From Candidatus Nitrospira nitrosa (GTDB taxonomy: Bacteria > Nitrospirota > Nitrospiria > Nitrospirales > Nitrospiraceae): 64,000 bases of DNA. The stretch is from the NCBI RefSeq assembly GCF_001458735.1, contig NZ_CZQA01000009.1, positions 434,001 through 498,000 on the forward strand, in the 5' to 3' direction. A program made the position numbers and the translations under genes. This document shows positions 1-64,000 of the stretch, piece after piece. Within the stretch, counting starts at the first letter, position 1, and each line of letters opens with the position of its first letter. The notes under the pieces are model-generated. The model was not told where the DNA came from and did not search any database. It worked only from the letters and a program-made list of their open reading frames with translations.

Positions 1-1
1 T

Positions 2-538
2 CCCTGGGCACAGTCCGAGTGGGACAGCGCTAGTGATGGCGTGTCCATCACCGAACGAGCAGCGCGCCTTGATCAGTCGATCCGGGAACAGCGTCGCTGC
101 GACGAGAGTCTGATCGAACACATCTTTGCTGCCATCAATGGACGAACGTTCGTAGTCCTAGACGCCACCTATTGCTTCATGACGCAGCGGATGCTGGATC
201 GGAAGACCGGACGCCGCATCCCTCCTGACGCGGTGCGACGCTTTGCCTCTCAGCCCATCGCGAGTCTGCTGCTCAACGCCCGCGCGCACCAGGATCTGAA
301 ACACCGTGGAGTTCACACGATCGGCGACCTCCTCCCCCATGCCTATGAATGGTTATCGCCGAAGCGCCTCGCACCAGGCAAACCCGTGATGAACGTCCGG
401 CTTTCGGTCCGACGGTGTCTACGGATTCTCGGTGTCGAGATCGTCTTTCCCGAGATCAGACAGCGGACGATCTATTGCCCCTGTTGTGCCCACACCGAGA
501 CGGACGTCATGAAGATCGTCGCCTTGGCTGGAGTATGA
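2..538 (+). CDS. Hypothetical protein with helix-hairpin-helix-like stretch, 5' end possibly outside window
   Basis: The frame is open from base 2 of the window. The first usable start is a GTG at 41, giving 165 aa, but the true start may lie further left. I do not recognise the family. Around residues 88-130 the pattern RGVHTIGDLL followed by NVRLSVRRCLRILG resembles the helix-hairpin-helix layout of the RNA polymerase alpha C-terminal domain, and the C-terminus has a CPCC cluster. It lies beside an IS3 end fragment and restriction and toxin genes, so it is probably accessory cargo. The function is unknown, and the fold idea is only motif resemblance. Confidence 0.5.
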   Translation, partial: PWAQSEWDSASDGVSITERAARLDQSIREQRRCDESLIEHIFAAINGRTFVVLDATYCFMTQRMLDRKTGRRIPPDAVRRFASQPIASLLLNARAHQDLKHRGVHTIGDLLPHAYEWLSPKRLAPGKPVMNVRLSVRRCLRILGVEIVFPEIRQRTIYCPCCAHTETDVMKIVALAGV

Positions 539-599
539 GCGAGGGTCTGAAAGACACGCCCATGTTAATGTTTTAGGGGTTCACGGAGAGACGAGATGA

Positions 600-773
600 G
601 CAGGCCTGCGACCTAGTCGAGAACCGCAGTGAGGGAATGCACGCTCGAAAGATGCACGCCCGATCGCGTGTACCAGTCGAATTTGCCTGCACACCCTTCC
701 GCTGCGTAGGCCCTAACCGCCAGGTGCCACTTATGAACTGGCAGAAACTGTCCAAACAAGCTGAGCCGCCTCA
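600..773 (+). mobile_element. IS3-family element end fragment (orfB 3' tail plus terminal repeat)
   Basis: Read on the complementary strand from 773, the sequence starts TGAGGCGGCTCAGC and continues TTTGGACAGTTTCTGCCAG. It matches, with few mismatches, the left end of the complete IS3-family element that begins at 48173 (AGAGGTGGCTCCGG, then TTGGACAGTTTCTGCCAG). On the plus strand just inside this end, a frame reads TPDRVYQSNL and ends PSAA followed by TAG, close to the TPDQVYYDNL tail of that element's transposase. Only this end remains. It abuts, and probably truncated, the pseudogene at 774-980. The inner boundary at about 600 is approximate. Confidence 0.65.
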
Positions 774-980
774 GTTGTCTCTGACCGGTCACGGTGACGA
801 GCGCCTCAAGGTCATTCAGGCCGAACGAGGTGCCCTTGCGCCATTCTCTCGCCTCATCCTGAACGGTCGAGGGAAGGTCGTGGCGAAGAACCACCCCTTC
901 TCGCTGGTGTTCTCCCAGATCGTTGCCTTGATCTTCATACATCGAAGCTGGTTCGCTGGTTTCTTGCTGTTTGTAGCCAT
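774..980 (-). pseudogene. Frameshifted paralogue of the 80-aa protein at 12609-12851
   Basis: A start at 980 with a good AAGGAGG site opens MATNSKKPANQLRCMKIKATIWEN, which parallels LRCSRIKASIWKN in the intact 80-aa protein at 12609-12851. Near 862-870 the frame shifts. The continuation QDEAREWRKGTSFGL then NDLEALVTVTGQ, in the next frame, matches the homologue's GVWKNSDSFGV then TDLDALIVVAQQ. The C-terminus is cut at 773 by an IS3-family end fragment. It therefore has two independent lesions. The family is a small protein often found on mobile elements, with no role known to me. Confidence 0.7.
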
Positions 981-1061
981 CTCGTTACCTCCTTGGCTTG
1001 AAATGAAGTTGGCTCTCGCACAGGCAGAGGAGAGCCAAGGGACGTTTCGGGGAAGAAACAC

Positions 1062-1473
1062 GAGACAGAGGCCGTGGCCGGCGTCCCGGAGAGGACCAAG
1101 CAGCGGGAGTGACAGTCTTACTGGCGCGATCGATGCACCTCGCAGATGATAGCCGGTCGGCCTAAGTCGGATGAGACCAGAACCATGCGAACACAGTTTG
1201 ATGCCGGAAAGGTACAGATCGCACCAAAAGCCTCCCGGTACATTTTCACCTTCCCGCAGCAGCAGCCAACCTTACAGCACTTTCTTCATGATTGAAGAGT
1301 TCCCGCCTTGTTCAGCGCCGATGCCAAAGGGAAGCTCAGATCCAGCTGTTGACTCCAAATTCAGGGTCGGCAAATTTTCAAAAACCTCATCACATGGCCA
1401 TTAGACAATCGCAATATATTGATATTATTATAAGGTAGAATTATTGTGACTTAACTAATTGCGTTCAGTGCTA
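1062..1473. other. Stretch with no recognisable gene
   Basis: I see no convincing gene in these roughly 400 bases. The last 100 become AT-rich and lead into the promoter of the toxin-antitoxin operon. Confidence 0.5.
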
Positions 1474-1514
1474 TATTGACAAAGTCAATAAGACGTTATA
1501 TATTGTCACGTGAC
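1474..1514 (+). promoter_or_regulatory. Promoter and palindromic operators of toxin-antitoxin operon
   Basis: A textbook promoter is visible: TTGACA at 1476-1481, a 17-nt spacer, and TATATT at 1499-1504. The -35 box lies inside a palindrome, TATTGAC-AAA-GTCAATA (1474-1490). A second perfect palindrome, GTCACGTGAC (1505-1514), covers the expected transcription start. Two dyads over -35 and +1 fit autoregulation by the HTH protein encoded downstream. Binding by that protein is inferred. Confidence 0.7.
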
Positions 1515-1525
1515 CTAGGGACGAC

Positions 1526-1825
1526 ATGAAAATCCAGTTTCAGGATACCCGGCTAGCCTTGATCCGGACAGACCGGGCTTTCGTGACCAAACTTCCGTTC
1601 GCCGTTATCAAGTCATGTCGCGACAAACTTGTAGTTCTGGAAGCCGCACCCGATGAACGAACGCTGAGAAACTGGAGAAGTTTGCGATATGAAAAGCTTA
1701 AAGGCGATAGACAGGGCCAGCGGTCAATCCGAATCAATGACCAGTATAGGATGATTTTCACGCTCGACGAATCTCAAGTGCCGCCTATTCTGAATATTTT
1801 GGAAGTGTGTGACTATCATGACTAA
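1526..1825 (+). CDS. HigB/RelE-type toxin
   Basis: This 99-aa basic protein has the HigB-like (PF05015) signature. RNWRSLRYEKLKGDRQGQ is followed by SIRINDQYRMIF and a C-terminal ILEVCDYHD, ending in the usual DYH. Such toxins are ribosome-dependent mRNA interferases of the RelE fold. It is the first gene after a strong promoter with palindromes. It ends 16 nt before the preferred start of the HTH-ImmA/IrrE gene, which serves as its antitoxin in the usual higBA order, toxin first. Nothing indicates inactivation. Confidence 0.85.
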   Translation: MKIQFQDTRLALIRTDRAFVTKLPFAVIKSCRDKLVVLEAAPDERTLRNWRSLRYEKLKGDRQGQRSIRINDQYRMIFTLDESQVPPILNILEVCDYHD

Positions 1826-1841
1826 GACGGAGGGAAATCAG

Positions 1842-2966
1842 ATGATCGACAATATTACTGATGTACCGCCGCCTGGTTACTTCATCCGGGAGGAGTTACT
1901 AGCACGCGACTGGAGCCAGCGTGACCTCGCCTATGTTCTTGGGGTGCCTGAGCAGGCAGTCAATTTGATCATTTCCGGGAAGCGTGGCATTACCGCCGAC
2001 ATGGCAAAGGCTCTTGCTGGGGCGTTCGACGTGCCACCTGAGTTTTTTGCAAATCTTCAGAAAGCCTACGATCTGTCTCAAGCTCGGGATCCCGACCCTA
2101 ATGTCGTGCGGAAGGCGCGTTTGCAGTCGCAATATCCTATTCGCGAGATGATCAAGCGTGGATGGTTAACGGATGCGAATGTGACCCTCCTTGAAGCTCA
2201 GGTTGTGAAGTTCTTTGACGCGCCAAGCCTGGATGACGTTCCTCATCTGGCTCATGCTGCGAAAAAGTCCGCATACGATGACGTAACTCCCGCGCAACTT
2301 GCATGGCTCTACCGTGCTCGCCAGATTGCGAAGGAAATGCCCCTTAAACATCAGTACTCTGAAAAGGCACTACGCGAGGCGCTGAATAAGTTGCGTGGCC
2401 TCATGTTTGATCCAGAAGAGGCACGGCATGTTCCAAGGATTCTGGCTGAGGTCGGCATTCGCTATATAATCGTTGAGACTTTACCAACTGCCAAAATCGA
2501 CGGTGCCTGCTTTTGGCTAGGGAAAGCGCCGGTGATTGGCATGTCACTTCGTTATGATCGCATTGACAACTATTGGTTCGTGCTTCGGCATGAAATCGAG
2601 CATGTCCTGCAATCGCATGGACGAACCAAAGAAATCATTGATACCGAGCTGGAAGGAGAAAAAGCCAGTCCCGATGGGAACATTCCCGTGGAAGAACGGA
2701 TCGCAAATGCCGCGGCAAGCGAGTTCTGCGTCCCCACGCATGAAATGGATTCTTTTATCAAGCGGAAGAACCCCTTCTTTTCTGATCGCGATGTCTTGGG
2801 ACTAGCCAAACGGCTTCAAGTTCATCCTGGAATCGTGGCTGGGCAACTTCGAAGGCGCCTAGACAAGTGGTCGATCTTTTCAAAAATGTTAGTTAGGGTT
2901 CGGAGCCATGCCCTTTCTGGAGCTGTCGTTGACGGATGGGGGCAAATTGCCCCTGTTACCCTGTAA
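1842..2966 (+). CDS. HTH XRE / ImmA-IrrE metallopeptidase, HigA-type antitoxin
   Basis: The 374-aa protein has an N-terminal Cro/C1 helix-turn-helix (residues about 13-70, with WSQRDLAYVLGVPEQAVNLI) and a C-terminal ImmA/IrrE zinc-peptidase domain with HEIEH at 250-254. The ATG at 1842 is preferred because GGAGGG precedes it at good spacing. An in-frame ATG at 1818 would overlap the toxin stop. In the family the HTH part represses the operon and neutralises the toxin, while the peptidase part is found in stress- or phage-responsive regulators. The combination suggests an antitoxin that could be controlled by proteolysis. That role is inferred. Confidence 0.8.
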   Translation: MIDNITDVPPPGYFIREELLARDWSQRDLAYVLGVPEQAVNLIISGKRGITADMAKALAGAFDVPPEFFANLQKAYDLSQARDPDPNVVRKARLQSQYPIREMIKRGWLTDANVTLLEAQVVKFFDAPSLDDVPHLAHAAKKSAYDDVTPAQLAWLYRARQIAKEMPLKHQYSEKALREALNKLRGLMFDPEEARHVPRILAEVGIRYIIVETLPTAKIDGACFWLGKAPVIGMSLRYDRIDNYWFVLRHEIEHVLQSHGRTKEIIDTELEGEKASPDGNIPVEERIANAAASEFCVPTHEMDSFIKRKNPFFSDRDVLGLAKRLQVHPGIVAGQLRRRLDKWSIFSKMLVRVRSHALSGAVVDGWGQIAPVTL

Positions 2967-2976
2967 GGAGGTTGCA

Positions 2977-3447
2977 ATGTCTAAATACCATGAAGATCTG
3001 CAACATATCTGGCATCGGTATCAAGCTGAGAACGGTGACATACCAACCTCTTCTCGCGACGCTGTAGCCTGGGGAGTGGCGAGAGGATTATTGGTCATTC
3101 CTCAAATCGATCCACTTGATCGACTGGCCGAGGATATGTCTACAGCTCTACGAGAAGAGTATCGCAAGGATAAGTTTGGACGCCGTTACCGAGTGAATCA
3201 TGCCGTACGAGTGAGCAAACATGGCGTTCAGTACACCTTCTGGGGAGTCATGGATCATTCCGACCGGCCCTTCATGGAGAAGGCTTTTGCACAGAGGAGA
3301 AAACAGATCGTCGGTGACTGTCTACAGCTCAAGACCGATGTGGACGTCTATAACGATAAACATGTTGAGCAGGAACCCATTCAGGTTATCCTAGACTTCA
3401 CCACTGATGTTGAAGAGGTAGAAGGCCTTGGAGGGAAAGCAGCGTAG
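2977..3447 (+). CDS. Hypothetical protein, third gene of the HigB/ImmA module
   Basis: The ATG at 2977 follows AAGGAGG at ideal spacing and lies 10 nt after the antitoxin stop, so the three genes form one operon. The product is a 156-aa soluble protein with no signal peptide or membrane segment. Its first half (LQHIWHRYQAENG) is helical and charged. Around residues 60-100 there are DKFGRRYRVNHAVRV and YTFWGVMDH. I do not recognise a domain. Its fixed position suggests it works with the ImmA/IrrE antitoxin, perhaps as a partner or substrate. Confidence 0.7.
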   Translation: MSKYHEDLQHIWHRYQAENGDIPTSSRDAVAWGVARGLLVIPQIDPLDRLAEDMSTALREEYRKDKFGRRYRVNHAVRVSKHGVQYTFWGVMDHSDRPFMEKAFAQRRKQIVGDCLQLKTDVDVYNDKHVEQEPIQVILDFTTDVEEVEGLGGKAA

Positions 3448-3674
3448 TTCAGCTATTAGCTCCCCCGCCGCGAGATCAGCCAAGTCGCCCATAGTCCAGT
3501 GTAAGCTCCCCGCGATCATAGACAGCCAACAGGAGAACGTTGGTTAGCAAATCGCCGTGATAAATCTTGAACCCGCTGTCCTTCACCCCGTGCAGCAGCA
3601 TGCTCACGCGCGAACGCCGGCATCAGTCACTTCATTTACTGAGCCGACCATCAAATAGTGCGTGTTCGGTCTCT

Positions 3675-3702
3675 TGAAAGGCCCATGAATAGAGCCTTTT
3701 CT
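3675..3702. terminator. Weak hairpin between convergent genes
   Basis: AAAGGC at 3677-3682 pairs with GCCTTT at 3694-3699, followed on the plus strand by TTTCTC. It lies between the end of the toxin-antitoxin operon and the end of the convergent restriction gene. The stem has only six base pairs, so this is a tentative terminator. The rest of 3448-3723 holds nothing I recognise. Confidence 0.35.
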
Positions 3703-3723
3703 CAGGTTGTACTATGTATTTGT

Positions 3724-6700
3724 TCATGACCGGATCAGTAACGCCGGCAGTTGTTTCACGATCTTCATGGTTTCCATGCTGACCCGCACGACGCGCGCGA
3801 CCAAATCGATGATGTACCGCGGCTGCTTGTGTTCTTTACACCACTCGTTGGGGTCATTCTGAATCCCGCTGTCTTTATCGCGCGTGAACTGGTATCGCTC
3901 CATCACCCACTCGATCGCCGGCTTGCCGTTCACGACGTACTCGTACGCCTCAAGCGGAATCTTTGAAATCATCACGTGGCTATTATAGATAATGTTTGTC
4001 TTGTCCCATTTTGCCCCGGCCGCCTTCTGCTCCGTCGACGGCCGGGCGAAGGTCATCTTCGAAACTTTATAGGTCTCCTCGAACCCCAGATCTAGCTTGT
4101 CGTGAATCTCCTCAACCGGCCACGGCGTAACGGTCTCATAATTCAAGTGCCATTGGGCCAACTCCCGGCCGGCCTTACTGAAGGCCAAGAAATCCTTGGT
4201 CTCCTTCATCAACGGGATGCGCGGCAACATCTTCTTCAAGTCCGCGGCGAAGCGGGTGCAGTACTCGGGGCTATGCAACACGCCGTAGACGTAATAGAAA
4301 ATGTCCTCCTTTGTCACGTCCTCCCCAAATGCCCCGCAGAAGGTTTTCAGGATTGCATCCGTAATCGCGTCCCGTCGGCGATAGCCGTCGACGACCTCCG
4401 ACTTATCGAACTGTAATTCGCCGGTTTCGTCGGCCTTTTCATATAGGTGGAGTGGGAAGCATTGACTCGCACCGCTCTTGTCGGACATGTGAAGGTCGGG
4501 CAAGACGTTTGTGATGGTGAGCGAGAACACATCGCGATTGCCCGCAGACGTCGTGCAGATCGCTAAATTCGTATGTTTTGACGTCGGGAACAGCGCATGC
4601 TGCTTGTAAACCATGTCGTTGTATGCGCGATCAAAGTACGCCCACTGCTTTGTAAACGGTCTATACACCGCCTGCCGAATCGCTGCCTTATCGAACGGTC
4701 TAGCCTTCCCTTTGGCCAGATCGGCAACTAACCCGCGTGACCAACTGATCTTCTTGGCATCCGTGTCGATGAATTCGGACGCAAGTTCCAGCATGTCCTT
4801 CTTCTCAGCCGATTCACGCGTGCCTTGGAATGCCTTGAGCTGTTGCCCGTAGAAGTTGGCCATCCTCGACATGTTCGATTCCAATGCCGTCTCGGAGAAG
4901 TTGTAGCACCACGAATCGCGACTGGTTGCTAGTCCGCGGGAGTAGAGCGAAAAGATCGCCCCGGACTCGTCTTCTTTATCCCCTATCGGAATAAAATTCT
5001 CGAACGCGGGATCGCGTTGGTTGATCCAGTCGTGGTCTTGGTTCGGTGTGAGCACTGTCCACTTTTTAGCCCGTTCGATGCCTGAGACGCTCTCAAAGCC
5101 TTTGATGATCTGTAGCTTTTCTTCGCGGCTGAGGTAGTCCCCGATGTCGTGGTAGCTAAGGGCGCAGCCGTTCTTCTTCGCAGGGTTCTTCACCAGCAAC
5201 GTGATAGCAACGGGCGTGCGTGCACCAGAGCCAAAGATCTTGCCGCCTTCCTGCCTCGACACTTCGCCGCTCGTCCGCTGGTTGCCCCGTAGGTTGAAGA
5301 CGAAGACGGACTGGAACTCGTGGCACAGACAGGCCCGCAGGCCGTCCATCGCGTTGCCGTCGATGAAATAGCCGTTGGTGACAAAGCCCACGACGCCGCG
5401 GTCCTTGATCCGATCGCTAGCCCAGCGGATTGCGCGGATGTAGCTGTCATAGATGCTGTTCTTATTCGTCGCCGTTGATCGCGCGGCGTAGGTGTCGCCG
5501 ATGCGGGCGTCGAGCGCGGCGTATTTGAGGTTTTGATTGTTGTTGTTCGCATCGCCCTGGTTGGCCGAATAGGGTGGATTGGCGATGACGACGCGGATCG
5601 GGCTTTCCTTTTGCCGTTTTACACGTTTGTTGTTTTCGGGGAAGGTGCCTTCAATCTCCATCTGGCCGGATTCGTAGAGCTGGAAGGTGTCGGTCAGACA
5701 GATGCCGTCAAAGGGGATGTATTCTTTCTTGCCATTTCCTTCACGAAGGCCGTGAAAGGTCTCTTCGATGTTTATGGCGGCGATGTAGTATGCCAGCAGG
5801 ACGATCTCATTGGCGTGTAGCTCGTGCTGGTACTTGTGTAGCAATTTGTCGGGAGGGATGAGGCCAGACTGGAGCAGGCGCACTAAAAATGTGCCAGTGC
5901 CGGTGAAGGGGTCGATGATGTGAACGTCTTTTTCGGCCAGGCCGCTGGCGAACTCATCCCGCAGCACGTCTTGTACACTGTGGATGATGAAGTCGACGAC
6001 CTCGGTGGGTGTGTAGACGATGCCGAGCCGCTCGGCCATTCTAGGAAAAGCAGTGCGAAAGAACTCATCGTAGAGCTCGATGACGACCTTCTGGCGGGCT
6101 TCGGCGTTGTCTAACCCCTTGGCTCGGTCACGGACAGAGGCGTAGAATCTTTCGAGGTTGGTTGTCTCCTTTTCCAGTGCGTGCTCGTGCAGGATGTCGA
6201 GCATCCTCTGCATCGACTGGCTGACAGGGTTCTGGTCTGTAAAAACGTAGTTGGCGAAGAGTGCGTCGAACACCGGCTTGGTGATGAGGTGCTGCGCGAG
6301 CATCTCGATCGCGTCTTCCTTTGTGACGGCAGGATTGAGGTTTACTTGCAAACCATTGAGGAACTTATAGAACGCCTTCGACGGCTTAGAAGCGGGGTCA
6401 GTGAGGATGGCTTTGATCCGTGTGATATGCGTCTCGGCAATCTTGGCGATGTCGCGCGCCCAGGTTTCCCAGTAAGCGCGCTCGCCGACCTTCATCACCA
6501 TCTTGGCATAGATGGCATCTTTCCATTCGTCGAGATCGGGGAAAGATAGAACGCCTTGAATCTCGCGCACCCTGGGCTCGGAATCGCCGTCGGTCCTTGC
6601 ACCATCGTTGTCGCCTGGCTCCCCGCCCACGCCGATGACCTGAATGTTGTCGGGGCGCTTCTTGTTCAGTTCCAGTTGGTTGATAGTGGCGTTGAAGCGG

Positions 6701-8646
6701 TCATCGTGGGCACGCAGGGCCTGCAGCACCTGCCAGACAACTCTATATTTTTCGTTGTCCTTCAGGGCTTCTTCGGGCGTTTTGTCGGCGGGAATGCCGA
6801 TAGGCAGGATGATGTAGCCGTAGCGCTTGCCCTCGGCCCGGCGCATCACGCGGCCCACGGATTGCACCACGTCGATAACGCTGTTGCGCGGATTGAGGAA
6901 CAGCACGGAATCCAACGCGGGCACGTCGACACCCTCCGACAGACATCGCGCGTTGGAGAGAATGCGGCAGGTGTTGGCAGGCGATTCGGCTTTGAGCCAC
7001 TCCAATAGAGCGCTGCGACGCAATGCATCAAATGTGCCATCGACGTGATCGGCTTCGATCTCCAGAAGCTGGGTGTCCGGATGATCCGCTTTGTATGCAG
7101 CGACGATCTGTCCAAACTGCTCGACGAATTTTTTGGAATCCTTGATCGATCGCGAGAATGCGACCGCCCGGCGCATCGGGTTTACGTCGCCCTGAAGATC
7201 GACGTTGGACTTGGCCGCTTCAAAGCGCTTCTCTAACCCATTCCAGCAGCCGGTGATTTTTGTGGCGTCCTCCAAATTCAACTCTGTGTCTTTGCTGGCG
7301 ATCTGCTTTTGGAAGGTTTTGCTGACATACTTCTCGTCCACCGCGAGAACAAGCACCTTGTAATCGGAGAGTAGCGACTTGCCCACGGCTTCGCCAAAGC
7401 CGAGGCGATGAAGTTCGTGACCGAACTGGGCGACGTTATCCATCGACGCGATTTCAGCGGAGACTTCCTTTGCCTTGCTCTTGGCGTCGTCGCCGTAAAT
7501 GCGTGGCGTAGCGGTCATGTAGAGCCGCTTCTTCCCTTTGAGGAACTTCGTATCGTGGACCTTGACGAATGACGATTCGTCTTCGCCTGAAAGCGTGACG
7601 CCGGTGGTGCGATGGGCTTCGTCGCAGATTATCAAATCGAATTCGGGCAGCCCCATCTTCTGCGCCTTGCTGACCGCCTCAATAGATTGATAGGTTGAGA
7701 ACACGACGACGAGGCGACCCTCACCAGTGGACTTCTTCGCGGTATTCGCCAGGGCGCTGTATTGGGCGAGCAATTGCTTGTCACTTGTGGTAGCAGGGTA
7801 AGGAAGGTCGTAGATCGTGATCGCAGCGGTGTCATCGCCGTTCTTTTCTCGGCGCTTCCCGATGCTCACATCCGAGCAGACGGCCAAGCTCTGAAGGGGG
7901 AGCGCTGCCTGCGCCGTCCACTCGCGAAGCGTTTGCGACATCAACGAGAGCGACGGTACAAGGAATAGGACATGCCCCGGCTTACTTTTGCCAGCGAGTT
8001 GGGGCGCCAGCGTCTCTGCGATCTTGAGGGCGGTGAACGTCTTGCCGGTGCCGCAGGCCATGATGAGCTTGCCGCGATCGGCGCTTTTCAGACCCTCCAG
8101 CACGTCCTTGAGCGCGGCGCTCTGGTGCGGGCGGATGTCGTTCTTTTTCGTCCGCTTCAAATGGCCGGGCTTGCGGGTGTCGAACTTACTCCAGTCGACC
8201 GGACTTTGTTCAAGGTCGTGAAGACTCACCCGAGCTATGTGTTTGGTCTGATTCAGCGCGTCCAGGGCATTCTTGCCCCAGTTGTCGGTGGTGCTGACGA
8301 TGATGCCCTTCGAGAACTGCGGCTTGCCCAGCGCGGTGAAGAACGAATCGATGTCGCCCTTACTGAGTATGTGCTCTGGCAGGTAGAACTTGCACTGGAT
8401 GGCGAAGTATTCGCCGGTGGCGCGCTGCTGCGCCACGAGGTCAATTCCAACGTCGCCAACCTGTCCCTTGAGCGGCCATTCGTTCCACATCCACACTTCG
8501 GAAAACAGCCCGGCATAGACAGGGTCGATGCGGAAGAACTGCTGCATCATCCGCTCAAAACGGTCGCCGAGGTCGCGATTGTTTAGAGCGTCATCGCGGA
8601 ACCGTTTAAGGATGTCGCTCAGCGTTGTATCCGTCTTGGAATCCAT
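3724..8646 (-). CDS. Type ISP-like single-chain restriction-modification enzyme (nuclease-helicase-methyltransferase)
   Basis: The 1640-aa protein carries every module on one chain. A PD-(D/E)XK nuclease domain has GIDLVA at about 68 and QCK at 84-86. An SF2 translocase has Walker A CGTGKT at 198-203, DEAH at 342-345, TAT at 378-380 and QSVGRVMRR at 595-603. A gamma-type N6-adenine methyltransferase has DPFTGTG at 912-918 and NPPY at 1023-1026. A long C-terminal target-recognition region follows. This order and size match Type ISP enzymes such as LlaBIII/LlaGI (about 1,580 aa), which methylate their site and translocate on DNA before cutting. All motifs look intact. It stands alone on the minus strand in the island. 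The target sequence cannot be read from the gene. Confidence 0.88.
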   Translation of the reverse strand: MDSKTDTTLSDILKRFRDDALNNRDLGDRFERMMQQFFRIDPVYAGLFSEVWMWNEWPLKGQVGDVGIDLVAQQRATGEYFAIQCKFYLPEHILSKGDIDSFFTALGKPQFSKGIIVSTTDNWGKNALDALNQTKHIARVSLHDLEQSPVDWSKFDTRKPGHLKRTKKNDIRPHQSAALKDVLEGLKSADRGKLIMACGTGKTFTALKIAETLAPQLAGKSKPGHVLFLVPSLSLMSQTLREWTAQAALPLQSLAVCSDVSIGKRREKNGDDTAAITIYDLPYPATTSDKQLLAQYSALANTAKKSTGEGRLVVVFSTYQSIEAVSKAQKMGLPEFDLIICDEAHRTTGVTLSGEDESSFVKVHDTKFLKGKKRLYMTATPRIYGDDAKSKAKEVSAEIASMDNVAQFGHELHRLGFGEAVGKSLLSDYKVLVLAVDEKYVSKTFQKQIASKDTELNLEDATKITGCWNGLEKRFEAAKSNVDLQGDVNPMRRAVAFSRSIKDSKKFVEQFGQIVAAYKADHPDTQLLEIEADHVDGTFDALRRSALLEWLKAESPANTCRILSNARCLSEGVDVPALDSVLFLNPRNSVIDVVQSVGRVMRRAEGKRYGYIILPIGIPADKTPEEALKDNEKYRVVWQVLQALRAHDDRFNATINQLELNKKRPDNIQVIGVGGEPGDNDGARTDGDSEPRVREIQGVLSFPDLDEWKDAIYAKMVMKVGERAYWETWARDIAKIAETHITRIKAILTDPASKPSKAFYKFLNGLQVNLNPAVTKEDAIEMLAQHLITKPVFDALFANYVFTDQNPVSQSMQRMLDILHEHALEKETTNLERFYASVRDRAKGLDNAEARQKVVIELYDEFFRTAFPRMAERLGIVYTPTEVVDFIIHSVQDVLRDEFASGLAEKDVHIIDPFTGTGTFLVRLLQSGLIPPDKLLHKYQHELHANEIVLLAYYIAAINIEETFHGLREGNGKKEYIPFDGICLTDTFQLYESGQMEIEGTFPENNKRVKRQKESPIRVVIANPPYSANQGDANNNNQNLKYAALDARIGDTYAARSTATNKNSIYDSYIRAIRWASDRIKDRGVVGFVTNGYFIDGNAMDGLRACLCHEFQSVFVFNLRGNQRTSGEVSRQEGGKIFGSGARTPVAITLLVKNPAKKNGCALSYHDIGDYLSREEKLQIIKGFESVSGIERAKKWTVLTPNQDHDWINQRDPAFENFIPIGDKEDESGAIFSLYSRGLATSRDSWCYNFSETALESNMSRMANFYGQQLKAFQGTRESAEKKDMLELASEFIDTDAKKISWSRGLVADLAKGKARPFDKAAIRQAVYRPFTKQWAYFDRAYNDMVYKQHALFPTSKHTNLAICTTSAGNRDVFSLTITNVLPDLHMSDKSGASQCFPLHLYEKADETGELQFDKSEVVDGYRRRDAITDAILKTFCGAFGEDVTKEDIFYYVYGVLHSPEYCTRFAADLKKMLPRIPLMKETKDFLAFSKAGRELAQWHLNYETVTPWPVEEIHDKLDLGFEETYKVSKMTFARPSTEQKAAGAKWDKTNIIYNSHVMISKIPLEAYEYVVNGKPAIEWVMERYQFTRDKDSGIQNDPNEWCKEHKQPRYIIDLVARVVRVSMETMKIVKQLPALLIRS

Positions 8647-8703
8647 TTTTAATCCAATTGTTTGTCAGTTGCCGGGAGCGTTTTGTAGTCAACGATCTAC
8701 TCG

Positions 8704-9012
8704 ACCGTCCGGCCAGGCTTAACACCAAAGCTACTCAGCTCAATCTGACCACCGGTAGGCCGTTGATGATGGCGGTGACGTCGTACTGCCTCCTGTGTGG
8801 AGGATCCCGTATCCTTCATCAAAAACTATCGAGGACTGATTCTCTGATGATTTTCGTTTCTTGGGCTTTTGAATCGGCGTGATGAATTCGGCAGGACGAC
8901 GAGTTTTGAATATTTTCTGGGTCGGCTGCCCCTGCTCATCAGGTTCCCAGTGGCGAGAAGGATATGCATATGGCGAATTAAGAATGGGTTTAAAGAAGAA
9001 GTCAGCACTCAT
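8704..9012 (-). pseudogene. Truncated N-terminus of a second restriction enzyme (helicase-type, BPTD_3080-like)
   Basis: From an ATG at 9012 the frame reads MSADFFFKPILNSPYAYPSR, then HWEPDEQGQPTQKIF and RRPAEFITPIQKPKKRK. I recognise this as the start of large DEAD/DEAH restriction proteins of the BPTD_3080 type, from memory of the family. After VFDEGYGI the frame breaks. The next frame continues RQYDVTAIINGLPVVRLS and stops. Everything after about 100 residues is missing. It lies directly upstream of the Type ISP gene, so two restriction systems once stood side by side and only one is intact. Confidence 0.6.
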
Positions 9013-9335
9013 TTAAAATCCGCGTTGTCCTATAGGGCGCAGAGAGGGCGCTTGGTGCCGGCGGAAGCTTACCCGTTTCTTTCTGAAAAATCATCGAGGC
9101 GACCGATATTTCTATCTTTCTAGAAGACCACACCCTCGCATCTCGGTCCACAATATTCACATTGCATACCTGGCCCAAAATGATTCCATTCGGTAAATGG
9201 CGCCTAAGGCTAACCTCACTATCCTTGCGCCTGGCACAACACAACAGCTCAGCCTGCAGACTCCCAAGATCTCAGGTCTGTGACACACCAGATGCAACAA
9301 TCAATTAAGGATCAAGAAACGGATGGTTCAGTACC
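9013..9335. other. Stretch with no recognisable gene
   Basis: This lies between the restriction remnant and the relaxase gene. I find no ORF with family resemblance and no clear hairpin. Confidence 0.4.
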
Positions 9336-10319
9336 TTAAGAAGAACGGTCTCGCTCCGGCGAACGAGTTTTCGGGACCTCCCGCGACCGCTCGCTCAAGT
9401 AATGGACCAGGTCTTCGGCCAATTGCCGATCCTCACCACGATTTGACCCGGCTAACGCCCGCATCACCTGCTCATAATTCCGCATAACTTCCTGGGCTCG
9501 CCCTTGTCGGCGCGTTGTGCGCTTCAGCCGCTCCAGCGTCTCCCCTTTTTTGCTCGGTTCATGTAGATGCCGTACCGTCGAACGTTCCTGGTTGGTACGG
9601 TGGAGGCGACTGGTCGCCGTAGCTTCAATCCCATGCTCTCGTAAGGCCTCCGCAAATCCCTCCCTCCAACGTTGCAAATCAGCCTTTCTCGGATTCAAAC
9701 GGATGCCATCGAGACCGGCGGCCTTCACCGTGAGATGCACATGTGGATGCGGAGAGGGGTGTGGGTCCGGATCGGTCTCATACGTGTGCAGCACCATGGC
9801 GTACTGAAAACCCGAGAACTCCCGCTCGGCGAAGTCCCGAGCCGCTCGTTGGACCGAGAGCGGATCGGTCCTGGTCGGCATGGAGAGGACGAGATGAAAA
9901 GCATCGCGCATCGTGGAATCCGCCGCAATCGGCATGCCGCCATCCCGCCATTCGGTCTGCAGATCCGCCACCGCCTCTTTCCCTTTGATCACCTGGCCAT
10001 CTTGATCCTCGATTTCCAGAAGCCCATCACGAGAAATGTACGTGAGGTTGTTCGAGATGCCCTTCATCCCCTTCGGCGCCCTGACGAGTTTGACGATGAC
10101 TTGCGGCGCACGGCGAACCATCGCCTGCAGTGTCTGCCGCACATAGGTGGTCCGAGCCTGTGGTGAACTGAGCCGTCCGCTGAAACTTACAGGCTTGGGG
10201 GATCCAAGCGGCGTGCGCTTGCTGCGACGCGGCCTTGGGGAGGTGTCTCGTGAGACGTTGAATAGCCGACTCCCCCACTCGTCCAATCGCGCATCCATGC
10301 TGACGCGGGGTGAGATCAT
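9336..10319 (-). CDS. Relaxase/mobilisation nuclease (MobA/VirD2-like)
   Basis: This 327-aa protein has the HUH relaxase metal-binding cluster HPHVHLTV (His191, 193 and 195) preceded by VLHTYETDPDPHPS, as in VirD2/MobA relaxases (PF03432). Such proteins nick oriT and attach to the transferred strand. It is short and lacks a helicase or primase extension, typical of mobilisable rather than self-transmissible elements. Its start overlaps the stop of the MobC-like gene in an ATGA at 10316-10319, indicating translational coupling. No type IV secretion genes are in the window, so transfer would need a helper. The C-terminal third is charged and of unknown role. Confidence 0.82.
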   Translation of the reverse strand: MISPRVSMDARLDEWGSRLFNVSRDTSPRPRRSKRTPLGSPKPVSFSGRLSSPQARTTYVRQTLQAMVRRAPQVIVKLVRAPKGMKGISNNLTYISRDGLLEIEDQDGQVIKGKEAVADLQTEWRDGGMPIAADSTMRDAFHLVLSMPTRTDPLSVQRAARDFAEREFSGFQYAMVLHTYETDPDPHPSPHPHVHLTVKAAGLDGIRLNPRKADLQRWREGFAEALREHGIEATATSRLHRTNQERSTVRHLHEPSKKGETLERLKRTTRRQGRAQEVMRNYEQVMRALAGSNRGEDRQLAEDLVHYLSERSREVPKTRSPERDRSS

Positions 10320-10861
10320 TGGAGGTGCCAGCGCTCCACCGTGCTGCGCAAGACATCCGAGACCTTGTCAGTATGGGCGCGGATTATACGAGAGAGTTCG
10401 GTGATGACCTCCACCCGGAATGCGGTCCGGTTCTCAGGGGACGTATTCAAGACTTTCGCAATCTGGTTGAGGTTCCTTCCCAGAGCGAGGAGTTGTTGGT
10501 TCGAGCGGGTCAGTCGTTCCAACTCCGGCTGTCCGACATGCGGTTGCCCGGTTAATTTGGTGCGGATCATGGCCACGACCCATTGCGTCGGTCGATAGCC
10601 TTCCTGGGCAGCCAGGGCGTTGAGCCCGGTCAGCTCCGAGGCCGTCAGGTGGAGCTTCATCCGCTGGGCCGCTTTCTCCCTCCGATTCTTGAGCACCCTG
10701 CGAGGCGTGACTGACTGGGCAGAGGGGCCGCCGATTGCACGCCCCAGAATCTGGCGCAGGGCCACGCTCGGCGTAACCTGATGGGCCTGACACCAGGCAA
10801 GCCAGGGGGCTTTCAGGTCGCCCAGATCGGCACTGATGGTCGTGGTGCGTGATCTCGCCAT
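10316..10861 (-). CDS. MobC-like relaxosome accessory protein
   Basis: The start chosen is the ATG at 10861 (MARSRTTTISADLG), giving 181 aa. A longer frame begins at 10942 but its extra residues look non-coding. The middle (RMKLHLTASELTGLNALAA) fits a ribbon-helix-helix DNA-binding part. The C-terminal LLALGRNLNQIAKVLN is the hallmark of MobC-type mobilisation proteins, which help the relaxase open oriT. It is coupled to the relaxase by a 4-nt overlap. DNA binding to the nearby upstream region is inferred. Confidence 0.75.
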   Translation of the reverse strand: MARSRTTTISADLGDLKAPWLAWCQAHQVTPSVALRQILGRAIGGPSAQSVTPRRVLKNRREKAAQRMKLHLTASELTGLNALAAQEGYRPTQWVVAMIRTKLTGQPHVGQPELERLTRSNQQLLALGRNLNQIAKVLNTSPENRTAFRVEVITELSRIIRAHTDKVSDVLRSTVERWHLQ

Positions 10862-10989
10862 GAGTCTGCGCGAAGTCAGGACCAGGAAAAAGACCAGACT
10901 TCTACGCGCGGGCAGTGTAAACCAACTGTGTATGTAATACAATAAGGGCGTAGAGCCATATCCTGCAACCTCTTAAAATTGGTCTTACA

Positions 10990-11130
10990 TTAACCTCTGC
11001 CGACAAACCACAGGTCAACCGTTCGGGCTGGCTCAGGACGCCAGAAATGGGCCGCAGATCGGCCGATCAGTGGCGCCTTCGGCAACCGGAACAGGCTGGC
11101 ATGAGGAGTCGGCTGGTCCGGTTTTCAGCC
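10990..11130. other. Candidate origin of transfer (oriT) region
   Basis: The non-coding sequence upstream of the MobC-relaxase pair contains a perfect 12-bp palindrome, GATCGGCCGATC (11057-11068), and an inverted repeat with AACCGGA (11084-11090) and TCCGGTT (11117-11123) as arms. An oriT usually lies just upstream of mobilisation genes and carries inverted repeats. No nick site can be recognised, so this is a positional guess. Confidence 0.35.
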
Positions 11131-11213
11131 ATTCGGGAGGCCCGATTTGAGGGGGGATCTCTTCCTGTTATCCTGTGACAGGGAACCTCTCATGCGTTGT
11201 TGCGGGGATAACC

Positions 11214-12029
11214 ATGCACATGACCGGGACACACATTCTTCGGTGCCTGCTGGCCCTCGGCCTGATGAGTGGGCTCGTGGCCTGTGGCAGTTTGGCCAAT
11301 TGCTTTAATAGTGGCTTCGCTCCCGCCGTCTGTGGTGGCGGGTATGGCGAGAGCGACGTGTCTTCTCTGCCCCAACCCACGGCCACCTCGGCTGAAGGTC
11401 GCTGGACGGACTCGACTTCTACCGGCCGCGCCATCGCTGGCCTGGTCCTGGAGGACGGCTCCTATTGGCTGTTCTATACGGCAAGAGAGAATCCCACCGT
11501 ACTGGCTGGACTGATTCAGGGAACTGGCACGTCGCACTCCGGCTCCTTCGGTTCCTCGAACACCAGAGATTTCAATCTGGAAGGCACGGGCTTTCGCGCA
11601 GCGACGATGCGTGGCAGCTATGTGCCGAGTAAGAGCTTTGACGGGACTATCGCGTACATCACTGGCGACACAGAGAGCTTCACGAGTAGATACGACGGGA
11701 ACTCTGTGTCGGCACCAAACCTGACTCTGGTGACCGGGACCTATGTGGGGCTGCGTACCGACAACCACCAGGTCACGGTGACCGTGGAGTCAGCCGGGAC
11801 GCTGTCCATTCATTTGTCAGATGGATGCACCGTTGCTGGGACCTTGTCTCCTTGGGGAAAGGGAAACGTCTTTCATACCTCGGTGACATTCGGAGGTGAC
11901 ACTTGTCGTCAGGGAACCGAGACGCTCACTGGGGTCGCCTTCTCCGATGTCGCGACACAACGGCTGTACATTGCCGCCCTCAACCATACCCGGACCACCA
12001 GCTTTCTCTTTCTCGGCGTGAAGCAGTAA
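11214..12029 (+). CDS. Predicted outer-membrane or cell-surface lipoprotein of unknown function
   Basis: The ATG at 11214 opens a lipoprotein signal (hydrophobic LLALGLMSGLVAC, with a lipobox ending in Cys). A longer frame from GTG 11175 adds residues that spoil the signal. The mature part of about 245 aa is rich in Gly, Thr and Ser and consists of alternating strands (GLVLEDGSYWLFYT, LTLVTGTYVGLRT), suggesting a beta-barrel or lipocalin-like fold. I do not recognise the family. It stands alone in the island and ends before a long palindrome. Confidence 0.7.
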   Translation: MHMTGTHILRCLLALGLMSGLVACGSLANCFNSGFAPAVCGGGYGESDVSSLPQPTATSAEGRWTDSTSTGRAIAGLVLEDGSYWLFYTARENPTVLAGLIQGTGTSHSGSFGSSNTRDFNLEGTGFRAATMRGSYVPSKSFDGTIAYITGDTESFTSRYDGNSVSAPNLTLVTGTYVGLRTDNHQVTVTVESAGTLSIHLSDGCTVAGTLSPWGKGNVFHTSVTFGGDTCRQGTETLTGVAFSDVATQRLYIAALNHTRTTSFLFLGVKQ

Positions 12030-12070
12030 GCCTCAACCGTTCCATGTTCTGTCAGCATTTTCTTTTTGAC

Positions 12071-12100
12071 GGGGGCATGATGTGATCACATCATGCCCCC
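12071..12100. terminator. Perfect 30-bp palindrome between convergent genes
   Basis: GGGGGCATGATGTGA is followed immediately by its exact complement, giving 15-bp arms with no spacer. It lies between the stop of the plus-strand lipoprotein gene and the stop of the minus-strand gene at 12118. Position and stability fit a bidirectional terminator, although no T-tract follows on either side. A protein-binding dyad is the alternative. Confidence 0.55.
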
Positions 12101-12117
12101 TGAACGGATCGACGAGA

Positions 12118-12543
12118 TTACGGAGACAGGATCTCTCGCACTGCGGTCGAGGCAAAGAAGCCCTGCTCTCGGAGCGTGACGAACCAGGCCCGGGCAAACT
12201 CCTTCAAGTCCTGCTTCAGTGAGGACACGACGTGGGTACGCCTGCCCGTCTCGTCATACAGATACACTTCTTGCGAAAGCCCCAGGTAGTCGTTCCTGAA
12301 GGATACCGGTTCGGCTGCTGCGCCATCGGGTACATTGTGAAACAGAAATACGATGTCGGGATCTCGCATGAGGTCGCCGTTCTGTTCGCCGTAATGACAT
12401 AAGGACACCAGCCGGTATCCGCCTCCAGTGGTTCCAATATCCTCGACAGACAGCGGCAAATAGCCAGGCACAGTGATCCGTACCGCGCGTGCACCGTTGA
12501 GCAAGTGATTCAAGTCCGTGGCAAAGGCTTGATACAGTTTCAT
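12118..12543 (-). CDS. Small accessory protein (possibly DUF6908-type)
   Basis: This 141-aa soluble protein has no signal peptide. Residues about 48-65 (SLCHYGEQNGDLMRDPDIVF) form a motif I associate with a small protein family common on plasmids and integrated elements. I believe it is annotated DUF6908, but I am unsure of the number. The C-terminus is helical. It sits in the island together with the 80-aa protein downstream in coordinates, both on the minus strand. Function unknown. Confidence 0.65.
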   Translation of the reverse strand: MKLYQAFATDLNHLLNGARAVRITVPGYLPLSVEDIGTTGGGYRLVSLCHYGEQNGDLMRDPDIVFLFHNVPDGAAAEPVSFRNDYLGLSQEVYLYDETGRRTHVVSSLKQDLKEFARAWFVTLREQGFFASTAVREILSP

Positions 12544-12608
12544 GATCCAATTCCTTTCTTGACGTGAAGGAAGCCCCCGACCCGAAGGCCGGAGGCTTCC
12601 CGTGACGG

Positions 12609-12851
12609 TCAGTGTTCCGACCGCTCAGTGATCCAGCGTGTCGCCTGTTGGGCGACGACGATCAGCGCATCAAGGTCTGTGACTCCGAAGGAGTCGGAAT
12701 TCTTCCAGACTCCATCCTGGCCCTTGTACGAGCGGGCCACAGTCACGTTGTAGAACGGACCGTTCATGCCCTCGTTCTTCCAGATGCTCGCCTTGATGCG
12801 GCTGCATCGCAGCGTGGTGACCGGCTGGGGTTTCTTGTCTTGAGGTGCCAT
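12609..12851 (-). CDS. 80-aa mobile-element protein of unknown function
   Basis: The ATG at 12851 follows GGAGACAACACT, with a Shine-Dalgarno site. The conserved core is LRCSRIKASIWKN, then GPFYNVTVARSYK and SFGVTDLDALIVVAQQA, a compact beta-rich domain ending in a helix. A broken second copy lies at 774-980. Proteins of this kind recur in plasmid and island cargo with no assigned role. A single-strand or nucleic-acid-binding fold is conceivable but not shown. Confidence 0.7.
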   Translation of the reverse strand: MAPQDKKPQPVTTLRCSRIKASIWKNEGMNGPFYNVTVARSYKGQDGVWKNSDSFGVTDLDALIVVAQQATRWITERSEH

Positions 12852-13462
12852 AGTGTTGTCTCCTTTGGTTAGAGTTGATGTGTTGGCCTCTCACGAGGCA
12901 GTGGAGGCCACACAGCGACGACAAAGGAGACAGAGAGGCCGCCGCCACCTGGTGGGCCGGTGGGCGCGAAGCGGAGGAATGCCCGCGGAAAAGGGCGCCC
13001 TCAGAGGCGGCGCGCGGGCGTGATCGACGCAGCCCACTGGTGGAAAGCCAGGACGGCGACCGGATGCGCACAGGCACCGAACCGGAAACCATAAGCAGGT
13101 CCCCGCTCATCAACAGCACGGCATGACAGAGCAGATTCAACGGACGAGGCGAGAAGGTCCTGTTCAGATAGGCCGAAGCAACCAAGCCCATTCGCCACGG
13201 TGGAAGAGAGTCAACGAATCGGCTTCGAGATGATCTTGAGCTTGTGGCGGTTATCAGCCAGCAGGCGACTATGCATATGTCACAGGAGTCGCTGAACGTG
13301 GTGGAAGACGGAACGGCCTGCGAGGCCACTGGTGAACATCCTGTGAATGGCGGCGAGAGATGGTGAGATAGGCTGTCCATGTAGCAACTGGGGTGAGATC
13401 ATCATCACCCGACAGCCCAAGCCAGAGTCGATGACGACTGCCAATGCATCACGGACGAGTGT
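12852..13462. other. Long stretch with no convincing gene
   Basis: About 600 GC-rich bases separate the 80-aa protein from the toxin promoter. A 236-codon open frame on the minus strand is very rich in Ser, Arg and Pro, overlaps the 80-aa gene, and resembles nothing I know. I treat it as chance. No RNA gene is recognised. Confidence 0.4.
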
Positions 13463-13496
13463 TTGACAATTATACCTGTTCAGGTATAATTACTCC
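13463..13496 (+). promoter_or_regulatory. Promoter inside a 22-bp palindrome, apparently leaderless
   Basis: TTGACA (13463-13468), a 16-nt spacer and TATAAT (13485-13490) form a near-consensus promoter. The spacer and the -10 box together make up a perfect palindrome: ATTATACCTG, TT, CAGGTATAAT (13469-13490). The toxin ATG begins at 13497, only six bases after the -10, so transcription should start at or next to the ATG. The dyad is the likely operator of the HTH antitoxin and would block RNA polymerase completely when bound. Confidence 0.78.
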
Positions 13497-13874
13497 ATGG
13501 CGCGTCAGGAACGGCCACTCGAATGGATTGGCAGTAGCTATAAAGATTTGATGGCGTTACCAGTTGCCGTTCGGCGATTCTTCGGGTACGCGTTGTCGCT
13601 GGCTCAGGCTGGCGATCAACATGATGATGCGAAGGTGCTCACGGGTTTCGGCAGCGCCGGTGTACTTGAAGTGGTCGAAGACGACAGGAGCGGCACCTAT
13701 CGAGCGGTGTATACCGTGAAGTTCAAGGAGGCGGTCTTCGTCCTGCATTGTTTTCAAAAAAAGAGTAAGCATGGCATCGCCACGCCGAAAGAGGATCTCG
13801 CCATCATACGTGCCAGGCTGAAAGTGGCTGAGGCGCTGGCCAAGGAGCGACGACATGAAAAAACGAGTCATTGA
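13497..13874 (+). CDS. Phage Gp49-like / HigB-type toxin
   Basis: This 125-aa basic protein opens RPLEWIGSSYKDLMALP and VAVRRFFGYALSLAQAG. It continues with YRAVYTVKF, AVFVLHCFQKKSKHG and TPKEDLAIIRARL. This is the PF05973 pattern of RelE-fold toxins. It is first in a two-gene operon and overlaps the antitoxin by 20 nt. The ATG at 13497 lies directly behind the -10 box, so no Shine-Dalgarno site is possible and translation must be leaderless or start elsewhere. Confidence 0.85.
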   Translation: MARQERPLEWIGSSYKDLMALPVAVRRFFGYALSLAQAGDQHDDAKVLTGFGSAGVLEVVEDDRSGTYRAVYTVKFKEAVFVLHCFQKKSKHGIATPKEDLAIIRARLKVAEALAKERRHEKTSH

Positions 13875-14190
13875 AGGGATCGAAGTCTCTCGTGGGTCTG
13901 GCAATGTCTTCGCAGATTTGGATCTGCCAGATGCCGAGACGCTTCAGATCAAGACCGGACTGGTAATCGAGATCCGGAGAGCCATTCGCCAACAAGGGCT
14001 GACCCAGCAAGCCGCGGCCACACGAATGGGGCTCACACAACCGAAGGTCTCCAGCATGATGCGCGGGGATTTCTCCAATGTATCCGAACGCAAACTGATG
14101 GAGTGCCTGAATCGGCTCGGCTACGATATTGAAATCAAAGTTCGACCAGCCTCTGCTCGCATTGGACACTTGATGCTGGCGCTGCCGTGA
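13855..14190 (+). CDS. HTH antitoxin (HigA-like, PF13744 type)
   Basis: This 111-aa protein has a C-terminal helix-turn-helix: LTQQAAATRMGLTQPKVSSM at about residues 44-63, then MRGDFSNVSERKLMECLNRLG. The pattern NVFADLDLPDAE near the N-terminus is usual for antitoxins paired with Gp49-like toxins. It should neutralise the upstream toxin and repress the operon through the palindrome at 13469-13490. The start overlaps the end of the toxin gene. Confidence 0.85.
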   Translation: MKKRVIEGIEVSRGSGNVFADLDLPDAETLQIKTGLVIEIRRAIRQQGLTQQAAATRMGLTQPKVSSMMRGDFSNVSERKLMECLNRLGYDIEIKVRPASARIGHLMLALP

Positions 14191-14342
14191 TTATGAGGCG
14201 TTGTCTTGCGAAAGTGATCTCACTCCTGTGAAAGAACCGAACGTTCCCTCTCATTCCTAAGACCAAAAGCGCTCCCCTCCTCTCGTTGCTTCACAAGACT
14301 AACAATTCAGCGCATCACAATCCCAGGGGGCAGGACGTCCTG

Positions 14343-14561
14343 CTAATAGTATCCAGGCTGGCTCCGGCTATAAGGATCACGTTGAGAAGCCGGCGGAGGT
14401 TCGTCGTAACGATGCTGTTGGCCCGGCTGCGACGATCCCATATTCACGTTGTCATAGCCAGGCGCGGGTCGTTGCCGAGCCGACAAAGAATCATCGGCAC
14501 AGCCAGCGATCATGCCACACGCCAGAAGGGCAAAGGGTAGCGCGCAAAGAATACGAATCAT
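14343..14561 (-). CDS. Small lipoprotein
   Basis: The 72-aa product starts at an ATG with an excellent GAAGGAGGG site. ILCALPFALLACGMIAGC is a lipoprotein signal with the lipobox IAGC. The mature part of about 50 residues is Pro, Gln, Ser and Tyr rich (SSQPGQQHRYDEPPPASQR) and probably unstructured. No family is recognised. It stands alone in the island. Confidence 0.65.
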   Translation of the reverse strand: MIRILCALPFALLACGMIAGCADDSLSARQRPAPGYDNVNMGSSQPGQQHRYDEPPPASQRDPYSRSQPGYY

Positions 14562-15655
14562 ACGAACCCTCCTTCGTCATTCGGAATGATTTCTATTCAT
14601 TTCTCATCCAACCAGTCTGCCTACATACAGGATACCGCTCCCTGACAAGCCCTCTTCACCCTGCGAAGAGTCATGTGATCATGTGAACTCAGCCCACCGG
14701 GGAAGTACACTGGTATGCGCCTATTTGTTGCCACGCATCATCTTTTCAATCTTGGCACGTATCCCCTCCACTGCGCAAAGGTAGATGGGCGAACTCATTT
14801 TCGAAAAAGATCAAAGGGACGAAAATTGGTCATTCATCACTTCTCACAAGGACGTCGCCGTCAGTATACAACACCGCCATCTTTCTTACGTGGCACGGAG
14901 TTGTAACCGACACGTCGCTCGCCGTTCTTCGTCCCTGTAATGGAGTCCCTCACTCCGGTCCTCGATCCCCTCAAAGAGCCGAGCCGACCATGAAGGGACT
15001 CAAACGTCGGATAGGCGCACCAACTCCTTTTCAACATATTGTCGCGCCCCTCACCTACATCGGGGCGCAACAGAATCTCCCAGTTTGTGGCAACGCACGG
15101 CTGCAAGCGTGACATCGTCCGCGGTGGCACGGTTGCCACAGGCGTGCTACACCCCTTTGATGGGCGACGGCTGTTCTCTCTTGGCACGGTCGGGTCGCAT
15201 TGAGCGACACGACGGTGCCCGACTTCACCTGGCACGGCGTCTCCCGACGCGGTGCCTAAGATATGTGGCTGCCGAATCCCCTCGCCAGACGACGCCTGCA
15301 ATGCAATTCCTATAGCTTGGATGGTCAAGCATGCAAAGCAAACTCTTTGCTGGACATTCGGAACTCGAAGAGGAAGGGGGTGGTGAGTGACTACCCATGG
15401 GGCACACGAGCTGACCAGGCAGGCGAAAGAGCCCCTGGGCCAGGGAACGGCGAACTGAGCGCTTCCGCCGATCGTAAAGGAAACGTCGAGGATCTAAATA
15501 GAAACCCTACGTGTTATTAGAGTGTTAATGCCACAGCAAAATTAGCCTAAATTGCCCTCAATTGGACTGAGCCAAACTGAACCAGAACAATAGCCAAACT
15601 CCGCTCCTGGAGCACTATTCCACATTTTCCACAAGGAGATAGGGGGAGGGCTCTG
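14562..15655. other. Non-coding stretch left of the tRNA-Arg fragment
   Basis: No gene is supported in about 1.1 kb. An imperfect GC-rich hairpin (GTCGCGCCCC with GGGGCGCAAC, about 15041-15071) is visible. The open frames here have no family resemblance. It may be decayed island DNA. Confidence 0.4.
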
Positions 15656-15700
15656 AACCGCTTAGAAGGCTGATGCTCTATCCGACTGAGCTACGGGCGC
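15656..15700 (-). pseudogene. 5' half of tRNA-Arg(TCT), attachment-site remnant
   Basis: Reading down from 15700, the sequence gives GCGCCCGTAGCTCAGTCGG, then ATAGAGCATCAGCC and TTCTAA. These are the acceptor 5' strand, a complete D arm and the anticodon loop of a tRNA-Arg with anticodon TCT. The 3' side of the anticodon stem no longer pairs properly. The T arm and the acceptor 3' strand (expected CGGGCGC) are absent. It adjoins a decayed integrase, so it is best read as a disrupted attachment site. Confidence 0.75.
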
Positions 15701-15710
15701 ACTTTATTTT

Positions 15711-16045
15711 TCAACGAGTTGCAGCTTGGCATGTTCCGGAACCCTCGGCTAGTGTTCCCGGCGTGTTCTCTTGGAGGTATTTGTGAACCTTTTTGGCTGC
15801 TTGAGTCAAGTCTCGCTCGGCAATTGAATTGTACCGCTTCCACATCTTCTCTGATTTATGGCCGACGATCTTTATCGCGGTGGCAGTATCCACCCTGGCA
15901 GTCGAAGGTTCTTTGCCGCGCAGTGGCCCAAATCATGAAGTCGAAAATCCCTGATTCCGGCATCCTTCATCGTTGAGCAACATGAATCTTTTTGGATACA
16001 GGGCGAGTGAATCCATTTCGATTCACCTCGATCTTGTTCTCTCAT
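15711..16045 (-). pseudogene. Decayed tyrosine-recombinase integrase (C-terminal part)
   Basis: Two frames together reproduce the catalytic end of a phage-type integrase. DAGIRDFRLHDLGHCAAKNL lies in one frame. VDTATAIKIVGHKSEKMW, then KRYNSIAERDLTQAAKKVH, lies in the other. The break is near 15890. The HxLRH box reads HDLGH, so the catalytic arginine is also lost, while the VGHKS box and the RYNS tyrosine remain. A weaker NRNGFTRPVSKK stretch at about 15980-16020 lies in yet another frame. The N-terminal two thirds are missing. It once integrated the island at the neighbouring tRNA-Arg. Confidence 0.78.
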
Positions 16046-16054
16046 CCCTGACAC

Positions 16055-16524
16055 CGTAATGGTCTCCGACTCACAGAACTGTAACTACCCATGGAATCTA
16101 CGTATTTCATTCATTACGTGTAGACAATCACGCCGGTCCTAGACGGTGGCCTGCACTTTGCTAGAGCCATTTGGTCATAGGAGCGGATGAGCGAGGAACG
16201 AAAGGTACGATGGATCGATTGCTGAAATGCACCATGCTCGACACAGCCCGCAAGGATAATTCAAAAAACCTCCTCAGCGACGGAGACGCACAGCATCAAA
16301 GGCTCTCTCAATCTTATGAACAAGAACGGATAGTGAAAATATTATGCCTTGACTTGAACCGAATGAATCTATACTACAGGGTCAATATAACCATTTAGAT
16401 CTAAGCATGATTTAGCGTCGCGCGATGCGACAGGAGGAATGCGATAGCAGTATTCAATCAGGTGATGAAGGAGAGAATCACCACTTACAAACGAAATCAG
16501 AAATTCTGCAGAGGTTGTTCAAGT
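16055..16524. other. Non-coding leader of the secretion operon
   Basis: No gene is recognised. Around 16360-16410 the DNA is AT-rich and probably holds the promoter of the operon that begins at 16525, but I cannot single out a convincing -35/-10 pair. Confidence 0.35.
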
Positions 16525-17283
16525 ATGAAGATGAATATACCTGGAATCCTTGGACTATGCATTGCTTTGTGTCTTGCATTTACTTTTGCATGTGTACGAG
16601 TTGAGGTCTCTGTAACATCCCCGAATACCTCCACCCAAAAGCCATCCCCAGATAGCTCCTGGATTTCCTTAGCTGACCTCAAAGAGATCCATAAGAAGCG
16701 TCTCTCAGGCAATAAATGTCCACCCAGTCGTTATCGATTGACGGATAGAGAAAAACAAGAAACAGAGGCCTGGTGCTGGGCTGCTTCAACCAGGCTGGTA
16801 ATGGCCTTTCATAACAAGGAGCAGAGCAAGGAAACAGACCTCCAATGCAACATCGTTACAAAAACTCTTGCCCTATTACAAGACAAATCCAAATGCTGCG
16901 CTGGTAACATCCCCGACCAGTGCGTTCAAGGCGGCTGGCCCCACTGGGTCTTCCGCTCCTATCATTTTGATTACAAGACGGTTGGTGGCACGCTGGACGA
17001 CTGGGATGCGGTAGTCGGGGAAATTTGTTCCACCGGCCCATTTATTTCTGTTATCGATTGGATTGGAGGAGGCTCACACACTCTTGTTGTCACAGGCTAT
17101 GGCGAAGACGAGAAGGATGCCACGAAGGTTGTCACAACCTATGACCCATTCACAGATGATTTTCAGGATCTCTCCCTTGAGGAGTTTGGGGGTGATTCAG
17201 CATATGAATCGGATGGCTTCTACGGATTTTCTCACAACCGACATTATGTGCAGATCACGCCAAAACCTGAGGATCGTCCATGA
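16525..17283 (+). CDS. Papain-fold (C39-like) cysteine peptidase, lipoprotein-like
   Basis: The ATG at 16525 is preferred because it opens a signal, GILGLCIALCLAFTFAC, with a plausible lipobox cysteine. An in-frame start 63 nt upstream would bury it. The mature domain has the nucleophile box EAWCWAAS, the histidine box GGGSHTLVVTGYG and a downstream YDPFTDDF, the Cys-His-Asp order of papain-like C39-type peptidases, plus several extra cysteines. It is first in a plus-strand run that leads into the TpsA/TpsB genes, and its stop overlaps the next start. It could process the secreted TpsA or its partner proteins. That role is inferred. Confidence 0.72.
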   Translation: MKMNIPGILGLCIALCLAFTFACVRVEVSVTSPNTSTQKPSPDSSWISLADLKEIHKKRLSGNKCPPSRYRLTDREKQETEAWCWAASTRLVMAFHNKEQSKETDLQCNIVTKTLALLQDKSKCCAGNIPDQCVQGGWPHWVFRSYHFDYKTVGGTLDDWDAVVGEICSTGPFISVIDWIGGGSHTLVVTGYGEDEKDATKVVTTYDPFTDDFQDLSLEEFGGDSAYESDGFYGFSHNRHYVQITPKPEDRP

Positions 17284-18041
17284 AAACGCACCACTTTCTT
17301 TGCTTCATAGTTTGCATTTCGGTGATGCATCCATCCCAAGCTCTTCCAATAGTCAATAAAACTCCGGAGACGGCAGCACAAGAAAACCCTCAGCACGATC
17401 AGTCCGTGTATCCGTTAGCACCAGAGGATGCTGCAGCTAACGGCCTAAAGAGCCTTTTGAAACGCCTAGAACCAAAGACGATCCCAGACTTTGATCAAGA
17501 ACGAGAGAAGCACGCACAAGAACTCGGATTCACAACAGGAACAGCAGGTGCCAAACTGCGCCAAGACGCATTCCCAATTTATGAGGTGCGCCTGGAAGAC
17601 ATACAGAACTTTACTCCGAACAAAGACGCCAAAAAATTATTAGTCAGAACTCCCCAACTACTTTTTCCAATCGAAGTCCAAAATGAGGTGAGATCCTCAA
17701 TTACCGTGCGATCTACCATCAATCAACCGAGAGGGATTGAGCAGACGGCAGACCAGGAAACACGTTGGCGCCCTACCCGGTGGGGACTTCCTAAACTTAT
17801 AGCTCGACTCACAACCGAACGAAAGCGGCTAGACGACAAAATCTCCAGACTGAAAGGCTTTCGGCTTGTCTCGATTCCAGCACTCAATCGTAACTTTCTA
17901 GGCTATGAAGACAATGCCGACCTGAAATTAGTTCCGCTAGTTTCTGACCACCTGTTCACGGCAGGAAAACCGTTGTCTACCAGAGAAGTTTTTTTGAGTC
18001 TTATCCCTGAGGCTAAAAGTGTGGACGGTAGTCCACGCTAA
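17280..18041 (+). CDS. Exported protein of unknown function in the secretion operon
   Basis: This 253-aa product starts in an ATGA overlap with the peptidase gene. An N-terminal signal (HHFLCFIVCISVMHPSQA) suggests export to the periplasm or beyond. The mature part is charged, with no cysteines after the signal and no membrane segment. I recognise no domain. Being translationally coupled to the peptidase, it may be its substrate, inhibitor or chaperone. That is speculation from position. Confidence 0.65.
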   Translation: MKTHHFLCFIVCISVMHPSQALPIVNKTPETAAQENPQHDQSVYPLAPEDAAANGLKSLLKRLEPKTIPDFDQEREKHAQELGFTTGTAGAKLRQDAFPIYEVRLEDIQNFTPNKDAKKLLVRTPQLLFPIEVQNEVRSSITVRSTINQPRGIEQTADQETRWRPTRWGLPKLIARLTTERKRLDDKISRLKGFRLVSIPALNRNFLGYEDNADLKLVPLVSDHLFTAGKPLSTREVFLSLIPEAKSVDGSPR

Positions 18042-18094
18042 GACCTTGTTGCAGTAGGAGCAACTTGTTGGCACACATACCAAGGAGACGGGAC

Positions 18095-18325
18095 ATGAAA
18101 AGAGAGCGTAGATGGTTTCAGATCGGTTCTGGATTGGCACTATCGTTGGTGTGTCTCATGATCCTACCTGCATGTAAACCCTTAATAGAGGTGAAAGTCG
18201 ATGCTACGTGCGGGCCGGAGAGAGAAACCAATTCTCCACCCACGGGCCCCTCTCGGTCGCAGAGCTGTGACAAGAACCCGGACGGCAGCTGCATGAGTCG
18301 TCCCAAGAACTGCGTATGTAACTAA
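18095..18325 (+). CDS. Small cysteine-rich lipoprotein
   Basis: The ATG at 18095 follows AAGGAG at seven bases. The 76-aa product has a signal ALSLVCLMILPAC with lipobox LPAC. A short mature tail contains four more cysteines (TCGPE, SCDKN, SCMSR, NCVCN), so disulfides are likely. The stop TAA shares one base with the ATG of the TpsA gene (TAATG), indicating translational coupling. The ORF extension upstream to a TTG at 18065 is unlikely. Confidence 0.65.
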   Translation: MKRERRWFQIGSGLALSLVCLMILPACKPLIEVKVDATCGPERETNSPPTGPSRSQSCDKNPDGSCMSRPKNCVCN

Positions 18326-21300
18326 TGGTCGCCAAGGATCTGAATTGTCCGATGGGTTACATTACTCTTCAGACTGCTACTAGGACAAGAAATCTTGTCG
18401 TGATACTCATCTTAGGATTTCTAGGACCACTCGCCGAAGCACCATTCACTCTCGCTCAAATAACCACGGCCATAACACCGACCACGGGTGAAGGAAATCT
18501 CGGCACCGTGGCCACTCCACAGAATACCCATACAATTCAAATCACTGGAGGAACAAGATCTGATCAAGGTGGCGGGACAAATCTCTTCCATAGCTTTAAA
18601 CAATTTAGCGTGGGGCATGGCGATACGGCGCTGTTTCTGAACACGACGCCAGCACTTCCCACCAACAACATTCTGAGTCAGGTCACTGGTGGAAGTCCTT
18701 CAAATATCTTTGGCACCATCGATACTATGAGTTATCCGAAAGCAACTCTCTTTTTGATGAATCCAGCCGGAATTGTCTTTGGGCCTAATGCTGTTTTAAA
18801 TGTAGGGGGCTCCGTAGCCTTTACAACTGCGAACTACATGCGACTCGCAGAAGCCGATGGGTCGAATGCTGGAATCTTCCATGCAAACTCAACAACCTCA
18901 CATATTTTGACGAGTGCCCCAGTCGTGGCCTTCGGATTTCTAACTGCCAATCCAGCAGCCATCGCAGTTCAAGGAAGTACGTTGACCGTTCAGGCTGGCC
19001 AAGCAATTTCCCTTATTGGGGGAGATATGACCATTGAGTCCGGCAAGCTTCCAAACAATCCTGCTCTAGATCCTCTCCTTCCCTCAGCACCGGGGAAGCA
19101 AGTGTATATAGCTAGCGTGGCTTCTCCTGGTGAGATTTTGGCCAGAACACTTACCCCTGCTGTAAATATCGCCAAGCAGTCTTTTGAGGCACTAGGAACA
19201 GTGACAATCTTGAAACAGTCAATAATCGATACCAGCGGCCGTGACGGCACAATTCACATTCGAGGAGGTCGTCTGGTCATTGATGATTCGATGCTCTTCA
19301 CACATACCGGCAATATCTCACTTGATGCCACTTCCCTACAGATCACGAACAACGGTCAAGTCTTAACGGAAACGTTAACAAGGGATCACGCCGGTCATAT
19401 TACTATAAATGCACAAGGAGATATCAATATAGACTCTAGTGAAAACGTAGGTTCCTTCTCATCACACTCATCCGGGCGTGCTGGCAACGTTACAATTAGT
19501 AGCAATCAAGGAAATATAACTCTTACCAAATCCACTGTATTCCAGGATGTTAATGGTAGTGGGGATACGGGCAACATCACATTTCATGCACCGCATGGAG
19601 ATATTAGTCTTACTAACTCCAGCATAGCGAGTCGAGCGAGTGGTACTGGCACACTTGGAGATATTCAGATCCAAGCATATAATCTGCACCTTCGAGAGGG
19701 ATCTAAAATTGGGGGTGATAATACCGGAACAAGCACACAGGCCCCTGGGAATATTTCAATCGCCTTGGATGGTCAACTCAGCCTTGCTAGTGGTTCTTTC
19801 ATCAACACAGAAGCATTTACATCTGCCACCGCAGCAGACTTAATCATCAAATCTCCAGCCGTTTTTATTGCTGGTAAAGACAGTTCCAGCAAAGTCCACA
19901 GCGGTCTCTACACTGATACCATCAGTACCGGCAATGGAGGTCACTTGCGTGTCTTTACAGACAATCTACAACTTATGGACGGCGGAATACTTTCGAGCAA
20001 GAGCTTTGTCGGTTCCAAGAGAGAAATTCCATCAGGCCATGGTGGAGTTGTCAATGTCGAGGGTTACCGAAATCCAGGTACTTTGATAACTATCAATGGA
20101 TCGGGAAGCGGCATCTTTACCAGTACTGAAGGGACCGGCACCGCAGGTGATATTGTCATGAAAGGTGCCTCAGTCACCCTCCAGAATGAGGGCAAAATAT
20201 CGGCAGAAACAACCGGCATCAGTTCGAAAGCATCTGGCGGCTCCATCACCGTAACCGCGACAGATCATGTGACACTGACTAACAACGCCTTAATCACAGC
20301 CAGCACCAGTGGTCCAGGCAATGCCGGCAACATATTAGTGAAGACGAATGACATCAGCATCAGTGGAGGTTCAACTATTACAGCCTCTTCAACTGGTTCA
20401 GGCAACGCAGGAACCGTCACGGTTCAAGGCTTGCAGGGTCCCGCAAGTTCATTCTTGATCGATGGCAGTAACAGCGGCGTTTTTACAAAAACCACCAATG
20501 CGGGTACCGGCGGCAACCTGTCAGTCTCTTCTAACTCAATAGTAATACAAAACAAGGGCAGCATCTCAGGAGAGACCTCCGGTACTGGATCCGGTGGCAA
20601 CATTGCACTCACTGCTGGTCAATCCGTCACCATTCAGAACGGCGCTTCAATCACCGCTCGTAGCACGGGACCAGCCGACGCAGGCAGTATCTCAATCAAT
20701 GCAGGCCAGCAACTCGATGTCATAGGGACAGGCACAAGTAGGAGCTCAATCACAACAGAATCCAACCAGGCCCAAGGTGGGGACATAAATATTCAAGCCA
20801 TAGACCGCGTGCGAGTCGTGGACAGCGAGATCAGCACCTCCGTGCTCGGAGGCGCGGGCAGTGGAGGCAACATCACCATCGACCCGAAGGTTGTCCTGCT
20901 TCAGAATAGCGACATTCTCGCACAGGCGAATCGCGGCACGGGCGGAGACATCTCAATCACCACACCAGTCTTCATCGCGGATCAATCAAGCCGCGTCGAT
21001 GCATCGACACCATTCGGGCTCAATGGACGGGTAACGATTCAATCCCCCACATCGAATCTGAGCGGGACCGTCGGTCAGCTCGTGTCGAAGACGAGTCCAC
21101 CTCAAGTCCTGTTGCAAAATCGCTGTGTGGCCTTAGCCGGGGGAGAACAGAGCACATTTCTTCTTGCCGGACGAGATGCGCTTCCAGGCGAACCCATCGG
21201 ATGGCTCAGCAGCCCGGTTTCTATGGAGCATTGGACCGGAGAGGACACAGCGCATGCCTCCCGACTCATGGCACGGAATCAGAATATTGATTCTTCACTA

Positions 21301-21411
21301 GTCATAGCCGCACACTCGAACAAGTCTCGAGTACTCTCACTACGACGGCTGACCCCGCCTGGATTCCTAGTTCGAACATTTGCGACCGGGGCCACGGGCT
21401 GTCCCTCATGA
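18325..21411 (+). CDS. Filamentous haemagglutinin-type TpsA exoprotein
   Basis: The 1028-aa protein has a signal peptide ending near residue 45 (LAEAPFTLAQ) and a two-partner-secretion N-domain. NNILSQVTGGSPSNIFG sits at about 114-130, and NPAGIVFGPNA at 146-156 is the equivalent of the NPNGI box. From about residue 300 to 920 it is a Gly/Ser/Thr/Asn-rich right-handed beta-helix with recurring GNAGNI/GSGGNI turns. The C-terminus ends with a conserved tail (LLQNRCVALAGGEQSTF) containing one cysteine. It should be secreted through the TpsB pore encoded next and stay at the surface as an adhesin. The gene overlaps TpsB by 4 nt. Confidence 0.9.
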   Translation: MVAKDLNCPMGYITLQTATRTRNLVVILILGFLGPLAEAPFTLAQITTAITPTTGEGNLGTVATPQNTHTIQITGGTRSDQGGGTNLFHSFKQFSVGHGDTALFLNTTPALPTNNILSQVTGGSPSNIFGTIDTMSYPKATLFLMNPAGIVFGPNAVLNVGGSVAFTTANYMRLAEADGSNAGIFHANSTTSHILTSAPVVAFGFLTANPAAIAVQGSTLTVQAGQAISLIGGDMTIESGKLPNNPALDPLLPSAPGKQVYIASVASPGEILARTLTPAVNIAKQSFEALGTVTILKQSIIDTSGRDGTIHIRGGRLVIDDSMLFTHTGNISLDATSLQITNNGQVLTETLTRDHAGHITINAQGDINIDSSENVGSFSSHSSGRAGNVTISSNQGNITLTKSTVFQDVNGSGDTGNITFHAPHGDISLTNSSIASRASGTGTLGDIQIQAYNLHLREGSKIGGDNTGTSTQAPGNISIALDGQLSLASGSFINTEAFTSATAADLIIKSPAVFIAGKDSSSKVHSGLYTDTISTGNGGHLRVFTDNLQLMDGGILSSKSFVGSKREIPSGHGGVVNVEGYRNPGTLITINGSGSGIFTSTEGTGTAGDIVMKGASVTLQNEGKISAETTGISSKASGGSITVTATDHVTLTNNALITASTSGPGNAGNILVKTNDISISGGSTITASSTGSGNAGTVTVQGLQGPASSFLIDGSNSGVFTKTTNAGTGGNLSVSSNSIVIQNKGSISGETSGTGSGGNIALTAGQSVTIQNGASITARSTGPADAGSISINAGQQLDVIGTGTSRSSITTESNQAQGGDINIQAIDRVRVVDSEISTSVLGGAGSGGNITIDPKVVLLQNSDILAQANRGTGGDISITTPVFIADQSSRVDASTPFGLNGRVTIQSPTSNLSGTVGQLVSKTSPPQVLLQNRCVALAGGEQSTFLLAGRDALPGEPIGWLSSPVSMEHWTGEDTAHASRLMARNQNIDSSLVIAAHSNKSRVLSLRRLTPPGFLVRTFATGATGCPS

Positions 21412-23213
21412 GGATCAGCGCAGTCGGTTCGGTGCGCCACAACCGACGTCGTCATCACATCTCCGTCTTACTGTCAGGGATTCTCTTGACGATGGTCCTG
21501 ACAACATCGACACCCCTATTGGCTCAAGTACTCCCTCCGGTCTTCGATCCGACACTCCGATCGGGAGAGCCTTCCGGCCCACTCAAGAAGAAATTCATCC
21601 CGCCCTCAATTCCTCCGCCGAGCCCGGTCCTTCCATCAGTGCCGACTACTCCGCCGGACGGCGAGACACAGACTCAACTCGGCCAGATCCAAGTTTTGGT
21701 CAAATCCATCCAGGTAACAGGCAATACCGTCTTTTCAGATGCGGAGATTGAAACCGTCACGAAACCCTACTACAACCAGGTCCTCAGCACTGAGGACCTG
21801 GAACGACTGCGACTGGCACTCACGCTCCTCTATGTGAACAAAGGCTATATCACCTCCGGCGCCGTCATTCCCGATCAAGACGTCGTCGATGGCGTGATTC
21901 AGATCCAGATCATTGAGGGTGCCCTGTCCCGGATCGACATCGAAGGAAATAACTGGTTCAGACCGAGAACACTCAGCGATCGCCTGGCACTCGGAGCCGG
22001 TCCGCCGCTCCAGATGGAACCGCTTCAAACACGACTGCAATTACTCCAGCAAGACCCCCGAATCGAACGGATCAATGCAGAACTCCGTCCGGGCGACCGA
22101 CGCGGCGAAAGCATTCTCCACGTCAACGTGAAGGAACAAAGTCCCTGGAAGATGTGGGCGGAATTCAGCAACTATCAGACACCCGCAGTCGGAGCCGAGC
22201 GCGGCTTGCTGACGGTCGCCCATCAAAATGTGACCGGACATGGTGATCCGTTAAGCATCACCTACGGCGGTTCACGAGGAGTCCACCCGGTTATCGATGT
22301 ATCGTACACGATTCCGATCAATCGCTACGATACAACCTTCACGGCGTCCTACCGTCGGAACGACTTTGTGGTCGTTGAGAGCCAGTTCCGCACACTGAAC
22401 CTCAACTCCACATCGGAAATTATCGGATTCACGCTCCGCCATCCAATTTATCGCACCCTCACCGATGAACTGGCCGTCGCCATTACCGGCGAACGGCTCT
22501 ATAACAAAGTGACGTCGATCTTCGATGAACCTGGCTTGCCCTCGTCGTTCATCAATGGCTCATCGGACACCGGAGTCAGCGCCGTGAGTGCCCTCCGCTT
22601 TGTGCAGGAATATGTGCATCGTACCTCGACGTCGGTGATCGCCGCTCGCTCCCGCTTCTCAGTGGGCCTGGACGTGTTGAATGCCACTACCAATTCCGGT
22701 GTCTCAGACCGTGGGCTTCCCCTACCCGACGGACGCTTCTTTTCCTGGCTGGGACAACTCCAGGGGATCAGGCGATTCGACGACTGGTGGGGCATGCAGC
22801 TCCTGGGACAGCTCAACCTGCAACTGGCTAATGATCGGCTCTTTCCATTGGAACAAATTCCTCTCGGCGGACGATTCAGCGTCCGCGGCTATCGTGAAAA
22901 TACGCTGATTCGCGACAATGGCTTTCACTTTTCAATTGAATCTCGATTTCCGTTGCTCCGGTATGCCAGTGGTGAGCCTCTCTTGCAGTTCGCGCAATTC
23001 GTCGATGTCGGTCGGACCTGGCAGGCCAAGGGAAAAACCGAGGATCCGCAAACTTTGGCCAGTGTGGGGTTGGGGCTCCGCTGGACGGTGTTACCGAAAG
23101 ACCGGGCACGGTTTGAACTCTATTGGGGTGTGCCGCTCAATCATGTCCCGCATCCCGCCGGCAACCTTCAGGATCATGGCATCCACCTTCAGGCGGTCGT
23201 CCAAGTCTTTTGA
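21408..23213 (+). CDS. TpsB outer-membrane transporter (ShlB/FhaC/HecB family)
   Basis: The 601-aa protein starts in an ATGA overlap with TpsA. The order is a signal peptide (ending near STPLLAQ), a proline-rich linker, and a POTRA domain (VKSIQVTGNTVFSDAEIETV, then LTLLYVNKGYITSGAVIPDQ). A second POTRA-like region (IDIEGNNWFRPRTL) is followed by a beta-barrel. VRGY at 492-495 is the L6 motif of the Omp85/TpsB superfamily, and the protein ends in a C-terminal aromatic (VVQVF). It exports the upstream TpsA across the outer membrane. Confidence 0.92.
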   Translation: MRISAVGSVRHNRRRHHISVLLSGILLTMVLTTSTPLLAQVLPPVFDPTLRSGEPSGPLKKKFIPPSIPPPSPVLPSVPTTPPDGETQTQLGQIQVLVKSIQVTGNTVFSDAEIETVTKPYYNQVLSTEDLERLRLALTLLYVNKGYITSGAVIPDQDVVDGVIQIQIIEGALSRIDIEGNNWFRPRTLSDRLALGAGPPLQMEPLQTRLQLLQQDPRIERINAELRPGDRRGESILHVNVKEQSPWKMWAEFSNYQTPAVGAERGLLTVAHQNVTGHGDPLSITYGGSRGVHPVIDVSYTIPINRYDTTFTASYRRNDFVVVESQFRTLNLNSTSEIIGFTLRHPIYRTLTDELAVAITGERLYNKVTSIFDEPGLPSSFINGSSDTGVSAVSALRFVQEYVHRTSTSVIAARSRFSVGLDVLNATTNSGVSDRGLPLPDGRFFSWLGQLQGIRRFDDWWGMQLLGQLNLQLANDRLFPLEQIPLGGRFSVRGYRENTLIRDNGFHFSIESRFPLLRYASGEPLLQFAQFVDVGRTWQAKGKTEDPQTLASVGLGLRWTVLPKDRARFELYWGVPLNHVPHPAGNLQDHGIHLQAVVQVF

Positions 23214-23224
23214 CAAGAGGCTCC

Positions 23225-25558
23225 ATGTTGACACCCATGCAATCGTTTCTTCCTTCCATTCGACATGCCATGTGTTGCTTGTTCTTGATGGCGATTCCAT
23301 TGCTCACTGCGACGCAATCAGAATCCCATGAGGTGTCCTCCCCTGCTGGCTCATCGATGAAAGAAGGCGCCCGGGAATTTGAACGAGGCGCTTTTGGTAC
23401 CGCCTTGTCTCATTGGAAACGGGCAGCAGAACTCTACAAAAGTTCCGGCAATACCCCGGCACAGGTCGAGGCCCTGATTCTCTCATCCCAGGCTTCCTTG
23501 GGATTAGGACAATCCAAACAGGCTCTTCAGTCTCTGGAACTTGCATTGGGGCTGGCACAGAAGAGCGGTGACCCCCTTGTGGAAGCCCCCATCCTCGGAC
23601 ACTTGGGACGGACCTACTTAACGATGCGGCAATTACCTCAGGCATCCGAATTTCTCCTGCAAGCGGCAGCCCTCGGGCGCAAGCAGAATTCTTCGCCGCT
23701 CCTTGCGGCCACATTGAACGATCTCGGCATCCTCCTGGTCCTCCAGCAGCAGGATCAGAACGCTCTCGATACCTTTCAGGAGAGCGTGACCCATGCACAG
23801 AGCGTCGGGCTTCCTCTCCTCGCGGCAACCGCCCGCACGAACGCCGCGCGGGCATGGTTGCGACTGAAGCAGGCGACCAATAGCCGCCTAACCCTCGACG
23901 CCGCACTAGAACAATTACAAGAGGTAACGCCGCCATCCAGACAAACCGCCCTCGGCCTGATCGGAGTCGCGGTGACCTACCAGAGATTGCTGCCTCATCT
24001 CCCCAAAGAACATGATGCGCTCTTGTTGCGCACGGCTGGCGCACTCCAGGAATCCTCCACCATCGCAGAGCGCCTGGGCGACAAACGGACGCTCTCCTAT
24101 GCCCTGGGGTACCTTGGGCAGCTGTATGAAACCTCATTTCGTCTGGATGAAGCGCTACAACTCACCAGGCGAGCGGTATTCGCCGCGCAATCGGTGGATG
24201 CGCCGGAGTCACTCTATCGCTGGCAATGGCAACTTGGCCGTCAGCTGGCGACGATCGGACAACTTGACCAGGCGATCGCCTCATACCGGCAGGCGACACT
24301 GACGCTCCAACCGATTCGCGCGGAGCTGACACAGGCTTCTTCCGATGGTGTCGTTGGTGAGCAGGATACCGTGAAACCTCTGTTTTTTGAGCTGGCCGAC
24401 TTATTGTTGCAACGTGCCTCGTTGACCGACGACATCACCGCTGTTGATGTCGACCTACGCGCCGCTCGGGACGCAATTGAAGCCTACAAGACCGCGGAGC
24501 TGCGGGACTATTTCAAGGATGAGTGTGTCGATGCCGTTCGTTCGCGATTGACGACCTTCGATCGCATATCAGCGGATACGGCCGTCGTCTATCCGATCAT
24601 GTTCAATTCCCGCCTGGAATTGCTCATGAGCCTACCCTCGGGCTTGAAACGCATCTCGGTCCCGGTATCTGCAGACCAATTGACTCAAGAAATTCGTGCC
24701 TTTCGTCGACTGGTGGAAAAGCGTACCACGCGTGAATATCTGCCGCATGCTCAACAGCTCTATGACTGGCTGATCCGGCCCCTCGAGACCGACCTATCGC
24801 AACTGAACATCTCGACGCTGGTCATCGTCCCGGACAGCGCCCTGCGGACGATTCCGTTAGCGGCACTGCACGATGGAACCTCATTCCTGGTCAGCAAATT
24901 TGCACTCGCGATGACACCTGGTCTGACATTAACCGATCCACGCCCACTCAATCGAGACAAACTCCGCTTTCTCACCGCCGGCCTTACCACTGCGGTACAA
25001 GGCTTCCCTGCTCTACCCTATGTGGCGAACGAAGTTGAGTCCATTCAACAGCTTTACAAGAGCGACCAACTCCTGAACAACGCCTTTCAAACATCCAGAC
25101 TGGAACGGGAATTGCGTGAAGGAAAGTATGGAGGTCTCCATATTGCGACCCACGGCAAGTTCTCGACCGACGTGAACGATTCATATCTTTTGACCTTTGA
25201 CGGGAAACTGACCATGCAGACACTCGATCAACTAATCGGCCTCTTTCGGTTCAGACAAGAGCCGCTTGAATTGTTGACCCTTAGTGCCTGCCAAACCGGT
25301 ATCGGCGATGACCGTGCGGCGCTCGGGTTGGCCGGCGTGGCGCTGAAGGCCGGGGCTCGCAGTGCACTTGCCACACTGTGGTTCATCAACGATGAGGCCT
25401 CAGCAACCCTGATCTCTGAATTTTATCGACAACTGCGCGATCCCGCTCTCTCCAAAGCCGTCGCGCTCCAGCGTGCCCAACAGAAACTCTTGGACGACAG
25501 GATCTATGGCCATCCGGCTTATTGGTCGCCGTTTTTATTGATGAATAACTGGCTCTAA
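23225..25558 (+). CDS. TPR-CHAT domain protease, exported
   Basis: The ATG at 23225, 11 nt after the tpsB stop, opens a signal (MCCLFLMAIPLLTATQS). A longer upstream frame overlaps tpsB and is unlikely. The 777-aa product has TPR-type helices to about residue 400. A C-terminal CHAT domain follows, with the caspase-like dyad intact: HIATHG (His643) and SACQTGIGDDRAALGLAG (Cys689). CHAT proteins are caspase-family peptidases or scaffolds. The gene sits directly behind TpsA/TpsB, an association also known from cyanobacteria. It may process the exoprotein or respond to it. Confidence 0.88.
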   Translation: MLTPMQSFLPSIRHAMCCLFLMAIPLLTATQSESHEVSSPAGSSMKEGAREFERGAFGTALSHWKRAAELYKSSGNTPAQVEALILSSQASLGLGQSKQALQSLELALGLAQKSGDPLVEAPILGHLGRTYLTMRQLPQASEFLLQAAALGRKQNSSPLLAATLNDLGILLVLQQQDQNALDTFQESVTHAQSVGLPLLAATARTNAARAWLRLKQATNSRLTLDAALEQLQEVTPPSRQTALGLIGVAVTYQRLLPHLPKEHDALLLRTAGALQESSTIAERLGDKRTLSYALGYLGQLYETSFRLDEALQLTRRAVFAAQSVDAPESLYRWQWQLGRQLATIGQLDQAIASYRQATLTLQPIRAELTQASSDGVVGEQDTVKPLFFELADLLLQRASLTDDITAVDVDLRAARDAIEAYKTAELRDYFKDECVDAVRSRLTTFDRISADTAVVYPIMFNSRLELLMSLPSGLKRISVPVSADQLTQEIRAFRRLVEKRTTREYLPHAQQLYDWLIRPLETDLSQLNISTLVIVPDSALRTIPLAALHDGTSFLVSKFALAMTPGLTLTDPRPLNRDKLRFLTAGLTTAVQGFPALPYVANEVESIQQLYKSDQLLNNAFQTSRLERELREGKYGGLHIATHGKFSTDVNDSYLLTFDGKLTMQTLDQLIGLFRFRQEPLELLTLSACQTGIGDDRAALGLAGVALKAGARSALATLWFINDEASATLISEFYRQLRDPALSKAVALQRAQQKLLDDRIYGHPAYWSPFLLMNNWL

Positions 25559-25622
25559 TTGAGGATTGTGCGCAATCACTCGACGCGCACTATCGATCGA
25601 TTGAAGCTGGGAAGGAGCTGTC

Positions 25623-26378
25623 ATGAAACTCCGCTGCCCCTCTACGCTCGTTGGAATTGGCCTGTCCCTGAGCCTGATCAGCTCGGCCACAGGAGTGACA
25701 GCTGCGGACCATCCGCCAATGCCAATAACAGGGCCACAAGAAAACCTGCAGCTGCCGATCTATGCCCCACCGAAAAATGTCCTCCCCCGCGCCCGAGTGG
25801 GTGGCGCGCTGCGCGGAAAGGACACGGCTGATGCAGAAATCGTGGCGCTGGTACCAGACCATATCGGTCTGACGGTGAAACAAACCCCAACTCTGAATTG
25901 GTTTCTGTCGAAACCAACCTCCTATCCGTTGAAATTCACTATTACGGATGATAGAAAAGTCCGCCCTATCTACGAAGGCCCTCTTTCAACGCCACCGGCG
26001 GCCGGTGTGCACACCATCGACCTCAAGACCTTAGGCTTGACACTGGAACCGAATGTTCAATACCGCTGGTTTGTGTCGGCCAGCCCAGATTCCGCATCAC
26101 ACGCCTCGGATATCGTCGCCGGGGGGATGATCGAACGATGTGAATTCAGCGAATGCATTGTGACCATCTCGCCCAAGATGACCTGTGACCAGGATAGCGT
26201 TCGTACGAATGCCACAATCGGACTCTGGTATGATGCGATGGGCTGTGTATGCTCACTGATCGAGAAGAACCCAACGGACCCTGCACTTCGACGACTCCGT
26301 GCTGCGCTTTTGAGACAAGTCGGCCTCAACGGCGTAGCCGATTGGGACCTCAGCTCTATTCAAACAAAGGCAAGATGA
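25623..26378 (+). CDS. DUF928 exported protein, last gene of the secretion operon
   Basis: The 251-aa product has a signal peptide (GIGLSLSLISSATGVTAA) and the DUF928 pattern. PRARVGGALRG and LVPDHIGLTVKQTPTLNWFL are followed by VQYRWFVSASPD, then a C-terminal helical part (GLWYDAMGCVCSLIEKNP). DUF928 proteins occur in cyanobacteria beside CHAT and TPS genes, with no proven function. The 64-nt gap after the CHAT gene and the shared strand suggest the same operon. Start at an ATG preceded by GGAAGGAGCTGTC, a good Shine-Dalgarno site. Confidence 0.82.
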   Translation: MKLRCPSTLVGIGLSLSLISSATGVTAADHPPMPITGPQENLQLPIYAPPKNVLPRARVGGALRGKDTADAEIVALVPDHIGLTVKQTPTLNWFLSKPTSYPLKFTITDDRKVRPIYEGPLSTPPAAGVHTIDLKTLGLTLEPNVQYRWFVSASPDSASHASDIVAGGMIERCEFSECIVTISPKMTCDQDSVRTNATIGLWYDAMGCVCSLIEKNPTDPALRRLRAALLRQVGLNGVADWDLSSIQTKAR

Positions 26379-26414
26379 GCAACCCTGGCCACAGATCCAG
26401 TAGATTTCACCAGT

Positions 26415-26432
26415 TGAATCCTTTTGGATTCA
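26415..26432. terminator. Hairpin after the secretion operon
   Basis: TGAATCC-TTTT-GGATTCA gives a 7-bp stem with a 4-nt loop, 37 nt after the DUF928 stop. No T-run follows, so termination is only suggested. Its right arm overlaps a partial match to the 22-nt element found upstream of the TonB receptors. The remainder of 26433-26801 has no supported gene. Confidence 0.35.
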
Positions 26433-26801
26433 GCATGAATCTATTATGATACACCACGTAGCGACTTACCCATCATCACAATCCAGGCAACCAATCAAAA
26501 ATTTGCATGAATATCTGTGCTTCAGTGCCAATCATTTTCTCCTGAACCGACGGCATAACGATTGCTCTACTTCCACACAAGGGGTAATCCCCGCTGCAGC
26601 ACCAGGCAACGCCGATGAGACAACCAGCAATTGCCTTCAACAGAAGGAGCTCCCCCACGTTGAGAATGATCCGTCGGACAGACTGCAGCACCCTGAACTG
26701 TCATGAGCAGTGGACTTAACGTGATCAGTTTTCATGAGTCCAGGTAATTACTTGATCCGTTGTCTACCGCACGCGCTAAGATCCACCGTGGTCACGCCAC
26801 C

Positions 26802-27770
26802 ATGACGCGTACGGCCGGCCTACACCGAACAGAACTCCCGTTCCCTATCCGATTTGGACTGCGGATGGCGCTCGTGTTTGCGGCTCTACTCTGGCTACCT
26901 CAGACAGATCTTGAGGCTGCCGGTCTCGAGATCACCATTCTGAAGTCATCTGACCTCAAGGGGTATAACGATGCAATTGATGGGTTCAAGGCCACGTCAC
27001 CAGGATCCGCCATATTTGCTGAGTACGATCTTCTTGGCGACCTGGAGCGAGGCAAGCAGCTGGCAAAGCGAATCCGTACGTCGGAGTCCTCGCTAGTCGT
27101 GGCCGTTGGATTGAAGGCCGCCTTGGCGGCCAAGCTTGAAATCGATCATATTCCGATTCTCTACATGATGATTCTCGACCCGTTCAAACATCACCTCACT
27201 GCCGGCAATATGACGGGTGTGTTGCTGGAAATTCCATCCGATCGCCAGTTGAAGATTATGCGCTCGTTCTTACCGACCCTGCATCGCATCGGCATGCTCT
27301 ATGACCCCGAGAAAACCTTGCCAAAACTGAAAGAGGCCGAGATGCGGGCACCTGCCCAAGACTTTCAGATCCGCGGGTTTCCCGTCACACAGGAAAAAGA
27401 CATCCCCCATCAGCTGCGCACCCTCTTGTCCGAATCCGAGGCCCTATGGCTCGTTCCCGACCCAACAGTGCTGACGGACGAATCTATCCGCTTTATCCTG
27501 GAATCCGCAGTCGCCAAACAAGTTCCTGTTATCGCTTTTTCTACTGAGTTTACACGTCTGGGAGCCCTACTCAGCTTGTCGGTGGACTACAGCGAAGTCG
27601 GCCGCGAGACCGGTCGTTTGGCAAAACGCATTCTGAACGGCGAACCGATGATGACGCTCAAACCTGTGTCGGTCCAGCGAATCCATATCACCGTGAATCA
27701 GAAAACAGCTCGCTACCTAGGCATCACGATCCCAAAAGAGGTTGAGCCTCTCATCGACGAAACCTATTGA
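26802..27770 (+). CDS. Exported ABC-type substrate-binding protein (PF04392), copy 1
   Basis: The ATG at 26802 opens a 322-aa product with an N-terminal signal (LRMALVFAALLWLPQTDLEAA). LEITILKSSDLKGYNDAIDG opens the ABC_sub_bind fold, with VAVGLKAALAAKLEI, TGVLLEIP and LHRIGMLYDPEK further on. No permease or ATPase gene lies nearby. Instead a histidine kinase starts 10 nt downstream, followed by a sigma54 activator. I infer that this protein presents a ligand to the kinase rather than feeding a transporter. A second copy lies at 39267. Confidence 0.85.
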   Translation: MTRTAGLHRTELPFPIRFGLRMALVFAALLWLPQTDLEAAGLEITILKSSDLKGYNDAIDGFKATSPGSAIFAEYDLLGDLERGKQLAKRIRTSESSLVVAVGLKAALAAKLEIDHIPILYMMILDPFKHHLTAGNMTGVLLEIPSDRQLKIMRSFLPTLHRIGMLYDPEKTLPKLKEAEMRAPAQDFQIRGFPVTQEKDIPHQLRTLLSESEALWLVPDPTVLTDESIRFILESAVAKQVPVIAFSTEFTRLGALLSLSVDYSEVGRETGRLAKRILNGEPMMTLKPVSVQRIHITVNQKTARYLGITIPKEVEPLIDETY

Positions 27771-27780
27771 GCGACCCGTC

Positions 27781-30144
27781 ATGTACCCTTCTCACCAGGA
27801 CCAGCCCGAAGCTTCTCCACCAGGGCCACGCCGCGCGTTCGGCCTGCGCATTAAGTTCGTATTATTATTCAGCCTGATCCTCATCATCACCTGCTCGACT
27901 TTAAGCTGGTATTTTCTTGAAACCAGGCACCAGGCGATGACCACAAGCTTAGAAGAAATGGGGACCATTCTTCTCACCGCTACCATACGTAATGATCATT
28001 TCCGAGTGGCTGGGATCGTCTTAGAGGACCGCAGCACCCTCGATCAATTCCTCCAGAGTCTGATGACCATCGACCACGTGGTGTATGTCATCATCACGGG
28101 ATCTGACGGTCGTCTACTCAGTAGACAAAGTAAACGCTCGCAGGATCCCGCTCGCAACTTATCGCGTGCCTCGCCTTCACCGATCTACCCGGACGACAGA
28201 CTGTCTGAATCGTTGACTGATATCCCGTTGACGACTCCGTTGATCACGCGCTTCGTGTGGTCGTCAGACCAGAAGAGATTGATTCCTCAACAGACATCCT
28301 CGGACTGGTTCCTCCCCTTCCTGATTCGGGAAGAAACGCTCTTTGATTTCACCATGCCGATCTTGCGAGATGTCACTCCCTTATCCTCACCATCTATCGA
28401 GCTTGAGGACAGACGGAGGGCTCCATCACCCGCCACACAATCCTCGGTGGTGGGCATTGTCCGTATTGGGATCACGGATGGCCAAGCGAAGGCGGCATTG
28501 GCGCTCATTGTGCGCAACGTCCTCATCCTGACCATCTTCATCATTGCAACCGGCATCCTCATCATCTATTTGCTGACCTCCCGCATCACGACCCCGCTGC
28601 GCAGCCTTGCAGCAGCCACTCGTAAACTTGCTGAAGGTGAGGACACTACAGGCTTGCCTGTCTCCTCACACCATGATGAAGTCGGACAGCTCACCCATGC
28701 ATTCAACTTGATGACGCAATCCTTGCGTGACCGTAACCAGGCAATTACCAGGAATATCGACACCATACGACAGCAAGTCCGGCAATTGACCGCCGTCCAT
28801 CAGGCCAGCACCGCCATTGCAAGCACCAGTGTCATGGATATGGAGCGGCTGATTGAGACGGTGCTCCAGCTCCTTTCGGAAAATCTCGGATTTTCAAAGA
28901 TGGCGGTTCTCCTCTACCACCCGGAGACAAATTGCTGCTCCGTTGCCCAAGTCTTCGGAGCTTCCCCTGCAATTGCTAACGCTGCGCGTCAAGTGCATAT
29001 CCCTGTCTATGAAGGAAGCATCACCGCCGATCTCCTCTTTGACCACAAGCCATTCCTGATTCAGGACATAGAAACTATGGCTCCACGTTTCTATCCGCCG
29101 CTCCTTGATCTGTTACGGCGTTCCGGCACAAAATCGGTTGTCATCGTACCGCTTCAGAGTCAAGCCAAGATTCTCGGTTTTCTAGCAGGAGGTCGTGATA
29201 CTCATCAATGTGATGAAGAAGATCTCCACATCTTATTGACTATCGCTGGCCATGTCGCAGCAGCCATTGACAATGCCACGGCTTACGCTAACCTGGCCGA
29301 GCTGACTCAGCATCTGGAAGAACGCATTGGACAGCGCACCGAGGAACTCTCTCAGGCCAATATCCAACTTCAGGAGCATGATCGGCGTCGATCGAAGTTT
29401 CTGTCTGTCGTTTCCCATGAGCTACGGACACCCATGACCGCAATTCGGAGTTTTGCAGAGAACATGCTGGACGGTGTCACCGGTCCGTTGACTGACCTCC
29501 AGCGAACCTATCTCACGCGGGTTCAGCACAATGTGGCACGACTTAGCAGAATCATCGCCCAGTTGCTCGACTGGTCACGTCTGGACACCAAACGAGTCGA
29601 TTTGCGCTTGGAAACCGTCTGTCTCCATCACATCGCCACGATAGCCGTAGACAGCTTGCAGACGGTGGCTTCTGAAAAGAATGTCTCGTTGGTGGTTGTC
29701 CCCATCGGATCCCTACCGCCGGTTCTGGGGGATCGCGACAAACTGGAACAAATCTTCGTGAATCTGATCGGCAACGCCATCAAGTTTACTCCGCCCGGTG
29801 GTCATGTATGCGTTGAACCTTGTGCCTCATCACCAGGCGTCGTTCAGGTGTGTGTAGCTGATACCGGTTGCGGCATCGATGAGAGGCACCTCCCGAATAT
29901 CTTTGAAGAGTTCTCCAAGGTGCCGTCGGCGATGCCCTCATCACAAGGTGCTCAACTTGGACTTTGGATCACCAAGACCTATGTGACGATGCACCATGGC
30001 CGGATCTGGGTCGAGAGTCAGCCTGGGGCAGGGTCTCAATTCTACATTGCCCTTCCGGCATGCGAGTCACAGGAGCAGGCGAAATCGAACCCAAATGAGT
30101 CCGTGTCAGCTGAATGTCCTCAGCCTGGGCACAGGTCTTTCTAG
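27781..30144 (+). CDS. Membrane sensor histidine kinase (HAMP-GAF-HisKA-HATPase)
   Basis: The ATG at 27781 gives 787 aa. Transmembrane segments at about 24-46 and 243-266 enclose a periplasmic sensor of roughly 195 residues. HAMP (about 267-320), GAF (about 350-500) and a coiled coil lead to HisKA with FLSVVSHELRTP (His546). An HATPase follows with NLIGNAIKFTPPGG, DTGCGI and a variant G2 box, GAQLGLWITK. Ten bases separate it from the substrate-binding protein and 16 from the response regulator, so the three form one operon and probably one signalling path. Confidence 0.9.
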   Translation: MYPSHQDQPEASPPGPRRAFGLRIKFVLLFSLILIITCSTLSWYFLETRHQAMTTSLEEMGTILLTATIRNDHFRVAGIVLEDRSTLDQFLQSLMTIDHVVYVIITGSDGRLLSRQSKRSQDPARNLSRASPSPIYPDDRLSESLTDIPLTTPLITRFVWSSDQKRLIPQQTSSDWFLPFLIREETLFDFTMPILRDVTPLSSPSIELEDRRRAPSPATQSSVVGIVRIGITDGQAKAALALIVRNVLILTIFIIATGILIIYLLTSRITTPLRSLAAATRKLAEGEDTTGLPVSSHHDEVGQLTHAFNLMTQSLRDRNQAITRNIDTIRQQVRQLTAVHQASTAIASTSVMDMERLIETVLQLLSENLGFSKMAVLLYHPETNCCSVAQVFGASPAIANAARQVHIPVYEGSITADLLFDHKPFLIQDIETMAPRFYPPLLDLLRRSGTKSVVIVPLQSQAKILGFLAGGRDTHQCDEEDLHILLTIAGHVAAAIDNATAYANLAELTQHLEERIGQRTEELSQANIQLQEHDRRRSKFLSVVSHELRTPMTAIRSFAENMLDGVTGPLTDLQRTYLTRVQHNVARLSRIIAQLLDWSRLDTKRVDLRLETVCLHHIATIAVDSLQTVASEKNVSLVVVPIGSLPPVLGDRDKLEQIFVNLIGNAIKFTPPGGHVCVEPCASSPGVVQVCVADTGCGIDERHLPNIFEEFSKVPSAMPSSQGAQLGLWITKTYVTMHHGRIWVESQPGAGSQFYIALPACESQEQAKSNPNESVSAECPQPGHRSF

Positions 30145-30160
30145 AAAGGAGTCTCCACTG

Positions 30161-31615
30161 ATGCGTGCGAAAATCCTCATTGTCGATGACGATCACGATA
30201 TCCTCCTTAGCCTGGAAAATCGCGTCACATGGATGGGTCATGAACCGGTGACGGCGACGAATGGGCAGGAGGCGCTCCGATTGATCCAAGAGGAACAGCC
30301 TGACCTTGTCTTGTTGGATTTGGAGCTTCCATTACTATCGGGGCTTGACGTCTTGAAACATGTCAGCCAAACATCCGTACGTACCGACTCTCCGGATGAG
30401 GAGGCCCATCCAATATCAGCAACCTATACGACTCCACTCATCGTGATGCTGACCGCGTACGGAACGATTGAACGCGCCGTGCAAGCCATGCAGTTGGGTG
30501 CATTTGATTTCGTCCCCAAGCCATTCACCTCTGACCACTTAACCGTCGTCATCAACAAAGCACTCGATACCGTGACACTTCACCGCCATGTCGCCACTCT
30601 CCGGAAGGAGGTTGAAAATCAGTTCCAGCCGGCAATCACCAACAATGCTCACATGGCTGCGCAGCTCGCTGTCGCCAAGCAGGCGGCCTCTTCACCCGTC
30701 ACAGTCCTATTACTCGGTGAAACGGGCACAGGGAAAGAGGTCGTCGCACGGGCGATCCATCGGTGGAGCCCGCGATCCAGCAAACCCTTCGTCGCAGTGA
30801 ATTGCGCGGCGTTCCCTGAAAACTTGTTGGAAAATGAGCTATTCGGCCACGAAAAGGGTGCTTTCACCGGAGCCATCAAACGAGAACCGGGGAAAATTGA
30901 AATCGCCGAGGGAGGCACCTTGTTTCTCGACGAAATCGGAGACATGCCACTCACCATGCAAAGCCACCTCCTCCGAGTGCTGAACGACCGAAGATTCTAC
31001 CGAGTCGGAGGCACGCAGGAAGTGCGGGCTGACGTGAGGTTCATCGCAGCAACCAACAAGAATCTCCAGCAGGCAATTCGCCAAGGCACATTCCGAGAGG
31101 ATTTGTATTTCCGTCTTGCGGTGATTTCCCTCAACTTACCCCCTCTACGCGATCGTCTAGATGATCTACCGGCGCTTGCCGACCATTTCCTCACACAACC
31201 TGGAAAACTTGGACTCAATCGGCGCTGTACGCTCAGCGACTCGGCCTTGGAGCTGTTGCACACGTATTCCTGGCCTGGAAACGTACGTGAACTCGAGAAC
31301 GTCCTCACCCGTGCCCTCGTCCTCTGTCCTGGTGACACAATCGGCCCGGAACATCTCTCCTTAATGACCCTACCACTCGAGACGGACGCTTCATCCTCGT
31401 TGAATCAGCAACCATCCTCCGACATCGTGTTCTTCTCTTATCACGAGAGTATGGACGCCTATAGCCAAACACTCATTGAAAATGCCCTCAGGAGAAATGG
31501 CTGGAATCAAACCAAAGCGGCAACAGAGTTAGGACTCCAGCGAACCTACTTGACCAAACTCCTCAGGCAGAAACAGATCCCCGCAAAACCACCCTCTTCA
31601 TTTTCGGCGGATTAG
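30161..31615 (+). CDS. NtrC-family sigma54 response regulator, copy 1
   Basis: The ATG at 30161 follows AAAGGAG. An earlier frame overlaps the kinase and is unlikely. The 484-aa product has a receiver domain with Asp53 (LLDLELP). A sigma54-interacting AAA+ domain has GETGTGKE at 186-193, the GAFTGA loop at 233-238 and a LFLDEIGDMP Walker B region. A Fis-type HTH (GWNQTKAATELGLQRTYLTK) ends the protein. It should activate sigma54 promoters when phosphorylated by the kinase encoded upstream. Its targets are not known. The TonB receptor genes are the obvious guess. Confidence 0.92.
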   Translation: MRAKILIVDDDHDILLSLENRVTWMGHEPVTATNGQEALRLIQEEQPDLVLLDLELPLLSGLDVLKHVSQTSVRTDSPDEEAHPISATYTTPLIVMLTAYGTIERAVQAMQLGAFDFVPKPFTSDHLTVVINKALDTVTLHRHVATLRKEVENQFQPAITNNAHMAAQLAVAKQAASSPVTVLLLGETGTGKEVVARAIHRWSPRSSKPFVAVNCAAFPENLLENELFGHEKGAFTGAIKREPGKIEIAEGGTLFLDEIGDMPLTMQSHLLRVLNDRRFYRVGGTQEVRADVRFIAATNKNLQQAIRQGTFREDLYFRLAVISLNLPPLRDRLDDLPALADHFLTQPGKLGLNRRCTLSDSALELLHTYSWPGNVRELENVLTRALVLCPGDTIGPEHLSLMTLPLETDASSSLNQQPSSDIVFFSYHESMDAYSQTLIENALRRNGWNQTKAATELGLQRTYLTKLLRQKQIPAKPPSSFSAD

Positions 31616-32913
<1,298 letters not shown>

Positions 32914-32999
32914 ACAGACTTGTCATGTATGGGATCTCATTTTCGATCAGCCATTCTCGTGCCTTAGTAGCATAGGCCCCGTTCAGCACAACTGACGCT

Positions 33000-33614
33000 T
33001 CATGACCGTTGTTTCAACCAGGCTCGCACCTGGGCAAATGCTTTGGCCCGATGACTAATACAATTCTTCTCCTCAATCGTCAACTGGGCGAGCGATTTTC
33101 CATATTCCGGGACCAGAAACACCGGATCATATCCAAACCCTCGGTCTCCGATTGGGTGCTCCGCGATGGCACCTTCGAGACTCCCCTGAGTAACATGAAT
33201 GTCGCCACCTGGGAAAGCTATCGCGGCAACCGTGAGAAATCTGGCATGCCGTGCCTGCTTCGACACACCCTCAAGCTCGCGTAACAGTTTCCGACAGTTG
33301 TCCTCGTAGGTAGCATGTTCTCCCGCATAGCGAGCTGCAAACACACCAGGTCGGCCTCCGAGTGCATCGACCTCCAGGCCTGTGTCATCGGCCACGGACG
33401 GAAGACCGGTTGAACGAGCCACTTCCCTGGCTTTCTTGATGGCATTGGCTTCGCAGGTCTCACCATCCTCTTCCACTTCCGGCACAGCAGGAAACTCCGC
33501 CAGCGTGCGAATGTGGATTCCCAGCCCTTCGAGCAACGCCGCAAGCTCTCGTCCTTTATCAAGGTTCCGGGTGGCGAGAACAAGCTCTTTTACTGATTCC
33601 CTAGTCAATGGCAC
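33000..33614 (-). CDS. rdgB: dITP/XTP pyrophosphatase (RdgB/HAM1)
   Basis: The 204-aa protein hydrolyses dITP and XTP to monophosphates and keeps deaminated purines out of DNA. Signatures are the N-terminal [47 protein letters not shown] and [13 protein letters not shown], then SHRAKAF near the end. A GTG at 33614 is the likely start (a TTG lies one codon upstream). It overlaps the end of rph by 14 nt, so the two nucleotide/RNA housekeeping genes are coupled. Full length and no defect seen. Confidence 0.93.
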
Positions 33615-34344
33615 CAATCAACTCTTGCTGAATGGTCGTGAGCCGCTGAATGGCTTGCCAGCTCAGTGCCAAAAATTCATCCATATCCTGTTTCGCAAAC
33701 GGCGTCCGTTCTGCGGTGCCCTGCACCTCGACATACCGCCCACGACCGGTCATCACCACGTTCATGTCCACTTCCGCCATGGAGTCCTCGCTGTAGGCGA
33801 GATCGACCATCACTTCTCCACCGACTTTCCCAACACTAATGGCTGCCAAGTAATCCGTCAACGGCAACTTCTTGATGAGTTCTTTTTTCTTCAGGACCGT
33901 GCAGGCATCGGCCAGCGCAAGAAATGCTCCGGTAATCGAGGCCGTCCTGGTTCCACCGTCGGCTTGAATCACATCGCAGTCGATCCAAATAGACCGTTCA
34001 CCCAGTTGAGACAAATCGGTGACGGACCGAAGCGCCCGCCCGACCAAACGCTGAATTTCAAGCGTTCGGCCGCCTTGCTTCCCCTTCACAGCCTCTCGAG
34101 GCGATCGCTCATGCGTCGCGCGCGGCAACATCGCATATTCCGCCGTCACCCAGCCGCTGCCTTTTCCTTTGAGAAATGGGGGGACCTTCTCCTCCACCGA
34201 GGCGGTACAGATCACCTTGGTGTCTCCCATTTCGATTAGAACCGATCCTTCCGCATGCTTGGTAAAGTTCCGCGTCACTTTGACCGGGCGAATCTGGTCC
34301 CGCCGACGCCCATCGAACCGTACCACCCCTGAAATTGCACTCAT
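33601..34344 (-). CDS. rph: Ribonuclease PH
   Basis: The 247-aa protein trims tRNA 3' ends phosphorolytically. [20 protein letters not shown] is the typical opening, followed by [34 protein letters not shown] (core RNase PH box), [18 protein letters not shown] and SVGKV. The ATG at 34344 follows AAGGGACAAGGC, better than the in-frame ATG at 34362. Its stop lies inside the start of rdgB, a common pairing. Confidence 0.95.
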
Positions 34345-34758
34345 GCCTTGTCCCTTCGTCAAGATAGGGACCGGATTATAGTGAAGCCCCTGCGAAAGCG
34401 CAAACCATCTTCATCTTCCCCTTCCTCTCGAGCATGAGATTCAGGCAAGTTGGTCAAAACCATCCGATAAAATTGGTGAATTCTGTACAATCGCTTGACG
34501 TAGAAGCAGAAGCATTCTACAGACTGAGTACAATGCTAGAGTACGCATCAATCCAAATTCGTTGAGTCTTCAATTGCACGACCATCAAAAAACAGACTGA
34601 ACGGAACAATCTGGGTGGCGATAGGCCCAAAGCTTTCGGCACAAAATGTGCCTTTCGTACTAGTCCCCCCTGCCGATCATTTAAGTTGGCAGCAAATACA
34701 CCGATAGGGAATTAACACGGCAATCCTCAAACCCTACGAAACCAGTAAGACCCGATCC
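34345..34758. other. Intergenic stretch between divergent genes
   Basis: About 410 bases separate rph (minus) from the HD-GYP gene (plus). It is AT-rich around 34440-34600, where promoters for both are expected, but no convincing pair of boxes or RNA structure stands out. Confidence 0.35.
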
Positions 34759-35901
34759 ATGACAGTCCTCCTGGACCAGACAACACACCACGCTCTGCTC
34801 GATAATCGCCTCATTCTCGTCGTCGACGACGAGGAGCCGATCCGCCGTCTGCTCGCCTATCTCCTGCAATCCCATGGCTACACAGTCGAGAGTGCGGCTG
34901 ATGCGCGAGAAGCCCGACAGAAGTTGGCCACCCAGCCCTATGCCTTGATGCTCTGTGATGTCAATATGCCCGGCGAATCCGGTATGGACCTCGTCCGCCA
35001 TACACTCATTGCACATCCACATACGGCTGCCATTATGGTGACCGGCCTTGATAGCTCTGTCCTAGCCAATGCTGCTCTCGACGTGGGCGCCTTTGGATAC
35101 ATCGTCAAGCCGTTTGAATCCAACGAAGTCTTGATCGACGTCGCCAACGCGCTGCGGAGACGCCGCCTCGAGTTGGAAAACCGCTATCATCGGGAAAACC
35201 TCGAGGATATCGTCAGGACCAGAACGCTGGCACTCCAGCAAGCCTTGGAGTGGCTCGAGCGCACGGAAAAAGAACTGCGCTTGTCTCGCGAGGAAACGAT
35301 ACAGCGCTTGGCCATCGCCGCCGAGTTCCGCGACAACGCGACGGCCCAGCATGTGCAACGTATGAGCCACTATTGTGAACTGCTGGCCAGCAAAGCCGGC
35401 CTCTCGCCAGAACGATGCGATTTGATCCGTACCGCCAGTCCGATGCATGACATCGGCAAAATCGGCACACCGGATCATGTACTGTTGAAACCCGGCAAGT
35501 TCACTGAAGAAGAGTTTGGAGTGATCGCACAACATGCAGAGATCGGTTATCGGATTCTGAGCGGGTCTGATGCCGAACTACTCAAAGTCGCAGCGATGAT
35601 CGCGTACACCCACCATGAGCGTTTTGATGGGACAGGATATCCGCGACGGCTGAAGGGCGAGACTATTCCCATTGAGGGTCGCATTGCCGCCATCGCCGAT
35701 GCCTTTGACGCACTCACGACTCAACGGGTCTATAAGCCGGCATTTGAGCTCGGGCACGCGATCGACCTCATGCGCAAACACCGGAGCGCGCACTTCGACC
35801 CGGAGCTCCTCGACACCTTTATCGCATCCACAGACGAACTCACTCGCATCCATGATCAGTACGCTGATCGCACCGACCCTACACCGCGTTCTGACGCATA
35901 A
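34759..35901 (+). CDS. Response regulator with HD-GYP cyclic-di-GMP phosphodiesterase domain
   Basis: The 380-aa protein has a CheY-like receiver with Asp67 (LCDVNMPG) and Lys117 (VKPF). A coiled linker (about 130-180) leads to an HD-GYP domain with HD at 230-231 (SPMHDIGK), HHE at 285-287 and GTGYP at 291-295. HD-GYP enzymes hydrolyse c-di-GMP with bound metals, and the catalytic set looks complete. No dedicated kinase is adjacent. The 168-aa gene downstream is on the same strand. It links phosphorelay input to c-di-GMP level. Confidence 0.92.
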   Translation: MTVLLDQTTHHALLDNRLILVVDDEEPIRRLLAYLLQSHGYTVESAADAREARQKLATQPYALMLCDVNMPGESGMDLVRHTLIAHPHTAAIMVTGLDSSVLANAALDVGAFGYIVKPFESNEVLIDVANALRRRRLELENRYHRENLEDIVRTRTLALQQALEWLERTEKELRLSREETIQRLAIAAEFRDNATAQHVQRMSHYCELLASKAGLSPERCDLIRTASPMHDIGKIGTPDHVLLKPGKFTEEEFGVIAQHAEIGYRILSGSDAELLKVAAMIAYTHHERFDGTGYPRRLKGETIPIEGRIAAIADAFDALTTQRVYKPAFELGHAIDLMRKHRSAHFDPELLDTFIASTDELTRIHDQYADRTDPTPRSDA

Positions 35902-36037
35902 GCGCCTCCCGCAAGCGACCGTGTGTACGATTCGCTGCAATTCGTTGACCGCCCTAGGAACTGCCGATATACTTTTTTACTCACCGGTCCCTGGTTACAG
36001 TCTTGATAACCCGATCGTATATCTTGAAGGATGGTCG

Positions 36038-36544
36038 ATGATGGCAAAAAAGTTGACGGTCGTTCGTAAGCGCCCCCGTAGTCGAAACTGGCTCGCCTAC
36101 CTCTGCGAAGCGCTGGTGACCTCAGGCACCATGCCAACCTGGGAAGCGGCCACTTACCTCACGGAAAACCTCTTTGGAGAAAAACCCAACCCCCATCTCT
36201 TGACCCCGGCTACCCCTCATGAAATGACCAGGCAATTCCTGCAACGCCTCTACCAACCGATCGTTGAGGCCGCCTCGCGTGACGTCACGCTTTCTTCAAC
36301 CGCCATCGTCCACCTCTTCACCGATATCAGTTTGACCGGAAACTCGGCCGTCCTAGTAGTCCTGTTCCAAGGACACGCAAAGCCCAAACAGCTTGTGCTA
36401 TTCGATGCGGCTAAGGCCTGGGATCTCGTGTTTTCCGACGCGGAGGCCTTCAATATCTGGGCAGAAGAACGGTACCGCCTGCTGGTCAACGCGCTGCGCA
36501 CGGCCTTGGCGCCGATGGACCAAGACATGCTCACCGCGATCTGA
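36038..36544 (+). CDS. Conserved-looking hypothetical protein
   Basis: The start at 36038 follows GAAGGA, and a second ATG follows directly. The long open frame upstream overlaps the HD-GYP gene and is a shadow. The 168-aa product is soluble and mixed alpha/beta: a basic N-terminus (KKLTVVRKRPRSRNWL), a middle ALVTSGTMPTWEAATYLTEN, and a strand-rich part AVLVVLFQGHAKPKQLVLFD. I recognise no domain. It follows the HD-GYP gene at 136 nt and may be independent. Confidence 0.6.
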   Translation: MMAKKLTVVRKRPRSRNWLAYLCEALVTSGTMPTWEAATYLTENLFGEKPNPHLLTPATPHEMTRQFLQRLYQPIVEAASRDVTLSSTAIVHLFTDISLTGNSAVLVVLFQGHAKPKQLVLFDAAKAWDLVFSDAEAFNIWAEERYRLLVNALRTALAPMDQDMLTAI

Positions 36545-36618
36545 GCGTCTACTGTTTCGAAAAACTCGCAGGATAATTCCCTAAAAATCCACCCACATTC
36601 ATAGAGTAGGCACTAGCC

Positions 36619-36639
36619 GAACCTCTGCCTTAGAGGTTC
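36619..36639. terminator. Strong hairpin, possible terminator
   Basis: GAACCTCT and AGAGGTTC form an 8-bp stem around GCCTT, 75 nt after the stop of the 168-aa gene. It lacks a T-tract on the plus strand. Confidence 0.4.
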
Positions 36640-36717
36640 AGTTGCTAAACCGGTATTCGATGGAGTCAGCCTAAGTCCAACGATAAAGAAGCCACAGCGA
36701 ACTATCTCGCCCAAATA

Positions 36718-36739
36718 GTATCTAATCCAATACTGCATC
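36718..36739 (-). promoter_or_regulatory. 22-nt conserved element, copy 1 (inverted)
   Basis: On the minus strand it reads GATGCAGTATT then GGATTAGATAC. It matches the elements at 43810 and 47403 (consensus GATKCAGTAT, then YDRAWTAGATNC). It lies 199 nt before the first TonB receptor start, in the opposite orientation to the other two copies. Conservation between non-coding leaders points to a regulator site. The rest of 36545-36938 shows no gene. Confidence 0.55.
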
Positions 36740-36938
36740 GAATTGGATACACAGCGAAGAAGCCAGCTGCCACATCGCTATCCTTCTTGCCTCATGCCTT
36801 CTTCAGCCAGGAACTCAGAATGCCTCACCGTTACGGCAAGCAAATACTAACTATTCCAAAGTATTGATACACGTTCAGCCCTGCCGTACATTCATCTACC
36901 GCATACCTCGACCGTTTTCTTCTACCAGCTCAGGTGAG

Positions 36939-39029
36939 ATGCTGCGCGTACTGACCCATCATAGAATTCACACTGACGTACCCGGTCGGCGGATTCTGAT
37001 AATTGGACAAATCATTGTGGGTGTCGTTTGGTGGTTGTCACATCCGCTCTGTAGTTGGGCTGACTCCTTGCTCCCTCTCGCCAGGGCGTCGTCATCGACA
37101 GAACGTCAGTTCCGTGAAGAGGCCCTCTACCTGAAAGAAGAAACCGTCAGCATTGCCAGTCGATATGAGCAGCCGATTTCCCGTGCCCCTTCCGACGTCT
37201 ACGTCATAACAGACGAAGATATCAAGCACTCCGGAGCCACCGACGTTCCTACGCTGCTCCGACAGATTCCAGGCCTTGAGGTCATGCAGACAAATGCCGT
37301 CGACTTTAATGTCAGTGTGCGTGGGAACAATCAATTACTTGCCAATAAACTCCTGATCCTAGTCGATGGCAGGTCCATTTACATCGACCAATCTGGCCAG
37401 GTGTTATGGAAATCTCTCCCAGTTGCACTCACGGAAATTAAACGCATCGAAGTCCTCAAGGGGCCCGCTTCGGCGGTCTATGGATTCAATGCCTTTGATG
37501 GCGTGGTGAATATCATTACGAAATCTCCGGAGGAGATGCGTGGAACCACCTTACAAGTAGCAGGTGGTGGCCAAGGAACGATTCTGACAAACGGCATCTA
37601 TGCAGGCACTGGAGGAAATTGGAGTTACCGCGTATCAGGCGAACATGAGCAAACCCAGCGATGGTCAGATCGAAACTCACCGGCGCTCAACCGTCAGCGC
37701 ATCGCTGGCATGGTGGAACATCACCTCCCAAACCAGGGACGATTTCGCGGTGAAGCGAGCCTCGGTCGATCGAACCCCTATAATGGGTTTCTCACAGAAG
37801 CCGGCTCTTCAGATACTCATACCTCGTCGGCTCATGGCTTACTCAGCTATGAACAGAACGGTTTACTGATCCGCGGTTGGTGGAATGGTTTCTTTTTCAA
37901 CAATCAGCCCAACACGGTATTCCCACCATTGACTCCGCTGCTGTCGATAACCGACAGATTTGGGCAAGGTGCAAGCGATGCGTCGTTCAACACCTATGAC
38001 ATGGAAACACGATATCAATTCAAACCGCTTGAGCCACTCAAGCTCAACATTGGAACAAATTTTCGCCATATCGCCGCATCTTGGAGCTATCTCAAATCTC
38101 GGACCACTGAAAATCGTCTGGGGCTCTATGCCCAAGGAGACTGGCAGGTGCTACCCTCTCTGGAGCTGAGCGCCGGGCTTCGATACGACCTTAACTCCCA
38201 TGATGAACCTACTCTCTCGCCTCGAGCAGCGGTCATCTACCATGTGCATCCCAATCATACGCTCCGGCTCTCTACCTCTATAGCCTATCGCCACTCCACA
38301 ATCATCGATGTCGCCCAACACATCAACACTGTGCTGATGCTGCCCGGATTTCCTCCAACCACAACCAGTATTCTAGGAACTAGTAACATAAGACCTGAAC
38401 AGATTGTGTCCTATGAGTTGGGCTATCAAGGCTGGTGGTGGCAACATCGGCTACGAACCCGAGTAACCGGATATTTCAACCATATCTCTAACCTGATCGC
38501 CGTTCAGAACCCGACAGGGAACCCTTTGATCCCAGCCTCTCCCATGAATGGAGGCATCGCCGATCTATACGGAGGCGAAGCTGGCGTCGAAGTCCTGATC
38601 ACGTCTTGGCTCTCAGGATTTGCCAATTACGCTTATCAAGATATTGGGCAAACCTTCAGTGGAATCAGTCGACGCGGCTTTTCTCATCACAAGGTGAACG
38701 CCGGCCTCCGTGGGAAATGGAACCAGTTCACGGGCGAGCTACTGTACCACCACACGAGTAGCGCAGCTTATCCTCTCACCGACCTACTGACCAATCTGGC
38801 TCCCTTCTTTCCAACCGGAACGGTTCTCCCACAAGGAGCCATCCCGGGCTATAACCTGGTCAACCTACGATTTGGATATCTGCTTTGGGAAAACTCTTCG
38901 ATTGAATACCTACGCGAGGCCGAGATCGCGGTGTCTGTATTCAATGCCCTCAACGACACCCACCGAGAGCATCCCTTGGGCGACCTGCTAGGCACCAAGG
39001 TCCTGGGATGGCTCACGGTGAAACTATAA
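36939..39029 (+). CDS. TonB-dependent outer-membrane receptor, copy 1
   Basis: The ATG at 36939 follows CAGGTGAG and gives 696 aa. A longer TTG start is unlikely. A signal region (ILIIGQIIVGVVWWLSHPLC) is followed by EETVSIASRYEQPIS, a probable TonB box. A plug domain has DVPTLLRQIPGLEVMQ, VSVRGNNQ, LVDGRSIYIDQ and IEVLKGPASAVYGFNAFDGV. A 22-strand-type barrel ends in a C-terminal aromatic region (HREHPLGDLLGTKVLGWL). The cargo is unknown; BtuB/FepA-like siderophore, cobalamin or organic ligands are possible. It precedes the second SBP-kinase pair, and two paralogues follow. Confidence 0.9.
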   Translation: MLRVLTHHRIHTDVPGRRILIIGQIIVGVVWWLSHPLCSWADSLLPLARASSSTERQFREEALYLKEETVSIASRYEQPISRAPSDVYVITDEDIKHSGATDVPTLLRQIPGLEVMQTNAVDFNVSVRGNNQLLANKLLILVDGRSIYIDQSGQVLWKSLPVALTEIKRIEVLKGPASAVYGFNAFDGVVNIITKSPEEMRGTTLQVAGGGQGTILTNGIYAGTGGNWSYRVSGEHEQTQRWSDRNSPALNRQRIAGMVEHHLPNQGRFRGEASLGRSNPYNGFLTEAGSSDTHTSSAHGLLSYEQNGLLIRGWWNGFFFNNQPNTVFPPLTPLLSITDRFGQGASDASFNTYDMETRYQFKPLEPLKLNIGTNFRHIAASWSYLKSRTTENRLGLYAQGDWQVLPSLELSAGLRYDLNSHDEPTLSPRAAVIYHVHPNHTLRLSTSIAYRHSTIIDVAQHINTVLMLPGFPPTTTSILGTSNIRPEQIVSYELGYQGWWWQHRLRTRVTGYFNHISNLIAVQNPTGNPLIPASPMNGGIADLYGGEAGVEVLITSWLSGFANYAYQDIGQTFSGISRRGFSHHKVNAGLRGKWNQFTGELLYHHTSSAAYPLTDLLTNLAPFFPTGTVLPQGAIPGYNLVNLRFGYLLWENSSIEYLREAEIAVSVFNALNDTHREHPLGDLLGTKVLGWLTVKL

Positions 39030-39266
39030 GAAGAATATGCCAGCTGGTTTCAATCAGAGACACAGGGAGAGGGAAATTGTCTTAAAAGAGTGAGACTGAT
39101 GGTGCCTGATTGACTTCTAGCGACGAATTTTCCATTTCTAAGGCTGAACCCATGGTCCAAAACTTGCTTGATTATTAGATCTATTTGGACTCCTCCTAGG
39201 GGATCTTGCCTCTTGCAACCTGTACTGAGACTTGAGAGCATAACGATACCGAAGAGAATATCTGCG

Positions 39267-40268
39267 ATGAAATCAACACCTTCATATCTGCAGCCAGTCT
39301 TCCGCGTACGATACTGCTGGTGGTTGATCGTCTGTGCCTTGCTCCTGAGCCCGATCTCTGTCGTGAGTGCGGGAGAGATCGCCATTCTCAAGTCATCCGA
39401 TCTCCCCTACTACGAGCAAGCAGTCCTGGGCTTTCGGGCCGGGCTTCCTTCACCCATGCAGGTCCGTGAATACAATATCGGCGGTCAACTCACACAAGGG
39501 CGTGAGATCGGCCGAGCCTTGCGAGCCTCACCGCCTACCCTGGTATTTGCGGTGGGCCTCAAGGCGGCCATGGCCGCAAAATTGGAGATTTTCGACACAC
39601 CGGTCATCTTTTGTATGGTCCTGAATCCTGAAAGTCATGGACTGCCCACTTCCAACATGACCGGTATTACCGTCAGGACCTCAGCGGCAACGCAGCTTAC
39701 GGCCATTCGTTCTATCATGCCAGATCGACGGCGGATCGGCATGCTCTATGATGAAGCGCAGAGTGGCGACTTCGTTCGACAGGCGCATCGTCTCGCGAAA
39801 CAGAGTGGATTCGAACTCGTGCCGGTGGCTGTCCGTAGCCAGGAGGACCTCGCGCCTGCCGTTCGGACACTTCTTCCAAAGATCGACGCCTTGTGGCTGC
39901 TTCAAGATCAAACAGTCATTTCGGAATCATCGATCCCATTCCTCTTAGAATCAACCATCGACGCAAAAATCGCCCTGTTTACCTTTTCCTCGACCTTGGT
40001 TCAGCAAGGGGCGCTTGGAGCACTCGTCGTCGACCCTTGGGCCGTGGGACAACAAGCAGCCCGGCTGGCACGCACACAGCTCGATGATCCCACGAAACCA
40101 CTCGGCCCTCTTCACGAGCCCGAGTATCCTCAATTGGCACTGAACCTGAATACCGCTGAATATCTTGGCCTGAGACTCGCACCGGACGTGGTCCGTGTCG
40201 CCCGCCACATCTTCAGTGGAACCGGACCGATAGCTCGAAAATCAGACCACTCAGATTTGATTCCTTAG
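39267..40268 (+). CDS. Exported ABC-type substrate-binding protein (PF04392), copy 2
   Basis: The ATG at 39267 gives 333 aa. An in-frame start 99 nt upstream adds residues before the signal and is unlikely. After the signal (WWLIVCALLLSPISVVSAG) comes EIAILKSSDLPYYEQAVLGF, close to LEITILKSSDLKGYNDAIDG of copy 1. AVGLKAAMAAKLEI and RRIGMLYDE follow in the same order. A histidine kinase starts 52 nt later, and no transporter genes are present. The repeated pairing with a kinase supports a ligand-presenting role. Confidence 0.85.
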   Translation: MKSTPSYLQPVFRVRYCWWLIVCALLLSPISVVSAGEIAILKSSDLPYYEQAVLGFRAGLPSPMQVREYNIGGQLTQGREIGRALRASPPTLVFAVGLKAAMAAKLEIFDTPVIFCMVLNPESHGLPTSNMTGITVRTSAATQLTAIRSIMPDRRRIGMLYDEAQSGDFVRQAHRLAKQSGFELVPVAVRSQEDLAPAVRTLLPKIDALWLLQDQTVISESSIPFLLESTIDAKIALFTFSSTLVQQGALGALVVDPWAVGQQAARLARTQLDDPTKPLGPLHEPEYPQLALNLNTAEYLGLRLAPDVVRVARHIFSGTGPIARKSDHSDLIP

Positions 40269-40320
40269 CCAACGTATCAGACCTGGGGTCATGGACAATC
40301 ATTCGTAGCGGATTCCCGGC

Positions 40321-42111
40321 ATGGCGTACGAGCAATCCTTCGGCTTAGGCATCTCAATCGGCGTCAGAACAAAGCTCGTCCTCAGCACGGCAGCAATTCT
40401 CATCGTAGCCTGTCTCCTTCTGGGATGCCTCTTTTTCCGACAACAAGTACAATCAGCAAGCGAGAGTCTCGTACAGAGCGGAACATTGCTCGCACATCAC
40501 CTGGCTGGTATGGGGCGTGTGAGCATCCTCGCCGGCGACATTCATCGTCTTGATCAACTCGCGCAGGAGATTCTCGCGGTCAATCCGGTTGCTTATGTCG
40601 CCATCCTCTCCCCGAGCGGCGACCTCCACACCGGTTATGGAAAAGGCGAATGGCAGCAACAGTTTTCGGCTCCTTCAACAAACCGACGGCAATTCTCCGT
40701 CACGAAACTGGTCTCCCTGCCCAAGGCTGAGACGGGCGAGTCAATCGTCAATGGAATATGGCTGAGCAGGAACGGCCCCGTGCTTCGTTCAAGCCTTAAT
40801 TTTTCACCTTCTGAATTGCTCAATCTCTTAGGAGGGTATGAACTCCCGATATTTTACGACCTGCTGGTCGAAGTTCCTCATCAATCTCACACCAACCAAC
40901 GGGATCCCGCCCTTGAACTCACACTTAAGGAACGCCCCGGGATGCCAGAGGAGATACCGCACCTCACGTCAGGGTCTTCCTCGAAGGTGGAAATCGGCCT
41001 GTCCACATCTGAACTTCAACAGAACCTACGCCGATTGCTCTGGCAGGCCATTCTCATTACGGAGAGTACACTGATCGGTGGCGTCTGTATCGTTGTACTG
41101 CTGGCAAGCCGTATGACGGTCCCCCTCCAAGCACTGACGGCCGCAGCCATGAAACTTGGCGCCGGAGAGACGGCACCAACCATTACAATACATGCACGTG
41201 ATGAAATTGGAACCCTGACACGGGTCTTCAACTCTATGGCGTCGACATTGCAGACGCGCGAGTATGAGTTGCGCGAGCTCGCCCAGACCTTAGAGGAGCG
41301 GGTCAAGGTCCGTACCCAGGAACTGGCGGCTGCGAACGCCAAGCTCCAAGAACTAGACCGTCGTAAATCGATTTTTGTCTCCACCGCCTCGCACGAGCTT
41401 CGCACCCCACTCACCTCGATGACGGTCAACCTTGCCAACTTACGGGATGGAATTGATGGCGCAGTCACCGCCGATCAGCGAGGATCGCTGTTGCGCGTGG
41501 AAGCCAATCTCTCGCGACTTCGTGGTCTCATTGAGGAATTGCTGGATCTCTCTCAAATTGAGCTGGGGCAAGCGATTCTACGCTTAGGATCTGTTGAGCT
41601 TGGGAACCTGATCGCCAAAACTGTGGAGGACCTTCATCCCTTCACGTCAGAACGTGCCGTGAAGATCGTCATCTCGCTCCCAACTGATCTGCCTCCGGTT
41701 TCGGCTGACCCTGAAAAACTCAGGCAGATTCTCCTCAATCTTTTGCATAACGCGGTCAAATTCTCACCGATGGATACCGTTGTGAATCTCAATGTCACAA
41801 GACTATCCCACGACAACGTTCAGATCTCCATCCACGATGTTGGGCCAGGCATCGCGCCGGACGACGTGGACAAAGTCTTTCAGCCGTTCTATCGTGCACC
41901 CACAGCACATAAGAAGACCAAGGGAACAGGGCTCGGCCTGGCCATTGCCAAGCTGTTAGTCGAACTGCATCAGAGTCGACTCGCAGTGGAGAGAGCGCCG
42001 GGCCTGGGCAGCTGCTTTTACTTCACGTTGCAGACAACGACACCAGCACGACTCACCTACGCGGATCCCCTCGCACCTCCTAAAACGTCGTACGTGAAAC
42101 GTATTTCGTGA
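40321..42111 (+). CDS. Membrane sensor histidine kinase, copy 2
   Basis: The 596-aa protein has transmembrane segments at about 18-39 and 243-262 enclosing a periplasmic sensor. HAMP (about 263-315) and a coiled coil are followed by HisKA with STASHELRTPL (His358). An HATPase has NLLHNAVKFSP, VGPGIAPDD and KGTGLGLAIAKLL. Unlike copy 1 it has no GAF domain, and its G2 box is canonical. The cognate regulator is most likely the convergent NtrC-type gene 62 nt downstream on the other strand. It follows the second substrate-binding protein. Confidence 0.9.
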   Translation: MAYEQSFGLGISIGVRTKLVLSTAAILIVACLLLGCLFFRQQVQSASESLVQSGTLLAHHLAGMGRVSILAGDIHRLDQLAQEILAVNPVAYVAILSPSGDLHTGYGKGEWQQQFSAPSTNRRQFSVTKLVSLPKAETGESIVNGIWLSRNGPVLRSSLNFSPSELLNLLGGYELPIFYDLLVEVPHQSHTNQRDPALELTLKERPGMPEEIPHLTSGSSSKVEIGLSTSELQQNLRRLLWQAILITESTLIGGVCIVVLLASRMTVPLQALTAAAMKLGAGETAPTITIHARDEIGTLTRVFNSMASTLQTREYELRELAQTLEERVKVRTQELAAANAKLQELDRRKSIFVSTASHELRTPLTSMTVNLANLRDGIDGAVTADQRGSLLRVEANLSRLRGLIEELLDLSQIELGQAILRLGSVELGNLIAKTVEDLHPFTSERAVKIVISLPTDLPPVSADPEKLRQILLNLLHNAVKFSPMDTVVNLNVTRLSHDNVQISIHDVGPGIAPDDVDKVFQPFYRAPTAHKKTKGTGLGLAIAKLLVELHQSRLAVERAPGLGSCFYFTLQTTTPARLTYADPLAPPKTSYVKRIS

Positions 42112-42173
42112 GGTGTCTTAACTCCGAAATGAGATGCACTTCACGATTCACGCACGCCATCTTGAGCATCCGG

Positions 42174-43565
42174 TTAGGAGGGCGGAGGCTTGACCGAGAC
42201 CCCACGTTGCCTCAGCAACCTCGTAAGATAGGTGCGCTGGAGTCCCAGCATCTCAGCGGCCTTTGTCTGGTTCCATCCTGCACGTCGTAATGCTTCTTCA
42301 AGGACTTTGCGGCTGTATCCCTCCATCACTGCATGGTAATTCAGCGTCTCGTCATCAGAAAACGTCACGTCCACCGGCAACCTCCGAGGTATCATGATCC
42401 CAAGATGCTCCGGTTCAATACAGTCATCAGAGGAGAGGGTAATGGCTCTGATCAACACATTCTCCAACTCCCGCACATTGCCAGGCCAGTGATACCCCTG
42501 CATCACCTCGAGCGCGTCCGAGCTCACGCTGAACGAGCGATGCGCCACCTTCGCTCCATGAAGTCGGATAAAATGTTTAACCAATGCGCCCAAATCATCC
42601 AGTCGTTTCCGCAAGGGAGGGACCGTGAGAGAAATCACGTTCAACCGATAGAAGAGGTCTTCTCGAAATACTCCGTCCTGAATCGCATCCTTGAGATCCT
42701 TGTTTGTTGCCGCAATAAACCGTACATCCGTACGAATCGGCTGCGTCCCGCCGACCCGATAGAACTCCTGATCTTGGAGGAGGCGGAGCAGTCGAGTCTG
42801 TAGTCCGGCCGGCATGTCTCCGATCTCATCAAGGAATACGGTGCCGCCTTCTGCCGATTCAATTTTCCCTGGCTCGCGTTTCACCGCTCCGGTGTAGGCT
42901 CCTTTTTCATGACCAAACAACTCGTTTTCCAACAGACTCTCGGGCAATGCCGCACAATTCACGACGACAAAGGGCTTCGAGACACGTGGGCTCCACCGGT
43001 GCAACGCCCGAGCCATGACTTCCTTCCCTGTTCCGGTTTCACCCAACAGAAGCACAGTGGCCGAGGCACCGGCTGCTCGCCGTGCCGTATCAAGGAGCTC
43101 AACCATCCGAGGACTTTGCCCAATCACATGTTCATATCGCCCCGCAACTTCGGCTTGCAGAAGTCCAATTTGTCTGGTGAGGGCCATCTGCCCCCTAGCC
43201 TTTTCAATCACCGCAGAAAGATGATCCGGCTCAAACGGCTTCGTTAGAAAATCACAGGCCCCCAACCGGATGGCCTCGACCGCGCGATCGATCGTTCCGA
43301 AGGCGGTAATCACGACGACCTCCGGTGTGAACTGCGGCGGAACATTCGCTCGTCTCTCGGCCAGCTGCTTCAACACATCCAATCCACTCATACCTGGCAG
43401 CTCAATATCCAAGAGCATCAGATCAGGCTGATCCTCGACCGACAGCTTGAGTGCCTGCTCGCCGTCTTCGGCCGTCAGCACCTCATGCCCCATCCAGATC
43501 AAGCGTTTCTGGAGCGCCTGTAAGATGTCTTGATCGTCATCGACCACGAGGACTCGTATTTGCAT
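42174..43565 (-). CDS. NtrC-family sigma54 response regulator, copy 2
   Basis: The ATG at 43565 (MQIRVLVVDDDQD) follows GGGAGTGGTCC. The longer frame to 43709 is unlikely. The 463-aa product has a receiver with Asp53 (LLDIELP), an AAA+ domain with GETGTGKE and a sigma54 loop that reads GAYTGA (222-227), and a Fis-type HTH (GWNQTKAAEMLGLQRTYLTR). The HTH is nearly the same as in copy 1, so both may recognise similar sites. It is convergent with the kinase and divergent from TonB receptor copy 2. The 360-bp region between the regulator and that receptor carries the 22-nt element. Confidence 0.92.
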   Translation of the reverse strand: MQIRVLVVDDDQDILQALQKRLIWMGHEVLTAEDGEQALKLSVEDQPDLMLLDIELPGMSGLDVLKQLAERRANVPPQFTPEVVVITAFGTIDRAVEAIRLGACDFLTKPFEPDHLSAVIEKARGQMALTRQIGLLQAEVAGRYEHVIGQSPRMVELLDTARRAAGASATVLLLGETGTGKEVMARALHRWSPRVSKPFVVVNCAALPESLLENELFGHEKGAYTGAVKREPGKIESAEGGTVFLDEIGDMPAGLQTRLLRLLQDQEFYRVGGTQPIRTDVRFIAATNKDLKDAIQDGVFREDLFYRLNVISLTVPPLRKRLDDLGALVKHFIRLHGAKVAHRSFSVSSDALEVMQGYHWPGNVRELENVLIRAITLSSDDCIEPEHLGIMIPRRLPVDVTFSDDETLNYHAVMEGYSRKVLEEALRRAGWNQTKAAEMLGLQRTYLTRLLRQRGVSVKPPPS

Positions 43566-43809
43566 GGACCACTCCCGGTTCGCTTGAGCACACGCTATTG
43601 TAGTGGCAGATCGGTCGAAAGCAACAGGCACTCCACGACATACTCGCCACGGAACATATCTTGGCTGCGCCATACCATTTGTAGCCATAAAGCATATTCC
43701 ACACCTCAACTTGTAACTCTTCGAATAGTCCTAAACCAACGGGAAATGCCATGAAAGATACCTACAGATGGTCTACAGAACCCTGACTGGCGGAAACTGT
43801 CTACAAAAG

Positions 43810-43831
43810 GATTCAGTATCTAATTAGATTC
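43810..43831 (+). promoter_or_regulatory. 22-nt conserved element, copy 2
   Basis: It reads GATTCAGTATC then TAATTAGATTC and contains the dyad ATCTAATTAGAT. It sits midway between the divergent regulator gene (start 43565) and TonB receptor copy 2 (start 43926), so one bound protein could influence both. The rest of this 360-bp gap shows no gene. Confidence 0.55.
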
Positions 43832-43925
43832 ACATCGCACACGGATCGCCTCAGACAACAAATCCCTTTCGAACAGCATTGCGTCTCCTGTATAAGCCGA
43901 CGCGTAGACCCGCACCTAACAGCAT

Positions 43926-46016
43926 ATGTTCGGATTACGAGCGCACATTCAATCTGACAAAAAATTCTTCCGCTGGTCTCTGAGTGTGCCATGGCACAGC
44001 CTCATCCCGCTGGCAGGGTGTTGGTTTCTTGGACTGTCCCACAGCTGGGCCCAACCTTCCCCACCAATTCCCCGAGCATCTTCAGTGGTCGAGCAGCAAC
44101 TTCAAGACGAAGCGCTCTATCTCAAGGAAGAAACCGTCAGTATCGCCAGCCGGTACGAACAACCGATCTCTCGAGCTCCTTCCGATGTCTATGTGATCAC
44201 CGACGAAGATATTCGGAGTTCCGGAGCTACGGACGTCCCCACATTGCTCCGTCGGGTGCCGGGGATGGAAGTCATGCAAACCAATGCCGTGGATTTCAAT
44301 GTCAGCGTGCGGGGGAATAATCAGATTTCAGCGAATAAGCTCTTAGTCCAGGTCGATGGCCGTTCCATCTATGTGGACCAAGCCGGAATTGTTTTTTGGA
44401 AGCAACTCCCCGTGGCCCTGATAGAAATTAAGAGGATTGAAGTTCTCAAGGGGCCGGCATCCGCCGTTTACGGCTTCAATGCCTTCGATGGTGTCGTGAA
44501 TATCATCACGAAGTCTCCTGAAGAGATGAGAGGAACCACCCTACAGGTAGCAGGTGGCGAGATCGGCACCCTACTCACCAACGCCATCCACGCAGGAACC
44601 TCAGGCAAATGGGGATATCGTTTATCAGCTGGACACGAGCAAACACAACGCTGGTCAAACCACGACGCACCAGCCCTCAATGGCCAACGAATCGGTGGTG
44701 TGACAGAATATCACCTATCAGGTGATGGAAAGATCAGGGCTGAGGCAGGGCTCGCTAGATCCAACCCTTACAACGGCATCCTAAATTCCATTTCGACTGG
44801 AGAGAATAGTTTTTCCCAGAGCTATGCGCTTGTCAGTTATGAACAGAATGGCTTACTGGTTCGAGGCTGGTGGAATGGGTTGTTCTCGGAAGCCAATGCT
44901 CTCATCCACCCACTGCTAGCCCCCCTGCTCGGCGTCACGGACCGCTTCGGCAGAACAAATCAGGAATTCTCTCTGAGCACCTATGACATCGAAACTCGGT
45001 ATCGATTTCGGCCGTTTGAAGCACTCCACGTGAATATCGGCGCCAATTACCGTCACATCATTAGTTCGTCGAATATGCTGAGCAGCCGGATACCGGAGGA
45101 TCGCTTAGGACTCTATGCCCAAGGAGATTGGCAACTGTGGCCCTCCCTGGAGTTAAGTGCCGGTCTGCGTTACGACCTTGATACCTTCATCACCCCTACC
45201 CTGTCACCTCGTGGGGCATTGGTCTACCATCTGAACTTGAACCACGCACTTCGATTATCCAGTTCCCTCGCCCATCGTCCACCGACGACGAATGACGTCA
45301 ACATCAGCGCCCTGAACCCGGTCATGCTTCCCGGATTGTCACCCGTGACCACCCCCATACAAGGATCAAGTGACGTGAGACCTGAACAAATCGCTTCCCA
45401 TGAAGTTAGTTACCAGGGCTGGTGGTGGGACCATCGGCTGCGAACCAGAGTCACCGGGTTCTATAACCACATTTCTGATCTCATTGTCTTTCGAAACCCG
45501 ACAGGTAACCCTTTGAACGGCGCTCATCCGATGAATGGAGGCGTAGCCGATGTGTACGGAGGAGAAGTAAGTGCTGAAGTCCTGCTGACTTCTTGGCTCT
45601 CAGGATTTGCCAATTATGCGTACCAGGAAGTTGGCCAATCCTCGAGTGGGTTCAGTCGGCGAGGCTTTCCTCATCATAAAGTGAATGCCGGACTCCGCGT
45701 GAATTGGCCCCAGTTCAAGGGAGAAATCATCTACCACCATGTGGGGGCTGCGTCTTATCCCTTGGCCGATGCATTTACCAATCTCGCACGCTTCTTCCCA
45801 ACGGGAACCGTGTCGCCTGGAGAGGATGTCCGCAGCTACAACTTGCTGAATGTTCGATTGGGGTATCTCCTCTGGCGACAACAATCAGGCGACCATGTAC
45901 GAGAAGCCGAGCTGGCGATTTCGGTCTTCAACGCGCTCAATGACACCCATCGAGAACATCCGTTGGGAGACATTCTCGGTACCCGCGTGATGGGATGGCT
46001 GACGGTGAGGCTCTGA
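43926..46016 (+). CDS. TonB-dependent outer-membrane receptor, copy 2
   Basis: The 696-aa protein has a signal (LIPLAGCWFLGLSHSWAQ), the probable TonB box EETVSIASRYEQPIS and plug motifs DVPTLLRRVPGMEVMQ and IEVLKGPASAVYGFNAFDGV. The barrel end is HREHPLGDILGTRVMGWL. Plug sequences are almost identical to copy 1, while the barrel's extracellular parts differ, as expected when paralogues keep one energy-coupling end but diverge in ligand. Length equals copy 1. The gene is divergent from the second NtrC-type regulator. Confidence 0.9.
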   Translation: MFGLRAHIQSDKKFFRWSLSVPWHSLIPLAGCWFLGLSHSWAQPSPPIPRASSVVEQQLQDEALYLKEETVSIASRYEQPISRAPSDVYVITDEDIRSSGATDVPTLLRRVPGMEVMQTNAVDFNVSVRGNNQISANKLLVQVDGRSIYVDQAGIVFWKQLPVALIEIKRIEVLKGPASAVYGFNAFDGVVNIITKSPEEMRGTTLQVAGGEIGTLLTNAIHAGTSGKWGYRLSAGHEQTQRWSNHDAPALNGQRIGGVTEYHLSGDGKIRAEAGLARSNPYNGILNSISTGENSFSQSYALVSYEQNGLLVRGWWNGLFSEANALIHPLLAPLLGVTDRFGRTNQEFSLSTYDIETRYRFRPFEALHVNIGANYRHIISSSNMLSSRIPEDRLGLYAQGDWQLWPSLELSAGLRYDLDTFITPTLSPRGALVYHLNLNHALRLSSSLAHRPPTTNDVNISALNPVMLPGLSPVTTPIQGSSDVRPEQIASHEVSYQGWWWDHRLRTRVTGFYNHISDLIVFRNPTGNPLNGAHPMNGGVADVYGGEVSAEVLLTSWLSGFANYAYQEVGQSSSGFSRRGFPHHKVNAGLRVNWPQFKGEIIYHHVGAASYPLADAFTNLARFFPTGTVSPGEDVRSYNLLNVRLGYLLWRQQSGDHVREAELAISVFNALNDTHREHPLGDILGTRVMGWLTVRL

Positions 46017-46171
46017 GCCTGCTTGCACGACGCTCCAAGCCCACTCGATGAACGCTTCACGAGATATGCTTCAGCAGTTTCACAGGGATACGAGAACGCC
46101 GATGGCGGACTTATAGCTAGGCTCATAGTTACTGATGGACACGGGGTGAGCGTCTGAGCAAGCATGTGTGC

Positions 46172-46828
46172 ATGAGATGCTCAGAAGATTTGCGCCAACG
46201 GGTGGTGGAGGCCAGACAGAGGCAGCTCGGCGGTTTAAGGTGGGCGAAGCGAGCGTGTATCGGGAACGCGCTCCACAAGATGGGATGGACCCTGAAAAAC
46301 AACGACCGGCTACAAAGAGCGTAGCCCATAGCAACGACGAAGCTTTCTGCGTCTTCGTGAGCGGTATCGTCGTCGTGGCCTCCAGCTTGTGCATATTGAT
46401 GCGTGCGGCTTCTTCCCTTCCGTCACACGCCGCTACGGATATGCGCCCAAGTGCCAGCACGTGGATGACCGGATCTTCGAACACCGACGCCCTCGCACCT
46501 CATTGATCACCGCCCGTATCGGACCCCAGTTTGAAGAACCCTTTCTCTTCGAAGGCACCTGCGAGACCGAGAGGTTCAACCCCTGGCTCAACGCGAGGCG
46601 ATGTCCGCGTCTGGCCCGCCAGCACCTGGTCATCATGGACACCGCGCAGCCTGTCACAAATCACCCGAAACGGTGCACCTGATCGAGCACACTGGCGCCA
46701 CACTACCGTTTTTCTCCCCGTATTCCCAGGACCTCAACCCCATCGAGCACGACTTTGCGGCCATCAGGAAACGCCGCGAATATCATGAAACTGTCTCACT
46801 CGACCAGATCGTGAAAGCCTATCAATGA
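46172..46828 (+). pseudogene. IS630-family transposase, frameshifted remnant
   Basis: Pieces of one transposase lie in different frames. MRCSEDLRQRVVEARQ and EAARRFKVGEASVYR form the N-terminal HTH. LVHIDACGFFP holds the first Asp, HLVIMDTA the second, and FFSPYSQDLNPIEHDFAAI, then RKRREY, the final Glu box. The DDE layout is that of IS630. Several frameshifts make it inactive. It lies between receptor copies 2 and 3, suggesting transposition has repeatedly struck this repeat-rich locus. No terminal repeats were identified. Confidence 0.75.
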
Positions 46829-46911
46829 TTCTCAGCTTGATCATAGGCCTGGGCGACCAGCACCACGCCGCAGACCACCAGCGCATACTTCACCAGGTGT
46901 TTTACCGTCAC
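46822..46911 (-). CDS. Possible 29-aa membrane peptide
   Basis: A GTG at 46911, preceded by GGAGGG at about nine bases, opens a 29-codon frame. It has a basic start (TVKHLVKY), a hydrophobic helix (ALVVCGVVLVAQA) and a polar end. It overlaps the end of the IS630 remnant on the opposite strand. The ribosome site and composition are the only support. Confidence 0.28.
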   Translation of the reverse strand: MTVKHLVKYALVVCGVVLVAQAYDQAENH

Positions 46912-47391
46912 AGCTCGACTCCCTCCGTTTGATGGCCAGTGCGCCCTGTCCGTCAACCAACACACTCGCATTACTATCCCTCCTTCCACCACATCGTATC
47001 GTTCACGCGGATTCAGGGCAACGCCCGGCGGTGACCCAGGGAGGAATCACCACCGGACTCGCCTGCCAAGTCGGAACCTCCCAAGGAGGTACATCACTGG
47101 ACCAGGCAATCCAGTCAGGCCCCGACCCGAGAAGTAGAGAAGCCCTGAATAATCTCCACCCAACATAGACATCCATCAGCCGCTTGAATGTCTCTACGTA
47201 AGGATGCAAATGGTATACCGCGTCAGATGCGGGCCCACCGCACACTCATCAGCTCAGCATTGTCCTACCGATCCTTCCAGCAAATGACAGAAACACCCAC
47301 CGTATACAGCGAACGGCGCGATTGCACTTCTGCGCTTGCTGGGCTCGATGTTCACTACGTTCATATCTCCATTACAGATCTACAAGATATT
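46912..47391. other. Intergenic stretch upstream of receptor copy 3
   Basis: No gene is supported here. The conserved palindromic element follows at 47392. Confidence 0.4.
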
Positions 47392-47424
47392 GCATCTATT
47401 TCGATTCAGTATCGAAATAGATGC
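47392..47424 (+). promoter_or_regulatory. 22-nt conserved element, copy 3, inside a 33-bp hairpin
   Basis: GCATCTATTTCGAT and ATCGAAATAGATGC form perfect 14-bp arms around TCAGT. The right part (47403-47424, GATTCAGTATC then GAAATAGATGC) is the third copy of the element, 123 nt before receptor copy 3. Here the element is extended into an exact dyad, a strong sign of a protein-binding site or RNA hairpin. Confidence 0.6.
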
Positions 47425-48237
47425 ACCGACGAGCATCACACCGCGATCAGCTCAGGCCGCGCGACCATCCGAATGAATTTCCCCCGTGGTTGTAATGAGC
47501 CTTGTGGTAAAAGATCCCCTTGCACTGACTGACACAGCAAGGCCTGGATGGAAATGATCGACGTGAGACAAGGTTGCATACTCGCGATCACGCTCGCTGG
47601 AGTAAGCATCCCATTCTTGTGCTGGGCTGAGCCGTCGCTCACAATCCCTAGAGCATCTTCAGCTATTGACCACCAGCTCCAAGAGGAGACCCTCTATCTC
47701 AAAGAAGAAACCGTCAGCGTCGCCAGCCGATACGAGCAACCGATTTCACAAGCTCCCTCCGATGTGTACGCGATCACTGATGAAGATATTAAAAACTCAG
47801 GAGCGACCGACATTCCGACGTTGCTGCGGCAAGTTCCAGGCATGGAAATCATGCAGATGAACGCGGTCGATTTCAACGTCAGCGTGCGTGGAAACAATCA
47901 ATTACTGGCCAATAAACTCCTTCTCCTTGTAGACGGCCGCTCCGTCTATATCGATCAATCAGGAACCGTCTTATGGAAATCCCTTCCCATAGCATTGACT
48001 GAAATCAAAAGGATCGAAGTCCTGAAGGGGCCCGCGTCGGCTTCGTACGGCTTCAATGCATTCGATGGCGTCGTGAGCATCATCACGAAATCTCCTGAAG
48101 AGATGAAAGGAACCACACTACAAGTGGCAGGCGGTGGGTTGGGAACAGTTCTCACCACCGGAGTCCATGCAGAGAGGTGGCTCCGGTTGGTTGGACAGTT
48201 TCTGCCAGTTCTTAAGTGGCGCCTGGCGGAATGCTGA

Positions 48238-49068
48238 CTACGCGGCGGTCTGCCGTGTCGTCAGATTGTCATAATAAACCTGGTCAGGCGTCTGGCCATC
48301 AAGCGCCTGATGCGGTCGGGTCTGGTTGTAAAACATCAGATAGTGCTCCAGCCCTTGATGGGCCGTGCTGATGGTGTCATACGCATGTAAATAGACCTCC
48401 TCATACTTGATGCTTTTCCAGAGTCGCTCCACGAACACGTTATCCCGCCAGCAGCCTTTGCCGTCCATGCTGATCTGAATCCCCTGGTCTTTCAAGAGTC
48501 CCGTGAATTCCTGGCTGGTGAACTGGCACCCTTGGTCGGTGTTGAAAATCTCGGGGCAGCCATACTGCGTGATCGCTTCCCGCACGGCGTCGAGACAGAA
48601 GTCCGTCGTCAACGTATTGGAGAGCCGCCAGGCCAGCACCCGGCGACTCGCCCAGTCGAGCACTGCGAAAAGATACACAAAGCCCCGGCGCATTGGAATA
48701 TAGGTGATATCGGCGGCCCAGACCTGATTGGGGCGTAAGATCCCCAGGTCGCGCAGGAGATAGGGATAAACCTGCTGGGCCGGATGTCGCCGACTGAGAT
48801 GTGGTTTTTGATACAGGGCCTCAATCCCCATGCGACGCATCAGGGTGGCCACCTGGCGCCGACCAACGGCCCGGCCCTCTTGCCTGAGGAGATTGCGCAG
48901 CATCCGCGCCCCAGCAAAGGGATACTGCAGATGCAGCTCATCGAGCCGCCGCATCAACACCAGCGTCGTCTCGGAGACCGGCGTCGGCTGGTAATAAGCG
49001 GTCGAGCGAGCCAGCTTCAGCAGTTGGCATTGCCGCACCACCGGTAACGTGTGAGTCCGGTCGATCAT
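48238..49068 (-). CDS. IS3-family transposase OrfB (DDE integrase core)
   Basis: The 276-aa protein has the HTH_21-like region (FAGARMLRNLLRQEGRAVGR) and an rve core with Asp120 (WAADITYIPM), Asp178 (FNTDQGCQF) and Glu214 (NVFVERLWKSIKYEEVYL), a complete DDE set. Its ATG overlaps the orfA stop in ATGA at 49065-49068, so it may be made by coupling or, as often in IS3, as an OrfAB fusion by frameshifting. It appears functional. Confidence 0.93.
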   Translation of the reverse strand: MIDRTHTLPVVRQCQLLKLARSTAYYQPTPVSETTLVLMRRLDELHLQYPFAGARMLRNLLRQEGRAVGRRQVATLMRRMGIEALYQKPHLSRRHPAQQVYPYLLRDLGILRPNQVWAADITYIPMRRGFVYLFAVLDWASRRVLAWRLSNTLTTDFCLDAVREAITQYGCPEIFNTDQGCQFTSQEFTGLLKDQGIQISMDGKGCWRDNVFVERLWKSIKYEEVYLHAYDTISTAHQGLEHYLMFYNQTRPHQALDGQTPDQVYYDNLTTRQTAA

Positions 49069-49364
49069 CGCTTTGCGCTCCGCAAGCCCGCCTTGGTGAG
49101 CGCCCCTTCTAAAAAATCATTCTCCAACGCCAGTTGCCCGATCTTCGCATGCAAGGTCTTGAGATCCGGTGTCTCTGAGGAAGCCTTCGTTCCGCCGAAC
49201 ACGTCTGCGGCTCGCGCCAACAATTGTTGCTTCCATTCGGTGATTTGAGTGGGGTGGACGCTGAATTGTTCAGCCAATTCGGCCAGCGTCTTGTCCCCTT
49301 TAACTGCGGCCAACGCCACCTGCGCTTTGAAGGTGGCTCCGTGATTCCGTCTCGTGCGTTTCAT
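49065..49364 (-). CDS. IS3-family transposase OrfA
   Basis: The ATG at 49364 (MKRTRRNHGATFKAQVALAA) gives 99 aa. The longer frame to 49421 reads into the terminal region and is unlikely. An HTH (TLAELAEQFSVHPTQITEWK) is followed by a leucine-zipper-like end (LKTLHAKIGQLALENDFLEG), the usual OrfA plan for binding the IS ends and dimerising. It overlaps orfB by 4 nt. Confidence 0.9.
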   Translation of the reverse strand: MKRTRRNHGATFKAQVALAAVKGDKTLAELAEQFSVHPTQITEWKQQLLARAADVFGGTKASSETPDLKTLHAKIGQLALENDFLEGALTKAGLRSAKR

Positions 49365-50948
49365 TGCCTCGCTCCTTTGTGTCGCCACCTCTCGGTGGCG
49401 TCGGTGAAGCCAGGCTACCACTTACCATACTGTCCGAATTTCCGGAGCCCCCTCTCAGGAATCACCGGGAATTGGGGGTACCGTATATCCGCCGGCCATG
49501 AACAGAATCAGCGGTGGTCAGACTCAAATGCACCAGCACTCAATAGTCAACGAATCGGCGGCATGGCAGAATATCAACTACCCAATCAGGGGCAGATACG
49601 AGCCGAAGCAGGCCTCAGTCGAGCGAACCCCTATAACTCATTTGTGACCGATATCAGTACGACTGCCGACCATATATCTCAAGCTCACTCCCTGCTCAGT
49701 TTTGAACGGAACGGTCTCCTCCTTCGTGGCTGGTGGAATAGCCAGTCTTTCAAAACTCCATCCTCTGATATATTTCCACCGTTAACTCCGCTATTTGCCG
49801 TAACTGACAAAACTGGGCAAACAGCTGGAACCGGCTCGTTCAATACCTATGATGTAGAAACACGATATCAATTCAATCCACTTGCGCCGCTCAAGTTAAC
49901 CCTCGGCACGAACTTTCGGCATATCGTCGCTTCTTGGAACATTCTTGACACGCGCACAATCGAGAATCGCCTTGGGCTCTATACCCAAGGATCGTGGCTA
50001 CTGCTTCCTTCCCTAGAGGTGAATACCGGAGTCCGGTACGATCTCGATAGCTTTCACGAGCCTACGCTGTCTCCTCGTGGTAGCGTGATCTACCATGTCC
50101 ATCCCAACCACATGATCCGATTCTCTGGTTCTGTTGCCTATCGCCCCCCAACAACCTTCGAGGTCGGCCAACACAGCATCATCACCGTGACGCTTCCGGG
50201 GCTGCCACCCTCGTCAAGTGTCACGTTAGGGTCAAGCAGTGTGAACCCGGAAAAAGTCGTATCTTATGAAGCGGGCTATCAGGGTTGGTGGTGGGAGCAC
50301 CGTCTGCGCACGAGAGTGACTGGGTTTTTCAACCAAATTAGGGATCTGATCATCTTTCGCAATCCCACGAATAATCCATTCAACCCAGCAATCCCCATCA
50401 ATGCCAACTCAGCTGACATGTATGGCGGCGAAGTCGGGGTTGAAGTCTTGATGACCTCCTGGCTTTCAGGCTTTGCCAATTATGCTTACCAAGGGTCCAT
50501 GCAACGATCCGGTGGGGTCACTGAGCGAGGTTTCCCTCACCATAAGGTGAATGCCGGACTCCGTGTCACATGGGAATCCTTCAAGGGTGAGGCGCTTTAC
50601 CACCATGTGGGGATGGCTTCATATCCCTTGGCTGAACCCTTCACAAACCTGGCTCCGTTTTTTCCACCAGGCACCAACCTTCCGCAGCAAGGAGTCCCAG
50701 CCTATCACTTGTTGAACCTTCGATTGGGATACGTCCTCTGGCGGCAACAGACGGGCGACACTATGCGCGAAGCGGAACTAGCACTCTCCGTCTTCAATGC
50801 CCTGAACGACACCCATCGAGAACATCCGTTGGGAGACCTTCTCGGTACCCGCGTGATGGGGTGGTTGACGGTCAAGCTCTGAGCATGACCCACTACACGG
50901 CGAAGTATTGTCAGAACCTATGACACAGTTCGAGATACGTCATACTCA

Positions 50949-53900
50949 CTACTCAGGCTCGTAATTCAGGTTCGGTGAGAGCCAGCGTTCGACGGTACGA
51001 ATATCCATCCCCTTGCGGCGGGCGTAGTCTTCAACTTGGTCTTTCCCGATCTTGCCCACAGCAAAGTACTTGGCGTCCGGATGGGCAAAATAGAATCCGC
51101 TGACCGATGCCGCCGGCCACATGGCATAGCTGTCCGTCAACGTAATCCTCGCATGTTCCTCCACTTGGAGCAGATCGAACAACACCCGTTTTTCTGTATG
51201 GTCCGGGCATGCCGGATAACCAGGCGCCGGACGGATGCCGCGGTATTTTTCACGGATCAATTCCTCATTCGTCAGTTGTTCCGTCTTGCCATACCCCCAC
51301 TCTTCTCTGACCCGCTTATGGAGACATTCGGCGAACGCTTCAGCCAACCGGTCCGCAAGGGCCTTCGCCATGATCGAGTTGTAGTCGTCGTGATCCCGAT
51401 CGAACTGTTTACAGAGGTCATCCAGCCCGATTCCGGCGGTTACAGCAAACGCCCCGACGTAGTCCTGCCGACCGGAATCCTTTGGCGCTACATAATCAGC
51501 GAGTGAAAGATTCGGCTGCCCTGTCGGCTTCTCCGATTGCTGTCGGAGGTGATGGATCGTCGTGAGCACCGGCTTTCGAGAAGCATCCGTATACAATTCG
51601 ACGTCGTCCCCGACCGAGGCAGCCGCAAAGAAGCCATAGACTCCCTTGGCGGTGAGCTGTCGTTTCTTGACGATCTCATCGAGGAGCCGCCGCGCATCGT
51701 CGTAGAGCTCTTGAGCTCTTGGCCCGACGGTCGAATCCTCGAAGATCGTCGGATAGCGCCCCTTTAATTCCCAGGTGTGGAAGAAGGGCGACCAATCAAT
51801 GTACGAAATCAGTTCGACCAGCGACTGGTCCTCAATGGTTCGCACTCCCATTGTGGCCGGTGTTGGAATGTCAGTCTTCTCCCAATCGGGCATGAACCGA
51901 TTGGTACGGGCCTGGGCAATCGAGAGCAACGGTTTGGCGCCACGATCCTGGTGTGCTTGTCGCATCCGCTCGTAGTCATCCCTCACTTGCTTCACGAACC
52001 CTTGCCGTTGTGTCTGGCTCACCAGACTCCCCACAACCCCAACGGCACGTGAGGCATCGAGGACATGGACCACGCCTGGCGCATATGAGGGGGCGATCTT
52101 CACTGCAGTATGAGCCTTACTGGTTGTTGCGCCTCCGATCAAGAGCGGCACCTCGAACCCTTCCCGAGTCATCTCCTTCGCCACATGCACCATCTCGTCG
52201 AGCGAGGGTGTGATGAGTCCACTCAAGCCAATGATGTCAGCTTTGTTCTCTCGTGCTGCAGCCAGAATCTTCTCGCAGGGCACCATCACACCTAGGTCAA
52301 TCACTTCGTAGTTGTTACAACCCAACACAACACCAACAATATTTTTTCCGATGTCATGCACATCGCCCTTGACCGTTGCCAGCAACACCTTACCCTGCGA
52401 CTGAAAATTACCGGACCGCTTCTTCTCTTCTTCCATGAAGGGCATGAGATAGGCTACGGCCTTCTTCATGACACGTGCGCTCTTCACAACTTGCGGTAAG
52501 AACATCTTGCCTGACCCGAACAGATCACCGACCACATTCATGCCGGCCATCAACGGTCCTTCGATCACTTCAATCGGTTTGGCATACTTCTGACGCGCCT
52601 CTTCTGTGTCCTTGTCGATAAAGTCCGTAAGGCCCTTGACCAGGGCATGGGACAGCCGCTCCTCGACCGTCCCCTTGCGCCATTCGTCGTCCTTGACCGC
52701 AACCTTGCCTTTCGCCTTGACCGTCTCAGCAAACGTCACTAGGCGTTCGGTCGCATCCGGCCGACGATTGAGCAGCACGTCCTCGACAAGCCCGAGCAGA
52801 TCCTTGGGAATCTCCTCATACACGGCCAACTGGCCGGCATTGACGATGCCCATATCCAACCCGGCCTTGACGGCATGGTAGAGAAACGCCGCATGCATCG
52901 CCTCGCGAACAACGTTGTTGCCGCGAAATGAAAAGGAGATGTTGCTGATCCCGCCGCTGACCTTCGCACCAGGCAGATTCTGCTTGATCCAGCGCGTCGC
53001 CTCGAGAAAGTTCACCGCATAGTTGTTGTGTTCATCGATCCCCGTCGCCACGGTCAAGATGTTCGGATCGAAGATGATGTCTGGCGGAGGAACTCCAACC
53101 CGCTCCGTGAGGACCTTGTACGAACGCGCACAGATTTGTTTCTTCCGCTCCAGTGTGTCGGCCTGCCCCTGCTCGTCAAAGGCCATCACGACCACCGCCG
53201 CACCGTAGCGACGAATCACCGTCGCCTGGTCGATGAATTTCTGTTCACCTTCTTTCAAGCTGATACTGTTCACAACCGCCTTGCCTTGGATGTTCTTCAA
53301 GCCGGTCTCCAGTACCTCCCACTTGGAGCTGTCGACCATAATCGGCACTTTGCAGATGTCCGGCTCAGAAGCCACCAGACGCAGAAACTTTTCCATGGCC
53401 GCTTTGGAATCGAGCATGCCCTCGTCCATGTTGATGTCGATAATCTGGGCCCCACCGTCCACCTGTTGACGTGCCACCGACAGGGCTGACTCATAATCCC
53501 CGGCGAGAATCAGCTTGGCGAAGGCCGGCGAGCCGGTCACATTCGTACGCTCACCGATATTGACGAAGTTCGAGTCAGGCCGGATGGTGACAGCCTCCAG
53601 GCCGCTCAATCTGGTGTACGGCTCAACCTTTGACGGGAGATGCGGTTTCACCCCGCGTACCGCTTCGGCAATGCGGTGAATGTGGGCCGGTGTCGTGCCG
53701 CAACAGCCACCGACGATGTTCAGCCATCCATTGTTCGCCCAGTCCCGCAACTGAGGTGCCAAGGTCTCTGGCGTCTCGGGAAACCCGGTCGGTAACAGGG
53801 GATTCGGCAGACCGGCATTGGGATGGGCACTGATATAAATCGGCGCGATCTGAGATAGGTCCTCGATCAGTGGCCGCATTTCTTTCGGCCCCAACGCACA

Positions 53901-54644
53901 ATTCATTCCCACGCTCAAAAGCGGCACATGGGAAATTGAATTCCAAAATGCCTCGACCGTCTGTCCGGTCACCCCGCGGTTGCTGCCGGCTTGGATGAAC
54001 GTCACCGACGCCATGATCGGAACCCTGCGTACGCCTGATGCAAAGGCCTCTTGAATTGCAAAGAATGCCGCCTTGGCATTCAAGGTATCAAAAATGGTTT
54101 CGACCAAGAGAAGATCTGCACCACCTTCGAGCAATCCGCGCACCTGCTCGCCATACGCGGCAACGAGTTCTTCATACGTTGTCCCTCGAGCGGCAGGATT
54201 GTTCACATCGGTCGAAATCGATGAGGTCTTGGTCGTCGGACCGATCGCCCCGGCGACGAAACACCGCCGTCCCGGCTGTGCCTGTTCCACGGCAACGACG
54301 GCTCGTCTCGCGCACTCGGCGCCGGCTTTGGACAACTCGTAACCGAGCCGGTCCATGCCGTAATCCATAAGCGAGATCGCCTGAGAGTTGAACGTATTGG
54401 TCTCGACGATGTCCGCACCGGCCTCCAAATACTGCCGATGAATGTCTTCGATGACAGACGGCTGCGTGAGATTCAGCAGATCGTTATGCCCCTTGAGATC
54501 CTTCTTCCAATCCTTGAAGCGCTCTCCCCGAAAGGCTGCCTCATCCAGCTTCCGCTGCTGGATCATCGTCCCCATCGCACCATCAAGGATCAGAATCCGT
54601 TCGTTCAGCATCTCCACGATGGGCCATTTCTCTTGTCTCGGCAT
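50949..54644 (-). CDS. metH: Cobalamin-dependent methionine synthase
   Basis: The 1231-aa enzyme transfers a methyl group from methyl-tetrahydrofolate via B12 to homocysteine. The homocysteine domain has the zinc cysteines Cys248 (GMNCALG) and Cys314/315 (GGCCGT). The pterin domain follows ([11 protein letters not shown]). The B12 domain has DVHDIGKN with His763 as cobalt ligand. The C-terminal reactivation domain holds [12 protein letters not shown]. All four modules are present. The ATG at 54644 follows AGAAGG at normal spacing; the GTG two codons earlier leaves none. No cobalamin riboswitch is visible upstream. Convergent with receptor copy 3. Confidence 0.97.
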
Positions 54645-54773
54645 TGTCACCTTCTCTTAGGATCGGATAGTTATTGGCTGATTTGTGGCGATCATACTGG
54701 AAGGCCTTCCGACGCGGCAAGCAGGCGGTCACTTTCTTGACATGAATTTACATGCCTCGCTACGATACACGTG

Positions 54774-55559
54774 ATGCACGGATCGATCATCGGACGTTCC
54801 ATCATCCTCTCTCTGCTCTGGTGCGTCCTCGCTTTCGCCGCGATCCCTACAAGAACGACTGCAACTCCCTACTTTGAAGATGGGTTTCTCGGGCTCTCCC
54901 AACAGGAATTGCACGAGAAACTTGGCCGGCCACAGGCGGTACGCGATCGCAAGTCCGCCCTCAGGGTGTTCACTTATTATCCGATCACCGATTGGGCCAC
55001 CTATTTCAGCAAACTGGTCTCCCCTGAAAATGGAGAGGATGTGTATACGTTTACCCGCGAGGGGATCGAGATCCGCTATTCATTCAGTTATGCGGTCGAC
55101 CCAAATGTTGCCGAGGAGAATCGGCCCCTCATTGTGCGGCTGGTGGACATCGAGTTCCCCCACCCCGTCCCCATCGCTCGCCTCCCCTCACTGATTCCTG
55201 AACTTCACCCCTCATCGGACCCGACAAATCCGACGTTTCGATCCAATATTTGGGTGCTGCTGTTTCAAGGCGTTGCCTCAGCGGATGCCCGCTTCATCGT
55301 CAAGGAGCCGGGCAGGGACAAGTTCGATTGGACCCTCAGTTTTCAACTCTTCTCACTGCAGGGTCTTCCCGAGCGTTTGACGAGAGAGTCGCTGGTCGAT
55401 CGTGTCGAGATCGGTGCACAGAGCGTGGAGTTCATCACCAGACGATTACGGCACACGCATGAACCGATCCTTAATCCCTTTTCCACACAATTCGAGAGGC
55501 AATCGCTTCTCCCACCGCGATCGCTGAGAACGATCCCGGTTCCCCACTATGCGGAGTAG
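54774..55559 (+). CDS. Exported protein of unknown function
   Basis: The 261-aa product has a signal peptide (IILSLLWCVLAFAAIPTRTTA) and a mature part beginning FEDGFLGLSQQELHEKLGRP. This resembles the BamE/SmpA-style GLxxxELxxxLGxPxxV pattern, in which a small domain senses or assembles envelope proteins. The remainder is mixed strands and helices without a known domain. Divergent from metH and otherwise alone. Confidence 0.65.
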   Translation: MHGSIIGRSIILSLLWCVLAFAAIPTRTTATPYFEDGFLGLSQQELHEKLGRPQAVRDRKSALRVFTYYPITDWATYFSKLVSPENGEDVYTFTREGIEIRYSFSYAVDPNVAEENRPLIVRLVDIEFPHPVPIARLPSLIPELHPSSDPTNPTFRSNIWVLLFQGVASADARFIVKEPGRDKFDWTLSFQLFSLQGLPERLTRESLVDRVEIGAQSVEFITRRLRHTHEPILNPFSTQFERQSLLPPRSLRTIPVPHYAE

Positions 55560-55729
55560 TCAATCCCAGTCCGTCGGCGGCGTTCTCACGTTATTTTCAA
55601 GCCCGTGAGGCCTATCTCGGGAATCTCACCATTCAGAAACGAGATACGCGTTACCTCACACACACAACGTGAATGGTCGCAGTTGTCTGTGGGTGAGTTG
55701 GAGTAGAAACGCTCGCCAACGGAGGCGGG

Positions 55730-56281
55730 CTAGGGTGAGACCTGAAGTCGATTCTGTTGGGTCTGTCCTGCAGTGACCGCTTTCTCTTTCATACGATCCA
55801 TTGGGCCGCCGTTGCTGGTGTACATCAGCACAGGTGTACCAATCCCCAACACAATCAAGAGGCCCAGCGCCAATAAGCGCACCATCGGGCTATTTTTACT
55901 GAAAAACATGATCGCCAACAGGACCACTGCGGCAAGGCCCGCTTGCGTCACAATCTTCGACTGCTCCGGTGCTAACCCTGAGAGATCGAGATTTACCGAG
56001 GACATCCCCGAACCAAGATTCTTGGCCTGTGCTTTGATTTTTTCTTGCACCGACTGCAGTGCTGAAGGCGGCTTCGTCACGGCATCGGGTTGCTCATGGG
56101 CTTTCACTTTTGCTCGATACTTTTGAGGAACGGTTTCCAGAGCATCCGTATAGACCAAGTTCCCCTGCTCATCAATATACGAATACATTGTTGTCGCCCA
56201 GGCCTCGACAGAAAGCCCCTGCCCCAGGACAACACAGAACCACATCACCAATGCCCAGCAGTATTGCTTAACCACCATCAT
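55730..56281 (-). CDS. DUF4124-type exported/membrane protein
   Basis: The ATG at 56281, after GAGGTGGGTCGAT, gives 183 aa. After a signal segment (CWALVMWFCVVLGQGLSVEA) comes MYSYIDEQGNLVYTDALETVPQ, the DUF4124 pattern of periplasmic domains. A central linker and a C-terminal pair of membrane segments (GLAAVVLLAIMFF, LLALGLLIVLGIGTPVLMY) follow. It is probably an inner-membrane protein with a periplasmic N-domain. Function unknown. Confidence 0.7.
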   Translation of the reverse strand: MMVVKQYCWALVMWFCVVLGQGLSVEAWATTMYSYIDEQGNLVYTDALETVPQKYRAKVKAHEQPDAVTKPPSALQSVQEKIKAQAKNLGSGMSSVNLDLSGLAPEQSKIVTQAGLAAVVLLAIMFFSKNSPMVRLLALGLLIVLGIGTPVLMYTSNGGPMDRMKEKAVTAGQTQQNRLQVSP

Positions 56282-56456
56282 ATCGACCCACCTCGTTATG
56301 AGCTCACTGCACCATATATATCCTCGGGACACCGCTACACACCTACCCCATTAAGTATAGCTATCTCTATATCTATACGATTTTATAGGATATTAACAGC
56401 ACTTCCTTGACTCTAGCGCGACCGCGCTGTTAGCATCGCTTCTTTTTCATCACACC

Positions 56457-56897
56457 ATGGCTGCAGAATCTCAACCGCTGTCCCTCCATTCCGACAGGAA
56501 TGAACCGTCGTTCATTCGCCGTCGGCCTGTGCGGATCATTATCTATACGGGGCTTGTTCTCTTTGCCCTGATGGCGGTGGTGTGGCCCATGATCGTGCAA
56601 CTCGGCGATCCAGACTTTCGCAAACACATCGAGCAACATCGCGTCATGGTGGGGATGAGCAAGGAACAGGTGTTACAAGCCTGGGGTGGCCCGCAGACGA
56701 TCAATACAACCTTCACTAAAGACGGGATACGGCAGGAAGAGTGGATCTTCGAAGATTGGGAAAGCACCTCGGTGGTCCGTCACCGCTATCTCTATTTCGA
56801 GGAAGGAGTCCTGAAGGGAGGATGGTACGAAGGATCTCGCGAACGACAAGCCCGGGACTTCCCCACCGACAAGCCGCACCCGAAAATCCAGCCCTAG
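56457..56897 (+). CDS. Membrane-anchored protein with SmpA/BamE-like domain
   Basis: This 146-aa product has one membrane segment at about 25-47 (RIIIYTGLVLFALMAVVWPM). A periplasmic domain follows, with VGMSKEQVLQAWGGPQTIN, IRQEEWIFEDW and YLYFEEGVLKGGWYEG, the strand-helix layout and GMSxxxVxxxWGxP motif of SmpA/OmlA-like folds. The start ATG has no strong ribosome site. No partner genes are adjacent. Assignment is by motif resemblance. Confidence 0.65.
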   Translation: MAAESQPLSLHSDRNEPSFIRRRPVRIIIYTGLVLFALMAVVWPMIVQLGDPDFRKHIEQHRVMVGMSKEQVLQAWGGPQTINTTFTKDGIRQEEWIFEDWESTSVVRHRYLYFEEGVLKGGWYEGSRERQARDFPTDKPHPKIQP

Positions 56898-57013
56898 CAG
56901 CAGCGTGAAGCGGTCGCTCGTGTTCGAGGCACGCGACGACATCTGAAATAGCCAGCCGTTTAAACATCCTCCCGCAAAGCGGCGCTGCAAAGCCTTGCTC
57001 GTTTATTCCTCAT

Positions 57014-57247
57014 TCAAGGGGATGTGTCTCGAATGGAGAGCCGGAGTCGCCCGAGAAGTACCTCAGCGCGGGCATGATCTGCCGCATCAACCATCACGCG
57101 GCTCCCGACAAGCGGCACTCCAGGATACAGACTGCTCACATGTTCACCATGGACGACATACGTGATGCGATTGCCGTCCAGCAAACTCTTGATCATCGCG
57201 AGCTCGCCCACATCCTGCGCATTCATGAGATGGATCATCCGCATCAT
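57014..57247 (-). CDS. DUF2007-type small protein
   Basis: The 77-aa product starts after AAGGGAGCC. MIHLMNAQDVGELAMIKSLL, DGNRITYVVHGEHVSSLYPG and GSRVMVDAADHARAEVLLG fit the DUF2007 family (a GlnB-like ferredoxin fold proposed to be a signal-transducing domain). Its ligand is unknown. It stands alone between the BamE-like gene and the 94-aa gene. Confidence 0.72.
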   Translation of the reverse strand: MMRMIHLMNAQDVGELAMIKSLLDGNRITYVVHGEHVSSLYPGVPLVGSRVMVDAADHARAEVLLGRLRLSIRDTSP

Positions 57248-57330
57248 GGCTCCCTTGATCGAATCCTCACCTCAAAAACCTGCCCATCGATTGCACTTTG
57301 CTCATCCACGTTCTAGACTTGGATGAAACG

Positions 57331-57615
57331 TTAGGGCGTTTCCGTGATGCGCGCACGCCGTTCCTGACCTGGGCCGCCTGAGATCGTCAGGACACGTTTC
57401 CATTCACGGACTTGGTAGATGGCCCAGGCGTTTGGCTCGCCCTTAAAAAATGCGGTAGGATCTTCGCCGCTGGCATTGAGAAAGATGGGTTCGGTGAAAC
57501 CTTCTTCTAATGCATAATCAAGCAAGGACTCGGTCGTAAACCCTGCTCCCCGAAGACTCACTTCGGCCAGGAGCGTCAGGATCTCATCAGGATTCTGGAT
57601 GGTGATGGCTTTCAT
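57331..57615 (-). CDS. Hypothetical protein
   Basis: The ATG at 57615 follows GAGGAAATAAA, giving 94 aa. The sequence (AITIQNPDEILTLLAEVSLR, then GAGFTTESLLDYALEEGF) is helical, and the second half (AWAIYQVREWKRVLTISGGP) contains strands. No domain is recognised and there is no signal peptide. Its only neighbour in sense is the divergent diiron-enzyme gene. Confidence 0.6.
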   Translation of the reverse strand: MKAITIQNPDEILTLLAEVSLRGAGFTTESLLDYALEEGFTEPIFLNASGEDPTAFFKGEPNAWAIYQVREWKRVLTISGGPGQERRARITETP

Positions 57616-57671
57616 TTTATTTCCTCTGGATTCCGAATTGTAACGACACCACCTCAAAGAGGCAAGGCATC

Positions 57672-58421
57672 ATGTCGGCTCACATGACAAAATCGGCGTT
57701 CCTTGAATCGTTGCTCCAACTTATGGACAACAAGCATCATTGGGCCTGGGACCATTTTGCTTCCGGCCGACTCACCCATACCCAACTGAAGATTCACTTT
57801 CAGCAAGAATATGCGGTCTACGTTCGCGACTTCCCTATCTTCTTAGCCAGAATTCTCGGAAAAAATCCACCCTCTTCGGCGCGTCACATGTTGGCTGAAA
57901 ATATCTACGAGGAAGAAACCGGCGGGCTTTCGTTGGGTACCTCTCACCCGGAACTCTTTTTGACGATGATGGAAGGCCTCCGATTCAGCCGCAACAGTTT
58001 CGAACGGTTCCATCTCTTGCCTGAGGCCCGCAGCTACCGGGCCTGGCTTGATCGCATGTCCTATCACCGTGACTGGGTACTGGGTGCTGCAACCTTCACC
58101 ATCTTCGTGGAGGGCAGTGTCAAGGACCGAACAGAACTCACAGCACCATCAAAGAAGAAACAGCCGAAAGAGATCGAAGCCCTCATCAACATCCACCCCC
58201 TCGTCCGCTATCATGGCCTCAATCCCAACCGGATGGATCTGATCCGTGCGCACCAGCTGGTTGAAGCAGGACATCGTCACGACGCCTATCACATGGTCGT
58301 CAATTACACCCCACCGGCAATCAGGCCATCGGTCCTGACGTGCCTTCGCAAAAGCCTGGCGCTTTGGCTGACCTATCGCGATGCGGTCGCCAAATCCTGC
58401 GGGATCACAAAGCCTTCATGA
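57672..58421 (+). CDS. Haem-oxygenase-like diiron enzyme (PqqC/CADD-like)
   Basis: The 249-aa protein belongs by pattern to the TenA/PqqC/CADD haem-oxygenase-like group. A helix with HHWAWDHFASGRLTHTQLKI is followed by QQEYAVYVRDFP (Glu46), NIYEEETGGLSLGTSHPELF (Glu80-82, His92) and FVEGSVKDR (Glu147). RAHQLVEAGHRHDAYHMV (His194, Glu198, His201, Asp204, His207) follows. This Glu/His set suits a two-iron site in the HDO family, whose members include amine and fatty-acid oxygenases. Substrate unknown. It overlaps the next gene by 4 nt, so the pair is co-translated. Confidence 0.78.
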   Translation: MSAHMTKSAFLESLLQLMDNKHHWAWDHFASGRLTHTQLKIHFQQEYAVYVRDFPIFLARILGKNPPSSARHMLAENIYEEETGGLSLGTSHPELFLTMMEGLRFSRNSFERFHLLPEARSYRAWLDRMSYHRDWVLGAATFTIFVEGSVKDRTELTAPSKKKQPKEIEALINIHPLVRYHGLNPNRMDLIRAHQLVEAGHRHDAYHMVVNYTPPAIRPSVLTCLRKSLALWLTYRDAVAKSCGITKPS

Positions 58422-59305
58422 TGGTCCGACTGTTCGCCTGCTGTACGCTGCTCCTCGCGGTTACCCATCATGATGAATCAACAGCTCAGGCCGAGGTTCT
58501 CTCAGACATGGTCATGATTCCAGCGGGAGAGTTCCTCATGGGCAGCCCGGAAGACGGGCTGAGCTTTGATGACGAGCACCCGCAACGCCTGGTGTATGTC
58601 GCATCCTTTTCGATTGATCGCTACGAAGTCACCAACGCCCAGTATAAACAATTTGTCGACGGCACCGGACATCCGCCACCGAGCCACCTCACCCCACGAT
58701 TTAATCTATGGACCGAGACCGCCCCACTCCCTGGAAGCGACAAACACCCGGTGGTCAATATCAGCTGGCACGAGGCCGGTGCCTACTGCCGGTGGCAGGG
58801 AAAACGGCTCCCGACCGAAGCGGAATGGGAGAAAGCCGCACGTGGTACGAACGGCCGACGCTATCCGTGGGGTATTGACTGGGACATCTTCTCCGGCAAC
58901 AGCGCAAGTTATTGGGCTGGACGCACGATCGAATTCAAAGACGGCGAGGCGTGGAAAGCCTTCTGGATGAACGGCGACGGTGCGCGGGCGTCACACGAGC
59001 ATGGCCTCACGGGCGAGGTGTTGACGCTCCCGATCGGGACCTTCCCCCAAGGAGCCAGTCCCTATGGCGTCTTCGATATGGCCGGGAACGTCGCAGAATG
59101 GGTGCAAGATTGGTATGAGCCCTATTCATATCTCAATGCCCCACTCTCGGATCCCCAAGGCCCGCATGGGCAACTTCTCAAGGTCGTACGGGGAGGATCC
59201 TGGCTCAAGCCGGCACGAAACATCCGTGCCTCCGACCGTGACTATGCCTTGCCCACCGATCGCGCGACTGGAATCGGCTTTCGTTGTGCCAGAGACGTCT
59301 GGTAG
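58418..59305 (+). CDS. Formylglycine-generating-enzyme (FGE-sulfatase) family protein, exported
   Basis: The ATG at 58418 overlaps the preceding stop (ATGA). The 295-aa protein has an N-terminal signal (VRLFACCTLLLAVTHH) and then the FGE-sulfatase fold. MIPAGEFLMGSPEDG, IDRYEVTNAQYKQFV, HPVVNISWHEAGAYCRW, GKRLPTEAEWEKAARG, GNVAEWVQDWY and VVRGGSWLKP are followed by GFRCARDVW. The family includes sulfatase-activating oxidases but also EgtB-like and other oxygenases. No sulfatase gene is nearby. Coupling to the diiron enzyme suggests a shared modification pathway. Confidence 0.85.
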   Translation: MMVRLFACCTLLLAVTHHDESTAQAEVLSDMVMIPAGEFLMGSPEDGLSFDDEHPQRLVYVASFSIDRYEVTNAQYKQFVDGTGHPPPSHLTPRFNLWTETAPLPGSDKHPVVNISWHEAGAYCRWQGKRLPTEAEWEKAARGTNGRRYPWGIDWDIFSGNSASYWAGRTIEFKDGEAWKAFWMNGDGARASHEHGLTGEVLTLPIGTFPQGASPYGVFDMAGNVAEWVQDWYEPYSYLNAPLSDPQGPHGQLLKVVRGGSWLKPARNIRASDRDYALPTDRATGIGFRCARDVW

Positions 59306-59362
59306 CAGGCCCTCCTCATTCCCGCTTCCTACTGGTCCTCGGTGAATCCAAGGTACGAGCGC

Positions 59363-60091
59363 TCAGTCTTGTCGAGCTCCCGAAGCTGGCGGCTGTACAA
59401 GAAGGATCTCAATCTGTTCAACCCTCACGACCGGCATGATAAGTCCCATGCCCTCCTCCTCATGGGAGAAATCGTAGATGACCGACTCGGTCGGGATGAG
59501 CGCACCGACCATGACAAGGGACACCGGAACAGATTTATGGCGGAGAAGACTCCGGTCGATCCAATCCGCGAGGTACTTGTCGGGTCGCACGCGCAGATTG
59601 CCGGGGACCTCCTCCGGCTTGAATCGGACCACACCCCAGCTTGTTGGAGTAAACTCCGGGCCAACCGCGATGGCATACGACCTGGTCTCGGAATCGAAGT
59701 GCGAGACTTCTCCCGTCCAGATAAACGCGATTCGCCACGTCAAGGTTGGATTCTCTTTACGCGCCGCATCACGCGCGCGATTCAAATTGAATAGCCGCTC
59801 ATCGTGCTCAGGATCATGATGCCCACGGCCATACACCGTGGGCCAATCAGGCGGAGTCCCTTCCAACGCAACCAGAAAGGACTCCATCGCACCCCGATTG
59901 ATGAGGAGATGGGTTCCGGAGGGGAGAAGCTGTTCGATCTGGACAAGAGAAATCGTCCGCAGCGGACGAGGTCCTGGGTCATCTTCCGATCGTGCGGTGG
60001 CCGATGACAGGGAAACTGCGCAGAGTACTAGGCCTGAGGCGAGACACCTCAGCAGCTTACCCGACGACCGCACGGCTGAGCGCCCGTTCAT
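59363..60091 (-). CDS. Exported protein of unknown function
   Basis: This 242-aa product has a signal peptide (LASGLVLCAVSLSSATARS). The mature part (ISLVQIEQLLPSGTHLLINR, then AIAVGPEFTPTSWGVVRFKP and VPVSLVMVGALIPTESVIYD) is strand-rich, with no membrane segment or recognised domain. It overlaps the start-side end of the 108-aa gene by 35 nt, so the two are probably co-expressed. Confidence 0.62.
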   Translation of the reverse strand: MNGRSAVRSSGKLLRCLASGLVLCAVSLSSATARSEDDPGPRPLRTISLVQIEQLLPSGTHLLINRGAMESFLVALEGTPPDWPTVYGRGHHDPEHDERLFNLNRARDAARKENPTLTWRIAFIWTGEVSHFDSETRSYAIAVGPEFTPTSWGVVRFKPEEVPGNLRVRPDKYLADWIDRSLLRHKSVPVSLVMVGALIPTESVIYDFSHEEEGMGLIMPVVRVEQIEILLVQPPASGARQD

Positions 60092-60383
60092 AGGAGGCTT
60101 TTAATGAGATCAAACCCGGATGTTCATCGGACAACACCCCAGCCTGAGTGAGTACCGCAAGCCGCGGAGCAGGATTGAGCCGGAGCAAGTCGAATCGCGT
60201 GAAGCCATCCAAACTCAGGGCCTGTTCATAGATACCCAGCCATGATTCAGTGATGGCACGCAAGCCCGCATCGGTGGCCTGCATGCGGCCCATTCGCACT
60301 TGCTCAATAAGCTTGATCAGAGGGTCGGATTGAGAAATAGTCGAGATCGCTCGGGTCAATGCCTGTCCATCAAGAGTGCCCAT
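60057..60383 (-). CDS. Hypothetical helical protein
   Basis: The 108-aa product (LDGQALTRAISTISQSDPLI, then LIEQVRMGRMQATDAGLRAI) appears all-helical and cytoplasmic. No family is recognised. It lies just downstream of the FmdB-type gene (7 nt gap) and overlaps the exported protein gene at its end, suggesting a three-gene minus-strand operon. Confidence 0.55.
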   Translation of the reverse strand: MGTLDGQALTRAISTISQSDPLIKLIEQVRMGRMQATDAGLRAITESWLGIYEQALSLDGFTRFDLLRLNPAPRLAVLTQAGVLSDEHPGLISLKASYERALSRAVVG

Positions 60384-60390
60384 GGCCTGG

Positions 60391-60615
60391 TTAGTTCATC
60401 GAACAGGCCCCGGGCCCACGCGGATCGCCGCAGCTGCCGCAAGCGCCTGGAGTTCCGGAAGAAGCCCAACTAGCCGTAGCGCCGACGCCAAAAGCCGAGA
60501 ACTGTTTCTCAAGCTTCGTCGCCTTACATTGGGGACACACTGCTTCTGCTGACCCTTGGATCAACAACTCAAAACGGTGATTGCATTCACGACAGACATA
60601 TTCGAAGATAGGCAT
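60391..60615 (-). CDS. FmdB-type zinc ribbon protein
   Basis: The ATG at 60615 follows AAGGAGTTGTTGACT. The 74-aa product starts MPIFEYVCRECNHRFELLIQ and continues VCPQCKATKLEKQFSAFGVG. Two CxxC pairs make a zinc ribbon of the FmdB family (PF09723), named from a formamidase regulator but of unsettled function. The tail (GACGSCGDPRGPGACSMN) adds further cysteines and ends typically for the family. Confidence 0.88.
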   Translation of the reverse strand: MPIFEYVCRECNHRFELLIQGSAEAVCPQCKATKLEKQFSAFGVGATASWASSGTPGACGSCGDPRGPGACSMN

Positions 60616-60685
60616 AGTCAACAACTCCTTGGTTGTATAACGCATTATAAGATCACCTCCAGAGAATCGCAACGAGAGGGTCAGG

Positions 60686-60958
60686 ATGTATCAGGAAGAA
60701 AAGACTTTTCGCCTTCGTGTGACGCTCGAAGCGTCATTCCCGGATGACTATGATGGGGAAGAAGACGAATCCAATTGGATCCGGGAGTGGGAGGCACGGA
60801 TGAAACCTCAGCTGATCAAGTCGGTGTTCGACTCCCTCCGGCAACAGAGAGGCTGGTCGTCGCATATTCGTAACCGAGGGGTCTCGCCAGCCGATGAGAT
60901 CGAGATTGTCGTGAGCAAGGATTTCTCAAAACCCGTTCCTCTTGTCTTTGAACGATGA
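60686..60958 (+). CDS. Small hypothetical protein upstream of hemW
   Basis: The 90-aa product starts after GAGAGGGTCAGG. It is acidic in the first half (DDYDGEEDESNWIREWEARM) and ends DEIEIVVSKDFSKPVPLVFE. No domain is recognised. Its stop overlaps the hemW start (ATGA at 60955), which indicates co-translation and perhaps a related role. Confidence 0.6.
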   Translation: MYQEEKTFRLRVTLEASFPDDYDGEEDESNWIREWEARMKPQLIKSVFDSLRQQRGWSSHIRNRGVSPADEIEIVVSKDFSKPVPLVFER

Positions 60959-62082
60959 CGCCTACCGGAGATATTGGCCTCTATGTGCATATCCCCTTCT
61001 GTCAGCATCGCTGTCATTTCTGTGCCTTCTACCTTGAAATTGCCCATGTCGATCGCATAGCGAGGTTTTATTCCGCCCTCACGCATGAAATTCGATTGCA
61101 AGGCCATCACAATCCTCTCCATGGCCGTTGGCTCCAGAGCATTTATTTTGGTGGCGGGACTCCGACCGCCCTTCCAGCAGATCAACTGGTTGCTCTGCTG
61201 AAGCTGATCCGCACAACCTGGCCGACCAGCCCAACGGTCGAGGTCACGGTGGAAGCCCATCCCTCTTCAGTCACCCGTGAAGGTCTGACAATCTTGGCAG
61301 AGGCCGGCTTCACGAGAATCAGCTTCGGGGCCGAGTCGATGCGGGAGCAGGATTTTGTCCCCATCGGTCGGCATGGACAGGTACGAGACACGGCGACCGC
61401 CGTTCAGGCAGCCCGTGAGGCCGGGTTTGTCAACGTCAACCTGGATCTCATATACGGACTTCCCGGCCAATCGCTCCAGGATTGGCAACGTACCCTGGAG
61501 TTGATCCTCTCTCTCGACCCATCGCATATCTCCTGTTACGCCTTGACCATTGAGGAAGGCACCAAGCTCGCTCAGGACATTGCTCGACAACGAGTTCCAC
61601 CGATCGACGAGCAACTGCAATTGGATATGGAGGCTTCAACAGAGCAGGTACTTGCACAGGCGGGGTTTGTCCGATACGAGATCTCAAACTACGCGAAACC
61701 GGCAAGGCGCTGCCGTCACAACTTACTCTATTGGACCGGCGGCGAGTACCTCGGCCTTGGTCCCAGCGCCCAATCGTATCTGGACGAGGCCAGGTTCGGC
61801 AATGTGGCGGATCTCGACCGGTATCTGACTTCCCTGAGTGAACACCGTCTGCCCCTGACGGATTACACCAAACTTTCACGCAGTGAGCGGGAACGGGACG
61901 CCCTCGTGTTCGGCCTACGCCTTCTGCGTGGGGTACCTCTGCAGGCAGTTACGGAGGCCGACCGGGATTCTGAGATCGAGCACCTGATCACAGGCGGGTT
62001 CTTAAGTACCGACCAAGAACATCTCTGGCTCACTCCACTGGGGCGACGGTATGCAGATTCAGTAGCCGAACGCCTGTTCTGA
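60955..62082 (+). CDS. hemW: HemW-like radical SAM protein
   Basis: The 375-aa protein is of the HemN/HemW family. YVHIPFCQHRCHFCAFYLE carries the CX3CX2C cluster-binding cysteines (16, 20, 23). YFGGGTPTALP, VEAHPSSVTREGLTILAEAG, RISFGAESM and DLIYGLPGQSLQDWQ follow in the family order, with a C-terminal HemN domain (YLGLGPSAQSYL). Without the extra cysteine after FCXF typical of HemN, it fits HemW, a haem chaperone, better than the coproporphyrinogen oxidase. It is coupled to the 90-aa gene upstream. Confidence 0.92.
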   Translation: MTPTGDIGLYVHIPFCQHRCHFCAFYLEIAHVDRIARFYSALTHEIRLQGHHNPLHGRWLQSIYFGGGTPTALPADQLVALLKLIRTTWPTSPTVEVTVEAHPSSVTREGLTILAEAGFTRISFGAESMREQDFVPIGRHGQVRDTATAVQAAREAGFVNVNLDLIYGLPGQSLQDWQRTLELILSLDPSHISCYALTIEEGTKLAQDIARQRVPPIDEQLQLDMEASTEQVLAQAGFVRYEISNYAKPARRCRHNLLYWTGGEYLGLGPSAQSYLDEARFGNVADLDRYLTSLSEHRLPLTDYTKLSRSERERDALVFGLRLLRGVPLQAVTEADRDSEIEHLITGGFLSTDQEHLWLTPLGRRYADSVAERLF

Positions 62083-62211
62083 ACTGGAAGAGCCAGGGTA
62101 CATTCAACGCCTCACAGCCTGGGATCGAGCGTCTCGTCAGCTGGAGTCCCGTACCGATTGACAAGTTACTCATGTTTGGAGAAGACTACAGAAACATTGT
62201 AAGGAGTCTCC

Positions 62212-62424
62212 GTGCCGGTCAATATGGATCCAGCGAAAAAGCGTCGGCGTTCCCACATACCGAGCGTCCCGGCATCCGACTCCACGAGCGGAGGCACTGC
62301 TTCGGCTCAGCCTATTCAGCCCTTTGGCAGTGAGACCGAAGCGGATCGTGAAAAAGAGCTGGCTGATGCCGAGTCAAGAAACCTGTGGGAAGCGACGGAA
62401 GTAATCGATATGGACAAGGTGTGA
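62212..62424 (+). CDS. Small hypothetical protein
   Basis: A GTG at 62212 follows AAGGAGTCTCC. An ATG four codons later is the alternative. The 70-aa product is basic at the start (DPAKKRRRSHIPS), Ser/Thr/Gln rich in the middle and acidic at the end (EADREKELADAESRNLWEAT), so probably disordered. Unknown function. Confidence 0.5.
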   Translation: MPVNMDPAKKRRRSHIPSVPASDSTSGGTASAQPIQPFGSETEADREKELADAESRNLWEATEVIDMDKV

Positions 62425-62498
62425 AAATCGAGAAAGGGATCTGGTCACCCGACTGAGAAAGAGACGGGCTTCCTCATACGTGCGACAATCTCTGCTGC

Positions 62499-62795
62499 AT
62501 GCCAACACCAGCCACACCAGAAACTATTCCTGACATTGGGGAAGAGATTCACACCGGCACCGGAAGCGGATTAGAATCCCGTGTCGTCGTGTACAATTGC
62601 GACTGTCATACCTATAAACAGGTCATCGATTTATTTTGCCGTTTCATTCCCGGCATGACCTCGGCAAAGGCATTTGAACTCGCCTATCGTATCGACCACG
62701 AAGGACAAGCCATCGTCTTTACCGGATCAACTGAACGCGCGGACGATATCGCGGCGAAGCTCGCAGGGGGTGGGCTTAAAGTAGTGGTTCAGTAG
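62499..62795 (+). CDS. ClpS-like protease adaptor
   Basis: This 98-aa protein matches the ClpS core: RVVVYNCDCHTYKQVIDLFC, then RFIPGMTSAKAFELAYRID and GQAIVFTGSTERADDIAAKL. ClpS binds the N-domain of ClpA/ClpC and delivers N-degron substrates. The usual D-D-H of the substrate pocket is altered here (NCDCHT instead of NDDHT), so substrate choice may differ. No clp gene is near. Confidence 0.8.
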   Translation: MPTPATPETIPDIGEEIHTGTGSGLESRVVVYNCDCHTYKQVIDLFCRFIPGMTSAKAFELAYRIDHEGQAIVFTGSTERADDIAAKLAGGGLKVVVQ

Positions 62796-62808
62796 TGCGC
62801 TCAACAAC

Positions 62809-63156
62809 CTACTTATGCTTCGCCTTAGGCTTAGCAACCGTTTTTGTCGCACCGGACGACTTCCCGGGCGAACCCTTCGGCACCGGCTTGGGCGATTTCT
62901 TTTCTCCTTTGACCTGATCCGTTTTGCCGTTCTTCCCAGCCCCCTTGGACTTGCTCCCCGACGAAGATTTCACCGGTGCCATATATACGGAGGTGCGATT
63001 AACCTTCGCCAACTGGTCTCCATTGAGCACACGCACTTGGTACAGCTCAAACAGTTTACTGATGGCTTTCGTATCGCCTCGTCTCGCCGCACTGAGCAGC
63101 TTTCGGCGTTGGTTCATCTCTTCTTCTTCGGTATGCGAAGCAGCTCGTCGTTCCAT
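62809..63156 (-). CDS. Lysine-rich hypothetical protein
   Basis: The ATG at 63156 is at good distance from GAGAGG; an ATG two codons earlier is not. The 115-aa product has an N-terminal helical region (KLLSAARRGDTKAISKLFEL, then YQVRVLNG). A tail of about 55 residues is almost only Lys, Ser, Gly and Pro (SGSKSKGAGKNGK, then KSPKPVPKGSPGKSSG), like histone-H1-type nucleic-acid-binding tails. Function unknown. Convergent with the ClpS-like gene. Confidence 0.62.
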   Translation of the reverse strand: MERRAASHTEEEEMNQRRKLLSAARRGDTKAISKLFELYQVRVLNGDQLAKVNRTSVYMAPVKSSSGSKSKGAGKNGKTDQVKGEKKSPKPVPKGSPGKSSGATKTVAKPKAKHK

Positions 63157-63374
63157 GCCCATCCTCTCTAGTCAACACCCGATGGTCGGTTAGGTTTCCG
63201 AGTCTTGAACACCCAAGCCTAAGCAAATTAATGGATTATATCAGAATTGATGGTGTATTGTGAACCTCAAACAACGTCTCCCCTGACACAAACAAGGCCC
63301 TTGAGGAAGACCGACACCACCCGGTATAACAGGCCTACACAATTTTAAAAGCTATGTCTGAGAGGAGCTTGAAT

Positions 63375-64000
63375 ATGGAACATCGGTCTGACCCATCCAC
63401 CGTCGCGGATGACCCACGGGCTCGGGACCTTCTTCGTCGCGCCTTTGAGGCAACTGCGCGCTGGCCCAAGGACTTCCAAGGCTTTACCGCCGACCTCACC
63501 GTGAACGTGAACGGCAAAGAAACCAACGGGTCGGTCATCGTGAAAAGTCCTCGTGAAGTGTCCGTCCAGCTCACCGATGGCGATATTCAAAAGTGGGCAC
63601 AGGAACAGCTGGGCATGATCGCCGTCCATCGTGGTCCGCGGAGCTTCGACGAATCAGACGGCAAATATACCCTGACCATGGAAGAGGATGGTCATCCCTT
63701 GGGAGTCAAACTCACGATTCATGGGTCCAATTCCTACTATCGGCTCAAGGACAACCGCATTACCCAAATTAACCGTAAGATGGCCCACCCGGGCATGAAT
63801 CCGTTCGCCTTTACCATCAACGTGGAAGAAAGTGCCGTCACAAAAGACCAGAAAAACCTCACGAGCAAGTACACCGTCTATTACTACTCCCCGACGGACG
63901 GCACGTTGACCAATGTGGAGAGTTTCACCGACACCCACGTCCGTGTCGGGGCCTGCGACCTGCCGGCCACCAGACGGATCATCACCTATGAAGGCAAGCA
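63375..64000 (+). CDS. DUF3386 protein, 3' end outside window
   Basis: The ATG at 63375 follows GAGAGGAGCTTG. The in-frame ATG at 63354 lacks a site. The frame stays open to the window edge (at least 208 aa). ARDLLRRAFEATARWPKDFQ, GFTADLTVNVNGKE and FTINVEESAVTKDQKNL resemble the DUF3386 family of cyanobacteria and plants, of unknown function. The known family is somewhat over 200 aa, so little should be missing. Confidence 0.72.
   Translation, partial: MEHRSDPSTVADDPRARDLLRRAFEATARWPKDFQGFTADLTVNVNGKETNGSVIVKSPREVSVQLTDGDIQKWAQEQLGMIAVHRGPRSFDESDGKYTLTMEEDGHPLGVKLTIHGSNSYYRLKDNRITQINRKMAHPGMNPFAFTINVEESAVTKDQKNLTSKYTVYYYSPTDGTLTNVESFTDTHVRVGACDLPATRRIITYEGK

Follow-up and report, generated by a model that had tools for sequence, protein, structure and literature searches.

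The window analysed here, 64,000 nucleotides of the Candidatus Nitrospira nitrosa genome (contig NZ_CZQA01000009.1), carries seven plus-strand genes at positions 16525 to 26378, coordinates that were exact on rechecking. The first gene encodes a papain-like cysteine peptidase (pep; 16525 to 17283) that is a predicted lipoprotein. It is followed by genes for an exported partner protein of 253 residues (B; 17280 to 18041), a small Cys-rich lipoprotein of no family with a C-terminal CxC (C; 18095 to 18325), a TpsA exoprotein of 1,028 residues (18325 to 21411), a TpsB outer membrane pore (21408 to 23213), a TPR-CHAT caspase-like protein (23225 to 25558), and an exported DUF928 protein (25623 to 26378). 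Several of these genes overlap, as originally described: pep and B by 4 bp, C and TpsA by 1 bp, and TpsA and TpsB by 4 bp; the gaps from TpsB to CHAT and from CHAT to DUF928 are 11 and 64 bp. Such short or overlapping junctions fit a single transcript. Promoter and terminator scans of the locus gave scores no better than those of shuffles. A few kilobases upstream lies a Gp49-like (HigB-type) toxin gene paired with an HTH_37 antitoxin gene (13497 to 14190), preceded on the minus strand by a DUF6908 gene (12118 to 12543; E = 4e-36), with little other recognisable coding content from there to the operon. The locus falls into two halves, a conserved core, TpsA-TpsB-CHAT-DUF928, and an optional upstream cassette, pep-B-C.

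The core encodes a two-partner secretion (TPS; type Vb) system, in which TpsA has an N-terminal TPS secretion domain (PF05860, E = 2e-38) and the adjacent TpsB has a POTRA domain (POTRA_2, PF08479) and a ShlB barrel (PF03865). TpsB matches, many of them weak, were found in 58 of the 79 genomes of the genus Nitrospira, and TpsB-centred regions were extracted across the genus. CHAT and DUF928 follow TpsB on the same strand in 37 of the 38 closest loci (L048 to L085), the single exception being a sequence that stops at a contig end; both are part of the TPS core and lie outside the cassette. The CHAT domain (PF12770, E = 1.4e-56, plus TPRs) has the predicted fold and His-Cys dyad of a clan CD peptidase. 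The dyad had been reported as intact at His643 and Cys689, which is exact when residues are numbered from the ATG at 23225, and neither residue varies among the 49 homologues spanning this site. A signal-peptide-like N-terminal segment on this protein and its homologues suggests that CHAT is probably exported too. DUF928 was assigned to PF06051 (E = 1.5e-30). The original prediction also named TPS, CHAT, and DUF928 as known neighbours in cyanobacteria, and the annotation of plasmid ABRG53f of Pseudanabaena sp. ABRG5-3 bears this out, listing ShlB, CHASE2, filamentous-hemagglutinin, CHAT, and DUF928. The four core genes are thus neighbours in both groups and the arrangement is already known; the Pseudanabaena stretch differs in having no peptidase, B, or C, and in having TpsB before TpsA with CHASE2 between them. 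Literature searches combining CHAT or DUF928 with two-partner secretion returned nothing useful.

An ABC-type substrate-binding protein (26760 to 27770, plus strand; PF04392, E = 2e-33; start codon uncertain) is encoded downstream of DUF928 here and in most Nitrospira TPS loci. It is probably a unit separate from the operon; since it follows the operon and co-diverges with CHAT and DUF928 (r of 0.88 to 0.93, about 0.9), it could serve the locus as a regulatory module. The stretch from 26760 to 31615, directly downstream of the operon, also encodes a GAF/HAMP sensor kinase and a sigma-54 NtrC-type regulator. A more distant second TPS lineage of Nitrospira (L087 to L095) has a gene for a large Cys-containing exported protein before TpsA, and its DUF928 gene is on the opposite strand.

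The peptidase, the 253-residue protein, and the Cys-rich protein had been regarded as additions to the known arrangement, and they are indeed an added arrangement set on the conserved core. The cassette is present in 13 of the 38 Nitrospira TpsB loci that have upstream sequence, and its distribution requires at least 7 gains or losses on the TpsB tree; a tree was used because shared ancestry inflates counts, loci truncated by contig breaks were left out, and absence from a draft genome may reflect such a break. The peptidase itself occurs in 15 of the 79 genomes of the genus, and in cassette-free loci different exported genes fill the slot upstream of TpsA. We conclude that the Nitrospira TPS operon has gained or lost a three-gene exported cassette repeatedly.

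The order of the genes is kept in relatives; its loss there would have told against the original prediction. pep-B-C-TpsA recurs in 13 Nitrospira loci and in three genomes of two other genera (two from another genus of the same family and one from another family of the same order), which is more than would be expected by chance. All 16 of these TPS-linked pep loci, in three genera, have a small Cys-rich exported protein between B and TpsA; the C homologues mostly carry a lipobox and have a C-terminal CxC or CxCxC. No such protein was noticed beside pep-B pairs that lie away from TPS loci. Within Nitrospira, pep-B lies immediately before TpsA, always with C, in 13 of the 14 pairs for which downstream sequence is available, and one genome (G084) has pep-B without TPS. 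In L051, L053, L054, and L059, the cassette or TpsA itself is preceded by another TpsA-like gene, and further tandem TpsA loci are L176, L177, and L178. Short exported proteins with an HCHxSxxCxCPxGYTVHxH-like C terminus, possible metal or heme binders, are encoded upstream of TpsA genes in L052, L059, L060, L066, and L051 (1177 to 1347).

The description of pep as a lipoprotein-like protein of papain fold holds: it scores above the Pfam cut-off for both Peptidase_C39_2 (E = 7e-8) and Peptidase_C70 (E = 3e-6), and has the Cys, His, Asp/Asn, and oxyanion Gln of papain-like enzymes. The catalytic set Q78-C84-H185-D207 is invariant across 14 Nitrospira homologues, and the lipobox Cys23 is invariant in 22 homologues from several phyla. 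It is a single-domain lipoprotein in an operon with no exporter, and so does not belong with the Peptidase C39 of bacteriocin exporters. A search with its structural model (pLDDT 73) using Foldseek identified staphopains as best matches (E about 2e-4, best 1.7e-4; probability 1.00), followed by AvrPphB, AvrRpt2, and cathepsins; two of the three staphopain structures are complexes with staphostatin. Matches to designed SAKe proteins among the solved structures were discarded as repeat artefacts.

B had been noted as belonging to no recognised family, and no match to it was found in Pfam, in NCBIfam, or among PDB sequences. Its homologues are about 200 to 250 residues long and always exported or lipidated. 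The AF2 model (pLDDT 83) has an alpha/beta fold with no significant match among PDB structures; the first is pro-staphopain B (E = 0.087, TM 0.27), and no staphostatin is among the structure matches listed. Taken alone, this match of the model is no evidence, and a comparison of B with I69/SpeB-type pro-regions from Bacteroidota genomes gave no sequence-profile similarity. That the models of pep and B both point to one zymogen family is suggestive. Stand-alone B proteins end in a near-invariant, length-exact YNGLPx tail, which the model places after the last helix; in TPS-linked B proteins the tail is relaxed, and here it reads DGSPR.

In 15 of 15 Nitrospira pep loci the gene for B adjoins pep, directly downstream, one copy of B being truncated where its contig stops. 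When 84,980 species genomes were scanned with two peptidases, 34 pep loci were recovered, spread over Nitrospirota, Elusimicrobiota, Bacteroidota, Acidobacteriota, Gemmatimonadota, Verrucomicrobiota, and Pseudomonadota, with B directly downstream in 33 as an ordered and often overlapping pair; since the scan was seeded with a two-sequence alignment (the all-Nitrospira set has no conserved stretch) and finds mainly the L113/L100-like branch, this figure describes that branch. TpsA, TpsB, CHAT, and DUF928 were all absent from the retrieved stretches of these 34 loci. The 15 Nitrospira loci, together with a scan of the phylum Nitrospirota, are a partly separate sample; in the phylum scan, B was found in 16 of 296 genomes, and in one of them (G318) it lies beside a different papain-type peptidase. 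The peptidase and B therefore form a widespread pair of their own, which the original prediction overlooked.

A plasmid search with B found nothing. Actinobacterial plasmid peptidases are often followed by an exported protein of 260 to 300 residues, and comparison of the profile of this partner with B by hhalign gave P = 6e-4 and a probability of 28% (controls, 0.01 or worse), which is only suggestive of kinship. In L163, L164, L168, L169, and L170, all from actinobacterial plasmids, a papain-like peptidase is directly followed by an exported protein of 270 to 300 residues with a conserved DKLPGxxY motif near the C terminus. These plasmid pairs are possibly a distant version of pep-B.

Divergence within the locus was compared across 13 Nitrospira cassettes, on which the Mantel tests rest. 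Sequence identity averages 0.28 (pep) and 0.24 (B), compared with 0.71 (TpsB) and 0.70 (CHAT). Distances for pep and B are closely correlated (r = 0.87, Mantel p = 1e-4; 0.83 with TpsA removed), whereas those for pep and TpsB show no such relation (r = 0.15, p = 0.13). The co-variation of pep is stronger with the TpsA passenger than with TpsB or DUF928, and persists when TpsB is removed (partial r = 0.48, p = 8e-4). CHAT, DUF928, and the substrate-binding protein make up a second co-diverging block. With two such blocks, the locus looks mosaic, with a variable left part (pep, B, C, and TpsA) and a stable right part.

Gene order, conservation, patchiness, intact catalytic residues, and export or lipidation signals can be read directly from the sequence. 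In the reading that we favour, pep would be a papain-like endopeptidase of the envelope, anchored in the membrane, and B a dedicated exported regulator that binds it and either holds it inactive or aids its folding in the periplasm, much as staphostatin, Spi, or a detached pro-region does with the protease it belongs to. After release, the site of action of pep would be the cell surface, where TpsA, the Cys-rich C, and foreign surface proteins are candidate targets. A regulatory role for B is suggested by the ordered pairing, which holds in seven phyla without TPS as well as in Nitrospira; by the tight co-divergence of B with pep, set against the lack of correlation between pep and TpsB; by the G318 locus; by the staphopain matches of the pep model, with the nonsignificant pro-staphopain match of B; by the position of the YNGLPx tail, as expected of a docking tail; and by the precedent of Bacteroides, in which C10 proteases that are lipoproteins share a transcript with exported inhibitors resembling staphostatin (bfp/bfi; PMC2873492). 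Against it stand the nonsignificance of that structural match, the lack of profile similarity to I69/SpeB-type pro-regions, and the relaxed tail of TPS-linked B proteins, and the linkage would be explained equally well if B were a foldase, a receptor, or a substrate. The patchiness of the cassette argues for its having docked on the operon. Our confidence is evenly balanced on the reading as a whole, an optional pep-B-C cassette docked on a TPS operon, with pep as an envelope protease and B as its exported regulator.

The original prediction was that two cysteine peptidases around one adhesin point to staged processing or to a surface-triggered protease response. Staged processing is possible, but the comparison did not support it: most TPS-CHAT loci in Nitrospira have no peptidase, neither the length range of TpsA nor its C-terminal cap differs between loci that have the cassette and loci that lack it, and the pep-B pairs of other phyla have no TPS neighbour. 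The independence of TpsA length and cap from the cassette argues against an essential processing role for pep. The fixed pep-B-C-TpsA order, constant in 16 loci, and the correlation between pep and the TpsA passenger that remains once TpsB is accounted for argue for some tie between pep and TpsA, although plain co-transfer of neighbours may account for the latter. It is accordingly rather doubtful that pep is a surface lipoprotein that trims or releases the TpsA filament, restrained by B, with C as a co-substrate and CHAT making a second cut.

B might instead be a foldase or chaperone that matures pep rather than an inhibitor. The near-obligate pairing, the co-divergence, and the export signals on both proteins would fit such a role, as would the conserved cysteines of pep, which suggest disulfides; we consider it unlikely, as B has no similarity to known foldases and a foldase would be less likely to keep so exact a C-terminal tail. 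We find it similarly hard to credit that the slot upstream of TpsA is merely variable and the cassette functionally unconnected to TPS. Other exported genes do occupy the slot in pep-free loci, the presence of pep is scattered on the TpsB tree, and the pair in G084 has no TPS; against this, all but one of the Nitrospira pairs with downstream sequence lie exactly before TpsA with C, the same holds in two other genera, and pep co-varies with TpsA. It is quite improbable that the pair consists of a protease effector and an immunity protein, deployed against neighbours and landing on the TPS operon as a convenient site. Patchy and fast-diverging as this two-gene cassette is, and although polymorphic toxin systems are recognised to include papain-like peptidases among their toxin domains (PMC3482391), pep is a lipoprotein with no TPS or other delivery domain fused to it, B carries an export signal as pep does, orphan immunity arrays were not seen, and pep, B, and C had no match among the defence families of PADLOC.

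The docked-cassette reading extends to a broader claim, which we make tentatively and regard as less likely than not: that pep and B make up a hitherto undescribed envelope protease system of two genes, found in at least seven phyla, in which an exported partner of a new family controls the lipoprotein pep through its conserved C-terminal tail, and which Nitrospira and its relatives have co-opted on several occasions, together with a Cys-rich lipoprotein, as a switch at the surface for a TPS exoprotein. An isolated operon thereby becomes a testable general claim, that a peptidase of the sort labelled "C39 family" or "papain-like" has a dedicated exported partner, one missing from every family database searched here. 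If B is an inhibitor, this would predict the means by which many papain-like proteases in the envelopes of soil and water bacteria are rendered harmless, and the key nitrifier Nitrospira would have a surface-protein system under regulation.

Pep shares Pfam families and the Cys-His-Asp set with AvrRpt2-type C70 peptidases and Peptidase_C39_2 proteins; unlike them, it is a secreted lipoprotein with a near-obligate partner gene, at a locus with no type III or ABC transporter context. As with LapG and LapA, or SphB1 and FHA, a putative envelope protease is linked here to a large surface adhesin, its candidate substrate. Those two proteases are of other kinds: LapG, from family C93, works in the periplasm and is controlled by c-di-GMP, and SphB1 is an autotransporter of the subtilisin type. 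The closest parallels are bfp/bfi of Bacteroides (PMC2873492), staphopain-staphostatin, and SpeB-Spi, in each of which, as here, a papain-like protease has its partner gene adjacent; in Bacteroides this encodes a small, specific inhibitor, and the protease is also predicted to be lipid anchored. Those proteases belong to C10 or C47, whereas pep belongs with C39_2/C70. B differs too, being about 200 to 250 residues long, always exported or lipidated, and unlike the pro-regions of those proteases in sequence.
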